Of a stretch of 64,000 nt of DNA, positions 1-64,000 are shown in pieces; positions within the stretch are counted from its first letter, which is position 1, and every line of letters begins with the position of its first letter. Location: positions 17,567,839 to 17,631,838 of the forward strand of contig CM049316.1 in NCBI GenBank assembly GCA_026874595.1. Reading direction: 5' to 3'. The stretch comes from Sipunculus nudus. Lineage: Eukaryota > Annelida > Sipuncula > Golfingiida > Sipunculidae. Position numbers and translations under genes: made by a program. The notes under the pieces were generated by a model, which had not been told where the DNA came from, ran no database searches, and worked only from the letters and a program-made list of their open reading frames with translations.

Positions 1-330
1 CAAAAGATAATAGACAGACATAATTCTGGCAAGGAAGCCCTAAGGTGATGCAGACCAAATGTATGCAAAAAGATCCTGTGGCAATTTTCACAAATACACT
101 CAAACTCATAGACTGATACGTGAATTTTACACAAGTGCATATAACCATATATACCTATATGTGTACATGAGTTAAAAGCTAAAAGATGCAAGATAAAAGT
201 GAAAAAAAATTGGGAAAATTAGATCTGCATTTCCTTTAAAAACATAATATGATTTGAGGAAAATCCTACTTTATGGTTGAATTATGTGTTTTTTTTTATA
301 ATGACAAAAGCGAACATGAATTCTCCTTAC

Positions 331-3300
331 CAAGATGTTTGAGTTTATATTTGTGGACCTGTGACCTCTGAACCTTAATACATTTTTTGCCTGTGTACTT
401 GTCACACTGCCCATGTACACAAAAATATAGTCTTATGAGGCTGGCTGGGCAAAAAGTAGCTATAAATCATTATTTGTAAACTGACCTTGTCCAGCTCTTC
501 CATCGGTTCTGGTGTTGGTGATCTGAAGGTGATGATCTCCCCAATGCCCTTGAAGTAAGGATCAGTATGAGGCTGTACTGATCCCTTCAGGATCAAATGC
601 ATCCCTGTGTTACCAAATACTGAAAGAAAAGTAACATAGTGTTGTTTGTTTTTGTTGTAAGACATATGTTGTTGTAAGACATGAATGACCAAACTGATAG
701 TTTACTCAAGTACAAAGGCCCAAACATACAGAACCAATACATTTATAGCAAAATGAGAGAAAATGGAGACTTAATGCAAACGAAACAATACTTCAATTTT
801 AGGTTTACAAACAACTTTTTGTTGGAGTTAACGGTCTGCCTCCATTTTTCAATGCTAGCTTAGCTAAGTATATACATCTGCAGAATTACATTTCGGTTTT
901 GCATTGCATGGCAGGGGCACACACTTCCTCAAATTTTACATCCTGGTGAAATAAAAATAGATATTTAGATAATATATAATTAGGAATTGGCACAGTGGCT
1001 ACTACACCTGAGGGTTCTTGGTGTGTAATCAACCCCATTGCTGGGTCATACTACTGAGCTACCTCTGAAAGGGACACATGTTGATGAGTCAAACACAGCC
1101 ATGTGGCATGGGCTTCCCATTAAACCTGCAGAGAGCTCATCCTTGGTGGAGTCCATCAAGAAAAAACAGACCGCCTCACTTAAGAGTTAAGATCAGAACA
1201 CTATCTTCTGGCTTTTAATCCTGTGCTCTACCCCATGACAAGAGAAGCCGGTTGGAAATAAAAAATTGTAAGTTTTGAACTGACTACAATTCAGTTATAC
1301 ATTTAACTGTCATCCATTTAAGACATAAAAATGAGTATATCTGTTTCTTTCAGGTAAGTATAAGTCTCCAGCTAGCACCTGTAAAATCTATATATTATTA
1401 AAAGCATTTATTGTTTCAGGTATGTAGATTTGTACCTTTTTATATTTAGTGCATACAGGTAAAAATATACCTTTATATAAGCAAGAAAGTGTAAATATGT
1501 TTCAAGATTTCAATTTTTTTCAATTTGAGAAAATTTGATGTAGGAGGGTTCATAACATATAGTTGGCCTTACCTGTAATGTCACTGTCTTTCCATGCATC
1601 TAGATGAGCCACCACACACAGCTCTTTGAGGACGTGGTCTGGCACCTGGTCAGCCAGAGATGGGAAGTGTTTAACAATCTTATAGATCTGATCATTGTCT
1701 GATGCTGTCCTCTCAAATGGTCTGCAGTAGAAGAAAATAATACATTATTTTAATTCTTAAATTCAATGTGGTGTACTGGACTGCTCAGATGAAAGGGTAA
1801 TTATATTTTTAATGTCAAACATACAATGATACATTTCAACAAGAAATTGAAAGTGGAACCATCAGTCACATGTCTTTGAAAAGGCCAAGTATGTTAATCT
1901 GTTTATGAACATTTTGTGGAAAAGAAAGTGGAAGAACAGAATGAAAAAATGTTGAACAGTCAAACAATTATGTAAATTTTATTAACTGCCATGCATTAAA
2001 GTCATATATTTACATGAGCATGCGCCAATGGCATTTTAATTCTCCAGCCAGGAACTGTAAAAAATATATGATAAGAAAAACATATTTTGACTCAGGTATT
2101 TAGATTTTGAACCTGATTATATTTATGTTCAATGTGGGTAAGTGAAAATATTGCTTATACAAACAGGTGAGTAAAAATAATTTCTGAAATTTTATTCAAT
2201 AAAAAGAAAGTTAACACAAGGAGCTTGTAAACTAAATATCCGGCGTAATAAATAAAGCTATCCAAGATCCAAAAGAGCAAAAAAATGGTTGCAGGGCTTG
2301 TAGTTTCCTCAGAAAAGGATGAAAATACTTGCAATTTCCTGAGTAGTTTTCTGAGCTGTTTGATGCGGTCTGCTTTCATGGAGACAGGGTCTTTATGACG
2401 CCGTTGATGATGAAGGTGAGACAGGTGGTCACGGATGTCATGGGAGATGTTGTTTGTGGGGTTGCTCCTGGTCACTGCTGCTCCATGCTCTGTCGATGTG
2501 ATGTCACCTGAAATCAAGCATGTCACAACACTATATAGTGTTTTACACGGTGCAAATTCTTATCAGTAAGCTGTAATAAATTCCTTAAATTATAACGAGA
2601 TGACCTGTGAGATATAATATCCTATGATATATTTTATCTATTTTTTTGGAGATTAGGTTTTACAACTTTCCAGATTGATGTGATCTTAATTAACATAAAT
2701 TTTTGATCTTTAAGCAGGCTGACCTTTTTAGTGCGAATCAGGAGAGCAAAGTATAAATTTAATGAAATTGGTTTAATTTGTTATTGACACAAAATGCACC
2801 ATCACCTTTTACAACTGATGTTTATACATGCTCAGCCTATTGCTAGAAGTTAATAAAATTAAAATATAATGAAAAAAATGCATTTATAATTATATATAAA
2901 ACTCTCATTTTCATGGCTTTTGACAATTAATTTGGCTTAAATTATGTAATTGGTACCCAAAACATTCCTCACCTACATACTTGGATGACAAACTGGTACT
3001 TGATGTCTTGTTCAAGCTTAAATTAAATAAAGTTATAAATAAATTAATACATGATACAGGGTTGGGGCCAGGTAAAAGCAACAGTGCTTTGGTACAGGTA
3101 CACATAAAAGATTAGGTCTGGTCCAGGTACAGTGTATATGATCTTAGTACAGCACCAAGAATTTTAGAAAGTTCCTTGGTACAGGTACAGACACTTTTAC
3201 TTAAATTCAAAGATATCTGAAATGATAGTAATTTAATGGCACACATTTCATCTGCAGTAAAGTCTCATCTAACAATCACCACTTGTTATGGATATTTTTT

Positions 3301-6300
3301 CACTCCTTATATAAGGATACCAGTCGTTCGTCACCACAGTCATTTCGTCACCAATTTACATGCGGTACCAAATGGTCAATTCCTGACCAATATTTTGTAT
3401 GATAATATATTATCTATTACAATTAAAATTAAAACACACAATGATACCCATACTGAAAAGTTTGTTCGGTTGTTGATTCTTTTCATTAACGGCTCAGGAT
3501 ACACCATGCAAGGAGTGGATTACATATAAATACAAACAATGAGCAGCATGGCCAACTGGCCGCCAATGGTATTCAGGGCTATTTACGTCACTGCTTACCG
3601 CAAACGATTCCCTCATGGCAGCCCGCTTGAAATGTTATTTAATTTCACACACGCAGGTGTTTTCATTAAATAAAATCCACGTCCACAATTGACACAGAGA
3701 AACAAGTCACCAAAAGAACTTTCTAAAATCTTAAACGGCCTTTGCAGAGTATAAGTTTTTTTTTTTTTTTTGCAGTAACTATTTTCCCAGCCATATTTCA
3801 TTTTTCTGTCAATAAATATTCTGTTCTTCTGTCATTCCCTATGCATTTGAATTGCTGATTTTAAGAACGTGCCCAGTCAAGTCCAGCCTGTTGCATTTTG
3901 ACGGTCACTTCGTCACCAATTTCCTTTGGTGACGAAATGACTGTGGTGACGAAACGACTGGTTCCCTTATATAAAACCTTGCTCAGATGAACACTGCACA
4001 AATGTGACCACATTATTGAGGTCCCGAAGGTGGACATAATTTCAATATTTTACTGTATATGCTATAGTCTGTTTTATCCCCTCATGTCCACCTTTTTTGC
4101 TATGAACATTTTTATTAGTTACATTTCAAGGGAAACAATTATAGTGTAGAGGATTAAAAAACCTAGCTTTAAACAAGGTAATAAAATACCTACCTTACAC
4201 ATTATTTAAGAAATAGAATTAACTGAAATTTTGAGAAATCATTCTACATTTTATAACATATCAGAACCACTTATGGCGGTAAAGGTCATTGGTCACATGC
4301 AAAGCAGCCTCATTGACAGCTTCTGATAGGATTATGTCATGTAAACACTCTAAAAATATAACCAGCTGAAACAAAGATGGCTACTCATGCTGGGACATCT
4401 TATCTACCAGAACATTGTGAAGAGACAAAAATGTTGTAAAAAGTAAACTGTGGATTTATTGTAAGATTTTTAATTGCACTATTAGATTGTTAACTTCATA
4501 TGTAGTATTATAGGAAATAATTGAAAAATATAAACTTTTAAGAAAATGATCTACAAAAAACAGGTGGGCAGCAGGTGGTGAAACAGACTATAGTCAACAT
4601 ATTTCCAAAATCATAGACGTACCTGGATGGTAGTTATATTTTAACAGTTGCAGTAACTTTAGTCACATGTACAGGTATAAGGTACTTCCTGCTTATGAGA
4701 TTCAAGTACATGTCCAGGTAATCTGAACTGAGTACCTAAAGTCTCAATGTAATACTCTACTTGGAAATGCATCCATTAGACAAAATAAAGTGTCCATCAA
4801 CTGTAAAAAGCCAAACAATGATGATTTTAAAGGTAAAACAAAGTGTTTAGATTACCAACAATTGCATAAACTAATCAATGATAAATAACACAAGTAAATA
4901 TTCAAATTTTCAATTCAGATAAATGTAAGTCACATTTTCTTTACATGAAATGTTAATAAATTTTAATTTTAGACAAACACTAGTACTGTCAGCATATATG
5001 AAGAAATGGTGATGTCTAATAGATAAGTATAAAGGCAAAAAAAAAATAGCCCTAGACACATGAAAGTAATATTCAAGACTATTCATTTGCTTGATCTTGC
5101 ATGAAAGTATGATGTAGCTGAAGGCCAAAATAACACATTAAGTCAATATACTGATACAAGGAAACCATGTCTTACCTTCGGTTAAGGGAATGGATTGGGA
5201 GTCCTTTTTTCTTTGCTGGTTTGACAAACATGGACTTGTAATGTTGCATAAAGAAAGCATGAGCATCCTCTGAGGATTCAGGAACATTCCTGTCAGATTA
5301 ATAAAATAATTTAATATTTTATACATGTCAAAGCCTTGATTAGTCTATGTATACCTAATGACATAAATAAACAAATATACTGATGTATTTGCATGTTACC
5401 ATAAGCCATTTGATTAGAAATATTATTAAAATTAATATCTTTTTTTAAATAGCACCAGAACTGTGTTTTATCATTGTAATGCAAGTTCAAACAGGTGGTC
5501 TATTAGTTTGATACATTCATGAAGAATGTTGACCTGCTATTAAACTCTTGCACAAGACCAAGTTGAAAAGTCATATCAAAACTAAATAAGAGAGAAACCG
5601 CAAACATATGTAAAAGCATAGTGTGGCACAATGATGGCCAAAGCTGCACTTATGAAAGGAAAATACTGTACTGCCTTGTCACAAAGTCTGTAATAATCAT
5701 CACCATATTATAAAGATTAATATAAGGCAAGTTTACTGATTAGGTCCTAATAAGTGAAAAAACTTGATTTATATCTGAAATCAGCTGAACTGATTAAACT
5801 TAAAGTGCCCATATCTGTTGTACATATATATCTATTTTATGCCTATACTACTTAATAAAGACTATACCTCTTTAATGCTACTGATTCCAGCTAGTGCCTA
5901 AAGCCATCATTAAAGTACAAGTCAAGTGTACATATATTGATACACTGGGCTGGCCATGATGCCCAGGCCTTAGAATTGATTCAATTGTTGTTTCTTTTCC
6001 TTTGATTCAATTTTATTTCCAATCATTACTTTAATAGTAAATTTCTGACTTTCCTTTATATAAAGCAAATATTTTACCACAGTGGATGTTAGTAAAATTA
6101 AGCAAGTATTATAAGGAACAATGAAGCTTTCTCTCTCTCCGTTTATCACCACAATTTTTTCTCATGACAGTTGAGCAAGTCATGAGCAAGAGTTGAAACT
6201 TGGCACATTATAAATAACCTCAACATTATGACATGTAAGATCACATCTTGGGATTTGTGGTGGTACAATACATGATAAATGAATTGATTCAAAGGTTCAC

Positions 6301-7164
6301 AATCCCTTACAATTCAATTGAGAGGTTGTGTGAAATGCATTGATTATCTGATGCTTTGTTACACCCTCAATAACAAGAGCACTACAAATGATGCATAATA
6401 CACCCGTCACGTAAATGGTGACCCTTCACCTCATTAAACATGTGTGAATTTTGCTAAGATCGTAGTTCAAGTGAGAAACCTCATTGATTATTATCTATAA
6501 TGAGTTTCATCTAAATCCATAAGATTTTAGGTAAGTCACCATGGTCCATCAAAGTCTGGAGACCTATGACCTCATTTAGATGCATGGAATTTTGCTGGAA
6601 ATCAAACTCAGACGATATATTATATTGATTAATATTTCTATTGAGTTTAATCAAAATCTATCATATTCCTTGAAAGTTATTGTGGCAACAGCACAAAGTA
6701 GCCTAGTGACCTCTGACCTTATTAAATATGTGTGGAATTTGCCCATAACCAAACTTGGGCGAGATAATCGATTGGTAAGTAGTTATGGTGAGTTTCGTGA
6801 AAATTCTTCAATGCTCGAGTATGTTATCGCAGCAAGCTGGCAACACTGAACATTAACTGACAGAAGGACAAATGGCAGGTAAACCATATACGTCCCGTCA
6901 TAGACATGCATATAAAAATTATGAATGTTACTTTAAAATACAAACCTGTCCTTCAGTCCTGGGATTCCACACAACCATTCTAACTTTTCATAATCTATCA
7001 GTGGTCTGTCCTCTGTCTTTATCTCTGGAACTGTAAATGTAATATTTAATATAAATGATAAAATAGATATATTATATAATTTATATATATACATTATTAA
7101 ACTTGACTTTGGTATATCTTTCTATAGTGACTGATAGGCATCGACTGCGATTCCTCATACAATT

Positions 7165-7220
<56 letters not shown>

Positions 7221-7629
7221 ACCAGAAAGTTCAGTAATATTACATTACCTTTTACACTCTTGAGATCATCTTCACTTCAGTTTATATTATCAATTATTAA
7301 TGTCCTGGTAAATTTACAATGTATACTAACAATTGTTGTTTGAAATTGGATTCATTGACTGAGTAATAAACTAGAAGTAAAATGCTATACTATTAGTATT
7401 ACTATAGTATAGACAATACTAAGTTTAGTAATTACTATTACTGTATTAGTAATACTAACACTGATACTAGTAATAGTAGGCAGCTGGTAGGAGGTTCATT
7501 GTGCACATTTACAAATTAGACTAAACTTGGCATCAACAACTCACGTTTGTGTCGTACAGCCTTTTTGTCACGGTTCACCCAGTTCTTCTGTGCCTTGACA
7601 GGTCTATCGTCGATCTTCACCAGCGCCAT
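331..7629 (-). CDS. CNBD1/CNBD2-like cyclic nucleotide-binding domain protein, 5' part (multi-exon, partial)
   Basis: Exons read on the minus strand: 7629-7545 (ATG), 7030-6946, 5289-5176, 3016-2973, 2507-2329, a tentative 29-nt micro-exon 1898-1870, 1721-1573, 619-486 and 367-331. The gene continues past the left edge. Every junction is GT-AG and the phases chain without a stop (856 nt, about 285 residues). The protein starts MALVKIDDRPVKAQKNWV, is basic early, and has a Ser/Thr/His-rich linker in the exon at 2507-2329. Exons 1721-1573 and 619-486 look like the front of a cNMP-binding beta-roll: a helix with FPSLADQVPDHVLKELC, then VFGNTGMHLILKGSV, which matches the usual (M/L)x(I/L)LxGxV strand. 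The phosphate-binding cassette would lie outside the window, so ligand binding cannot be judged. The family call rests on motif resemblance. The micro-exon has weak splice signals and is the least certain part. Confidence 0.62.
1360..1480. repeat. Diverged intronic repeat, copy a
   Basis: A segment starting with TCTCCAGC and containing CAGGTATGTAGATTTG-type text recurs in diverged form at 2040-2160, same orientation, in the neighbouring intron. It is AT-rich with no coding content. It could be an old local duplication or a dispersed element. Confidence 0.45.
2040..2160. repeat. Diverged intronic repeat, copy b
   Basis: This is the second member of the pair described at 1360-1480. The shared landmarks are TCTCCAGC, an AACTGTAAAA block and a TCAGGTAT block at similar spacing. 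Confidence 0.45.
3315..3966. mobile_element. Non-autonomous inverted-repeat DNA transposon (MITE) with 8-bp TSD
   Basis: The element lies in the CNBD-like gene between exons 5289-5176 and 3016-2973. Both ends are flanked by TTATATAA (3307-3314 and 3967-3974). The left end reads GGATACCAGTCG and the right end, reverse-complemented, reads GGGAACCAGTCG. Beyond that the inverted repeats stay aligned for about 35 bp with two direct sub-repeats containing TTCGTCACCA. The right end also has an inner inverted copy, so 3903-3945 can fold on itself. No transposase is present. An 8-bp duplication fits hAT-type transposition, but the duplication is palindromic and the termini are not CAGTG-like, so the superfamily is left open. 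Confidence 0.75.
6360..6890. repeat. Dispersed metazoan repeat with internal tandem units
   Basis: The stretch is built from degenerate units of roughly 130-150 bp. Each contains a GTGACCT(C/T)TGACCT-like phrase, then CATTAAACATGTGTG-like text and an ATGAGTTTCATC-like phrase. A reading frame at 6580-6849 crosses it, but the text is repeat-like and no domain is visible. Confidence 0.5.
7167..7220. repeat. (AT)n-(GT)n microsatellite
   Basis: An uninterrupted AT dinucleotide run is followed by (GT)5, in an intron of the CNBD-like gene. Confidence 0.9.
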
Positions 7630-7760
7630 ACCGAGATTCTGACCGCTCACACCATAATAAACTACTATCTCTAAACACAAACCGGGCACCGAGTTGTTTA
7701 CATCGCCATCTTACCGTCGCCAAACAACTCGTCTCGCAAGGTCTCGTGAGAATTTGTGAC
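7630..7760 (-). promoter_or_regulatory. Probable core promoter of the CNBD-like gene
   Basis: Just upstream of the ATG at 7629, the minus strand reads AAGATGGCG (7712-7704), the classic YY1 initiator-region motif in the orientation of the gene. It is flanked by a 9-bp inverted repeat (GAGTTGTTT at 7691-7699, AAACAACTC at 7722-7730). Further upstream, 7731-7751 holds an imperfect inverted pair resembling two TCTCGCGAGA half-elements. There is no TATA box, as is common for housekeeping-type promoters. Position and motifs are seen; function is inferred. Confidence 0.4.
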
Positions 7761-9785
7761 GGAAATACTCAACTCTTTTGATTTTCCTTCTTTCTGTATG
7801 CAGTAATTTTTTATGATACGAGCAACTTATGAATGGGGAATATTAACAAAATTAAAGGTTTTTTGGTTGTACTGGGTAAAAATAGGTGATATATCCAAAC
7901 CCAAGATAATTCATCAAATGGGACGAGCAGGCACTTGCCTGTTAATTCATCACTGCAACGATAGATGGCGTTGCAACTGGCCTGACTGAGGGGTTAGGAA
8001 AGCGGGAATCTACCGGGGGGGGGGGGGGGGGGGGGGGGGTAGGGGGTATTTCTTATCTACTTAATTTATATTATGGAAATGAGCCTTCTAAAATCAATGA
8101 CGATTTAAAGTATAATTTGGGACATGGTAAAAATCATATATCTGAGATATTAATAATGCATCATTGATGAATTAGCTGTCTAGTGCACGGTGCTAATTCT
8201 GACGGTGAAAATAGTGCATGCATGTGAAAGTTTTTTTTTTTTTTTAAGGACAGAAAAACTGGGATTAGTTTATGAATTCAACATTTACCACTAAATGATT
8301 ATGAGTTTGAATTGTTTGCCAAATTATTGATGTTTTACCTACTCTCCCTTAAATTATCATGTTCTGACGGCTAATATACTTTTGTACTGAAAAAAAAGTG
8401 TGTGTGTGTGTGGGGGGTGGGGGGTGGGGGGGAGTATCATACAAAGGGGATTTAACAGTATTTTATTCATTTTCAAAGACCAATAAGTGTGTTTTTCTCC
8501 CTTAGCTCAAGATATATTTTTTTTTTCTCTTGCGACACAAATAATGCATTCCGCCGATTGCACGAGTTATATAAAAAAGATTTCTTGCCTTGCACCTAAA
8601 ATCACACACGTTCACACACTGAAATAGCCAGAATAAATGTTAAATACTTAATCTGAAAACCTTTAAGGGTACGCAGAATGAAAGTAAGAAGCATGTTATA
8701 GTTCGGACTGACAATAAAAAGATATACAATTTGTTTATTTTTTCGAGTAAAATTCAGCATTAGAAATGAGATGATTGACAGATTGAGACAGGACATGCGA
8801 CACCCGCACTTGTTGGTCCGATTCTTTCCCTTGTGTACGTGTATAATATTAAATTATAGTTACAAGGACAATGAACCTATTTTCACAGTCTCATTGTACT
8901 TCCTGGTTAGGATAATTGTGATTCTGAATAATAATTCTAGACTGTCCCAAGTTAATGTGAAGTGCAGGTCCAATGTTATATACTACAGATACACGTGCTA
9001 TAAACCTATTTTCTCAGTACTTATCTAAACTGAGAACTGAGAAGAAAAAGCCATATGTAAGCACAGTGAGATAATTAGTAGTAGGCCTACTTTCTTATTG
9101 ATTCCCAAGTTGTGCTTATTTGTTTGTAGTCTTAGTAATTGATTTAGCAGCTGTGTTACTGGCAATTTTAGGTTCTTTTGGTGGATTGCGGAGGAAAATG
9201 GATATGACTGTTGATATATACCAGATGATTGATTGGTTGTTTTACTGATATGCTTTAATTCCTCCAATACTCAAGATACATCAATTTGTTTCATGTTGAA
9301 AGTTTGCCATGGTGAATCTAATACACCAAACACCTAGAAATATACCAGTGAATATACGTACATCATATATATCTCAACATCACATATATGTAAACATATA
9401 CATCTACACATGCAGACGTACAAATCCTTAAACATTTACATTCATTTAAATAAACTGAAATAACACATACATATAAACACTTTTACATTGCCTTATTAAC
9501 ATGCATTTTTCATAAATATACATGTATAATATGTACCCGTAAATCTCCATGTGCATATACACTCATGCGCGGACATATATCCCTATTTATATAGTGTATC
9601 CTGAAAATAAATATAGATACATACGCGACTCCACGTCAACATGAGCTTCTGAAACAGTTAAACTAGTAGGCACAAGTAATATTACGTTACCTTGTACATT
9701 TACAGACCAGAGAATGGAAATTTGAAAACCAAGCAAAGGTCTTGCTTCAATTATGAGCTAATGGTAAGTGTCAGATTACATGTAT
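7761..9785. other. Gene-free stretch between the CNBD-like gene and the LINE relic
   Basis: No coding region was recognised. The stretch contains a 25-base G run at 8015-8039, a (GT)n/G-rich tract at 8399-8433 and AT-rich text with CATATA-type low-complexity blocks at 9340-9560. Short open frames here have no domain or family resemblance. Confidence 0.6.
8015..8039 (+). repeat. 25-base homopolymer G run
   Basis: A pure G tract in otherwise AT-rich DNA. It could form a G-quadruplex. Its exact length is a likely sequencing or assembly uncertainty. Confidence 0.9.
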
Positions 9786-10103
9786 TTACATCATACGCGT
9801 TAATTTTCTGGATTCGATTAAATGAGAAGTAGATAAATTTTGCACACATATAAAGGAAGATTTCATAAACTCTTCCACAATCACGTTATCTGGTATCGGT
9901 CCACCAAATATTATTTTAACCATAAGCTCATGATCAGCCTGCAGCTTAGAAACAAATGCTTCTTCTGACGAAAAGGTCCTAATCCGTTGCCACATCAAAT
10001 CGCGCTGCTCGTCTGATCCAATTTTATCCCGGAACATTGTTTTACATAAAATGCATAACTCGCTGTCTGAAAATCGAAGATGTGGAGTAAATAAATACGT
10101 GCC

Positions 10104-10107
<4 letters not shown>

Positions 10108-10160
<53 letters not shown>
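10108..10160. repeat. (TA)n microsatellite
   Basis: A long pure TA run. It generates spurious Tyr-Ile repeat open frames on the minus strand. Confidence 0.9.
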
Positions 10161-10164
<4 letters not shown>

Positions 10165-11190
10165 AACAACGGATCTGGATATATAAGAAAGACTTTTCAG
10201 ATGGAAGTTTGACAGGAACAAACAGGTGTAATATCGGAGAATGTATGAAGACGATCATTCTTGGAAAAAAATGTATATAGGTTAATTGTTCAAAAGCATT
10301 AACTGCTTAGTTTACGATACGTTTCCATGCACTTTGATCCGGATCCGGAGTTGAGATAATGCTAAAAATTACCCAACAAGTTATACTTGGTGAGTATGCT
10401 CAAGATATCGCCAACAGAACTTCCTCTAGACTGACGTCTACAAACATAGACATGAGAAAATCGTGATATTAATATAGATTTACAAGGGTTATCTTTACCA
10501 GCTAGTGAGCAACACAAGTCTACACAGAAATAATAATTTGTCAATGTCAATAACGCTCCTCACAGTTTGGAAATCCATCATTCTCAAAACACAAGCAGTG
10601 TTGGTATACGCTTTTCAATCCCTTGTGAAATCTTAAGACAGAACCTGAGGAAACGTTCTAACTTAAGACATATAATAATTCAATAAGATTACTCTACAGC
10701 TGCTAAACCTGTAACAGACATAAAGGTGGCTGTCCCCTTCTTAATCGCCTTCTGTGTACGGTCTTTACTACTACATGTACTATTTTTGGCCAAAATAACC
10801 CCCAAGTGCTTCATACTAAAATCTTGAGAAACTTCTATATCATTTAGATCCCACGATATAATATTATGAAGAGCGGTTTTTACACAAAATCACAATTTAG
10901 TTTTGCTTATATTGTAACTAAACCTCCAAATTCTCCTGTAATTTTTACAAATGTCAAGCATGGATTGAATTTCTCTTGAGGAAGCAGTCAATAGGCAAGA
11001 CATCGTCAGCCTGGGTGGATGAACCCCAGTACGACCTTTCAATAGCCCCTCCGTAACCGCTATTGTTAGAGAAGGCCATTCACGTACACGAGGTGCAGCC
11101 AAGGTGATAACTAAAAATTCCACCGTCTCACCGAATGTAGTACCTGGAAGGTCCTTGAGGTGTCGCAACCAACGCGCACCACTGAACGAC

Positions 11191-11524
11191 AGTTTTAGGG
11201 CAAAAAAAAAAAATAAAAGGTATGGTTCTCAGGCACCGCCCGCGTCAATTTTAAACCCGCATCAAAAATTTTTATTTTGATTTTCATTAGAAACTTAACA
11301 ATTTTGAGCTGCAGCTGCTCGGACATTTCTTTCAAGGAGATAAAATCATAAAATTTCCTTTGTTATGTAGTGCTTTTACTTGTTTAGCAAAATAAATCTG
11401 TTATTATTATGCTTTTCCCTTATCATTTGCCATTTTTATCGAAACATACAAAAAATTTAAAAACAAAAAAAAAACAAAAAAAACCGCCCGCCCGCATTGA
11501 TTTCGGAAAAAGTGCCCTAAAACT
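11191..11524. mobile_element. 334-bp inverted-repeat element (MITE) inside the LINE relic
   Basis: It starts AGTTTTAGGGC and ends GCCCTAAAACT, a perfect 11-bp terminal inverted repeat. Just inside each end is an A-rich run and a CCGCCCGC-type block. It interrupts the minus-strand LINE between endonuclease and RT remnants. No coding content and no clear target duplication were seen. Confidence 0.6.
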
Positions 11525-14469
11525 ATAATCACGAGATCACACGTTCCCTTATCAATGCGAATATGATCTTTTTAAGGGGACAACTTCTTTGTTCACGTGT
11601 ATGCAGGCGTGTAAAAAGAGATCAAAAGATCACAGAGATCATGATTACTGATTGAGCATAAGTGATTTTTTGGAAAGAAAGCGATTGGCGAGACTGCTTT
11701 TACAAGCATAGCGAGATCACACCTTGAGCCCCTTAACTCTACGTTAAAATCTCCACCAAAAAGAACAGTGCTCATTTGGGAATACATATCATATAGATCA
11801 CACAGCTTATTCAAATGTACTTCATACTCCTCTAAATTAGCGTTGGACGAAGGTTAGTAAACCGAAAATACATAAAGGTAACAGTTTGAATCGATATTTA
11901 ATCTGATACCTCTTATCCGGTCGGAATTGCAACACACTGTTTAACTGCACTTTCTTATAGAATAAAATGGCAACTCCACCTTTCCCTCTACGATAAGGGT
12001 CTTACGGATTTAGACTGGTGTCCGCAATCCCGACACTAGTGTAACCTGGAGGGATAGAGTCCACGAAATTTAAAATATCATTGAAGAAATTTAACACTTC
12101 ATCTCTATGACAAAAGTTAACATGCAATTTGGGACCCTGGGAAGTATCCCTATTGTTTGGAAAGATATGAAAATAAGACGCATCAATATTTCTCCTAGAA
12201 AGGTAATCTAACATTGAGTCTCTCAATGAATTAAATTAATATTCTCGACATAAAGTGTTGCTTGTCTTTGAGTTTGTCGAGCATTTACAAATGCATTGGC
12301 AGTTGTGCTTTTTGTGTTTGTCGTCTCCTGTCTGCTGCCTTGCGGTATACACTGGAATCCCCCCCCCCCCCCTTTCGTGGTCTCGTCACTGGCCGCTGGA
12401 CGTGTGAAGATTCAACACTGTTCAGGGGATCTTTGTCGGGTTAAAGTGAACGTTTGGATCGCCACGAGTCTGAGCCCTGGGATTCAAAATCTGTTTGGGT
12501 TACCAATGATGTCAGAGTAGCAACAGTACTGTAAAATCTAGCATGGGTATGGTGTTGAGCCTGGGCAGTGTTTTCACCTGAGAAGTGTTTTAAATTCGGG
12601 AACGTTTCAGCATCTCAGACTAGGATTTAAACTTTTCCTCTTCTCTCACCTGTTTTTCAACAAGAAGAACTTGTTTTCGGAGATCAGTTGCCGAGCGTGC
12701 AATTGATGCAAGGCATCAATTTACATTTTGTCGAAACAGTTTCACATCAGACTTAATTGTTTGTGTACGATCGTCAGCAGTCCCGTTTGTATTGTCTATC
12801 TTAGATTTAATTGCTTGTACAGAATTACGTTCATCTGTAAATTTGTTTATCTTTCCTGATATATCATGTTTATAGACAAAGAATTGTTATTCCATCAATG
12901 TTCGCTATTTGTGTGATACTGTCAGAATGCTTTTCTTTGATAAGGTTAAGTTCATTTTGCAGACACTGAAATTTCGATTTTATATCCTGTTCTGCAGCAG
13001 CCCTAATTGTTTGCTTGAAGATGCAAGTCTCTCTAGTTTATCTAGCCTTTCAACCAAGATACAGTGTTTTACCAAGTTTGCCTTCAACTTCTTCTTCTCA
13101 TTTGTTATATTTTCTATCTTATCTTGAAGCGTTGTTATCTCCCTGTTTTTCTTTGACATTGAATGTTCTAGTGCTTGTATTTATTTTCAAATTGTGTGCT
13201 TAGTTGACTAGCCTTGTCGACTGCACAAGCCACTACAGAGCGCAATGCAGCATTTTCCTCAAATGCATTTTGCCAAAGAGTTTTAACAGTGTCAGTATGC
13301 TAATTTAATGACTGAGGTTTTCGGAAACCGCTTGTAACATCGCAAACCTGATTAACAGAGCCGCCGTTTGAAAACGACAGCAGCAAATAACAGTCATAGG
13401 CCAATTTGTAATTGAGATCAGGCCTATCTCGTACTTGTTCTCGCTTCTTAAAGGGTCCAGCTGGAAAGTTATCCCTTTGCTGCGCACACGTGAAAAGGGC
13501 CAATACTAGTTTCTCCAAAGACTCCGTGCTATCACCAGCTCTAAAAAAGAAGAGATTCTACAAACTGGGCTTTCTGTAACTGTTCAATGTCCAAAATATT
13601 TATTGTAATTAAGATGGTAGGATTGAGATTTTATTAACAATAAGCTCATGTTGGCCGCATGGAATGGACAAGAAAGATTCATCTGTTTGAGAAATCCCTT
13701 CTAACTGATAAGGGGTATCTCCCAACGGTTGCAGCAGATCGCATTCCCCTTCAACAATAATACAAAGAGTCTGATACTATAGAATCCATTGTTCCGGGGG
13801 ATTATTTTGGTTGGTCGTGATTGCCCAGTGGAACAAGTATCCACGTGGCCAAACGGACTACACGGCTTAACAAAAAAAGATTACTTTGTAACACTTTGGG
13901 GCAAATGTTCAGGCCCCCCCCCCCCCCCCCCCAATTTTACTCGGGGTGTTTCCGGATGTCCATTGTTCTGCTCTATTGTCTTGTTTTTAGGTACAGAAAA
14001 TGCCTTATGAAATACAAAATTTCTTCAATTATCACCTTATAGTGAATCCTAGGACTTGGAGTACATACCCAAAACCTTCCTGTAAATCCAAATTCCGCAG
14101 AGCCTCTGGAGAATGTCTGTCCAATCGAGCGCATGCGCGCAAAACAATGCCCCTTGCTGCAACGTAGGCCTATAGCCGCGCTGAACACTAGATTTTATGA
14201 TGCTAAAAACGGGCTGTTTGTTTCAAATGCCCATGCTTTGAAATAATATGACCCATGATCTGCGGTATTCTGCATTACGGATTAAGAGAATTCTCATAAT
14301 TAAGGCACTTGATTTGTCTTGTATATCCAAGTGGACCCAGTTTTCTTAAAAAAAAGAATACAGATGAGGGTATACTATGCATAAGGTACTTGTTTACCGG
14401 GGGGGTGTATTTAATCTTTATAACAATCTTGATTCTCTATGCCAGGAGGTAGTACGGTCTTTCCTGTTC

Positions 14470-14710
14470 TTGTTTGTGTATTTGTTTGGATGTTTCTTCA
14501 CAACATAACTCGAGCAATCATGAACGGAATTTCTTGAAATTTTCAGGGCATTTCAAAAATAGGCCAATGAGTAATCGATTAGAAATTTTTGTGTGGATCC
14601 GGCCCATGAACCGGATTCAGGAACGTCATCAAGAAAAATCACAAATGTACATTTATGAACATGGGAATATGGGCCAAATAAGTGAATGGATGAGGCTTTG
14701 ATTCATTAGA
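14470..14710 (+). repeat. Dispersed repeat, copy a
   Basis: It shares with 16630-16900, in direct orientation, a series of landmarks: TCACAACATAACTCG, AATCATGAACGGAA, CAGGGCAT, GGATTCAGGAAC, TCACAAATGTACA and a GGCC(A/G)AATA-GTGAATG end. The copies are well diverged. Open frames across both are not similar enough at protein level to argue for coding. Confidence 0.6.
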
Positions 14711-14719
14711 ATGTAGCAT

Positions 14720-16590
14720 TATAGTCAGCACATTAGATATTTTCATTCTGACTGGCCAGACGTATGGATAATCATTTTAATGTCCTAGATAATCGTTTCT
14801 ACTTCCTCTTGCATCAATCGATATCTGGCGCCAGGCCCACTTGTATCCACTTTTTTCGCCTAAGGGGTTGTGCCCAAGGTTGTGCAGCAATCAGTTAAGC
14901 TGCAATTCGTTGAGGGAAGGCTATTCTTATGAGACTTTGTTTCTGAAATTGTCATGTACGGTCTGAATATCACGTTTCTCTTGTCAGAGATGAAGGTCAG
15001 TATTGTACAATTTTTAGATGCAAACGATTGAAATAAAATGTATTATTCATATTTGTTTGAATGGTGGGAAATATCTAATATTAACTATTTAAATAGATCA
15101 CCTTATAGACAGGTCAGCTTTGGAAATTACAATTTAGAATAAAGGACAACGTGTAATGGTATCCTTGAATTTTGGTCAGTGTTCCATAAATTGTTCATGT
15201 TCATATTGATTTTAAAATTCCACCTTAAATTTCATACCGGGTGAGGGGGATAGCCCCTCCAACACACACCCACGTTCGGGCGCTTACACGCCCTCGCGTT
15301 TCATTGAAAAATGCCCCTCCACACACACAGACATCCAGATCCCTCCAAAGCCTATGATGTATGATTAATTGATTGATTGATTTCTTATTTCCTCCGCTGA
15401 GCGAAGAGCATAATCAGTACAATAGAAAATGTCAATCCAATCAAAGAAATCAAACTATAGTATTCCAATTACAAAGAGAAGCATAATGCACACACCCTAT
15501 TACAAAGTTTATCAAATATAATATTAATAAATGTCCTTCGGCCAGAGTGCATCAATAATATATCAAGGAATCAGCTGTACCCGTGACCATTGTACATTTA
15601 CTTGTCCTATCACGTTGAGTATGTTTGACGAGGCTGGGATCGCATGGCTATAGGTGTCATACTATACCCTTTCGTACGTGTATGATTATTCATTAGTCTG
15701 TTAGGCGGTCAGTTTCGGGTACAGTGTCACGGGAGGATTGCATTAACGGTAAGTTTTTTACCTTTTCCTTTATTGTAAAGCTGAGTCCTAGCTTCAGACC
15801 TGTATTGGAAACAAATCATAAACTGTCTATTCCTGTTTAGCGTTACTGCCCCCAAGGTTGAGAGTTAACCTTGTAAGGTTGTGTCATTATCTGACCAAAG
15901 TGGTTTTGATAATGATATTCGGCGTTTGGCGTGAGGACATGCAAAACATGTAGTACGAATAATACTGTTGTGTTGACTCAATTGGGACATAAAATGTAAC
16001 TTAATGTTCATTATGTATGAAAATATTGGCACCTACCCTAAAGAAAATCAAGCGATTGTCACTATTGTTAAGAGCCTGGCAAAACATGCTGTGATGGCTA
16101 TGGAGAGGCCATTTTTGGGCTAAGTCATGTGGATATGTAAGTGAACCACAATCTTTTGCGTGTGCATAGGTATTTTTTATAGACCCCCCTGCTAATTTGC
16201 ATGAGATTCCCAATTGGGGTCTTGTTGCGTTAGAGGGGAGACTCTTCCTCACAGGTGTGCGCACTCCATTGCTGAATGGAGGCTGAATTGTCGGTCTAGC
16301 TGAGTCCATGAAGTGAATAATATATCGATGATTATTACGTAGTTTAACAGTTTTCGACGGACGTAATGGTACTGGGAACTACCTCTGAATATAAAATGTA
16401 CACAGACTGCTTATTAATAACATCACCTCGACCGTTTTATTTATATATTGTCTTCTAACAGCTGAGATATTATATCACACATAGCGTTACACCCAGTAAA
16501 GTTGTTGTTAGATGCTAAATATACAAGCAACAGCGGTACGTGTCTGACTGGTCGACAAAACACATGCAGCCAAGTCAAAATATGCGATCA
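14720..16590. other. Gene-free stretch
   Basis: No gene was recognised. There are GATT micro-repeats near 15362-15380 and C/A-rich text near 15250-15340. An open minus-strand frame at 16001-16309 gives a 102-residue product with no recognisable motif and is not called. Confidence 0.5.
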
Positions 16591-16599
16591 TCTCCGTCG

Positions 16600-16631
<32 letters not shown>

Positions 16632-16900
16632 TTATGTGTTTGTGTGCTTGGTCACAGCATAACTCGCGCAATCATAAACGGAATCTTATTTACAGGGCAT
16701 CTTGGGAATGGCCCAATGAAGAATCAAATAGATTTTAATGTGGGCCCTGAATATGATACGGAATCAGGAACATCCTCAAGAAAGGTTCACAAATGTACAG
16801 TCAGTTATGCACGAATGAACCTGGGACTATTGGCCGAATACGTGAATGCAAACAAAGTTTCGGGAGGGTCCCACAATACGGACCCCACATGGTTTACATT
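16600..16900 (+). repeat. (GT)n tract plus dispersed repeat, copy b
   Basis: A GT-rich microsatellite (16602-16645) leads into the second copy of the dispersed repeat seen at 14470-14710, about 190 bp upstream of the start codon of ADH copy 1. It may lie in or next to that copy's regulatory region. Confidence 0.6.
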
Positions 16901-17884
16901 CTTTAGAATGCACACTTTTAGCTTGTTGTTACATGTAAATTAACTTAGTAAACTGACTTGGTGTGTTTTGTCGATCAGACGAGCACTCACATGTTACTGC
17001 TGCGTATATATTTAGCGCGATGATGCACGGTATTTATGGCACATGTTAGGATTCATGGGGCAGTTTCTTGTATTGCAGTGTAACAATGAACAGACGGTTA
17101 GAAATTCGTGCCTTTGGACAACCACTAGAGCTTTCTGAGAAACCAATTCCTAAGCCCCCGGCTAAAGGAGCAGTCATAAAGGTAAACACACACACACACA
17201 CACAGATCGTATCAGTTGTTCGGGCTGACTCTGGGCATTACAGTTAAATTGGGGACTCATTCGATACAGCCTGCACGCAAGTGACTTTATAGACCAGGGT
17301 TCGTTATTGAATAAGATATCTGCTTGGATTATACAATATTCTTAGAATTTCTAGATAAAAGTAGAAAAAAATGTGTGATAATATTTCCTTTTTAGAAGTG
17401 ATACTGTCTGATTGATTTAGAAGTGAAATAGCACCATCGATACTAAGAAACCCGCTATATTTGTCTATGTGATTTTCCACCCTTTTGCATTCTTACATAG
17501 GTAGGGTAAATTAGGCCTACTTGCATTTGCTTAAAGCCGAGTATCATATTTCTTTACCTTCTTATGGAAACTATAGATTTGTAGAATTATTTCAATCCAA
17601 CCGCACGGTAACTGAAAGACCAAATGAAGGGAAATAACATGTACAGAATTTACACAGAAAATTGGGCGTGAAGCTACGTTCTGTGTCTGCGCCCAATCAG
17701 GTGAACTCTGACTGATCTCCACTGTCACGTGACCTCTCGATCATTCAAACCTTAAAGGTGATTAAGGGTCTGGGCCTATAAAGCATTCCATGATGAAAGC
17801 ATTTAATAAATGTTTTGTATTTAGAAATTTCTAGTATAGAGATGATGTAAACTGCTCTTAGTGTTTTTTTTCTTTTATATTCAT

Positions 17885-18058
17885 GTGTCCCCCCGGCGGG
17901 TCGGGGGCCGAAACAACCTATTTAAGGATCGCAAACCAAATTTTCCGACCCTGACCCCCTCCTTTCCGGACCAGAGGATCTTTTTTAGGTTTTCTTTCAG
18001 TTTTCCTAGGCGTGATCCTTCGATCCCTTTCCAACATCCTGGAGCCGCCCCTGGCGCA
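17885..18058. repeat. Degenerate G/C-ended MITE-like repeat in intron 1 of copy 1
   Basis: It starts with a G/C-rich block near CCCCCGGCGGGTCGG and ends CTGGAGCCGCCCCTGG. Inner text (TTCCGGACC, TTTTTTAGG) resembles the elements in intron 2 of copies 2 and 3 at 28887-29090 and 39306-39510. It lies at a different position, so it is an independent insertion. Confidence 0.4.
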
Positions 18059-19843
18059 ATATATGGTTATGTTTTTATAATTGAGCCTTTGAACTCATTT
18101 TGTGTTTGTATTCATAGCATACTGGCGAGCATATCCAATCAAACATTTGTTTTTCAAAGTTAATGGTTTATTTTTCCCTCAAAACATTACGGTGAACACG
18201 AGAAATATTCACTGAAAGAGAGTAATGTAAAAAATACCAACCGTTATTTTTCATGTTCACCAGCTTCACTTCAGCGGGATATGTCACACAGACCTGGAGG
18301 TATGTCGTGGTTACCTGGACATGGGGAAGGGTGACGATAGTGATCAAACCCTGAGAAGCTTGCTCACGTTACCGATAGTCCCAGGTACGTTAAAGACTCA
18401 CTGTCCAACCAATCGATACAGGTGTAACGATTAGGACTAGGGTAAATAAAGCACGTGGGATCCTGATGAGAAGCTTCTTTATTTACACAATGATAATAAA
18501 TATTGCCAAACATTAACAAATAAACCTTTAATCGTTAAGTCTGAAAAAAAGTAAGCAATCTTTAAAAAAAATTCAAAAGTATGGAATTAATGAAGAAGTT
18601 CACACAGAACATTCCTGTCCCTGTTTCAGCATTACATTTTTAACAATATCAAAACAGTTTTTATTAGTTCACTCGATCAAACGAGTAAGCAATTATATCA
18701 CATGCCTGTTATCAGGAAATCTCGGATTGCACCATTCAGAAAGTTGATAATAATATATATTTCTTTTTATAGACCAGCTTATTCCATTAACAGCTCATGT
18801 AATCATCAACTTATAACTTTTTTTTAAGTGGCAGGGCGGAAACATAAACCCTGTCTTTATTACCTTAGTATTTATATCGTTTTTATCAGCCTCAGGGGCG
18901 TCAATACAGGAGGGATGGTTGGCATATCTCCCCCCCCCCTACATTTGGCAAGGAAGGGGGGGGGGAATGATGTAATCATCCCCCGCTGAGAGTAAGATGT
19001 ATATAAACTGGAAATAAAATATATATCAATAATTAGAATGAGAGACTTGCTACATTTCTGCCCTTCGGACTGACGATATTTTTTATCTTTTACTTGGTTG
19101 TAATATCTCAAATATATTGTTTTTACACGCATTATATATACATGTATATGTATATTTATACATATATATATATATATTTATATGTATATGTTTACAAAAA
19201 ATTTCTCCAACTCAACTCTATCAAACACCCCCACTCTTGAAGATAAACTGCCGCCACCTATCAGCCTCACGTCAAATACATTAGTAGGATTTGAAAGTAA
19301 CTTTGTTGCTGTGTTCCAGGTCATGAACTGGCTGGGGAGGTGTTCAGTCTAGGTGCTAATGTTGACGAAAGTGAGTATATACAGTAATATTAGAAAACCT
19401 GCTGACGACGTCAAACGAAATTCATCAGTGGGCATATAAAACACAGGGTCTTCAACAATCTCAAAAATAGCATATTTACAGAAAGGGGGGGAAATCTTAA
19501 TTTGAATTTTATCATGAATGTTGAAAGGTACATAGCTATTTGCCAATCATTTTTGCATTACCTCACGCCATTTGTTCATTGTGACTGACTTCAAGAGTTT
19601 CCTAGCGAACCTTTCACGGCACACGGACTTGCAATATCCATTTCACTTGTTTTATACGTTGTTATGTTTCTGTGGGTGAGTAAACACAGTCTGCTTAAGT
19701 CTATTTACCATAACAAGATTGTGTGATCAGAGGTCGACCTTGTGCATGCACGATAAATCCCAAACAAGGAGTAAAGAAGTAGCACAGAAGAATTTCCGGC
19801 TGGAAGCTTTAAAAATATTGATTTGTCAAGTTGCACAGTGTGA

Positions 19844-19856
19844 CCACCAGGTGGCG
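19844..19856 (+). promoter_or_regulatory. CTCF-like core motif in intron 3 of ADH copy 1
   Basis: CCACCAGGTGGCG matches the bilaterian CTCF core (CCA-S-Y-AG-R-K-GGC-R) at every position. It lies in a stretch of intron 3 not obviously shared with copies 2 and 3. A single 13-bp match can arise by chance. Confidence 0.25.
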
Positions 19857-20133
19857 TGGGCGGTTTTTTTTTATTTTGCACCACTGATTGCGCCCTTTGC
19901 AAGCTCTTATCCACTTTTGTACAGGAGTAAGTAAATTAATGATTTCAGAACGAAGTATTGGCAGATACTATAATATTTCAAGGAGTGTATACTATATTTC
20001 ATGTATATTTAACATACCTTATATGTGAATAGGTCTCTTAGGGGACCTGTATGCCTTTTACATAGAATACATTCCCTATCAACTTTCTACTTGGGACCTC
20101 CCACTCGTGGTGTTATTAAGCACTAACTAAATA

Positions 20134-21207
20134 CAGCAGAGCCCACTTTGTGTTATATCGGTTAATAGAAAATCCCGTTTATTGTCACAAAAATCTGAAA
20201 TCCCAAACCATTTCCTAAATACACGATGATTAATCTGACCGCTTAATATCATGGATTATTGTCATAATCCCGTTTATTGTCATGCTTGGAATCCTTGGCA
20301 GTGATACCAGATTGCAGTTAATATCACATCAGACGCCGACATGGCGAACAACGAAGCCAAGAGCCCGAAATCCGTCAGGCGTATCAAACAATCACATCTC
20401 CCACCTGTGTGCGGCAGGCAGGTGCAGTGATGCAGGCAGGTCACTTAGTTATTAACGTCCTAAGATACCACTGTAATCCAGATCATTGCGTTTCTTCGTA
20501 CGTTAACAGGGGCGATGTGTGCGATCACGGCATACATAATGAACTCCTTGTCTTTGCTAGCCCGTGGTTTACACCTCGGTGACGTTTCCCCGAGATGATA
20601 TGAAGCACGAGCTCTAAACGACTTGAAATCCCCTTTAAGGCTCCACGAAAACCTGGAGGGTTTGTGAGCACCCGAGGAGATACCCGGTCCAAAACCTCAA
20701 TCGCGGCGAAACTTCAGAGAGTTGACAATGGCATGACGATGCCCGCTCCTATCATAATGACGACCATCGATGTTTGATTCATTCAGAAGATATCCGGAAA
20801 ATAAGGCGCAATAGGCGGGGAAATAATTATCTAGTAAAATAATTTTCCTACGCATAACGTTATAACTGTGCCGCATATTTCCAGACATTTGACCTCATGG
20901 CCCAGACGCTACGTCTCTTTCTGTTGACAAGTCGGATTTTTTTTTCAGTTATTGCGGCATGCGGCTCTAAACTCACAGGAAATAAATTGTCAGGTGCGCA
21001 TAAACGTAATTAGATATGCCGTTGAGCAATAAAAAAAAATAAACGTTTCTGTTTCCTTTTTATTAACGATTTATTAAATATCATTTGAGACATAACGCTT
21101 CTATGACTCAAAAGGACATCCAAGTTGAAGCCCGCATTATGTCACATCCCGGTTATTATCATAATTTATGCATGCACCACCGACACGACAATAGGTGGGT
21201 TTGACTG
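20134..21207. mobile_element. pogo/Tigger-like DNA transposon relic in intron 3 of copy 1
   Basis: The left end reads CAGCAGAGCCCACTTTGTG and the right end, reverse-complemented, CAGTCAAACCCACCTATTG, similar to pogo-type termini. Both are bordered by TA (20132-20133 and 21208-21209), the target duplication expected for Tc1/mariner/pogo elements. Subterminal text on both sides contains a CCCG-TTATT-TCATAAT theme. No transposase motif was recognised. Copies 2 and 3 lack this segment (intron 3 about 0.6 kb against 2.3 kb here). Confidence 0.55.
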
Positions 21208-23274
21208 TATAGCATTATTCAGGTGGGCAGTTAGTAAGGGGGCCAAGTTTATGTTGTTGAAGGTCGGGTGACCTATGGGAGGGGGAAATATTGCTTGTAA
21301 TATCGCTCACCCGATGAATGTCAAGCGTCTGTGGTATCTTTTACTTACTTAAGATCATCGATATACGCGATATTATATCAAAAATGTATCGCCAAAACCC
21401 GTGCAAGCAAAATATTTGGAACAGTAAGCAGCCACAGTAGATGGTTCTGCTTATATTATCTTGTTATCTAGACATTATAGTCCTTTTCTGTTATAAATCC
21501 AAAGCAGACCTTGCACACTTGACACTTGAAATGACCATTCCTATTAAATATATTGCTTTATTAAATTAGTTGATATATATATATAGTAAGGATTTACTTC
21601 GTGAAAATATGCAGAAAATGTAGTTGTTAGTATTATAATATTACCTTATGCCATATTCAAATTTAATGGAATTGATATCTCAAACTGTACTTTCAACATG
21701 TAATTTTGGCAGATGCATGCAAGTTCAGGAAGGGGGATCACGTGATGTTACACGTGAACGACGGGTGCGGAGACTGCGTATTCTGTCGTTTGGGAGAAAA
21801 TCAATACTGCAATGAACAGTGTTTACTTGGCTTTGGCACCGACGGAGGGTGAGAGTGGATTATACTATAAAAAATAACTTATTATTATATATCTCTTCAA
21901 GAAATTTTATCAGTTTGTGAACAATCGATGTTTTAGACACTTAAACATAATGTCCTTTACATTGGATGTATGGTTACGGCAGAATCCATGCATTTATGTA
22001 CAGTGGCACTTTAAAACATTAAATGCATTTTAAAAACTCAAGCTATAATGATTTGAATGTTAATTTAATTAGAATCTCTACGGAAGGTTTGCAACTCATA
22101 TAAAACTATTTCTACTGAATAAATTCTTTAACAAAGCACGGTTAAGGTATCTTGGCTACCAAATGAAAAACACTGATGGTACATCTTTTGTCATTCTATT
22201 TCATTCATTAAAATTTTATTGTCTGCCTTCTCTCAATGTATCTGATCTGATTAAAGAGAAGTTTTCATGTGATCGAATGTCCATGAAATCCGTTTTCGGG
22301 ATTAATTTGTGCTAAAACGCAGTCATCCTTTTTTCATCAGCTATCAGCAGTACGCCTCCATATGCATAAAGTCCCGGATACTTTCCCTATGGATATTGCT
22401 GCCCTTCTTCCGTGCAGCGGGATAACCTCATACAGTGCAATACAGGGAGTGAAACCACGGCTTGATCAACTTGTCAAAGCCGGAGGTAAATACTACCAGC
22501 CTTATAAATACCAAATGATAAACATATGTTTTTTAGAATACACGCTTGTTCTTTAAGAACATTTGAGTATTTGTTTCGCATGGTCAACAGATTTTTCATT
22601 ATTTTTTCTTGTACATATCAGGACCTGCTGATCTGCTTATTGTTGGGGTTGGTGGTATCGGACTTTGGGCCGTCAGCTTTGCCAAGGCAGTATTTCCTCA
22701 AGGCGTCACAGTGATTGCAGCTGATACTGGAGTTAGTATTCCCAATACATTGCAGTACTCCCTGTCCATAAATGTAAATATATATAGGGTTAGGACCAAG
22801 CTATACAGAGTTATGATAACAAACTAAACATATTCAAAATAGGTGCATTTATTCAAGCAGCGAAGCAAAATATAGATCACAGCCTTTTTTTCTATTCAGG
22901 GTTATATTTTTCTGTGATATATTTCGTACTCAATCCACTCAGGATCCGTGCCCACGTGGATTACAAGGCTGCGTTGACTTTGTGGGAAGTACATCCACTG
23001 CACAGTCGGTCATCCCACTCATGGGAATGGTGAGGTTTCTTTTATATTACAGAGGTGCCCAATTGCGTTAATTGTATCGGTCGGGAATAAATCAAATACA
23101 TGCATTTATAAATATAGCAAATTCAAGATTAATTCGTTGCCACTTGATATTCATCTACGGTCTATTAATTATGTATATGATATTGAGAAAATGTAGGATA
23201 TGGTATGCATTAAGTGTCCATTGAATCGTCATAAATGTCATATAGCTAGATTGTAGATTGTGATGAGGACTATC

Positions 23275-23520
23275 TCACTTAGACCAAAACGGGGTATACC
23301 CCATAGAAATTAACATCTCAAAAACCGTCCAAAAAGAAAACTGCTTTATCGAAATTAATAACTCTAAAAACACCGTAACAAGGAATACTTCGTAGAAATT
23401 TACAACCCATAACTTGTCCGAAACGAGGACTACCGCAGCAAATACTTGTCTCATCTGAATTATCAACTATGGAAATAATGTGGCGAGGACTACCTCGTTG
23501 AAATGTATACCAATAACTAG
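23275..23520. repeat. Degenerate intronic minisatellite (intron 8), copy 1
   Basis: About five imperfect units of roughly 42-48 bp carry a theme of ACGAGGACTACCGC, ATCGAAATTAA and CAACCCATAACT. A further partial unit sits near 24228-24265. Equivalent arrays lie in intron 8 of copy 2 (33563-33775) and copy 3 (43969-44165). Confidence 0.55.
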
Positions 23521-26031
23521 AGGCACCCTACCACCCGAACTTCGATATTGAATACTGATGACGTTGGCACAAGCTGTAGGGTTCGGACCAATTTTAAGTT
23601 AAATAGATGCACTCGCCATTTCTCGGCGTGCTCCGTCATGAGTTTCTGTCTGTCAAATAGTTATTTTCACAATTTGAGAAAATAAGTTACGACATCCCTT
23701 ATCAATGATTCCTTAGATCCTCTTGAAAACGGTATGCGAGACTGCCGTGGACGTACAGGCAGCGCAGGTATATCCAATGTTCGGCCGACGAAGAATTAAT
23801 TTCCCTTATAGCATTTATTTGCACTACAAATCTACCCGATGAAAACGCCTTTTACTGCATGTATAAATTGAGAGATGCGTGCTACTATTTATAAAAAAAA
23901 ACACGTGAACAAAAAGCCCCCCATGCGGACTCGGGTAACTCAATGGCGGCAATTGAACTTAACGATCTATTTTCTCACCAACATTAGTGCTGAGGAAAAG
24001 GGAAAAGGTATTTTGCACATTTGACCCCGTAAATAAGTACATATATTTTTAATGAAGGTACTAGTTTAACACGACTCTTTAACATTTTTTATATGAAATA
24101 CTCCCACCCAGCCAATATTTTTATCCGACCTTGGAAAAGCTGTTCAATTGTGATAGATATCACGACTCCTAGGCCCAGTACATTTATTTAAAAAAAATAT
24201 CCTGCGAGTCATTTTTTCATGGCAAACCCATAACTAGTTCGTGACGATGACTATCCGATCGATTTTAAGTTAACGTTAACTCATCAATAAAGTAGTTCTT
24301 CAGTAATTATACTGATTTTATTTTACAGGGGTCCATCTACGCTTTAATAGGCGTGTTTGGTGGTTTGTTCGACATCCCCTTGCCAACGATCCCGATGAGT
24401 GCCGTTTCCGTGGTCGGCTTGCGTAATGGTCCGCCAAGACAACTAAAAGAGATGGCAGACTTATACTGCGAGGGCAAAGTGAGTTTTATTTAACATTACC
24501 GTATTTCCCGTGTTGAGGTAATCATCAGAGCTAATGAAACACGTATTCTCATATTCATGCATTTATTGTTTAGTTCATCCGGCTTTAGGTCATGTGAACT
24601 TATAAATGCCGTGGTGATGCAGCGACTGTCGGGCCTTCCGCCCATCTGGCGTCCATACAAAATTCACAAAGATAGGCCCATGGTCACGGCGCTCAGATGG
24701 AATTGAATATGACAGCTTTATAAAATCGTGGCATATAAAAGTTATTTTTCTCACCTGTTTTTCCTAATGCTAAGTCTGTCCTACAAGTATATTCTTCTTT
24801 TCTTGGTTCCGAATACGTGCGATGTTGCTTGGGCACCTACATTTGTATACATTCTGAGGCCGGCGAATATAGTTTGAATTAAACCCCAATATTTATTAGA
24901 TTAACTCTTCTATAAATACAAAATTTTAAAGAATTAAAAAAAAAGATATATATATATATAAGAGTGTTAAGCCCCCACCAATCCCAATTAGATATAATAT
25001 AATATAATCAAAATTGCTCCAGAAATAAAGGAGAGAAGCACTGATTTTGAAAAAGTAGCATTACTTTGCATAATTAATGTATTTCAAAATCATATGTATA
25101 TTTTTGACAACCCACACCTAGCCCTATAAAATAAAATAAACAAAATAAAAAAATAGATTAAGAATAAAGGAGAAGAAGCACTTTTAGCTCGGCTGACTGT
25201 AAATGATGTGAGGTATAGCGATGGTCCTTTGTAAACCAATATACCAGAAGTATGCAGTATTTGTTGCAGCGCAATAAAATTTTTTTCTCGACCTGCTCTT
25301 TATCATTTTTAATACTGAGTCCAACATAGCAAGATGGACTTTTCAAATTAATAAATAGTAACAATTGTGATATTTATCAATTATTTTTCCATTCGTTCGT
25401 TGAGGGTTAAACATAGAATTTTAGTCATTTCGTGTTGTTATAGGCTGTTAGCCAACCTTACATCTTAATAGCATATTTAGATGTTTCAGGTTAAATATGT
25501 TTATTGTTTTGTCTCAGAAACGCCGGTGACGGCATCAGCTACTGGATAATCATGCCAAACGATGAAAATGAATGTTCTTATACACGTGAACACTGTTGTA
25601 TATGTTTGTCTCTCCACAGGTTAAACGGCCACCCATCTGTCACGTGACCCTGGAAGACGCACCCAAAATATTGGATGGGTTGAAAGACGGTTCCTTTGTT
25701 GGCAGAGCCGTCATTTCACATCTTTGAAGTTATCTTAAAATCCATAATGTCATTCTCGATAAATTATATAATCAATGAAAAGACGGACTGGCGGACTCCT
25801 TTTTGATAGAGTATATGACTGACGAAGAAATAGTGCTAATAATCACGCAGATATCCGAATACAATAGTGTGAATTTCTACTCATACACCACAAGAGATAC
25901 ATGGACACTTTAGTGCAGGGGATGTTCATATAAAGGGGCTGTCAACTTGTCATTGATAATCCTTTGACTGATATATATAATGCTCTTATCGATTATTTAT
26001 TATCACAAACCCTACGTGGTAAGACAGAATC

Positions 26032-26037
26032 AATAAA
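26032..26037 (+). terminator. Polyadenylation signal of ADH copy 1
   Basis: AATAAA lies about 305 bp after the stop codon, in a segment conserved in copy 2 and, displaced by an insertion, in copy 3. Confidence 0.55.
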
Positions 26038-26039
26038 CG

Positions 26040-27830
26040 GTTTGAAATGACTACTTAGTTTTCCTTTTGTGTGTATAAATAGTGTCATCTTTTCAAATAC
26101 ACCGGGTTATATCTGGATTACAGGAATAAGAATATATGCTGGATGTTTCACATGCTTTTAAAAGACCGAAGTTTTTAACGTGTCGATTAGCCTCTGTCGG
26201 CAGAAATCCGATCTGCACGCTAAATTGGAAGATTGTGCTATAAAGTCACATTTCGCTCACAAACAAGTGCGCCTTTCTCGGGTTCATCGGTGTAAGCAAT
26301 TGGGTAGATAACACGCGCAGGACCCGTAGGTGATGTACAGCGAACCTGGTTTACGCCAGGATAAGTCCGTGCAACCACCCTGTCATCTAAATGGAATTCT
26401 GCAGATGTACATACTTAAAATGGAATAAAATGAAAGCGGTTACCTCCATACACACAAAATAAAAAAAAGTCAAATTTAACTCGTCAACTAATGTTTCCGA
26501 TATGACTTGATAAACCACTCGCCACCTTATAACAACAGTACGGCAAAAATTGAGAACACCGTCGCACAAACGGACCGCACCCGGAAATCAGCATTTTCCA
26601 AGGATTTAATTCACTACATGAATTAATAGGTGAAGCTCTAAGCGGAATGTATGAATAATCAATTTATTGCATACTGCATAAACGTGACGTCCGTAACCCA
26701 TCCGTGAACACATACAGGAACAGCTCTCGACGGGATATTCACGAAAAGCGACACTGGCCCGCACATCATTTGACTTATCGGCACTTCATGACATCGGAAT
26801 GTCTAGTTGGCGGTTGTGAATAAATATTATCCTGAATAATCGTCCTGATTATACCCCTAAACAGTACCCATTAAACCTCCTAAATAACAGATGTGTTCTA
26901 TTGTAAATATTCACCATGTAAATATACATGACACAAATAACCGTACGCTCCCCACTGCAGTCGTCCAAAGCATACTTTCGTGTAACGGCTGCTTTGTATG
27001 GCAAGGTTCTCTGGACATGAACACCAGGGTGCACACAGAACACCGAATTGTAATCATGTGACACCCGCTCTCCTTGGTTTGATTACACAAGAAAACAAGT
27101 CCGCACTGGTCTGATTCTTGGCTCTATGCCAAAACGGACGTTATCTGAACAACGAGGGCGGGTATCGCATATTTAAAATTTGGAATGGATGCACAATGTA
27201 ATATCACGCTTTCAGTGGTCTGATTACAATTCTTTGTTCTTTGCGCGCGCACCCTGCTGTTCATGCTCAGAGAACACTTGGCTGTATTTATTTTTCTATA
27301 TTACATCTACAAAACACCTCAAGTTTGGGTCTCTCTTGTATAATTTTCAAAATAAATTATGATATTAATTTTTTTACCTTAGAAGTTGTTGTTTCTACAG
27401 TGAAACAAGGCAAAGAAAATCAGGGTTTTTGTATCTTATTTTCTGTCCTGCTGCCATAACGGCCAGAGCCAACTAGAGCAAGCTAAATCATTCTATACTC
27501 TCCTTCATGAAGGTCAGGGCTCCGTGACCCCATATCATGTAAACAAACGGGACCACGTTAACTTTAAAGCAGCGCTTAGCTGCAACAACCACTTGCAACT
27601 GAACACGTACCTTTGCCAAATTAATGAGTTGCTGTGTACCGCTGAAATGCATGGCACTTACATCAAAATGACCAAGGACTTTGTTCATAGCAAATCTTAT
27701 CTTAAAGTACGACGGGTAAAACGGCGCATATACACACAGGTAAGATTGAGTTAACTTTATGATAAGGTACAACTTATCCTATTGGCCTGACTTAGCTATG
27801 CTGTGTTCATCAGGCTGGTACTGCTGCTAC
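26040..27830. other. Intergenic spacer between copies 1 and 2
   Basis: No gene was recognised. The spacer is nearly identical to 36280-38250 (between copies 2 and 3) and partly homologous to 48300-49740 (between copies 3 and 4). Open frames on both strands recur in the copies because of duplication and show no domain. Confidence 0.6.
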
Positions 27831-27833
27831 GGG

Positions 27834-27846
27834 TTGTATATTTTGC
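27834..27846 (+). promoter_or_regulatory. TATA-like element of ADH copy 2
   Basis: GTTGTATATTTTG lies about 85 bp before the ATG. The block is conserved at the same place before copy 3 (about 38248-38260), and a better TATATATA stands in copy 4 at 50777-50784, which supports a promoter role. Confidence 0.45.
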
Positions 27847-27925
27847 CAGTTTGTTACAGTTGCTGTCAATGGTGGTAGCTCAGATATATATATTTGATGG
27901 AACTGTTCTTTTCACTCTGTGAACG

Positions 27926-29767
27926 ATGAATAGACGGTTAGAACTCCGTGCATTTGGACAACCATTAGTGCTGACCGAGAAACCCATCCCCGAAGCCCCT
28001 CCAAAAGGCGCGGTCGTTAAGGTGAACACACATGTTTTTAAATTATACAGATACACCGTGATCTAAGTTTAGATGTATGTTTAAATTAATAAGTGAATGC
28101 TTCGTTCCCTACCCGGGGCGGGATATTAATTTCTGCTCCAGAGCCGATTTTGGCACGGTTTTTCCAAGCTCTATAAAAATCGAAGGGATAACATTTATAT
28201 TTGGCGAATATAGTGAGTTAAACTCGCCGTGGAAGCTTATAATATACAATTTTAAACAATCCGGAAATGCAAGTCCTCGAACAAATGGTTCTACAATTTC
28301 AGAATTAACGACCTATTATAACCAGAAATTTTGCAAACCTTCTGAAGTAATTTGTTTAGAAATCTGTTTCGAAAGTCAATGTTTGTAACTTTGATTATGA
28401 ATATGTATCTGTATTGTATTATCATTCAATGTAACACGTTTCGAGAGACAGAGAGTGACAGGGGAACAGGGGGAGGAGACAGGGCATACGGAAAGCTTTC
28501 TCTACATGTAAGTTCATGTGTGTGTGTGTGTGTGTTGAGCAGTGATTTCCTTATCGGATATTTTGAGTAATATATACACTGTTCATTGTTATTTTCAATA
28601 TAATTATTGTTTTTATTAGTTACATAAAATGCCACTCGTTCTTCTTTTCATGTACACAAGCTTCACTTCAGCGGGATATGTCACACAGACCTGGAGGTAT
28701 GTCGTGGTTACCTGGACATGGGGAAAGGTGACGATAGTGATCAGACCCTGGGAAGCTTGCTCACGTTACCGATAGTCCCAGGTGCGTTAAAGACTCACTG
28801 TCTTAACAATCGATACAGGTAAATCGATAAGGGCTAGGAAATTAAAATAAGGCGTTCCCTGGGCTGAGAGAGATAAGAATACAAAAGCGGATCCGGGGGG
28901 GGGGGGTTCAGGGGCTTCAAACCCTCTCCCCTTATTTTTATCCGCCTCAACCTTTTTTAGGGAATTCAGGCAAAATCTGACGACCTGGACCCTCTTTTTC
29001 CGGACCTTGGGACCTTTCGTTCAGGTTTTTTTCATTATTCCACCTGGGTTAGATCCCCCTCCCTCCCCCTTTCCTAAACCCTCGATCCGCCCCTGCAATA
29101 CATCTGACAATAAGAATTAAAGCCTCTATATTTACTCAATGATTATAGGCATTCCTAAACATCAAACATTAAATCTATAAGCGTAAACTCTGAAAATTTA
29201 ATATGCAATCATTTTATTATTACAAAGTGTATGGCATTGAAGAAATCAATGGAAAAAGTAACCACAGAACATTCATTTCACTGTTATAACAGTACATTGT
29301 ACACTTTTACAACTTTTTTTTCAAAACGGTTTTATATTATTTCACTTATTAAAATGAATATGTTGTTATTATATGACATGCCTCAAGACTAGGAAATCTC
29401 CGATTACACCATGCAAAAATTAGCCCACTCTGATCCGTTAGATATTGATATATATTTCTTTTTATAGAGCAGTTTATTCCAGTAACAGCTCATGTAATCA
29501 TCATTTTATCCCTCTTGTACTAAGTAACACGGCGGAAACATGATTCCTATCTTTATTTCCCTATGATGATTGGCATTTATCCCCCAACATTTGCAAGGGG
29601 GGGGGGGGGGTTAATATTGTTATTATCTCCTGCTGAGAGTGAGATGTATATATACTTAAAATAATATATAAATCTATAATTAGAATGAGAGACTTGCTGT
29701 ATTTCTGCCTTTCTCTTTTACCAGATGTTTTAATCTTATTCTTGGTTGAAAGATTTCAAATACACGT

Positions 29768-29811
<44 letters not shown>

Positions 29812-32800
29812 ATATATATATATATATATATATATCAAACAAACGCCGCAAACCTTAAAGATAAACTGACGCCACTGATCAGCCACACGTCAAATATATA
29901 AGTGGGATTTGATAATAATTTGCTGCTGTGTTCCAGGCCATGAACTGGCTGGGGAAGTGTTCAGTCTGGGAGCCGATGTTGACGAAAGTGAGTATAAACA
30001 GTAACGTTAGAAAACCTGCTGACAACATCAAACAAAATTCTTTGGGAAAAAGGAGGTTCACTGGACACTTATAGCACAAATCTGCATCAACCCGAAAGAT
30101 AGGATATTTACAGGAAAAAAATAATTTAAAAAATCTTCATTAAGAAAAAAATCATTTGAATTTTATCTTGAATGTTGAAAGGTACATAAATATTTTACCT
30201 GATTTCAAGAGTTTTCTCACTTATCAATTATGTATCGCTAAACCCGTGCAAGCAAACATTCGGGAGAATAAGAAGTCACAGGAAATGTTTCTTCTTATAT
30301 CATCTTTTCATATTATAGTACTCCTTTTCTGTAAATCGACCGGAAAAAGACTTTGAAACAAATCCAAAGTTTACCTTGCAAACATGACACTTGATCGACC
30401 ACACTTAAGAAACATATTGCTTTATTTAATTGATTGAAAGAGAGTTAAAGTAAGGAGTAACTTTAAACAAATATGCAGTAAATGTTGTTGTTTGTAGAAA
30501 AAATATAAGAGTATGCCATATTTACATGTAATGGAATTGCATTTTCACTTTAATTTCAACATGTAATTTTGGCAGGTGCGTACAAATTCAGGAAGGGGGA
30601 TCACGTAATGTTACGTGGCAACGACGGGTGCGGAGACTGCGTATTCTGTCGTTTGGGAGAAAGTCAATACTGCGATGAACAGTGCTTACTTGGCTTTGGT
30701 ACCGACGGAGGGTTAGAGTCGATTAATTTATAAAAAAATAACTTAAAATTAAAATAAATAACTTTTATTATCTTGTTCTTCAAGAAAATCGATCAGTTTG
30801 CGAACTTTTGTTGTTGTAGACACAAATACAATGTCCTTCACACTGGATATAGGTTTTCGGCAAAATCCATGGATTTATTTAGAGCAGCACTTGAAAACTT
30901 TAAAATGCATTTTAAAAACTCTAGCTATAATGATTTAAATGTGAATTTAATTAGAATCACTAGAAACGGTATGGACCTTATATACAACTCTTTCTTCTTA
31001 ATGGATTCTATAACCAATCACGTTTACTGTATCTAGGCTATCCAAAAAGACCCAAAGAAAAAAAACCAATGGTACATCAATTGTCAGTCTATTTCATTCA
31101 TTTATTGTCTGCTTGCTCTCGATGTATTTCATCTGATTAAAGAGACATTTTCATGTGATCGAAAGCACATAAAATCCGTTTTGGGGATAAATTTGTGCTC
31201 TAATACACGGCCATCTTTTTATTCTGTATCAGCTATCAGCAGTACGTCTCCATTCGCTCCTTAGCATATATGCATAAAGTCCCGGATACTCTCCCCATGG
31301 AAATTGCTGCCCTACTTCCGTGCAGCGGGATAACCTCATACAATGCAATACAGGGAGTGAAACCACGGCTTGATCAACTTGTCAAAGCAGGAGGCAAGTA
31401 TAATCAGCCTTATATTTATAAATACCAAATGATAAACATACTATTTTTTAGAATACACGCAATTCACATTATATGAATAGAATCAATGTAGTTCTTTTTG
31501 AGTTATAACAAATATACATTTTATAAATCATAAGTTGAAGAGGAATTTTGATTAAGGTTATCAAGGAGTTTTGAGAAACACTCATTTTAAAAACCACGAA
31601 TAAGAGAGAAGAAGTGAATATTAAAAAGTGTGTGAGCCTCAAAGTTAAAAAATAACTAAATGGTTGACAAATAAGTAAATAATTTATTTAAGAGTCCGCT
31701 TATATTTGTTATACTAAAAGTGAAAGATCTATGTTCTTTAAGGACATGTGGCTGTTCGTTTCGCATGGTCAACAGACTTCTTTAATCATTTGTATTTTCT
31801 TGTCATGTCAGGACCTGCTGATCTGCTTATTGTTGGGGTTGGTGGTATAGGACTTTGGGCCGTCAGCTTTGCCAAGGCAGTATTGCCACTAGGTGTCACG
31901 GTGATTGCAACTGATACCGGAGTAAGTATTCTAAATACATTTCGGCACTACATAAATGTAAATATATATGGCTTGGAACCTAACAAAACAGAGTGATGAT
32001 GACAGCAACTATACATAAAGAACAAAATAGGTTTATTTATTCCATTACCGAAGCAAAGTATATAACACATCCCTTTTTTCTATTCCGTGGGGTGTTATAT
32101 TTTTTAATATATATTTCGTACCACAATCCACTTAGAGTTCATTTGTTGAAAATTAAGTTAAACAATGTAAAAGCATGATTTCCTAAAAATTAAATCCAGA
32201 AAATAATATATATATGTGTGTGTGTGTTACTTAGTCGAACACCTCGAAAATGCAACTACTTTTTCGAGGTGTTTTAGTGGTCGTAATTGGGAGGGATTAC
32301 TATATATATGGTTGTTTTCTTTTCTCTCCACAGGAAGCAAAACTAGAAGCTGCTAAGGCGCTGGGAGCCGATGAAACAGTTTTATGGAACCCTAAAGGTT
32401 AGAATGCTAAACATGCGTGCACTGGCTTCGTAAGACTTTGCGAGAAATATACAAATATATATAAAATGATGCTTTGAAACCAACAGCAGATAAGTAATTG
32501 CATGTTTCTAAGAGTAAAAAGTACTAAATTGTATCCACCGTATACATCCTTATGTATAGTGCCTTCAACATATTAACAAAAAGATGTACCTCTCCTTGTC
32601 GGGAATACACGCCTAAGCTCAGTTGGCATTTTTATTGAACTCATGAACCAATTTCGAGTCGTGACACAAGCCATACGGACAACCGCACTGCAACGTGCAT
32701 CCATTTTATTGCATCTATATCATTGTCTGCAACTGGCATTTTTTAACATAAGTCTACGAGGAACACAAGAGGTTTTATGTGAATGTACAAAAAAGAGTAA

Positions 32801-33494
32801 CAGTCATAACTCATGGAACTAATGCTTGTATGATGTAAGAAATTCAACAAACACGCAGGAGGGGGAGATTTGCCAATGCTCTGTTGTATAAAAATCCTGT
32901 AGGCGGTGAGGTATTGTCAGAAATAACGAAAATATTTGTATCATCGAGATATACAGTGCGGTTCTCGACATAACAGAGTACGCCACTCAGTCATTTCCGC
33001 AAACCCTTTAATATCAGGTTACTAAATGTCGCCCTCTGCCATCCTTACTGAGCCATATAATATTCATGTAATGTAAAACAATTTAAGCACTCCTGCATGT
33101 TTATAACTTCTGCTGATAGATATTGAGGGAAATATCAAGAAAGTGCGTGAGGTTTGCCCACGTGGATTACAAGGCTGTGTTGACTTTGTGGGAAGCACAT
33201 CCACTGCGCAGTCGGTCATCCCACTCATGGGAATGGTGAGTTTTTTTAGTTTTTTTTTTATTTTATACGTGCCCCATTGTGTTAATTGCATCGGTCTTGT
33301 TCAAAAGGAAACATTTAGAATAAACCACATAGATGTTATTATTAAACATAGCAAGTTTCAGATTAGTTCGTGACCCAGTTCATATTCTTTTTAACCTTTT
33401 ATTTACGGTCTTTAAATTTTGCATATGATATTGAGAAAATGTGGGATATGGTATGCATTAAGTGTCAATTGAGTCGTCATATAAATACATGTTG

Positions 33495-33550
<56 letters not shown>

Positions 33551-35147
33551 AGGTTAACACGGTCTAGACCAAAACGAGGACTCCCTAATAGATATTAACA
33601 TCCCATAAACAGACCGAAAAGAAAACAGCTTGATCGAAATTATTAACCCTAATTAATTAGGGCCGAATTGACCGAAACGAGAAATACCGCATTAAATTCT
33701 TGTCTCATCTTAATTAACAACCATGGGAATAATGCGGCGAGGACTACCGCATCGAAATCCTAATCCTAAGTTGAAATTCGTATTTGAATACCGATGACAT
33801 TGGAGTGGCAGTACAAGCTATAGATGCACTCGCCATTTCTGGGCGTGCGCCGTCATATATTTCTGCCCATCAAATTTTTATTTTTACAGTTTGAGAAAAA
33901 GTAGTTACGACATCCCGTACCAATGATTCCTTAGGTCCTCTTTCAAACGGTATGCGAGACTGCCGCGAACGTACATGCAGCGCAGGTATATCCAATGTAC
34001 TGCCGACGAAGAATTAATTTCCCTTATAGCGAATTATTATCACTATAAATTTATCCGAAGAAAGGCATTTTACTGATTGTATAGAAATAGAGACAGACGC
34101 GTGCTACTATTTATAAATAAAACATGGAGCGTCCTCATGCGGAATAGTCTCGGATAACTCCCTGGCAGCAATTACACCTAACGATAGATTTTAATTTTAC
34201 CAGCATTAGTGCTGATGAAAAGAGAAAAAGTTATTTTACACATTTGACCCCGTATATAAGTTTATTTATTTTCAATGGAGGTACAATGTAAACACGACTC
34301 TTTACTTTTTTTATTTGAAATACTCCTACCCACCCAATATTTTTATCCAACCTTGGAAAGGCTGTTCAATTGTTACTGATATCATGATTCCCAGGGCTAC
34401 TCCGTTTATTAAAACAATCATGTTTTCATCGCTAACCCATACCAAGACCATGACGAGGACTACCCGATCGATTTTAAATTAACGTTAACTCATCAATAAA
34501 GTAGTTCTTCAGTAATTATACTGATTTTATTTTACAGGGATCCATCTACGCTTTAATAGGCGTGTTTGGTGGTTTGTTCGACATCCCCTTGCCAACGATC
34601 CCGATGAGTGCCGTTTCCGTGGTCGGCTTGCGTAATGGTCCGCCAAGACAATTAAAAGAGATGGCAGACTTATACTGCGAGGGCAAAGTGAGTTTTATTT
34701 AACATTACCGTATTTCCCGTGTTGAGGTAATCATCAGAGCTAATGAAACACGTATTCTCACATTCATGCATTTATTGTTTAGTTCATCCGGCTTTAGGCC
34801 ATGTGAACTTATAAATGCCATGGTGATGCAGCGACTGTCGGGCCTTCCGCCCATCTGGCGTCCATACAAAATTCACAAAAATAGGCCCATGGTCACGGCG
34901 CTCAGATGGAATTGAATATGACAGCTTTATAAAATCGTGGCATATAAAAGTTATTTTTCTCACCTGTTTTTCCTAATGCTAAGTCTGTCCTACAAGTATA
35001 TTCTTCTTTTCTTGGTTCCGAATACGTGCGATGTTGCTTGGGCACCTACATTTGTATACATTCTGAGGCCGGCGAATATAGTTTGAATTAAACCCCAATA
35101 TTTATTAGATTAACTCTTCTATAAATACACAATTTTAAAGAATTAAA

Positions 35148-35200
<53 letters not shown>

Positions 35201-35966
35201 AGTGTTAAGCCCCCACCGATCCCAATTAGATATAATATAATATAATCAAAATTGCCCCAGAAATAAAGGAGAGAAGCACTGATTTTGAAAAAAGTTGCAT
35301 TACTTTGCATAATTAATGAATTTCAAAATCATGTGTACATTTTTGAAAACCCACACTTAGCCATATAAAATAAAATAAACAAAATAAAAAAAATAAATAA
35401 AGAATAAAGGAGAAGAAGCACTTTTAGCTCGGCTGACTGTAAATCATCTGAGGTATAGCGATGATCCTTTGTAAAACAATATACCGGAAGTATGCAGTAT
35501 TTGTTGCAGCGCAATAAAATTTTTTTCTCGACCTGCTCTTTATCATTTTTAATACTGAGTCCAACATAACAAGATGGACTTTTCAAATTAATAAATAGTA
35601 ACAATCGTGATATTTATAAATTATTTTCCATTCGTTCGTTGAGGGTTAAACATAGAGTTTTAGTCATTTCGTGTTGTTATAGGCTGTTAGCCAACCTTAC
35701 ATCTTAATAGCATATTTAGATGTTTCAGGTTAAATATGTTTATTGTTTTGTCTCAGAAACGCCGGTGACGGCATCAGCTACTGGATAATCATACCAAACG
35801 ATGAAAATGAATGTTCTTATACACGTGAACACTGTTGTATATGTTTGTCTCTCCACAGGTAAAACGACCACCCATCTGTCACGTGACCCTGGAAGACGCA
35901 CCCAAAATATTGGATGGGTTGAAAGACCATTCCTTTGTTGGCAGAGCCGTCATTTCACATCTTTGA
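27926..35966 (+). CDS. Zinc-dependent medium-chain alcohol dehydrogenase, copy 2 (hybrid gene)
   Basis: Exons: 27926-28021, 28661-28781, 29937-29987, 30576-30711, 31233-31393, 31812-31921, 32334-32397, 33120-33235, 34538-34687 and 35859-35966 (TGA), 1113 nt or 370 residues, a normal length for the zinc MDR family. Catalytic-zinc ligands appear as Cys39 (GICHTDL), His74-Glu75 (GHELAG) and Cys165 (LPCSG). Structural-zinc Cys108, 111, 114 and 122 have the classical 3-3-8 spacing. GVGGIG at 197-202 is the Rossmann loop, and Asp223 at the end of the second strand suggests NAD+ over NADP+. It should oxidise an alcohol or reduce an aldehyde or ketone; the substrate is unknown. No signal peptide is seen, so it is probably cytosolic. 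Intron 5 has a GC donor. Exons 1-8 match copy 3 and exon 10 resembles copy 1 (PPICHVT). Confidence 0.9.
28887..29090. mobile_element. MITE-like element in intron 2 of copy 2
   Basis: It begins GCGGATCCGGGG and ends CTCGATCCGC, a short imperfect inverted repeat, with pyrimidine-rich interior. A near-identical copy lies in intron 2 of copy 3 (39306-39510), so insertion preceded the duplication. Confidence 0.45.
29771..29834. repeat. (TA)n microsatellite, intron 2 of copy 2
   Basis: An almost pure TA run interrupted once by TTGA. The equivalent in copy 3 is at 40191-40241. Confidence 0.85.
32238..32273 (+). other. Perfect 13-bp intronic hairpin before exon 7 (copy 2)
   Basis: AACACCTCGAAAA and its exact complement enclose a 10-nt loop about 60 bp before the exon 7 acceptor. 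The same hairpin is present in copy 3 (about 42647-42682). Its role is unknown: a transposon footprint or an RNA structure are both possible. Confidence 0.5.
33498..33550. repeat. (TA)n microsatellite, intron 8 of copy 2
   Basis: A TA run directly before the intronic minisatellite. The shorter counterpart in copy 3 is at 43907-43945. Confidence 0.85.
33563..33775. repeat. Degenerate intronic minisatellite (intron 8), copy 2
   Basis: The same theme as 23275-23520. It includes the 16-bp inverted repeat CCCTAATTAATTAGGG at about 33648. Confidence 0.5.
35151..35198. repeat. (TA)n microsatellite, intron 9 of copy 2
   Basis: A long TA run; copy 1 has only a short one at 24947-24960 in the same place. 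Confidence 0.85.
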
Positions 35967-36269
35967 AGTTATCTTAAAATCCAGAATGTCATTCTCGATA
36001 AATTATATAATCAATGAAAAGACGGACTGGCGGACTCCTTTTGATAGAGTATATGACTGACGAAGAAATAGTGCTAATAATCACGCAGATATCCGAATAC
36101 AATAGTGTGTATTTCTACTCATACACCACAAGAGATACATGGACACTTTAGTGCAGGGGATGTTCATATAAAGGGGCTGTCAACTTGTCATTGATAATCC
36201 TTTGACTTATATATATAATGCTCTTATCGATTATTTATCATCACAAACCCTACGTGGTAAGACAGAATC

Positions 36270-36275
36270 AATAAA
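36270..36275 (+). terminator. Polyadenylation signal of ADH copy 2
   Basis: AATAAA about 305 bp after the stop codon, in the same context as in copy 1. Confidence 0.55.
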
Positions 36276-36279
36276 TGGT

Positions 36280-38240
36280 TTGAAATGACTACTTAGTTTT
36301 CCTTTTGTGTGTATAAATAGTGTCATCTTTTCATATACACCGGGTTATATCTGGATTACAGGAATAAGAATATATGCTGGATGTTTCACATGCTTTTAAA
36401 AGACCGAAGTTTTTAACGAGTCAATTAGCTTCTGTCGGCAGAAATCCGATCTGCACGCTAAATTAGAAGATTGTGCTATAAAGTCACATTTCGCTCACAA
36501 ACAAGTGTGCCTTTCTCGGGTTCATCGATGTAAGCAATTGGGTAGATAACACGCGCAGAACCCGTAGGTACTGTACAGCGAACCTGGTTTACGCCAGGAT
36601 AAGTGCGTGCAACCACCCTGTCATCTAAATGGAATTCTGCAGATGTACATACTTAAAATGGAATAAAATGGAAGCGGTTACCTCCATACACACAAAATAA
36701 AAAAAGTCAATATTAACTCGTCAACTCATGTTTAATTCCGATATGACTTGATAAACCACTCGCCACCTTATAACAACAGTACGGCAAACATTGAGAACAC
36801 CGTCGCATAAACGGACCGCACCCGGAAATCATCATTTTCCAAGGATCTAATTCACTACATGATATAATAGGTGAAGCTCTAAGCGGAATGTATGAATAAT
36901 CAATTGATTGCATACTGCATTAACGTGACGTCCGTAACCCATCCGTGAACACATGCAGGAACAGCTCTCGACGGGATAATCACGAAAAGCGACACTGGCA
37001 AGCATCATTTGACTTATCGGCACTTCATGACATCGGAATGTCTAGTTGGCGGTTGTGAATAAATATTATCCTGAATAATGGTCCTCATTATACCCCTAAA
37101 CAGTAACCATTAAACCTCCTAAATAACAGATGTGTTCTATTGTAAATATTCACTATGTTAAAATACATGACACAAATAACCGTACGCTCCTCACTGCAGT
37201 CGTCCAAAACATACTTTCGTGTAACGGCTGCTTTGTATGGCAAGGTTCTCTGGACGTGAACACCAGGGTGCACACAGAACACCGAATTGTAATCATATGA
37301 CACCCGCTCTCCTTGGTTTTATAACACAAGAAAACAAGTCCGCACTGGTCTGATTCTTGGCTCTATGCCAAAACGGATGTTATCAGAACAACGAGGGCGG
37401 GTGTCGCATATTTAAAATTTGGACTGGATGCACAATGTAATACCACGCTTTCAGTGGTCTGATTACAATTCTTTGCTCTATGCGCGCGCACCCTGCTGTT
37501 CATGCTCAGAGAACACGTGGCTGTATTTATTTTTCTATATTACATCTACAAAACACCCGAAATTTGGGTCTCTCTTGTATAATTTTCAAAATAAATTATG
37601 ATATTAATTTTTTTACCTTAGAAGTTGTTGTTTCTACAGTCAAACAAGGCAAAGAAAATCAAGGTTTTTGTATCTTATTTTCTCACCATCCTGGTCCGAA
37701 TGCAGTGAAGCCAATATTACCTCTCCAAGCATTCTCAACTATACACTTCGACAACATGTCTTTGATTAGCGACATATTTAAAAATATTAGAATGATCCCA
37801 TTAAAGTTGAGGGAGATAATTATGAAAATACATATACAATCAAACAATGGGTTTATTTTAAGTCCTGCTGCCATAACGGCCAGAGCCAACTAGAGCAAGC
37901 TAAATCATTCGATACTCTCCTTCATGAAGGTCAGGGCTCCGTGACCCCATATCATGTAAACAAACGGGACCACGTTAACTTAAAAGCAGCGCTTAGCTGC
38001 AAAAACCACTTGCAACTGAACACGTACCCTTGCCAATTAATGAGTTGCTGTGTACCGCTGAAATGCATGGCACTTACATCAAAATGACCAAGGACTTTGT
38101 TCATAGCAAATCTTATCTTAAAGTACGACGGGTAAAACGGCGCATATACACACAGGTAAGATTGAGTTAACTTTAAGATAAGGTACAACTTATCCTATTG
38201 GCCTGACTTAGCTATGCTGTGTTCATCAGGCTGGTACTCT
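36280..38240. other. Intergenic spacer between copies 2 and 3
   Basis: This is the duplicate of 26040-27830, with one extra 178-bp block at 37684-37861. No gene was recognised. Confidence 0.6.
37684..37861. other. 178-bp insertion/deletion difference between duplicated spacers
   Basis: The block is absent from the otherwise near-identical spacer of unit 1, where TTTTCT joins GTCCTGCTG directly (about 27443). It has no clear inverted repeats or target duplication, so a deletion in unit 1 is as likely as an insertion here. Confidence 0.7.
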
Positions 38241-38343
38241 TGCTACGGGTTGTATATTTTGCCAGTTTGTTACAGTTGTTGTCAATGGTGGTAGCTCAGA
38301 TATATATATATTTGATGGAACTGTTCTTTTCACTCTGTGAACG

Positions 38344-40185
38344 ATGAATAGACGGTTAGAACTCCGTGCATTTGGACAACCATTAGTGCTGACCGAGAAA
38401 CCCATCCCCGAAGCCCCTCCAAAAGGCGCGGTCGTTAAGGTGAACACACATGTTTTTAAATTATACAGATACACCGTGATCTAAGTTTAGATGTATGTTT
38501 AAATTAATAAGTGAATGCTTCGTTCCCTACCCGGGGCGGGATATTAATTTCTGCTCCAGAGCCGATTTTGGCACGGTTTTTCCAAGCTCTATAAAAATCG
38601 AAGGGATAACATTTATATTTGGCGAATATAGTGAGTTAAACTCGCCGTGGAAGCTTATAATATACAATTTTAAACAATCCGGAAATGCAAGTCCTCGAAC
38701 AAACCATGGTTCTACAATTTCAGAATTAACGACCTATTATAACCAGAAATTTTGCAAACCTTCTGAACTAATTTGTTTAGAAATCTGTTTCGAAAGTCAA
38801 TGTTTGTAACTTTGATTATGAATATGTATCTGTATTGTATTATCATTCAATGTAACACGTTTCGAGAGACAGAGAGTGACAGGGGAACAGGGGGAGGAGA
38901 CAGGGCATACGGAAAGCTTTCTCTACATGTAAGTTCATGTGTGTGTGTGTGTGTTGAGCAGTGATTTCCTTATCGGATATTTTGAGTAATATATACACTG
39001 CTCATTGTTATTTTCAATATAATTATTGTTTTTATTAGTTACATAAAATGCCACTCGTTCTTCTTTTCATGTACACAAGCTTCACTTCAGCGGGATATGT
39101 CACACAGACCTGGAGGTATGTCGTGGTTACCTGGACATGGGGAAAGGTGACGATAGTGATCAGACCCTGGGAAGCTTGCTCACGTTACCGATAGTCCCAG
39201 GTGCGTTAAAGACTCACTGTCTTAACAATCGATACAGGTAAATCGATAAGGGCTAGGAAATTAAAATAAGGCGTTCCCTGGGCTGAGAGAGATAAGAATA
39301 CAAAAGCGGATCCGGGGGGGGGGGGGTTCAGGGGCTTCAAACCCTCTCCCCTTATTTTTATCCGCCTCAACCTTTTTTAGGGAATTCAGGCAAAATCTGA
39401 CGACCTGGACCCTCTTTTTCCGGACCTTGGGACCTTTCGTTCAGGTTTTTTTCATTATTCCACCTGGGTTAGATCCCCCTCCCTCCCCCTTTCCTAAACC
39501 CTCGATCCGCCCCTGCAATACATCTGACAATAAGAATTAAAGCCTCTATATTTACTCAATGATTATAGGCATTCCTAAACATCAAACATTAAATTTATAA
39601 ACGTAAACTCTGAAAATTTAATATGCAATCATTTTATTATTACAAAGTGTATGGCATTGAAGAAATCAATGGAAAAAGTAACCACAGAACATTCCTTTCA
39701 CTGTTATAACAGTACATTGTACACTTTTACAAATTTTTTTAAAAACGGTTTTATATTATTTCACTTATTAAAATGAATATGTTGTTATTATATGACATGC
39801 CTCAAGACTAGGAAATCTCCGATTACACCATGCAAAAATTAGGCCACTCTGATCCGTTAGATATTGATATATATTTCTTTTTATAGAGCAGTTTATTCCA
39901 GTAACAGCTCATGTAATCATCATTTTATCCCTCTTGTACTAAGTAACACGGCGGAAACATGATTCCTATCTTTATTTCCCTATGATGATTGGCATTTATC
40001 CCCCAACATTTACAAGGGGGGGGGGGGGTTAATATTGTTATTATCTCCTGCTGAGAGTGAGATGTATATATACTTAAAATAATATATAAATCTATAATTA
40101 GAATGAGAGACTTGCTGTATTTCTGCCTTTCTCTTTTACCAGATGTTTTAATCTTATTCTTGGTTGAAAGATTTCAAATACACGT

Positions 40186-40243
<58 letters not shown>

Positions 40244-43200
40244 AACAAACGCCGCAAACCTTAAAGATAAACTGACGCCACTGATCAGCCACACGTCAAA
40301 TATATAAGTAGGATTTGATAATAATTTGCTGCTGTGTTCCAGGCCATGAACTGGCTGGGGAAGTGTTCAGTCTGGGAGCCGATGTTGACGAAAGTGAGTA
40401 TAAACAGTAACGTTAGAAAACCTGCTGACAACATCAAACAAAATTCTTTGGGAAAAAGGAGGTTCACTGGACACTTATAGCACAAATCTGCATCAACCCG
40501 AAAGATAGGATATTTACAGGAAAAAAATAATTTAAAAAATCTTCATTAAGAAAAAAATCATTTGAATTTTATCTTGAATGTTGAAAGGTAAATAAATATT
40601 TTACCTGATTTCAAGAGTTTTCTCACTTATCAATTATGTATCGCTAAACCCGTGCAAGCAAACATTCGGGAGAATAAGAAGTCACAGGAAATGATTCTGC
40701 TTATATCATCTTTTCATATTATAGTACTCCTTTTCTGTAAATCGACCGGAAAAAGACTTTGAAACAAATCCAAAGTTTACCTTGCAAACATGACACTTGA
40801 TCGACCACACTTAAGAAACATATTGCTTTATTTAATTGATTGAAAGAGAGTTAAAGTAAGGAGTAACTTTAAACAAATATGCAGTAAATGTTTGTAGAAA
40901 AAATATAAGAGTATGCCATATTTACATGTAATGGAATTGCATTTTCACTTTAATTTCAACATGTAATTTTGGCAGGTGCGTACAAATTCAGGAAGGGGGA
41001 TCACGTAATGTTACGTGGCAACGACGGGTGCGGAGACTGCGTATTCTGTCGTTTGGGAGAAAGTCAATACTGCGATGAACAGTGCTTACTTGGCTTTGGT
41101 ACCGACGGAGGGTTAGAGTCGATTAATTTATAAAAAAAATAACTTAAAATTAAAATAAATAACTTTTATTATCTTGTTCTTCAAGAAAATAGATCGGTTT
41201 GCGAACTTTTGTTGTTGTAGACACAAATACAATGTCCTTCACACTGGATATAGGTTTTCGGCAAAATCCATGGATTTATTTAGAGCAGCACTTGAAAACT
41301 TTACAATGCATTTTAAAACTCTAGCTATAATGATTTAAATGTGAATTTAATTAGAATCACTAGAAACGGTATGGACCTTATATACAACTCTTTCATCTTA
41401 ATGGATTCTATAACCAATCACGTTTACTGTATCTAGGCTATCCAAAAAGACCCAAAGAAAAAAAACCAATGGTACATCAATTGTCAGTCTATTTCATTCA
41501 TTTATTGTCTGCTTGCTCTCGATGTATTTCATCTGATTAAAGAGACATTTTCATGTGATCGAATGCACATAAAATCCGTTTTGGGGATAATTTTGTGCTC
41601 TAATACACGGCCATCTTTTTATTCTGTATCAGCTATCAGCAGTACGTCTCCATTCGCTCCTTAGCATATATGCATAAAGTCCCGGATACTCTCCCCATGG
41701 ATATTGCTGCCCTACTTCCGTGCAGCGGGATAACCTCATACAATGCAATACAGGGAGTGAAACCACGGCTTGATCAACTTGTCAAAGCAGGAGGCAAGTA
41801 TTATCAGCCTTATAATTATAAATACCAAATGATAAACATACTATTTTTTAGAATACACGCAGTTCACATTATATGAATAGAATCAATGTAGTTCTTTTTG
41901 AGTTATAACAAATATACATTTTATAAATCATAAGTTGAAGAGGAATTTTGATTAAGGTTATCAAGGAGTTTTGAGAAACACTCATTTTAAAAACCACGAA
42001 TAAGAGAGAAGAAGTGAATATTAAAAAGTGTGTGAGCCTCAAAGTTAAAAAATAACTAAATGGTTGACAAATAAGTAAATAATTTATTTAAGAGTCCGCT
42101 TATATTTGTTATACTAAAAGTAAAAGATATATGTTCTTTAAGGACATGTGGCTGTTCGTTTCGCATGGTCAACAGACTTCTTTAATCATTTGTATTTTCT
42201 TGTCATGTCAGGACCTGCTGATCTGCTTATTGTTGGGGTTGGTGGTATAGGACTTTGGGCCGTCAGCTTTGCCAAGGCAGTATTGCCACTAGGTGTCACG
42301 GTGATTGCAACTGATACCGGAGTAAGTATTCTAAATACATTTCGGCACTACATATCCATAAATGTAAATATATATGGCTTGGAACCTAACAAAACAGAGT
42401 GATGATGACAACAACTATACATAAAGAACAAAATAGGTTTATTTATTCCATTACCGAAGCAAAGTATATAACACATCCCTTTTTTCTATTCCGTGGGGTG
42501 TTATATTTTTTAATATATATTTCGTACCACAATCCACTTAGAGTTCATTTGTTGAAAATTAAGTTAAACAATGTAAAAGCATGATTTCCTAAAAATTAAA
42601 TCCAGAAAATAATATATATATATATATGTGTGTGTGTTACTTATTCGAACACCTCGAAAATGCAACTACTTTTTCGAGGTGTTTTAGTGGTGTAATTGGG
42701 AGGGATTACTATATATATGGTTGTTTTCTTTTCTCTCCACAGGAAGCAAAACTAGAAGCTGCTAAGGCGCTGGGAGCCGATGAAACAGTTTTATGGAACC
42801 CTAAAGGTTAGAATGCTAAACATGCGTGCACTGGCTTCGTAAGACTTTGCGAGAAATATACAAATATATATAAAATGATGCTTTGAAACTAACAGCAGAT
42901 AAGTATATGCATGTTTCTAAGAGTAAAAAGTACTAAATTGTATCCACCGTATACATCCTTATGTATAGTGCCTTCAACATATTAACAAAAAGATGTACCT
43001 CTCCTTGTCGGGAATACACGCCTAAGCTCAGTTGGCATTTTTATTGAACTCATGGTCCAATTTCGAGTCGTGACACAAGCCATACGGACAACCGCACTGC
43101 AACGTGCATCCATTTTATTGCATCTATATCATTGTCTGCAACTGGCATTTTTTAACATGTCTACGAGGAACACAAGAGGTTTTATGTGAATGTACAAAAA

Positions 43201-43906
43201 AGAGTAACAGTCATAACTCATGGAACTAATGCTTGTATGATGTAAGAAATTCAACAAACACGCAGGAGGGGGAGATTTGCCAATGCTCTGTTGTATAAAA
43301 ATCCTGTAGGCGGTGAGGTATTGTCAGAAATAACGAAAATATTTGTATCATCGAGATATACAGTGCGGTTCTCGACATAACAGAGTACGCCACTCAGTCA
43401 TTTCCGCAAACTCTTTAATATCAGGTTACAAAATGTCGCCCTCTGCCATCCTTACTGAGCCATATAATATTCATGTAATGTAAAACAATTTAAGCACTCC
43501 TGCATGTTTATAACTTCTGCTGATAGATATTGATGGAAATATCAAGAAAGTGCGTGAGGTTTGCCCACGTGGATTACAAGGCTGTGTTGACTTTGTGGGA
43601 AGCACATCCACTGCGCAGTCGGTCATCCCACTCATGGGAATGGTGAGTTTTTTTAGTTTTTTTTTTTATTTTAGACGTGCCCCATTGTGTTAATTGCATC
43701 GGTCTTGTTCCAAAGGAAACATTTAGAATAAACCACATAGATGTTATTATTAAACATAGCAAGTTTCAGATTAGTTCGTTACCCAGTTCATATTCTTTTT
43801 AACCTTTTATTTACGGTCTTTAAATTTTGCATATGATATTGAGAAAATGTGGGATATGGTATGCATTAAGTGTCAATTGAATCGTCATATAAATATATGT
43901 TGTTGA

Positions 43907-43937
<31 letters not shown>

Positions 43938-46303
43938 ATACATATATAAGGTTAACACGGTCTAGACCAAAACGAGGACTCCCTAATAGATATTAACATC
44001 CCATAAACAGACCGAACAGAAAACAGCTTGATCGAAATTATTAACCCTAATTAATTAGGGCCGAATTGACCGAAACGAGAAATACCGCATTAAATTCTTG
44101 TCTCATCTTAATTAACAACCATGGGAATAATGCGGCGAGGACTACCGCATCGAAATCCTAATCCTAAGTCAAAATTCGTATTTGAATACCGATGACATTG
44201 GAGTGGCAGTACAAGCTGTAGATGCACTCGCCATTTCTGGGCGTGCGCCGTCATATATTTCTGCCCATCAAATTTTTATTTTTACAGTTTGAGAAAAAGT
44301 AGTTACGACATCCCGTACCAATGATTCCTTAGGTCCTCTTTCAAACGGTATGCGAGACTGCCGCGAACGTACATGCAGCGCAGGTATATCCAATGTACTG
44401 CCGACGAAGAATTAATTTCCCTTATAGCGAATTATTATCACTATAAATTTATCCGAAGAAAGGCATTTTACTGCATGTATAGAAATAGAGACAGACGCGT
44501 GCTACTATTTATAAATAAAACATTGAGCGTCCTCATGCGGACTAGTCTCGGATAACTCCCTGGCAGCAATTACACCTAACGATAGATTTTAATTTTACCA
44601 GCATTAGTGCTGATGAAAAGAGAAAAATTTATTTTACACATTTGACCCCGTATATAAGTTTATTTATTTTCAATGGAGGTACAATGTAAACACGACTCTT
44701 TACTTTTTTTATTTGAAATACTCCTACCCACCCAATATTTTTATCCAACCTTGGAAAGGCTGTTCAATTGTTACTGATATCATGATTCCCAGGGCTACTC
44801 CGTTTATTAAAACAATCATGTTTTCATCGCTAACCCATACCAAGACCATGACGAGGACTACCCGATCGATTTTAAATTAACGTTAACTCATCAATAAAGT
44901 AGTTCTTCAGTAATTATACTGATTTTATTTTACAGGGATCCATCTACGCTTTAATAGGCGTGTTTGGTGGTTTGTTCGACATCCCCTTGCCAACGATCCC
45001 GATGAGTGCCGTTTCCGTGGTCGGCTTGCGTAATGGTCCGCCAAGACAACTAAAAGAGATGGCAGACTTATACTGCGAGGGCAAAGTGAGTTTTATTTAA
45101 CGTTTCCGTGTTTCCGGTGTTGATGTAATCATCAGAGTTAACGAAACACGTATTTTGCCATTCTTGCAGTTATCGTTTAGTTCATCCGGCTATAGGCCAT
45201 GTGAGCTTATAAATGCCATTGGAATGCAGCGACCGTCGGGCCGTCCGCCCACCCGGAGTCCACCCACAATTCACAACAATGGGCACATTGTCACGGCGCT
45301 CAGCTGAAATTGAATATGACAGCTTTATCAAATCGTGGCATATAGAAGTTATTTTTCTGAACCTGTAATTCCTAATGCTAAGTCTGTCCTACAAGCATAA
45401 TCTCCAAATACGTGTTACGTTGCGTTGGCACCTACATTTGTATACATTCTGAGACAGGCGAATAAAGTTTGGATTAGACCCCAATATTTTATTATATTAA
45501 CTCTTATAAATACAAAGTTTTAATGAATTTTAAAAAAAGTATAGAAGTTTTAAGCCCCAATCGAGCCCTATCAGATAAACCTAATCAAAATGGCTCAAGA
45601 AATAAAGGAGAGAAGCACTGATTTTGAAAAAGTTGCATTACTTTGCATAATTAATGAATTTCAAAATCATGTGTATATTTTTGAAAACCCACACCTAGCC
45701 CTATAAAATAAAATAAACAAAATAAAAAAATAAATAAAGAATAAAGGAGAAGAAGCACTTTTAACTCAGCTGACTGTAAATCATCTGAGGTATAGCGATG
45801 GTCCTTTGTAAACCAATATACCAGAAGTATGCAGTATTTGTTGCAGCGCAAGAAAGTTGTTTTCCCGACCAGCTCTTTATCGATTTTTACTACTGAGTCC
45901 AACATAACAAGATAGGCTTTTCAAATGAATAAATAGCAACAATCGTGATATTTATCAAACATTTTCTTATTCGTTCGTTGAGGGTTAAACATAGACTTTC
46001 AGTCAGTTTATGTTATCAAGCTGTGAGCCAACCTTGCATCTTTATGGCATATTTAGATTTTTCAGGTTATATATCTTTATTGCTTTGTCTCAGAAACGCT
46101 GATGGCTGTCTTTGTTACTGGATCATCATGCTAAATGATGAAAATGAAAGTTCTTGTACACGTGAACCCTGTTGTGTATGTTTGTCTCTCCACAGGTTAA
46201 ACGACCACCCATCGATCACGTGACCCTGGAAGACGCACCCAAAATATTGGATAGGTTGAAAGACGGTTCCTTTGTTGGCAGAGCCGTCATTTCACATCTC
46301 TGA
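38344..46303 (+). CDS. Zinc-dependent medium-chain alcohol dehydrogenase, copy 3
   Basis: Exons: 38344-38439, 39080-39200, 40343-40393, 40976-41111, 41633-41793, 42212-42321, 42743-42806, 43527-43642, 44936-45085 and 46196-46303 (TGA). The product is 370 residues with the same zinc ligands, GVGGIG and Asp223 as copy 2. The proteins differ at only about five sites: Glu/Asp in MxIAALL, Glu/Asp in IxGN, and in exon 10 Cys/Asp (PPIxHVT), Gly/Arg (ILDxL) and His/Gly (LKDxSF). Intron 9 and exon 10 are diverged from copies 1 and 2, while everything before exon 9 is nearly identical to copy 2. Intron 5 uses a GC donor. Its 3' untranslated region is interrupted by a 1.65-kb transposon. Confidence 0.9.
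39306..39510. mobile_element. MITE-like element in intron 2 of copy 3
   Basis: This is the duplicate of the element at 28887-29090, with identical ends and position in the gene. Confidence 0.45.
40191..40241. repeat. (TA)n microsatellite, intron 2 of copy 3
   Basis: The counterpart of 29771-29834, without its TTGA interruption. Confidence 0.85.
43969..44165. repeat. Degenerate intronic minisatellite (intron 8), copy 3
   Basis: The duplicate of 33563-33775, same theme and order. Confidence 0.5.
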
Positions 46304-46562
46304 AGTTACTTTATCTAAAAATCCAGAATATCATTCTTGAACAACTGTCAACTCGAATCAATGAAAAGACGGACCTACGGACTCCGTTTTGATAGAGTAT
46401 ATGACTGACGCAGAAATAGTGCTAATAATCACGCAAATATCCGAATACAATAGTGTGTATTTCTACTCATAAACCACTAGGGATACATGACACTTTAGTG
46501 CAGTGGAAGTCCATATAAAGTGGTTGTTAACTTGGCATTGATAACCCTTAGACTGATATATA

Positions 46563-48206
46563 TGTTACGGTCAGTGTAATGATTCACTCTGGCATTTTAT
46601 AAAATGGCTGAAATTTTCAGGAATTTTACAAATTGACTGAAAAATCAGTCCAATTATTTGACAGATTGACTGAAGTTTCAAATTGGTGTAAGACTAGTCA
46701 TTTATTTAAAATAGATTATTATTATGACATATATGTATTATGATATGGTAAAGCTTGCTAACTTTGAGTAAACTTCATATTTTTTCATCTTCTTTCTCAG
46801 GCTACAAATGTTATAATATGATGTGAAATATTTGATAAAGAATAATTAGGATAATTAATTAGACATCATATTGTATAGAATGATGTTTCACATACCAGTT
46901 ACAAAAATGTTCTTATGTAATGATTCAGATTCTTGCAGAAGTCGTTTATCGTGTGTTGTAAAATATTGAACTGTCCCAGTGAAAGAAATCTTTGTTGTAA
47001 ATACTAAACTTTCTCAACAAGAGCTAACTAATTAACTCCATCAGCCATCACTCGTGGCTCTACTCAAAGAAAGTATATTGTATATGCATTTGACATTAAC
47101 AACTACATGATTTTGGCACTGTCTACAAAAACATATAACCAAAAGCGTCCATTTGGTTTCTTGTTCTTGAATATGAAAACATGTGGTCATTTCATTTGCT
47201 TATGCATTATCAGTTTCCGTTTTTATTTGGGCATGTCAAACTTCCATAGCACCTACTGTTACATTTCAGTCCACCCTTGAAACATTTACATTTGTTTGAC
47301 TTGCACTGCTTGCCACACTGTCCACAGTTACACTTGGTATACCCTTGTCCACCACACTTTGACTCTTCTTGTACACAATTCTAACAACATTCATGGTTTG
47401 GCTCTAATCAAAGCGTGTGCAAAACTACTCAGCTTCAAGTCTAACACACGTCACAGTTTGGTTCTATCAGAGCAGGTACATGGCCGGCCCTTTAAAACAA
47501 ACTACTCAACTCAGCCATTAATGTTTGGCTCTAATTGAATAGTGCACGGGGTAGCCTCAATAAAGGTAGCCCACATAGTAACTGTGGTAAACAGCCACCG
47601 TTTGTAACTTATCAAAAAATATCTTGATTAGGTATTTTATATTAGCATATGTTTAAATCTGATTATCCTCATCATTCTCTATCAAATACTTCACATCAAA
47701 TAATTACACACTTAACTTAAAAAAGGGGACAAAAATATAAAATTTTCTCAAAAGTAGCAAGTTATGAAATATTTTAGAACAGTTATATTTTTTTTCTCTG
47801 TTTAAGCTATGTGTGAAATAATATGATGTGAAATATTATTGTGAATTTTCAGTTTAACTGTGATTATCTTCATCATTCTTCATCAAATATTTTACCTCAT
47901 ATTATTACACACGTAGCTTTAGAAAGAAGATGAAAAAAAATTAAAGTTTACTCAAAATTAGCAGGGTATATCATATTAGAATACATATATGTCATAATAA
48001 TAATCTATTTTAATTAAATGACTTGTTTTACACCAGTTCAAAATGTCATTCAATCTGTTAAATAATTGGACTGATTTTTTAGTCAATTTGTAAAATGTCT
48101 GAAAATTTCAGTCATTTTATAAAATGCCTGAGTGAATCAGGCAATTTGTAAATTGACTGAAAATTTCAGGCAATTTACAAATTGACTGATTTTATACATT
48201 GACTGT

Positions 48207-48210
<4 letters not shown>
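46563..48210 (-). mobile_element. Ginger/KRBA2-like DNA transposon remnant in the 3' UTR of ADH copy 3
   Basis: It starts TGTTACGGTCAGTGTA and ends with the complement of TGTTACAGTCAATGTA (14 of 16 matching), flanked by TATA on both sides. Termini of form TGTNR and a 4-bp duplication fit Ginger-type elements. Inverted similarity continues for about 300 bp, the right arm having an extra subterminal segment. Copies 1 and 2 show the unfilled site (GACTGATATATATAATGC). On the minus strand about 47377-47221 encodes a Cys-rich block: GGQGYTKCNC, then CKSNKCKCFK, then CNSRCYGSLTCPNK. This resembles the C-terminal CXC-type finger of KRBA2-like integrase proteins. No integrase core remains, so it is a deletion derivative. 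Confidence 0.72.

Positions 48211-48250
<40 letters not shown>
48211..48250. repeat. (TA)n expansion at the transposon's right flank
   Basis: A TA run directly following the element. The empty sites in copies 1 and 2 have only a few TA units. Confidence 0.85.
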
Positions 48251-48255
<5 letters not shown>

Positions 48256-48305
48256 CTCTTATCGATTATATTATCATCACCAACCTTACGTGGTACGAGA
48301 GAATT

Positions 48306-48311
48306 AATAAA
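48306..48311 (+). terminator. Displaced polyadenylation signal of ADH copy 3
   Basis: AATAAA in the context matching the signals of copies 1 and 2, but about 2.0 kb after the stop codon because of the inserted transposon. A transcript might use it or a signal within the element. Confidence 0.45.
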
Positions 48312-48319
48312 ATTGTTTG

Positions 48320-50760
48320 AAATGATTAGTTAGTTTTCCTTTTGTGTGTAAAAAAAAGTGACGTCCTTTCAACTACACCGGGTTATAGCTGGATTACAGA
48401 AATAAGAATATATGCTGGATGTTTCACCTGCTTTTAAACGACCCATGATTTACGTGTCAACTTGCTTCTGTGGCCGAAGTTCAAATTCATACCCTACATG
48501 GTAAGATAGTGCAATAAAGTCGTCTATCGTTTACAAACAAGTGCGCCTTTCTTGAGTTCATCGATGTTATGACCAAGCAATGGGGAACATAACACACGCA
48601 GGACCCGTAGGTGCAATACAGCGAACCTGGTTTACACCAGGATAAGTGTATGTCACCGCCTTTCAGATAAATAAAATTCTGCAGATGTACATACTAAGTT
48701 AAGGTTACACTGAATTTAATGAGGCGATTACCTCCATATCCACAAAAAGGAGTAAATTTTAACTTGTCAGCTCCTGGTTCACGACATGACTCGATATACA
48801 ACAATACGGCAAACATTGGGAACATCGCAGCACAAAAGGACCGCACTCGGAAATCAGCATATAGTACACGGATCTTATTCACCACAGGAAATAATAGGTG
48901 AAGCTCTAAGCGGAATGTATGAATAATTAAGTTACTGCATACTGCAATAAAGTCACATCCTAGACCATCCTTGAATACATACAGGAACTACTCTCGAGGA
49001 GACAATCACAAAAAGCGACACTGGCCCGCACAACATTTGACATAACGGAACATCATGATTTCAGAATGTCTTGAAATTTCTTAGGCTAGGATATATGCGC
49101 TCAAGTTTAAGAAGTTTCCAGGTCTAGATGGCGGATGAGAAAAAATATTTCATCCCCTGAATAATAGTCTATATTACACCCCTAAACAGTATCTATATTA
49201 ACCCTCCTAAATTACAGAATTTTCCTACTGTATATATCCGCTTTGTAAATATGCATGACACAGCTAATAGTATGCTCCTCAATGCAGTCGTCCCAGACAT
49301 CCTTTCGTGTTACCGCGACTTTGTATGACAAGTTCCTCTGGACATGAACACAAGGATGCGCACAGAGCACAGAATTGTAATCACGCTCTCGTTGATTTTT
49401 TACACAAGGAAACAAGCTCCCATTGGCCTGATATATAGGCCCTATGCCAGAACTTGTATTATCCGGACAACAAGGGCGGGTGTCGCATGTTGAAAATTTA
49501 AACTGGATGCACAATGCAATACCACGCTTTCAGTGATCTAATTACAATTCTTTGCTCTGTGCGCGCACCCTGCTTGTTATGCTCAGTGAACCTTGGCATA
49601 CAAAACAGCGGTAAAGGAGGCCGTGGACGACTGCGTAAGGAGCGTAAGCGAACCGTGTCTGTGAGAGGATTTCGTATTTTTTGTGGTTGTGAGACCATTA
49701 GCACCAGCTACAACAACCACATGCAACTGAACACAATGCTGTTTGTCAACCAGCCCCTTGCCAATTGATAAGTTTCTGTGTTCTGCTGAAAGGCAGGTCC
49801 CACCGGACTGTGGGTAGCTGGTTGTACTGGTTAGTTTGTTGAATCACTTATGCAAGTCTCAGTGAAATGCAGAATGGGATACATCCGTTTCTCATACTTG
49901 TCACTTTATAATGAACTTCTACAGAGCAAAGAACATACAAAAGTTAATATCGGAAACATTGAAAAGTGATTCATAGGCTTTCATATTTTTTTTCTAACGT
50001 GCCGTCTTGATATTACATGTATTTGCATGAAATATGTTTATATCTATTGTAGGCCAATCTTTGGCAGTCGAATATCGTAAATTTGACGGACTTGTGTCGA
50101 TGAAATCTCAGTATCGGCACGAGATCATCGACAAAACATCGATATATATTATGGAAAGAGATTTGTAAAGATTCCAGAAGTATCCTCACCAAGATGCAAC
50201 ATAGCTACATTTAATCAGTAATAAAGGTGATGTCATGTCTGGATTAAACAAACCAAAAGGCCATTTGATTCAACTTCATTCAATTGGTCATGAAATGTCT
50301 AAATTTAAAAGCTTTTCCGTTTTGATCTACACATTTAAAAATGTATATATTATTTTTAATTTTTAGGAGGATTCTTTTAAGAACAGCATTCAAAAACTTA
50401 ATAAATCCTTTTCTATCCATCGAAAGTCTCAGTTACTTTATTCCCTATGTCGACCATAATATTATAATTTTCCACCAAATTGAGTTTATTAGTGATGTGT
50501 GACAGGAATACGCGGGAGGAGTTCCAAATGCCAGCTCGAAAGGCCATATATCATTCTCATCACTCATGATAGTGTCACCAGAGCTTTGGATCACCGCAAG
50601 TGTACATGTATGCAATGGACTTTGTTCATAGTAAATCTTATCTTAAGGTGCGACGGGGAAAACGCCGCATATACACACATGTAAGTTTGAATTGACTTTG
50701 TATTAGGTGCAACTTATCCTACTGGTCTAACCTGGCTGTGCTGTGTTCTTCAGGCCGGTA
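48320..50760. other. Intergenic spacer between copies 3 and 4
   Basis: The first part is a diverged homologue of the spacers after copies 1 and 2 (for example GATGTACATACT and GTAAATATGCATGACACA). 49760-50490 has no match to them. 50600-50860 is homologous to the promoter-proximal DNA of copies 2 and 3. No gene was recognised. Confidence 0.55.
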
Positions 50761-50776
50761 GTACTGCTGCGGGGTG

Positions 50777-50784
50777 TATATATA
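50777..50784 (+). promoter_or_regulatory. TATA box of ADH copy 4
   Basis: TATATATA followed by GCGAG, about 84 bp before the ATG, aligned with weaker TATA-like text in copies 2 and 3. Confidence 0.5.
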
Positions 50785-50867
50785 GCGAGTTTTTTACAGC
50801 TGTTGTTAGTGGTGGTAGCTCTGATATAGATACATTTCACGGAACTGTTCCGTGCACTGTGTGAACT

Positions 50868-51165
50868 ATGAACAGACGGTTAGAACTCCGTGCATTCGGA
50901 CAACCATTAGTGACACCGATCCCCGAAGCCCCTCCTAAAGGCGCGGTCATCAAGGTAAACACTCTGCTTTTAACATTAGCCACACCGATATGTACCAGAA
51001 GTTTTAGTTGATCTAAGTTTAGATGCATGCTATAATCGGTAAGCTACGATACCCTCCCGGGGGGGGGGGGGGGGAAGGTCTGCTCCGAAGCCGATGTTGG
51101 CATGGTTTTTAATTTTGATTTTGAATATGCACCTATATTGTATTATCATTCAGTGTTATACGTTA

Positions 51166-51208
<43 letters not shown>

Positions 51209-54200
51209 GCGGTACAGGGGGAGGAAGAGGGCAAACGGAAGTGCTTTGTTTACATGTATGTTCCTGTGTGTGTGTTGGGCTGTGATATTCTTATCGGATA
51301 TATGGCAGGAAATATACACTTATTATTATTAGTAGTAGTAGTAATAGTTGTAGTAGTATAGTAGTATTATATTTATAAGTTACATAAAATGCCACCCGTT
51401 TTTTTTTTCCTATACATCAGCTTCACTTCAGCGGGATATGTCACACAGACCTGGAAGTATGCCGTGGTTACCTGGACATGGGTAAAGGTGACGACAGTGA
51501 TCAAACATTGAGAAGCTACCTGACATTACCCATGGTTCCCGGTAGGTTAACATACTGGTATAATTTATTAGATCCATCCATAAACCCAACAGATTTGATT
51601 AGGACTAGGGTAATTGTTGTTGTATATTGTAACCAATGAGATAAATAATATAGATTCATGCAATTGATTAAATTTATGGTTGAGCCAATTTTCGATTACA
51701 AAGAATTGTAACGGTAATAAAGACTGAATATCTTGGTGTAATTTCAATACATTTTGATTAAGTTTTAAATACATATCAATCCATTGGATAAGTCATAAGA
51801 TTTGGCTTCAAAGTTTATTCAACATAATATATTTTTTTTATTTCTTATTCATATTACACTCCTAGTCCAAATATTATAGGCCTATATTTTTAAATAACAA
51901 CATAGCATTAAGAAATGGAAATTTACTGTTTAATAATAAGAGATGTTTTGTAGTCGCAAGATTTCGATTCTGACCGATTGTACAGGACAGTGTTCTAATT
52001 AACACAAGAACAGGTATTTTGATCGCTTTATATTAAAACGAATGTATGTACAGACGAAGGAAATTTTCAAACTATTAATACACTAGTTTCATTATCATGT
52101 CAGATACACAAGTAGCATTTAAATTATAATAAGTTACTTTTTCTCGCAGGTCATGAACTGGCTGGTGAAGTGTTCAGTTTGGGAGCCGATGTTAAAAGTG
52201 AGTAAATAGTAATAGCAGGTATAAAGCCAGGCAGCAAACATATGTTTATATTGTTACGGAACCTAAAATAAACAGATCACGTATGCGTGAAGAACACAAA
52301 TTTTGTAATGGACATAAAAACAAATCAGATTCTGTAACACTAGGCAGCGTGAAATGTCCAGGGGAATGAATAAAGAAGTCAGTGTTTTTTTGTTAACAAA
52401 TAACTATAATTTATTCTTAAAACAACCCTAACATTACAATACACTAAATCAATACAATTATACAGTAAAACAGCGGTATAACAACAAGTCAATACAATCA
52501 CATACAAAATAATGTGCACAGTACCTGGATACCAACACCATCACAACGATAAGTCCTTTAAATGTAAACTCTCGGAGAATGACAGTCAAGTGGAACGATC
52601 TTGCTACAACCCAGAAAGTAAACTGAAGTCCAAATGCATAAAATCAAGGAGAAGATCTTTAAAAATCTCTAATTGCCGCATTTGTCGGATAAGGTCCTGA
52701 CACACGCTTCTGCGTACGCTGGAATCTGTTCCTCTGCTCTCTCTCTGCCCTCCGCCTAAACACAGCCCCTTATATACTCTTCACCCAAAGCCGAGAATTT
52801 TCCCTTTCTCGAACAGTCTATAAGATCCTACTCAACAGTAAACACGCGTTTCAGGAATTCTCTAGAAAACATCGCCGTGCCTCTACACACCATGGTGTAC
52901 ACTAGCCCATAAGAATGAACTCCTCAATTGCTTTTTTTCAGTGACTGACGCATTGTGGAGTCCATAGATTGCACCTGCAGGTAACTGTGATTATAACACT
53001 CCAAACACAACTGTGAGATTTAACATATATCCATTGTTTAATGTTCAGTACGTCTATGTGTATTGTATATTTGACCACTAGAAAACATTCCTGTTCTCTT
53101 CTCAGCCCTATTTTGCACCAAGGAAGTTAAAATATGAACATAATAGTACACAGGCCTAAAGCCTTATACAGGACTGCCACCAAATGCAAGATGTCTACCG
53201 GGGCTGTTAATGCTTCAATTCTCTCTGGACAAATACTATCAGTTTTTGATGTTACAGGTGCTTCATGCTTTCAAGAAAGGTTATTTTTTATTACAGGCCT
53301 TTCGACAAACAACATTATGTGAACACTGGTTCACTGCAAAAACCATAGGAAATATTTTTATTTAATTTTCTTTCTAAGAGTAACAGATCGTATCGTGCTA
53401 TAACCCCAGTTAGCCCTTTGGTGGGCCGGCGACGCAACAGAAACCTGAACCTGTTGCGTTGACGTCGGCGGCTAGGTGTACACGTGATCTCGCCCCAAGC
53501 CAGCACGACAACAAGAGTTCAACCAGTACGGATTAAACATAGAATGTAATACGCGGCCAGACACGAGTGCCACAACAGGAGTTACCCCCGTGTCACATAA
53601 TAAAAAGAGCAACCCCCAATTAAAGATTCTGTATCCGCCCCAGGGGAGGGACTAGTTATGAGACCGCGTCAACAATAAGGCTGATGGCTGATATAATCTA
53701 ATACGGGAAGGCCAATGGTCAGCTCCATGCCTAGGCCAGCCCCCCTTTTTTTTTAATAATTATTTTAAATAAAACAATGTCGTGTGTAATTTCAATGAAA
53801 TTAAAATCCCGTTGTCACCAGAGGATTGTGACTTCGTTATTGTACTGCATGTTCTAGTAGGGAGTATAACCAGGTGATTGGTTTGATAATTTACTGTACA
53901 GTTACATGGAGTATCGTGTTTAGATATAAGCGTGAGAATTTTTGTTACAGAGCACCCGTGTCTCGTTTGATGTAAATTTCAGTGCAGTTTAATTCCATGA
54001 GAGCCGTCTCTGCTTGACAGTCTCTATAGTAACGACAGTGGAGTAGACTTCAAAGGACCAGCACTTGTCTAGTTTGGTTTTCTTAGAGTTTTGTCTCTGG
54101 AGCCGTGTCCATTTTAAGATTCATGTAATAATTGGCAGTCGGCATAATAGGCAGTGGTGATTGGCTAGAAGACAGTCAGGACTTGAGAGACAGCAAGTAA

Positions 54201-57200
54201 TATAAGACGTGATTAAAACGAAATTGACTACAAGTGCCCGATCAGCGCGCCAGTTCGTGTAGCCTGACGATTACTGCAGTCCAGGGGCAGGTCTGCGTGC
54301 ATCAGAGTATAGACAGCCGAGAGATGATGTCTATAAGCGTAGGTTGTCGATTTTTGAGGAAGGCCATGCAGGGTGGTTTCTCTGTAACGGACTTCAGAGC
54401 GAGAATTGCATTTTGCCGAAGGTCTGATAATCTGGCAAATTTACACCTGTTGTGAGCGCTTCCAGGAACAGACCGGGGATATTATTTAAACGCGTTACTG
54501 TGGAGGTACTGGATATTTCTGTGTTGAAGCTTGAGTTGGATGACATTGATTCTAAGACAAGATAGAATCGTCTTTGCTCCAATTTGTTAGAACTGCGTGA
54601 ACCGTGTCTTCAGAGTTATACCAGTACTCCAAAGAAGGACTTTGTAGTCGAAGCTGCGTGTATCTTAAAAAGGACTAACTGTACTGTGAACACAGCGCGA
54701 ACAAACTGTGAGCTTGGCAGCGCAACATTCCGATGTCAGGTGTGTCATGTGTTCAGACGAAGTGTAAACAAGGGATTCTGTGTACTGTGGTTACCGGATT
54801 TGGTGGTTGATTCTATGATTATTATCGAACTATTATGATCATCAGTGCTTGCATGTATACAGCGCCTCTTAAGAGAAACGTAAGTGTATGCCTTCTTTAA
54901 TATATTGATTAGATTTTGTTAATTCATACACGGTACTTTCTACCAAACTCTCCCTTCCGTTAGATCTCGCATTGACACTGTCTTCGGAGAACTTTCGTGT
55001 AGTCTCCCCGCGCCCTTATCGAACACTGACGTTTATTTGTCCCAGTTTCTTGAAACCGCACATGGGGGTTGCCATTTTGCGTACACACTTAAAGTCGGAT
55101 ATCATAGGTCGCATGTCGAAATTATTGGTATAAGGCTACTATAATATAATAAAATATAACGGGTCACGTGATGCAGGTGTCGTAGAGTTCGCCTCTCCAC
55201 TGCTCTGACAAATTTTGACCACAAACGTATGAAACTGTACGACAACCTACGCAAGTTTTTGCTGAGAACTTGTTTTTAGTACTAACTCTCAATACATATC
55301 AAGACAGAAAATTTCTGTATTCAAAAACTGATATTTGTGATTTATTGTGAATTGAAAGGGACTCATTGCATTGATAATGACAGCGGAGGATGTGCTACCG
55401 GTTTTCTTTACAAATGACCAAGTAATCCCTAAAAGAAAGGATTACTCAGAGGAAGGCGACACAATGAGACCTTTCGAGGTGTGCTCCGACGGGGGTCAAC
55501 AGGTACAAAATTTGTGGCGTATATACGCTAAATCTACCGAAACAAGAGTAAAATTACTCGCAGAAAGTATAACTCTTAGTTGTAAACACATTACTCTGTC
55601 AGATAGAAATCCATTTACTATTAGATCTGACCCAACTTCTCCCCGTCCGATCAAAATCAACGTTTGTGATATACCCCTCTCATACGATAACTCATGTATC
55701 GTAGATTTCCTCAGAGAAAAAATACCACTCTGGTATCTGAGGTCAAATATGAATATTAAAGAACCAAGGACGGTCTGTTAACCTCATACAAAACGGAATT
55801 GGTTTGTGTTCGTTGACAAAATCATACCAGAAGCTCTCCCACGTAACGTTATGATCGGACCATCCAAATGCCGGATATTCCATTTCAACAAGTTTGCAGA
55901 TACAATCTGTTCAGTTTGTAATGAGAAAGGGCATAAAGCTGGAAGTCCTAAATGCTCAAAGTATGTTAGAGACCAGGATGTTCAGATCATATCAGGGCAC
56001 ACCGATATTCTGTCAAGTGATTGCCCCTGCACACTTGACGTTTATGGTCAAAACTTTCCCTCCCTGGAGCATGCCTTTCAGTATCGCCGTGCCGTCGAAA
56101 ATGACTGTGACGATCTAGCTCAACCAATCGCAAATGCCAAACATGCTGGAATTGCGAGAAAATTGGGCTCAACAATCGACGACAAGTTAGCCCCAGACGA
56201 TACCCGAGACATTTTAGAAAACCTCATATTTGAAAAAATAAATCAACAAATCCCTGAATTTAAAGACGAACTGATTGCCACTGACTCATCAACCTTAGCA
56301 CTCGCTTCCCAAGATCTTCATTTAGGGACCGGGCTTTCTAGGTACTTATCAAAAGTTACCACCAAAACAAACTGGAAGCAAAACTTGTTTGGTCGTTTAC
56401 TGCAAAACATAAAACGTCAGTACATCACGTATGAAATAAATAAGGACAAACCACAGGACGACGAACCTGGACGAACTTCATCTCGTCCAAAACGACTCGC
56501 TTTAAGGTCGCCAAATGATGTAGATACCCACAAAAAAAGCTGGGAAAACTCAGAAAATTGTCGACATCAATAGATTTTCCTGTTTATCGGACATCGATTT
56601 GGAAACTGATACAGAATATTTTTAGATATGTTGTTTAAATGGCCAGTCTTCGTATCTGTTCTCTGAACGTCAGAGGACTAAACAATCACTTTAAACGAAA
56701 GAAAATATTCTGTTGGTTGAAATGGCGTAACATTGATATTGCTTTCTTGCAAGAAACCTATTGTGTTCCAGCTTTTATCAGAATATTTAACAGCTCGTGG
56801 GATGGTACAGTTTACCATTAAGCGTCAGATACATCTCATGGAAAAGGTGTTGCTATTTTAATAAACCGAAATGTTGGGTTTAAAATTATAGATGAATATC
56901 AAGATAAAGTGGGTAGAAAATTATTAATCAACTTAGAAATATCAGAACACTTGTACACATTGTTTTGTTTGTATGCACCAAACCAGGATAAACATCGCTG
57001 TGAGTTTATAAGAAAGACACACGTTTGACCGATCACAATGCGATTGGCATTGACATAGAAACTTGCATGAACAACAGAGGTCAAGGCTATTGGAAGTTAA
57101 ATATCCAGCTTTCAAATGACACCGTTTACATAAAATTAATAGAAAAATATTATAAACCAGTGTCTTACAGAACACTGCAAGGCTCAGAAAAATTTAATAA

Positions 57201-60200
57201 TTGCTGGAGATTTCAACAGTATTCTTACACACACAGATACTGATACTAAATTCCATTTAAAGGATAAATGTACGACTCTTTTTCAAAACTTTTTTTGTAC
57301 TCTTGACTTAGTAGACACTTTTCTTTTAAGTGATAATGCTGAACGTTTTACATATGCCGACAACAGTGGGAAACTCAGAAGCAGACTTGATTATATATTT
57401 GTTGCAAAAACATTAAAATCCCATATTAGAAATTACACAAACTGCACAGTAATTACCGGTAAAATCGAAGAACGTTTGACCGATCACAATGCGATTGGCA
57501 TTGACATAGAAACTTGCATGAACAAAGAGGTCAAGGCTATTGGAAGTTAAATATCCAGCTTTTAAATGACATCGTTTACATAAAATTAATAGAAAAATAT
57601 TATAAACCAGTGTCTTACAGAATATAAAGGTACTACTACACTTTATTATTGTGGGATCTCATTAAAATTAAAGTAACAGAAATTTCAATTGTTTACTCAA
57701 AGGAAAAAGCTTTATTTAAGAAAAATAAAATAAGGTGTCTTGAACAAAAGATATTGAATCTGAAATAGGAAACTGGAAAAGAAGAAGAAATTGCCAAGTC
57801 TGAATTAGATTTAAATGTTCTATATGATGAAAAAACGAAAGGTGCCCAAATCCGATCTAGAGCAAGATGGGTCGAGGATGGAGAGAGAAGTTCCAAGTAT
57901 TTCTTCTCGTTAGAAAGAAAACATCAAATGATGAATACAATCACTTGTATAAAATACCGTAATACCTCTTATACTGATGATGATAAGATTCTGCAAATAA
58001 TATCAGAATTTTATGAACAACTTTACACGTCATCAGCACCATCTGAGATAGATACATATTTTAATGAAACAGGGGTATTTCCCAAATTATCTGAAAAGCA
58101 ACATGAACTATGTGATAAACCCATAACAAAACAAGAATGTGATAATATTATAAATCAGTTAAAAGATAACAAATCTCCTGGTTAAGATGGCCTTCCCAAT
58201 GAATTTTACAAAATGTTCTGGAAAATACTTGGGCCAATTTTCTATGACCTCCAAAATGAATTCTATATTAACTAGGAAATGCCAATATCAATGAGAAAAG
58301 CCGTTATCTCTTTAATCTTTAAAAAGGGATATAAAGAAGAACCTAATAATTACAGACCAATAAGCCTGTGTAATACAGATAACAAAATATTAACATTTAT
58401 ATTTGCAAAAAGAATACAGAAAGTAGCAGATCATATAATTAATTTAGACCAAACAGGCTATATTAAGGGGCGCTTTATTGGTAACAATATACGTTTACCT
58501 CAGGACACTATTAATTATACAAAATTATGAAATAAAGAAGGTGCTTTAATTCAGCTCGATTTCTCCAAAGCTTTTGACACCTTGGAATGGAAATTCATGT
58601 TTACTGCATTAAAGTATTTTAATTTTGGAAATAACTGTTTACGATGGATAAAAATATTTTAGAAAATACCTGAATTCTGTATAAAAAAAACAATGGCTGG
58701 ATTTCTCCCATAAAAGTAATGCCACGCGGAATAAGACAAGGGTGCCCAGTTTCGGCATTGCTTTTTATTATAGCTGTTGAGTTTATGGCCATAAGGATAA
58801 GAAATAATAATGATATACATGGATTTACGATAAATGGGGAAATTGTGAAATCATCACAGTATGCGGACGACACAACTATTTCAGTCACAGATCAAAGCTC
58901 TATACATAGTTCATTAGAAGAGGTAAAACAATATAGAAAAGTATCAGGTCTACAGCTCAATCAGAAAAAGTGTATAGGATTATGGTTAGGTTTTAAAGAA
59001 AATATCCCTATTAACATTTATGAAATAAAGTGGACAGAAGAACCAGTAAAATACCTGGGGGTGTATATTTCAACGGATCAAACCTATGCGTTACAAAAGA
59101 ATTGGGACGAAGCCATAAATAAGTTAATCAAAATAATAAATACTTGGAAGAAAAGAAACCTTTCTATTTTCGGGAAAATTCTTATTTTAAAATCCCTTGG
59201 TATAACACAACTACTTCTAAAAGCTTCGGTATTAGAAATTAATACAGAGGAGCTACGTAAAATTGAGAGGATTTTGTATAAGTATATATGGAATTCTCGT
59301 GATCGAATTAAAGGCACGTATGACCAAGGTGGACTGAAAATGACCGATATAGAATCTATAGTCCAAGCCGCAAAAAAGTGCTTGGATTCCAAGAATATTA
59401 CTAAATAAGTACAAAGCATCTTGCTTTCTAGGTTTTTTCTAGCCAGATTGGTCTCGACATAACAACAGTGGTACAGACAAATGTTACAAACGAGAAAGAA
59501 TTACAGGATTTTGCCTATTTACCACTGTTTTATTGACAGTTGATTTTTAGTTATAATAACTGTAAGAAATTACTTCCATTTAGTAAAATGACACCAGATA
59601 AAATATTAAGCCAGTTCATTTGGGGAAATAAAAACATTTTATATAAAGGACAGTACCTTCTTTTTAAAGCATGGGTTAGCGCAAATATATCACGCCTTCA
59701 TGACTTAATAATAAAATCAAAGAAGTTCTGAATAGACTTAAAGATACTAGAAACTGGATTATTGAATATTCTATTCTTAAATACATGTTGGTAAAAAATA
59801 TTTAAAAATATTAATACAGAGGTCGAAAACCCTAAATTGGGCACTAAAAACGAAATTTAAATATTTACAGGTAATCAAACCGTAAACATTGATAAACAAA
59901 AACAACATCTTTTCTATGATTTATTGATAAATAAAAAATTTCATTTGCCAATTCCACACACAAAACTGAAGAAAATTTTTGACATAGATTATATAACACC
60001 ATGGGGTACTATTTATAAAGTAAAGGTCGAAGAATTTCCATACCGAAAAATTGCAGAATTTAACTACAAATTATTAAAAAAACTTAATCCCATTCAGCGT
60101 TAAACAAGCAAAATGGAATAACAATGCAAAGCAACACTGTGGGGTTCTGGATGACGTTTCCCAAATGCTTTTTTTCTGTCAAACAGTAAAGCCGATTTAG

Positions 60201-63200
60201 TCTGTTATAAATCATGCGTTAAAAGTAAGTAAAGGTTAGAAACATTTGATGTTGGGTTACAAAATATCAATTGGGCTAAATAGAAATATTATATTTATTA
60301 ACAATTATATCAGTATCGTTACATGTGCAATTTTTAAGGCACGGATGAACGCAAATATAAATTCACTGTTGATAAAACATACTGATTTTGTAAAATATGT
60401 GTTGCGTGCTTGTATTTTCATTTGAATATACAGTCTGTAATTAAGAAAATGTATTTAAATCCAAAGGAAATACATTTATTGATTGAGAGAATAAACAAAG
60501 GTGGTATCGATGATGAAAAAGACTCAATTGAATATAAATCATGAAAATTAATAATTATGCTACTGAGATACCACAAATTAAAGAAAAGAAAAAAAAAATA
60601 ATAATAAAATATAACGAGTAGCAATGTAGAAAAACTATAAAATACAACGTGTAGCAATGTAGAAAAAAAAACTTAAAATACGCACACATATATATAATAA
60701 TTTATGTAATATACTTTGAGCAGACGCCTGTAGGTTCAACAAAGGCGATCATGTGATGTTATACGTGATGGGAGGCTGTGGAGACTGCCCTGGTTGTCGT
60801 TTGGGAGAGAATCACCTGTGCGATCAACAGTGTTTACTTGGTCATGGTACCGATGGCGGGTTAGTGTGGATTATACTTAATTAATTCACAGACCTTTTTT
60901 TTAATCATTCCAGCAGGATATAGTTCATTTTATGAACTGGAAATGATACAATAGATACATAAAATTCAATACCTTTCTTTAATATTTGGCCTTTAATATT
61001 AAACGTGCGATTGTGCTTGCATATTAATACCAAATTGGTTTTCATTTGCATAATTTTAAATGACAATTGAAATCGTTGTATTAACTTGAAAAGTGTGAAT
61101 GGAGAATGGAGACAAACCTGAAATTAAAACCAGAAGAACAGTTTTTAGCTCAGCTGACTGCAAGTTGCTTTTTGTCCGGCTGTGCATCCGTTAACAGGGC
61201 ACAAATCGTAACCACTAGAAACTTTTAACTAAAAACCAATGGAGTTCCTTAATAAATCTCATTGAAAACATGAAATTAAGTGACTTTGACCTATAGTCTC
61301 AGTTGTGGGATCGTCAGTATCCCCCTCCCCTGAATAATTATAATTTTTGATACAAAAGCTCCAATATATAAATAACTAATGCATTGATTGTCATGATTCT
61401 TTCCATGGAGTGTTACATCATTTCATAAAGACTCGATGGTGGCGCAAACTATATTTTTTTCTATTTTTTACGCATTTTTCTCTATTTTTGAGACATTCAA
61501 ATGACGCAGTTCGTCCGTTAGAATAAAAAAACTTCTATTTGTGTCATGATTTTTAGCACCCAGTCAGTCAGACGGGGCATTAATTGTATCAGATAGGCCT
61601 AGAATCATCTAACATGAAATTCAGGCAGGTACTGGGTAAATTTGCATAGAAACCTGAAATTAGGTCATGGTGACCTATATTCTGTGAACCATGGCCCAAA
61701 AACATTATTTTTTAGCAAAAAACTTCTATTGTGTCATGATTTTTAGCACCCAGTCAGTCAGACGGGGCATTAATTGTATCAGATAGGCCTAGAATCATCT
61801 AACATGAAATTCAGGCAGGTACTGGGTAAATTTGCATAGAAACCTGAAATTAGGTCATGGTGACCTATATTCTGTGAACCATGGGCCAAAAACATTATTT
61901 TTTAGCAACCGGAAAATCAGATTAGCACAAATTGTGTCTGCTAACCCTAGAAGGATCCAATGTCATGTACAGGGAAGCCTTTGGCAATCTCCATGGAAAC
62001 CTGAAATAAAGTCATGGTGACCTATATTTTGCATGTTACCGGCCAAAACATCATGGGCAATCTCCATGGGAACCTGAAATAAGGTCAGGTGACCAATGTT
62101 ACTGGCCAAAAACATTTTAAGCACCCAGACAGTCAGACTTGGTACAAAACGTTACCGTTGGACCTAGAATCGTCTGTCTTGACATCCAGGGATGTCCTTC
62201 AAAAATGTGCATGGTCATTGTTAAGCTCAGTTGACTGCATACAAAAAGGCTAGCTTTCATGGGAATGGCTGTACATATTATCATGAAACTTTTGTTCTTG
62301 TTGATTTTGAGGAATTTTAATTGCTACAGTTGAATGGGCACAACACATACAAAATTTGGCATTCAGATGATAAATTTTCTTTTGTGGATGTCTTCCCATT
62401 CAGCTGAGCGTCATGAACCATGAACCATATCTTGTTTGCTCAAGATTATGCCCTGGTCGGCAAGGTACGAAACATTTATATAACTTGTATAACCTAATCA
62501 TTGGCACGGTTAAAAGGATCGGTCGATTTTAAATCAGACATGCAATAAGCCGAACAGAAAGGCTAAGATAAAGCTATGTAGATCTTTGTTTTGTTCAAGA
62601 CCATGTTCTTCATGCATTGGTTTTCTCAAATGCAACGGGCAATAGTCACCTCACTGATTGTCCATAAAATCCGTCTTAGGCATTGACCTGCTGTTATACG
62701 TTACAGTTACCAGGAGTACGTGGCCATTCCTTCCCTGGTCTACCTGCACGAGGTCCCGGACTCTCTGCCCTTGGATACTGCTGCGCTTCTTCCGTGCAGT
62801 GGGATAACTTCATACAGCGGTATACAGACCGTAAAACCACGACTCGATAACATGGTCATAGCAAAAGGCAAGAATTATCAGCCACATTGTTATAAAATAA
62901 TGATAATGAATTAATGCACTTGTTTCAGAAATGAGCAGTGAACACACAATTAACAGTAGAGAAATGCGTTAATTAAGGCCAAACCTGTTTAACATGTTGG
63001 ATTACAAATATTTTGTAGAGGTGCTGAGGAAGAATAAAAAATCAACTCATATAAAATATGTATTGTTTCAGGTGTGCATATTCAAATTAACTGCCGACAT
63101 GTTCAAGTTGCCTATATATAACCTGGGAGTGCATAGTGTTTTATTGTTTGTTTAATCAACCGAAGGGTCCCTAAACCAAAAATAAAGAAATAAAAAACAA

Positions 63201-63424
63201 AGTGTTGAATATTGTTATGCATTTTATGCTTTAAATAAAAGAGAAATGTTCCTGATGGACTTACGAAGATGCTTTCCACATGTTGTGCAGACTTTTTTTT
63301 TATTCCTATGCCAGGACCTGCTGATCTGCTTATTGTTGGGGTTGGTGGTATCGGACTTTGGGCCGTCAGCTTTGCCAAGGCAGTATTTCCTCAAGGTGTA
63401 AAGGTGATTGCTGCTGATACTACA
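50868..63424 (+). CDS. Zinc-dependent medium-chain alcohol dehydrogenase, copy 4 (exons 1-6, continues past right edge)
   Basis: Exons: 50868-50954, 51421-51541, 52150-52197, 60724-60859, 62707-62867 and 63315-63424. Exons 7-10 would lie to the right of the window. All phases are kept. Exon 1 is three codons shorter than in copies 2 and 3 (VTPIPEA in place of VLTEKPIPEA) and exon 3 one codon shorter (DVK before the junction). Catalytic Cys (GICHTDL), HE (GHELAG) and Cys (LPCSG), four structural Cys (CGDCPGC and LC) and GVGGIG are all present. It is the most diverged copy (for example YVMGGCGDC and LGHGTDGG in exon 4). Intron 5 has a GC donor, as in copies 2 and 3. Intron 3 is about 8.5 kb because it hosts a solo LTR and a full LINE. 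Confidence 0.85.
51165..51207. repeat. (GA)n microsatellite, intron 1 of copy 4
   Basis: A GA run with a few interruptions. It produces spurious Arg-Glu open frames. Confidence 0.9.
52252..53025 (-). mobile_element. Solo LTR (774 bp), minus orientation, in intron 3 of copy 4
   Basis: Flanked by TATAT on both sides (52247-52251 and 53026-53030). Read on the minus strand it begins TGTTAAATCTCAC and ends GGTTCCGTAACA, giving the TG...CA ends of LTRs. Internally the minus strand has a TATATAAGG promoter (about 52777-52768) followed by purine-rich text, and an AATAAA (52415-52410) about 350 bp later, the expected U3-R order. No internal retrotransposon genes or second LTR are near, so it is a recombination remnant. 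The promoter faces against the host gene. Confidence 0.65.
53031..55145. other. Unassigned stretch of intron 3 of copy 4
   Basis: No gene was recognised. There is G/C-richer text at 53395-53760 and 54230-54840, unlike ordinary introns in this window, and a poly-T at 53747-53755. It is probably more transposon-derived DNA, but no ends or domains could be identified. Confidence 0.5.
55146..55161 (+). repeat. Left target-site duplication of the LINE
   Basis: ATAATAAAATATAACG, identical to 60601-60616 just after the element's A-rich tail. Confidence 0.7.
55377..56573 (+). pseudogene. LINE ORF1: RNA-binding-like N-terminus, CCHC knuckle, NADAR domain (broken)
   Basis: The first part (55377-55781, about 135 residues) looks like the RNA-binding domain of L1/Tx1 ORF1 proteins, with PIKINVCDIPLSYDN. 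It ends in a TAA at 55779-55781; the frame is the same afterwards, and a pair of small frameshifts is as likely as a point stop. The second part (to 56573) has a zinc knuckle, CSVCNEKGHKAGSPKC. A NADAR/YbiA-like domain of about 145 residues follows: DILSSDCPCTLDVYG, then FPSLEHAFQYRRAV, AKHAGIARKLGS, a stretch ending in EFKDELIATDS, and LHLGTGL then NLFGRLLQNIKRQ. NADAR proteins act on ADP-ribose-linked or related N-glycosidic bonds. Whether this copy's family is enzymatic is unknown. The C-terminus is basic. Confidence 0.78.
56639..60410 (+). pseudogene. LINE ORF2: endonuclease and reverse transcriptase (broken)
   Basis: The endonuclease begins MASLRICSLNVRGLNN (catalytic Asn), with FLQET (Glu), GDFNSI, DYIFV and LTDHNAIG (His), interrupted by a stop at 56822 and by a 152-bp internal duplication. 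After a coiled linker with ARWVEDGERSSKYFF, the RT has NYRPISLCNTDNKI, LDQTGYIKGRFIG, ALIQLDFSKAFDTLEW, PRGIRQGCPVSALLF and YADD (about 58860-58871). A C-terminal part includes IAEFNYKLLKKL. Stops at about 57765, 58183, 58275 and 58528, and later frameshifts, inactivate it. Confidence 0.85.
57021..57172 (+). repeat. 152-bp templated duplication inside LINE ORF2 (copy of 57472-57622)
   Basis: ACGTTTGACCGATCACAATG through GTGTCTTACAGAA repeats 57472-57622 with few differences, including a 1-bp indel at the Asn-Arg stretch. It splits CEFIRKT from LQGSEKFNN of the endonuclease and is bordered by CAC on both sides (57018-57020 and 57173-57175). Confidence 0.85.
60601..60616 (+). repeat. Right target-site duplication of the LINE
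   Basis: Identical to 55146-55161; it follows the A-rich tail. Confidence 0.7.
61530..61909. repeat. Two-unit tandem repeat, 190-bp period, in intron 4 of copy 4
   Basis: The units (61530-61719 and 61720-61909) are nearly identical. Landmarks are GTGTCATGATTTTTAGCACC at 61541 and 61731, and GGTCATGGTGACCTATATTC in each. Diverged fragments of the same theme run on to about 62230. Confidence 0.85.
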
Positions 63425-64000
63425 GTAAGCACCAATATAACATTCACATTCTACAACCATTTAATGAACTTTAGATTCTGCAAATACTTAAGTTAAAACT
63501 AATGAGACTTATGACAAGAACATGAGGACATTGCCAAAAACCTAAAAAAAAACGAATTACCAGCCTCTTCACTGAACCGTGAGGTCCGGGAAGCAAGAAA
63601 TAATACAGGAAAACCAAGGATATTAATGGGCCCTATATTTTTTGAAAGCCCGGTTGTCACTTATAGTTTTGTAAACTTGAATCTATTACACGGCTTCGTA
63701 TACATATTACTATTTATTTGAATGTTTAAATTCACGAATGGTTGCTTAATGGGGATTGAATATAGATGACGTGATAATTCTTTTTTTGTGCTGTTCATCG
63801 GATATTTGCATGATTCCCTCAAAACACGATGTTTATCACACATTGTAAAAATAGTAACAAGTCTAAGGCAAAGGGGCCTGTACTAACAAAATTAATCATT
63901 AATTTCTGCCCCTGTGTTAATACCAACATGGAAACACATGAAGAATACACTTCATTTTCTTCAAATTGTGTTACTTCTCCGTGATATTGTTGATTGCGGT
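63425..64000. other. Intron 6 of ADH copy 4 (to window edge)
   Basis: AT-rich intron. Exon 7 was not found before the right edge. In copies 2 and 3 exon 7 starts about 410-420 bp after exon 6, so this intron is longer. Confidence 0.5.

Follow-up and report, generated by a model that had tools for sequence, protein, structure and literature searches.

A LINE in the genome of Sipunculus nudus encodes an ORF1 protein that ends in a NADAR domain of the YbiA type, and this domain lacks the catalytic acid of the YbiA subfamily in every LINE locus in which the position could be read. The block formed by the domain and an unusual zinc knuckle in front of it also stands at the end of five TRIM-like ORFs in this genome. 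We lean, tentatively, towards the reading that the ORF1 NADAR would be a non-hydrolysing binding module and that a TRIM gene would have captured knuckle and NADAR from the LINE.

Anatomy of the LINE insertion

The window, i.e., the whole stretch of 64,000 nucleotides that was analysed, contains a LINE insertion with the following parts:

55146–55161, no strand: 5′ target-site duplication, 16 bases (exact match to 60601–60616)
55162–60600, forward strand: LINE insertion of about 5.4 kb, 5′ end full-length (alignments of L023 and L024, flanking duplication)
55377–55895, forward strand: ORF1 N-terminal part, interrupted by an in-frame stop (similarity to family B ORF1)
55908–55955, forward strand: zinc knuckle C-x2-C-x4-H-x6-C of ORF1 (pattern, residue 43 of frame 55782–56570)
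55989–56429, forward strand: NADAR domain (own profile, 176 bits; PF08719; fold match)
56640–59408, forward strand: ORF2 remnants (Pfam; start set by similarity to L024 from 2823 on)
57022–57172, forward strand: internal duplicated stretch of this copy (matches L024 3522–3671)
57143–57547, forward strand: endonuclease match in the ORF2 remnants (Pfam)
58276–58527 and 58674–59405, forward strand: reverse transcriptase (RT) matches in the ORF2 remnants (Pfam)
60601–60616, no strand: 3′ target-site duplication, behind the A-rich tail (exact match to 55146–55161)

The boundaries are set by two relatives: position 55162 is the start of both the L024 and the L023 alignment to the insertion (about 93–96% identity), and 60600 is the end of the L024 alignment. 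The element has the marks of a LINE, namely, a target-site duplication (ATAATAAAATATAACG, 16 bases, identical on both sides), an A-rich 3′ end, copies dispersed in the genome, and ORF1 followed on the same strand by endonuclease and RT, as seen by Pfam in the window and in relatives from five lineages. ORF1 spans about 55380 to 56573. Its N-terminal part, which we take to be RRM-like, is 48% identical to residues 8–189 of the family B ORF1, with one TAA within, and an in-frame stop at 55779–55781 separates it from the part with knuckle and NADAR. The knuckle has six residues between the histidine and the final cysteine, where four are usual (x6 and x4 knuckles hereafter). ORF2 consists of several broken frames; the RT match at 58276–58527 scores 28.9 bits, slightly below the cut-off of 29.6. 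With a stop in ORF1 and ORF2 in pieces, the window copy is dead. The L024 stretch 3522–3671 that corresponds to the internal duplication is matched a second time by the window after 57159.

Just 3′ of the LINE, exon-like stretches lie at about 60728–60867 and 63239–63496; from their motifs, we take them to resemble medium-chain alcohol dehydrogenase. A repeat at 61174–62423, on the same side, is also found at positions 615–1705 of L025, a locus of the TRIM cluster described below (70–86% identity); this common repeat is unrelated to the LINE.

Identification of the NADAR domain

The initial annotation had placed a NADAR domain behind the knuckle of a LINE ORF1, at 55976–56440, which fits the limits given by our own profile; both the domain and its LINE context are borne out. 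In hmmscan of frame 55782–56570, PF08719 (NADAR) is the sole Pfam family at E ≤ 0.1, and the match is significant (E 7.7e-10; 39.7 bits, above the cut-off of 35.1; profile positions 32–160 of 163). The genome-wide PF08719 scan also finds window 56040–56417, with 40.6 bits. An AlphaFold2 model of 55890–56441, which covers knuckle and NADAR, is of moderate confidence (mean pLDDT 71.7, pTM 0.68). Searched with Foldseek against the PDB, it matches first the NADAR 8bau (E 8.7e-4) and second YbiA 2b3w (E 1.5e-3), both with probability 1.00 and TM 0.48–0.54, and the third match has a probability of 0.08; the modelled domain has the YbiA fold. A chance match as the source of the NADAR assignment is ruled out by profile, fold and family copies.

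Distribution among LINE lineages

The genome scan covered 1.43 Gb in 153 contigs and gave at least 141 PF08719 places at E ≤ 0.001, a lower bound with 150 of 204 candidates scored, and one to which LINEs contribute only in part. PF08719 clusters at C15:13.10–13.22 Mb, C2:44.62–44.65 Mb and C5:80.05–80.17 Mb have the look of tandem NADAR genes, some with exon-like pieces. The ORF1 piece of the window has 112 matches in the genome, the best other one at 92% identity.

Five LINE lineages have Pfam ORF2 domains: A (the window and L024; domains in L024), A2 (L021 and L022; in L022), B (L017–L020; in L018), C (L029, endonuclease only) and D (L030, L031 and L035; in L035 and L031). All share an ORF1 composed of an N-terminal RNA-binding-like part, one or more zinc knuckles and NADAR, which rules out that LINE and NADAR were joined by accident in the window copy alone. 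An ORF1 frame free of stops was recovered from A2 and B (448 and 449 aa), C (464 aa) and D (424 aa). No whole ORF2 in one frame was found among the LINE loci read; the longest LINE frame listed has 741 aa (L031), and ORF2 of L018 consists of frames of 607 and 634 aa with one stop between them. Copies of family B are 98.1–99.2% identical to L018 over 3.3–5.5 kb, and lineage B has therefore been mobile in recent times. Loci L063–L068 are assigned to the LINE from ORF1 similarity alone.

NADAR is not a constant companion of this ORF1. Among 81 places that match the N-terminal part (a subset of 151 rows from which fragments and weak rows were removed by hand), a NADAR match follows within 1.5 kb at 47, and for the other 34 none is listed, the reference being the 141 PF08719 places plus 15 from the search with the window ORF1 piece. 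Two of the 34, L061 and L062, were read; in both, the shared N-terminal part is followed by two knuckles, one x4 and one x6, and then by a NADAR-free tail, in which the best NADAR profile score is below 0. In a small tree of the N-terminal part, a branch with 100/100 support parts the NADAR-bearing ORF1s from these two, which fits a single gain or a single loss of NADAR.

Pairwise NG86 values, the only selection estimates made, give a NADAR dN of 0.54 and 0.57 for the lineage pairs A2–B and C–D, with synonymous sites saturated; NADAR has thus long been retained as a protein. The N-terminal part is more conserved, with a dN of 0.37 and 0.40 for the same pairs.

Catalytic site of the LINE NADARs

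Site columns were read by alignment to the Phytophthora NADAR 8bau, and the roles of the residues are those given in sections 11 and 12 of PMC11543638. In the window copy, two positions read as follows:

56067–56069, forward strand: E43 position, which contacts the distal ribose; Glu kept (alignment to 8bau)
56301–56303, forward strand: E125 position, the catalytic Glu in the YbiA subfamily; replaced by Leu (alignment to 8bau)

The window NADAR has Arg at K50, the phosphate contact. The counts that follow leave aside the window row itself (L009), L037–L040 (the same places as L025–L028) and the fragments L007 and L036; L010/L023 and L015/L024 are identical places, each counted once, and E125 is unreadable in L016 and L068. 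On this basis, Glu or Asp occupies E125 in 0 of the 22 readable distinct LINE loci, which have Leu (12), Asn (5), His (4) or Tyr (1), while at E43 Glu is found in 22 of 24 loci and Thr in the remaining two, L063 and L064. The D130 position is mostly retained. The W89, W133, R93 and K50 columns vary among lineages; at K50, lineages A, A2 and D have Arg, apart from His in L011 of lineage A, whereas B has Cys and C has Lys. L063 and L064 form a sixth LINE-like ORF1 lineage, in whose NADAR E43, K50 (Ala) and E125 are all lost.

Among the single NADARs of the genome that are not assigned to LINEs, E125 is occupied by Glu or Asp in 7/7 cases and E43 by Glu in 4/7. Two ORFs join a GDSL lipase to NADAR, L033 (6412–7482; C4:22379963) and L034 (1462–2565; C14:61538093), with Glu at E43 and, in 2/2, at E125; the lipase domain was seen by Pfam in L034, and C17:19118841 is assigned to the same type from its score only. 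A scan of viral contigs gave 5 of 47 cases, the IMG/VR contigs L049–L053, on which NADAR lies inside very long open frames (at least 652 aa within the loci) and the E125 position is His in 5/5.

The initial annotation, noting that NADAR proteins hydrolyse ADP-ribose-type bonds, had suggested that the element could be countering a host ADP-ribosylation defence, and proposed the conservation of catalytic residues as a check. The outcome is largely against an enzyme: E43 is mostly present, and the acid at E125 is gone from all 22 loci. In the E. coli C7 NADAR, D171A/N, the equivalent of E125, abolishes efficient activity (PMC11543638, section 12), and given the missing acid, normal hydrolase activity of the LINE domain is, as judged from the sequences, unlikely. 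It should be noted that the E125 position is Asp in BC4488-type and His in phage-type NADARs, and that a T4 member of the phage NADARs is reported to be active, according to the available text of PMC11125620; the LINE NADARs with His might therefore be active.

This bears on the possibility that ORF1 carries an active counter-defence enzyme, which would strip ADP-ribose from the RNA or cDNA of the element with His or another residue in place of E125. E43 in 22/24 loci, Lys or Arg at K50 in many lineages and the phage-type His in 4/22 speak for it, as do the C7 NADAR K95R mutant, which is functional in vitro (PMC11543638, section 12), and the NADARs of animal RNA viruses, bivalve ones included, for which a role against ADP-ribosylation has been proposed (PMC9503650, in the part available). 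Against this, none of the 22 loci has an acid at E125, Cys takes the place of K50 in family B, and the L063/L064 lineage is without E43 and K50, so that we consider such an enzyme unlikely.

Alternatively, ORF1p might use the NADAR fold for its assembly or for binding RNA, without any ADP-ribose ligand. Such purely structural use would agree with the drift of the pocket columns W89, W133, R93 and K50 between lineages, with the faster evolution of NADAR relative to the N-terminal part, and with the ORF1s of L061 and L062, which do without NADAR. However, lineages whose synonymous sites are saturated still share E43 and D130, a pattern more readily accounted for by ligand binding, and we regard purely structural or RNA-binding use as less likely than not. 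A binding module is favoured because the catalytic acid is missing while E43 and D130 are mostly kept.

TRIM-like ORFs with the same terminal block

Five TRIM-like ORFs end in knuckle plus NADAR, four on contig C5 and one on C3 (L032). The C5 ORFs lie at 28.22–28.93 Mb and are 100, 90, 76 and 55% identical to L025, the 90% being that of L026. A Pfam scan of L025, L027, L028 and L032 found RING and B-box above the cut-off in L025 and L028, B-box alone in L027 and neither in L032, the N-terminal part of which is nonetheless related to L025 (E 1.7e-21). Pairwise dN/dS (NG86) of the L025 NADAR is 0.18 against L026, 0.12 against L028 and 0.25 against L027, and by these low values the TRIM-like ORFs look like constrained genes. 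At E125 they have Gln in 5/5; at E43, four have Glu, and L032 has Leu.

The knuckle ties these ORFs to the LINE. The x6 form occurs in 5/5 NADAR-bearing LINE ORF1s, in 2/2 NADAR-less LINE ORF1s (L061 and L062) and in 5/5 TRIM-like NADAR ORFs, and in 0/6 NADAR-less TRIM-like ORFs, 0/1 GDSL-NADAR and 0/1 other NADAR locus; in shuffled TRIM-NADAR proteins, it arose anywhere in 13 of 10,000. A profile of the LINE knuckle matches four of the TRIM ORFs with 12.1–15.5 bits (best of 600 shuffles, 4.3); in L032, a search with this profile did not find the knuckle.

In a NADAR-only tree of 28 rows, from which IMG/VR rows and near-copies were excluded and to which L063 and L065 were added, LINE and TRIM rows together are set apart from 13 canonical rows with support of 98/96 (for L001–L008, "canonical" is a label of the NADAR that leaves gene structure aside), and LINE (80/78) and TRIM (79/77) are neighbours, neither nested in the other. 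A first tree of 46 rows, five of them IMG/VR, put the IMG/VR rows with LINE and TRIM (union 91/88); it did not unite the LINE rows (39/15), nor did it reject a single LINE clade (p-AU 0.518). Raw identity alone would not reveal the LINE–TRIM link, because phage and GDSL proteins are equally close: TRIM NADARs are 31–38% identical to LINE NADARs versus 35.6% to a Bacillus phage protein, and family D ORF1 is 33.6% identical to the GDSL-NADARs, as good as to the TRIM NADARs.

Since LINE and TRIM are not nested, the tree gives no direction of transfer, and the neighbouring position is equally what one would expect if a host TRIM-NADAR had donated knuckle and NADAR to an ancestral LINE. The knuckles argue against this donation, which we hold to be improbable: a normal x4 knuckle precedes the x6 knuckle in L061, L062 and families C and D, making x6 part of the LINE layout, and the six NADAR-less TRIM-like ORFs are without it. 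Whether NADAR was gained or lost, the LINE layout includes the x6 knuckle, in NADAR-less ORF1s too, and the block of the TRIM ORFs would therefore have been taken from the LINE; capture of the end of a LINE ORF1 by a TRIM gene is thus the simplest direction, though not a proven one. No remnants of LINE ORF2 were found next to the TRIM ORFs at E 1e-4. A bacterial origin of NADAR was considered and not upheld, in that one alignment-based scan of genome contigs matched 15 stretches, none of which was confirmed.

Discussion

LINE ORF1p coats the RNA of its element, and NADAR sits on this protein. Within the ORF1 ribonucleoprotein, the domain may bind RNA itself or a nucleotide end such as ADP-ribose, an NAD-type RNA cap or something alike, without glycohydrolase activity. 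A TRIM gene that took the knuckle and NADAR from the end of a LINE ORF1, as the knuckle suggests, could, more speculatively, attach through the captured block to the ligand of the LINE NADAR or to the LINE particle; a role of TRIM-NADAR as a restriction factor would be a guess.

A broader scenario would join these observations into an arms race over one domain, in which the LINE gains NADAR behind its ORF1 knuckle and turns it into a non-hydrolysing reader of ADP-ribose or NAD-type marks on its ribonucleoprotein, and host TRIMs capture the block, so that TRIM ubiquitin ligases would now detect that mark too, or else the particle of the LINE. We consider this scenario as a whole to be rather unlikely. 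The ORF1 NADAR might also act in counter-defence by binding rather than cleavage; a host mark is present in clams at least, where CARP-1 ADP-ribosylates guanine N-2 in DNA (PMC11209040, in the part available).

The fusion of NADAR to a LINE ORF1 is already in print, as the initial annotation had guessed for invertebrate LINEs, which lowers the surprise of finding it here. Several Tx1 LINEs of Crassostrea gigas in Repbase carry NADAR in ORF1, with RNA processing suggested as its role, according to the available part of PMC12477816; like the window LINE, these are invertebrate LINEs whose ORF1 has a YbiA-type NADAR, and the likeness is one of description. On the oyster precedent, the window LINE is suggested to be a Tx1 element. 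That account, as available, notes the domain only, and the site analysis and the TRIM link are added here. The same source describes Gypsy elements of Ectocarpus, likewise retrotransposons that recruited the domain. Unlike the window LINE, these are LTR elements of a brown alga with NADAR in Pol, and presumably represent a separate recruitment.

E. coli YbiA (2b3w), Phytophthora 8bau and the E. coli C7 NADAR (PMC11543638, sections available) share PF08719, the fold and E43 with the LINE NADARs; unlike these glycohydrolases, the LINE NADARs read are without the catalytic E125. Loss of catalytic residues in an animal NADAR has a parallel in nematode SNA-3, in which one of three NADARs is without the known catalytic residues (PMC9303266, in part). 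SNA-3 and the window protein are both animal NADAR proteins in RNA metabolism, but SNA-3 is a host trans-splicing factor and the window NADAR belongs to a transposon. No description of TRIM-NADAR genes, or of LINE NADARs that have lost the catalytic acid, was found in the literature accessed, which cannot establish absence.

TRIM5-CypA and similar fusions combine a TRIM scaffold with a captured C-terminal domain. The TRIM-NADAR ORFs, known from sequence alone, differ from TRIM5-CypA in that the captured block resembles the end of a retrotransposon ORF1.

The role of NADAR in animals is called unclear in the available text of PMC11125620. In our opinion, a domain that several LINE lineages have kept over a saturated synonymous distance, and that has yet lost its acid, allows binding and cleavage to be told apart directly in natural proteins. 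Should the terminal block of the TRIM-like genes derive from a LINE ORF1, these genes would be candidate restriction factors built from the retrotransposon itself.
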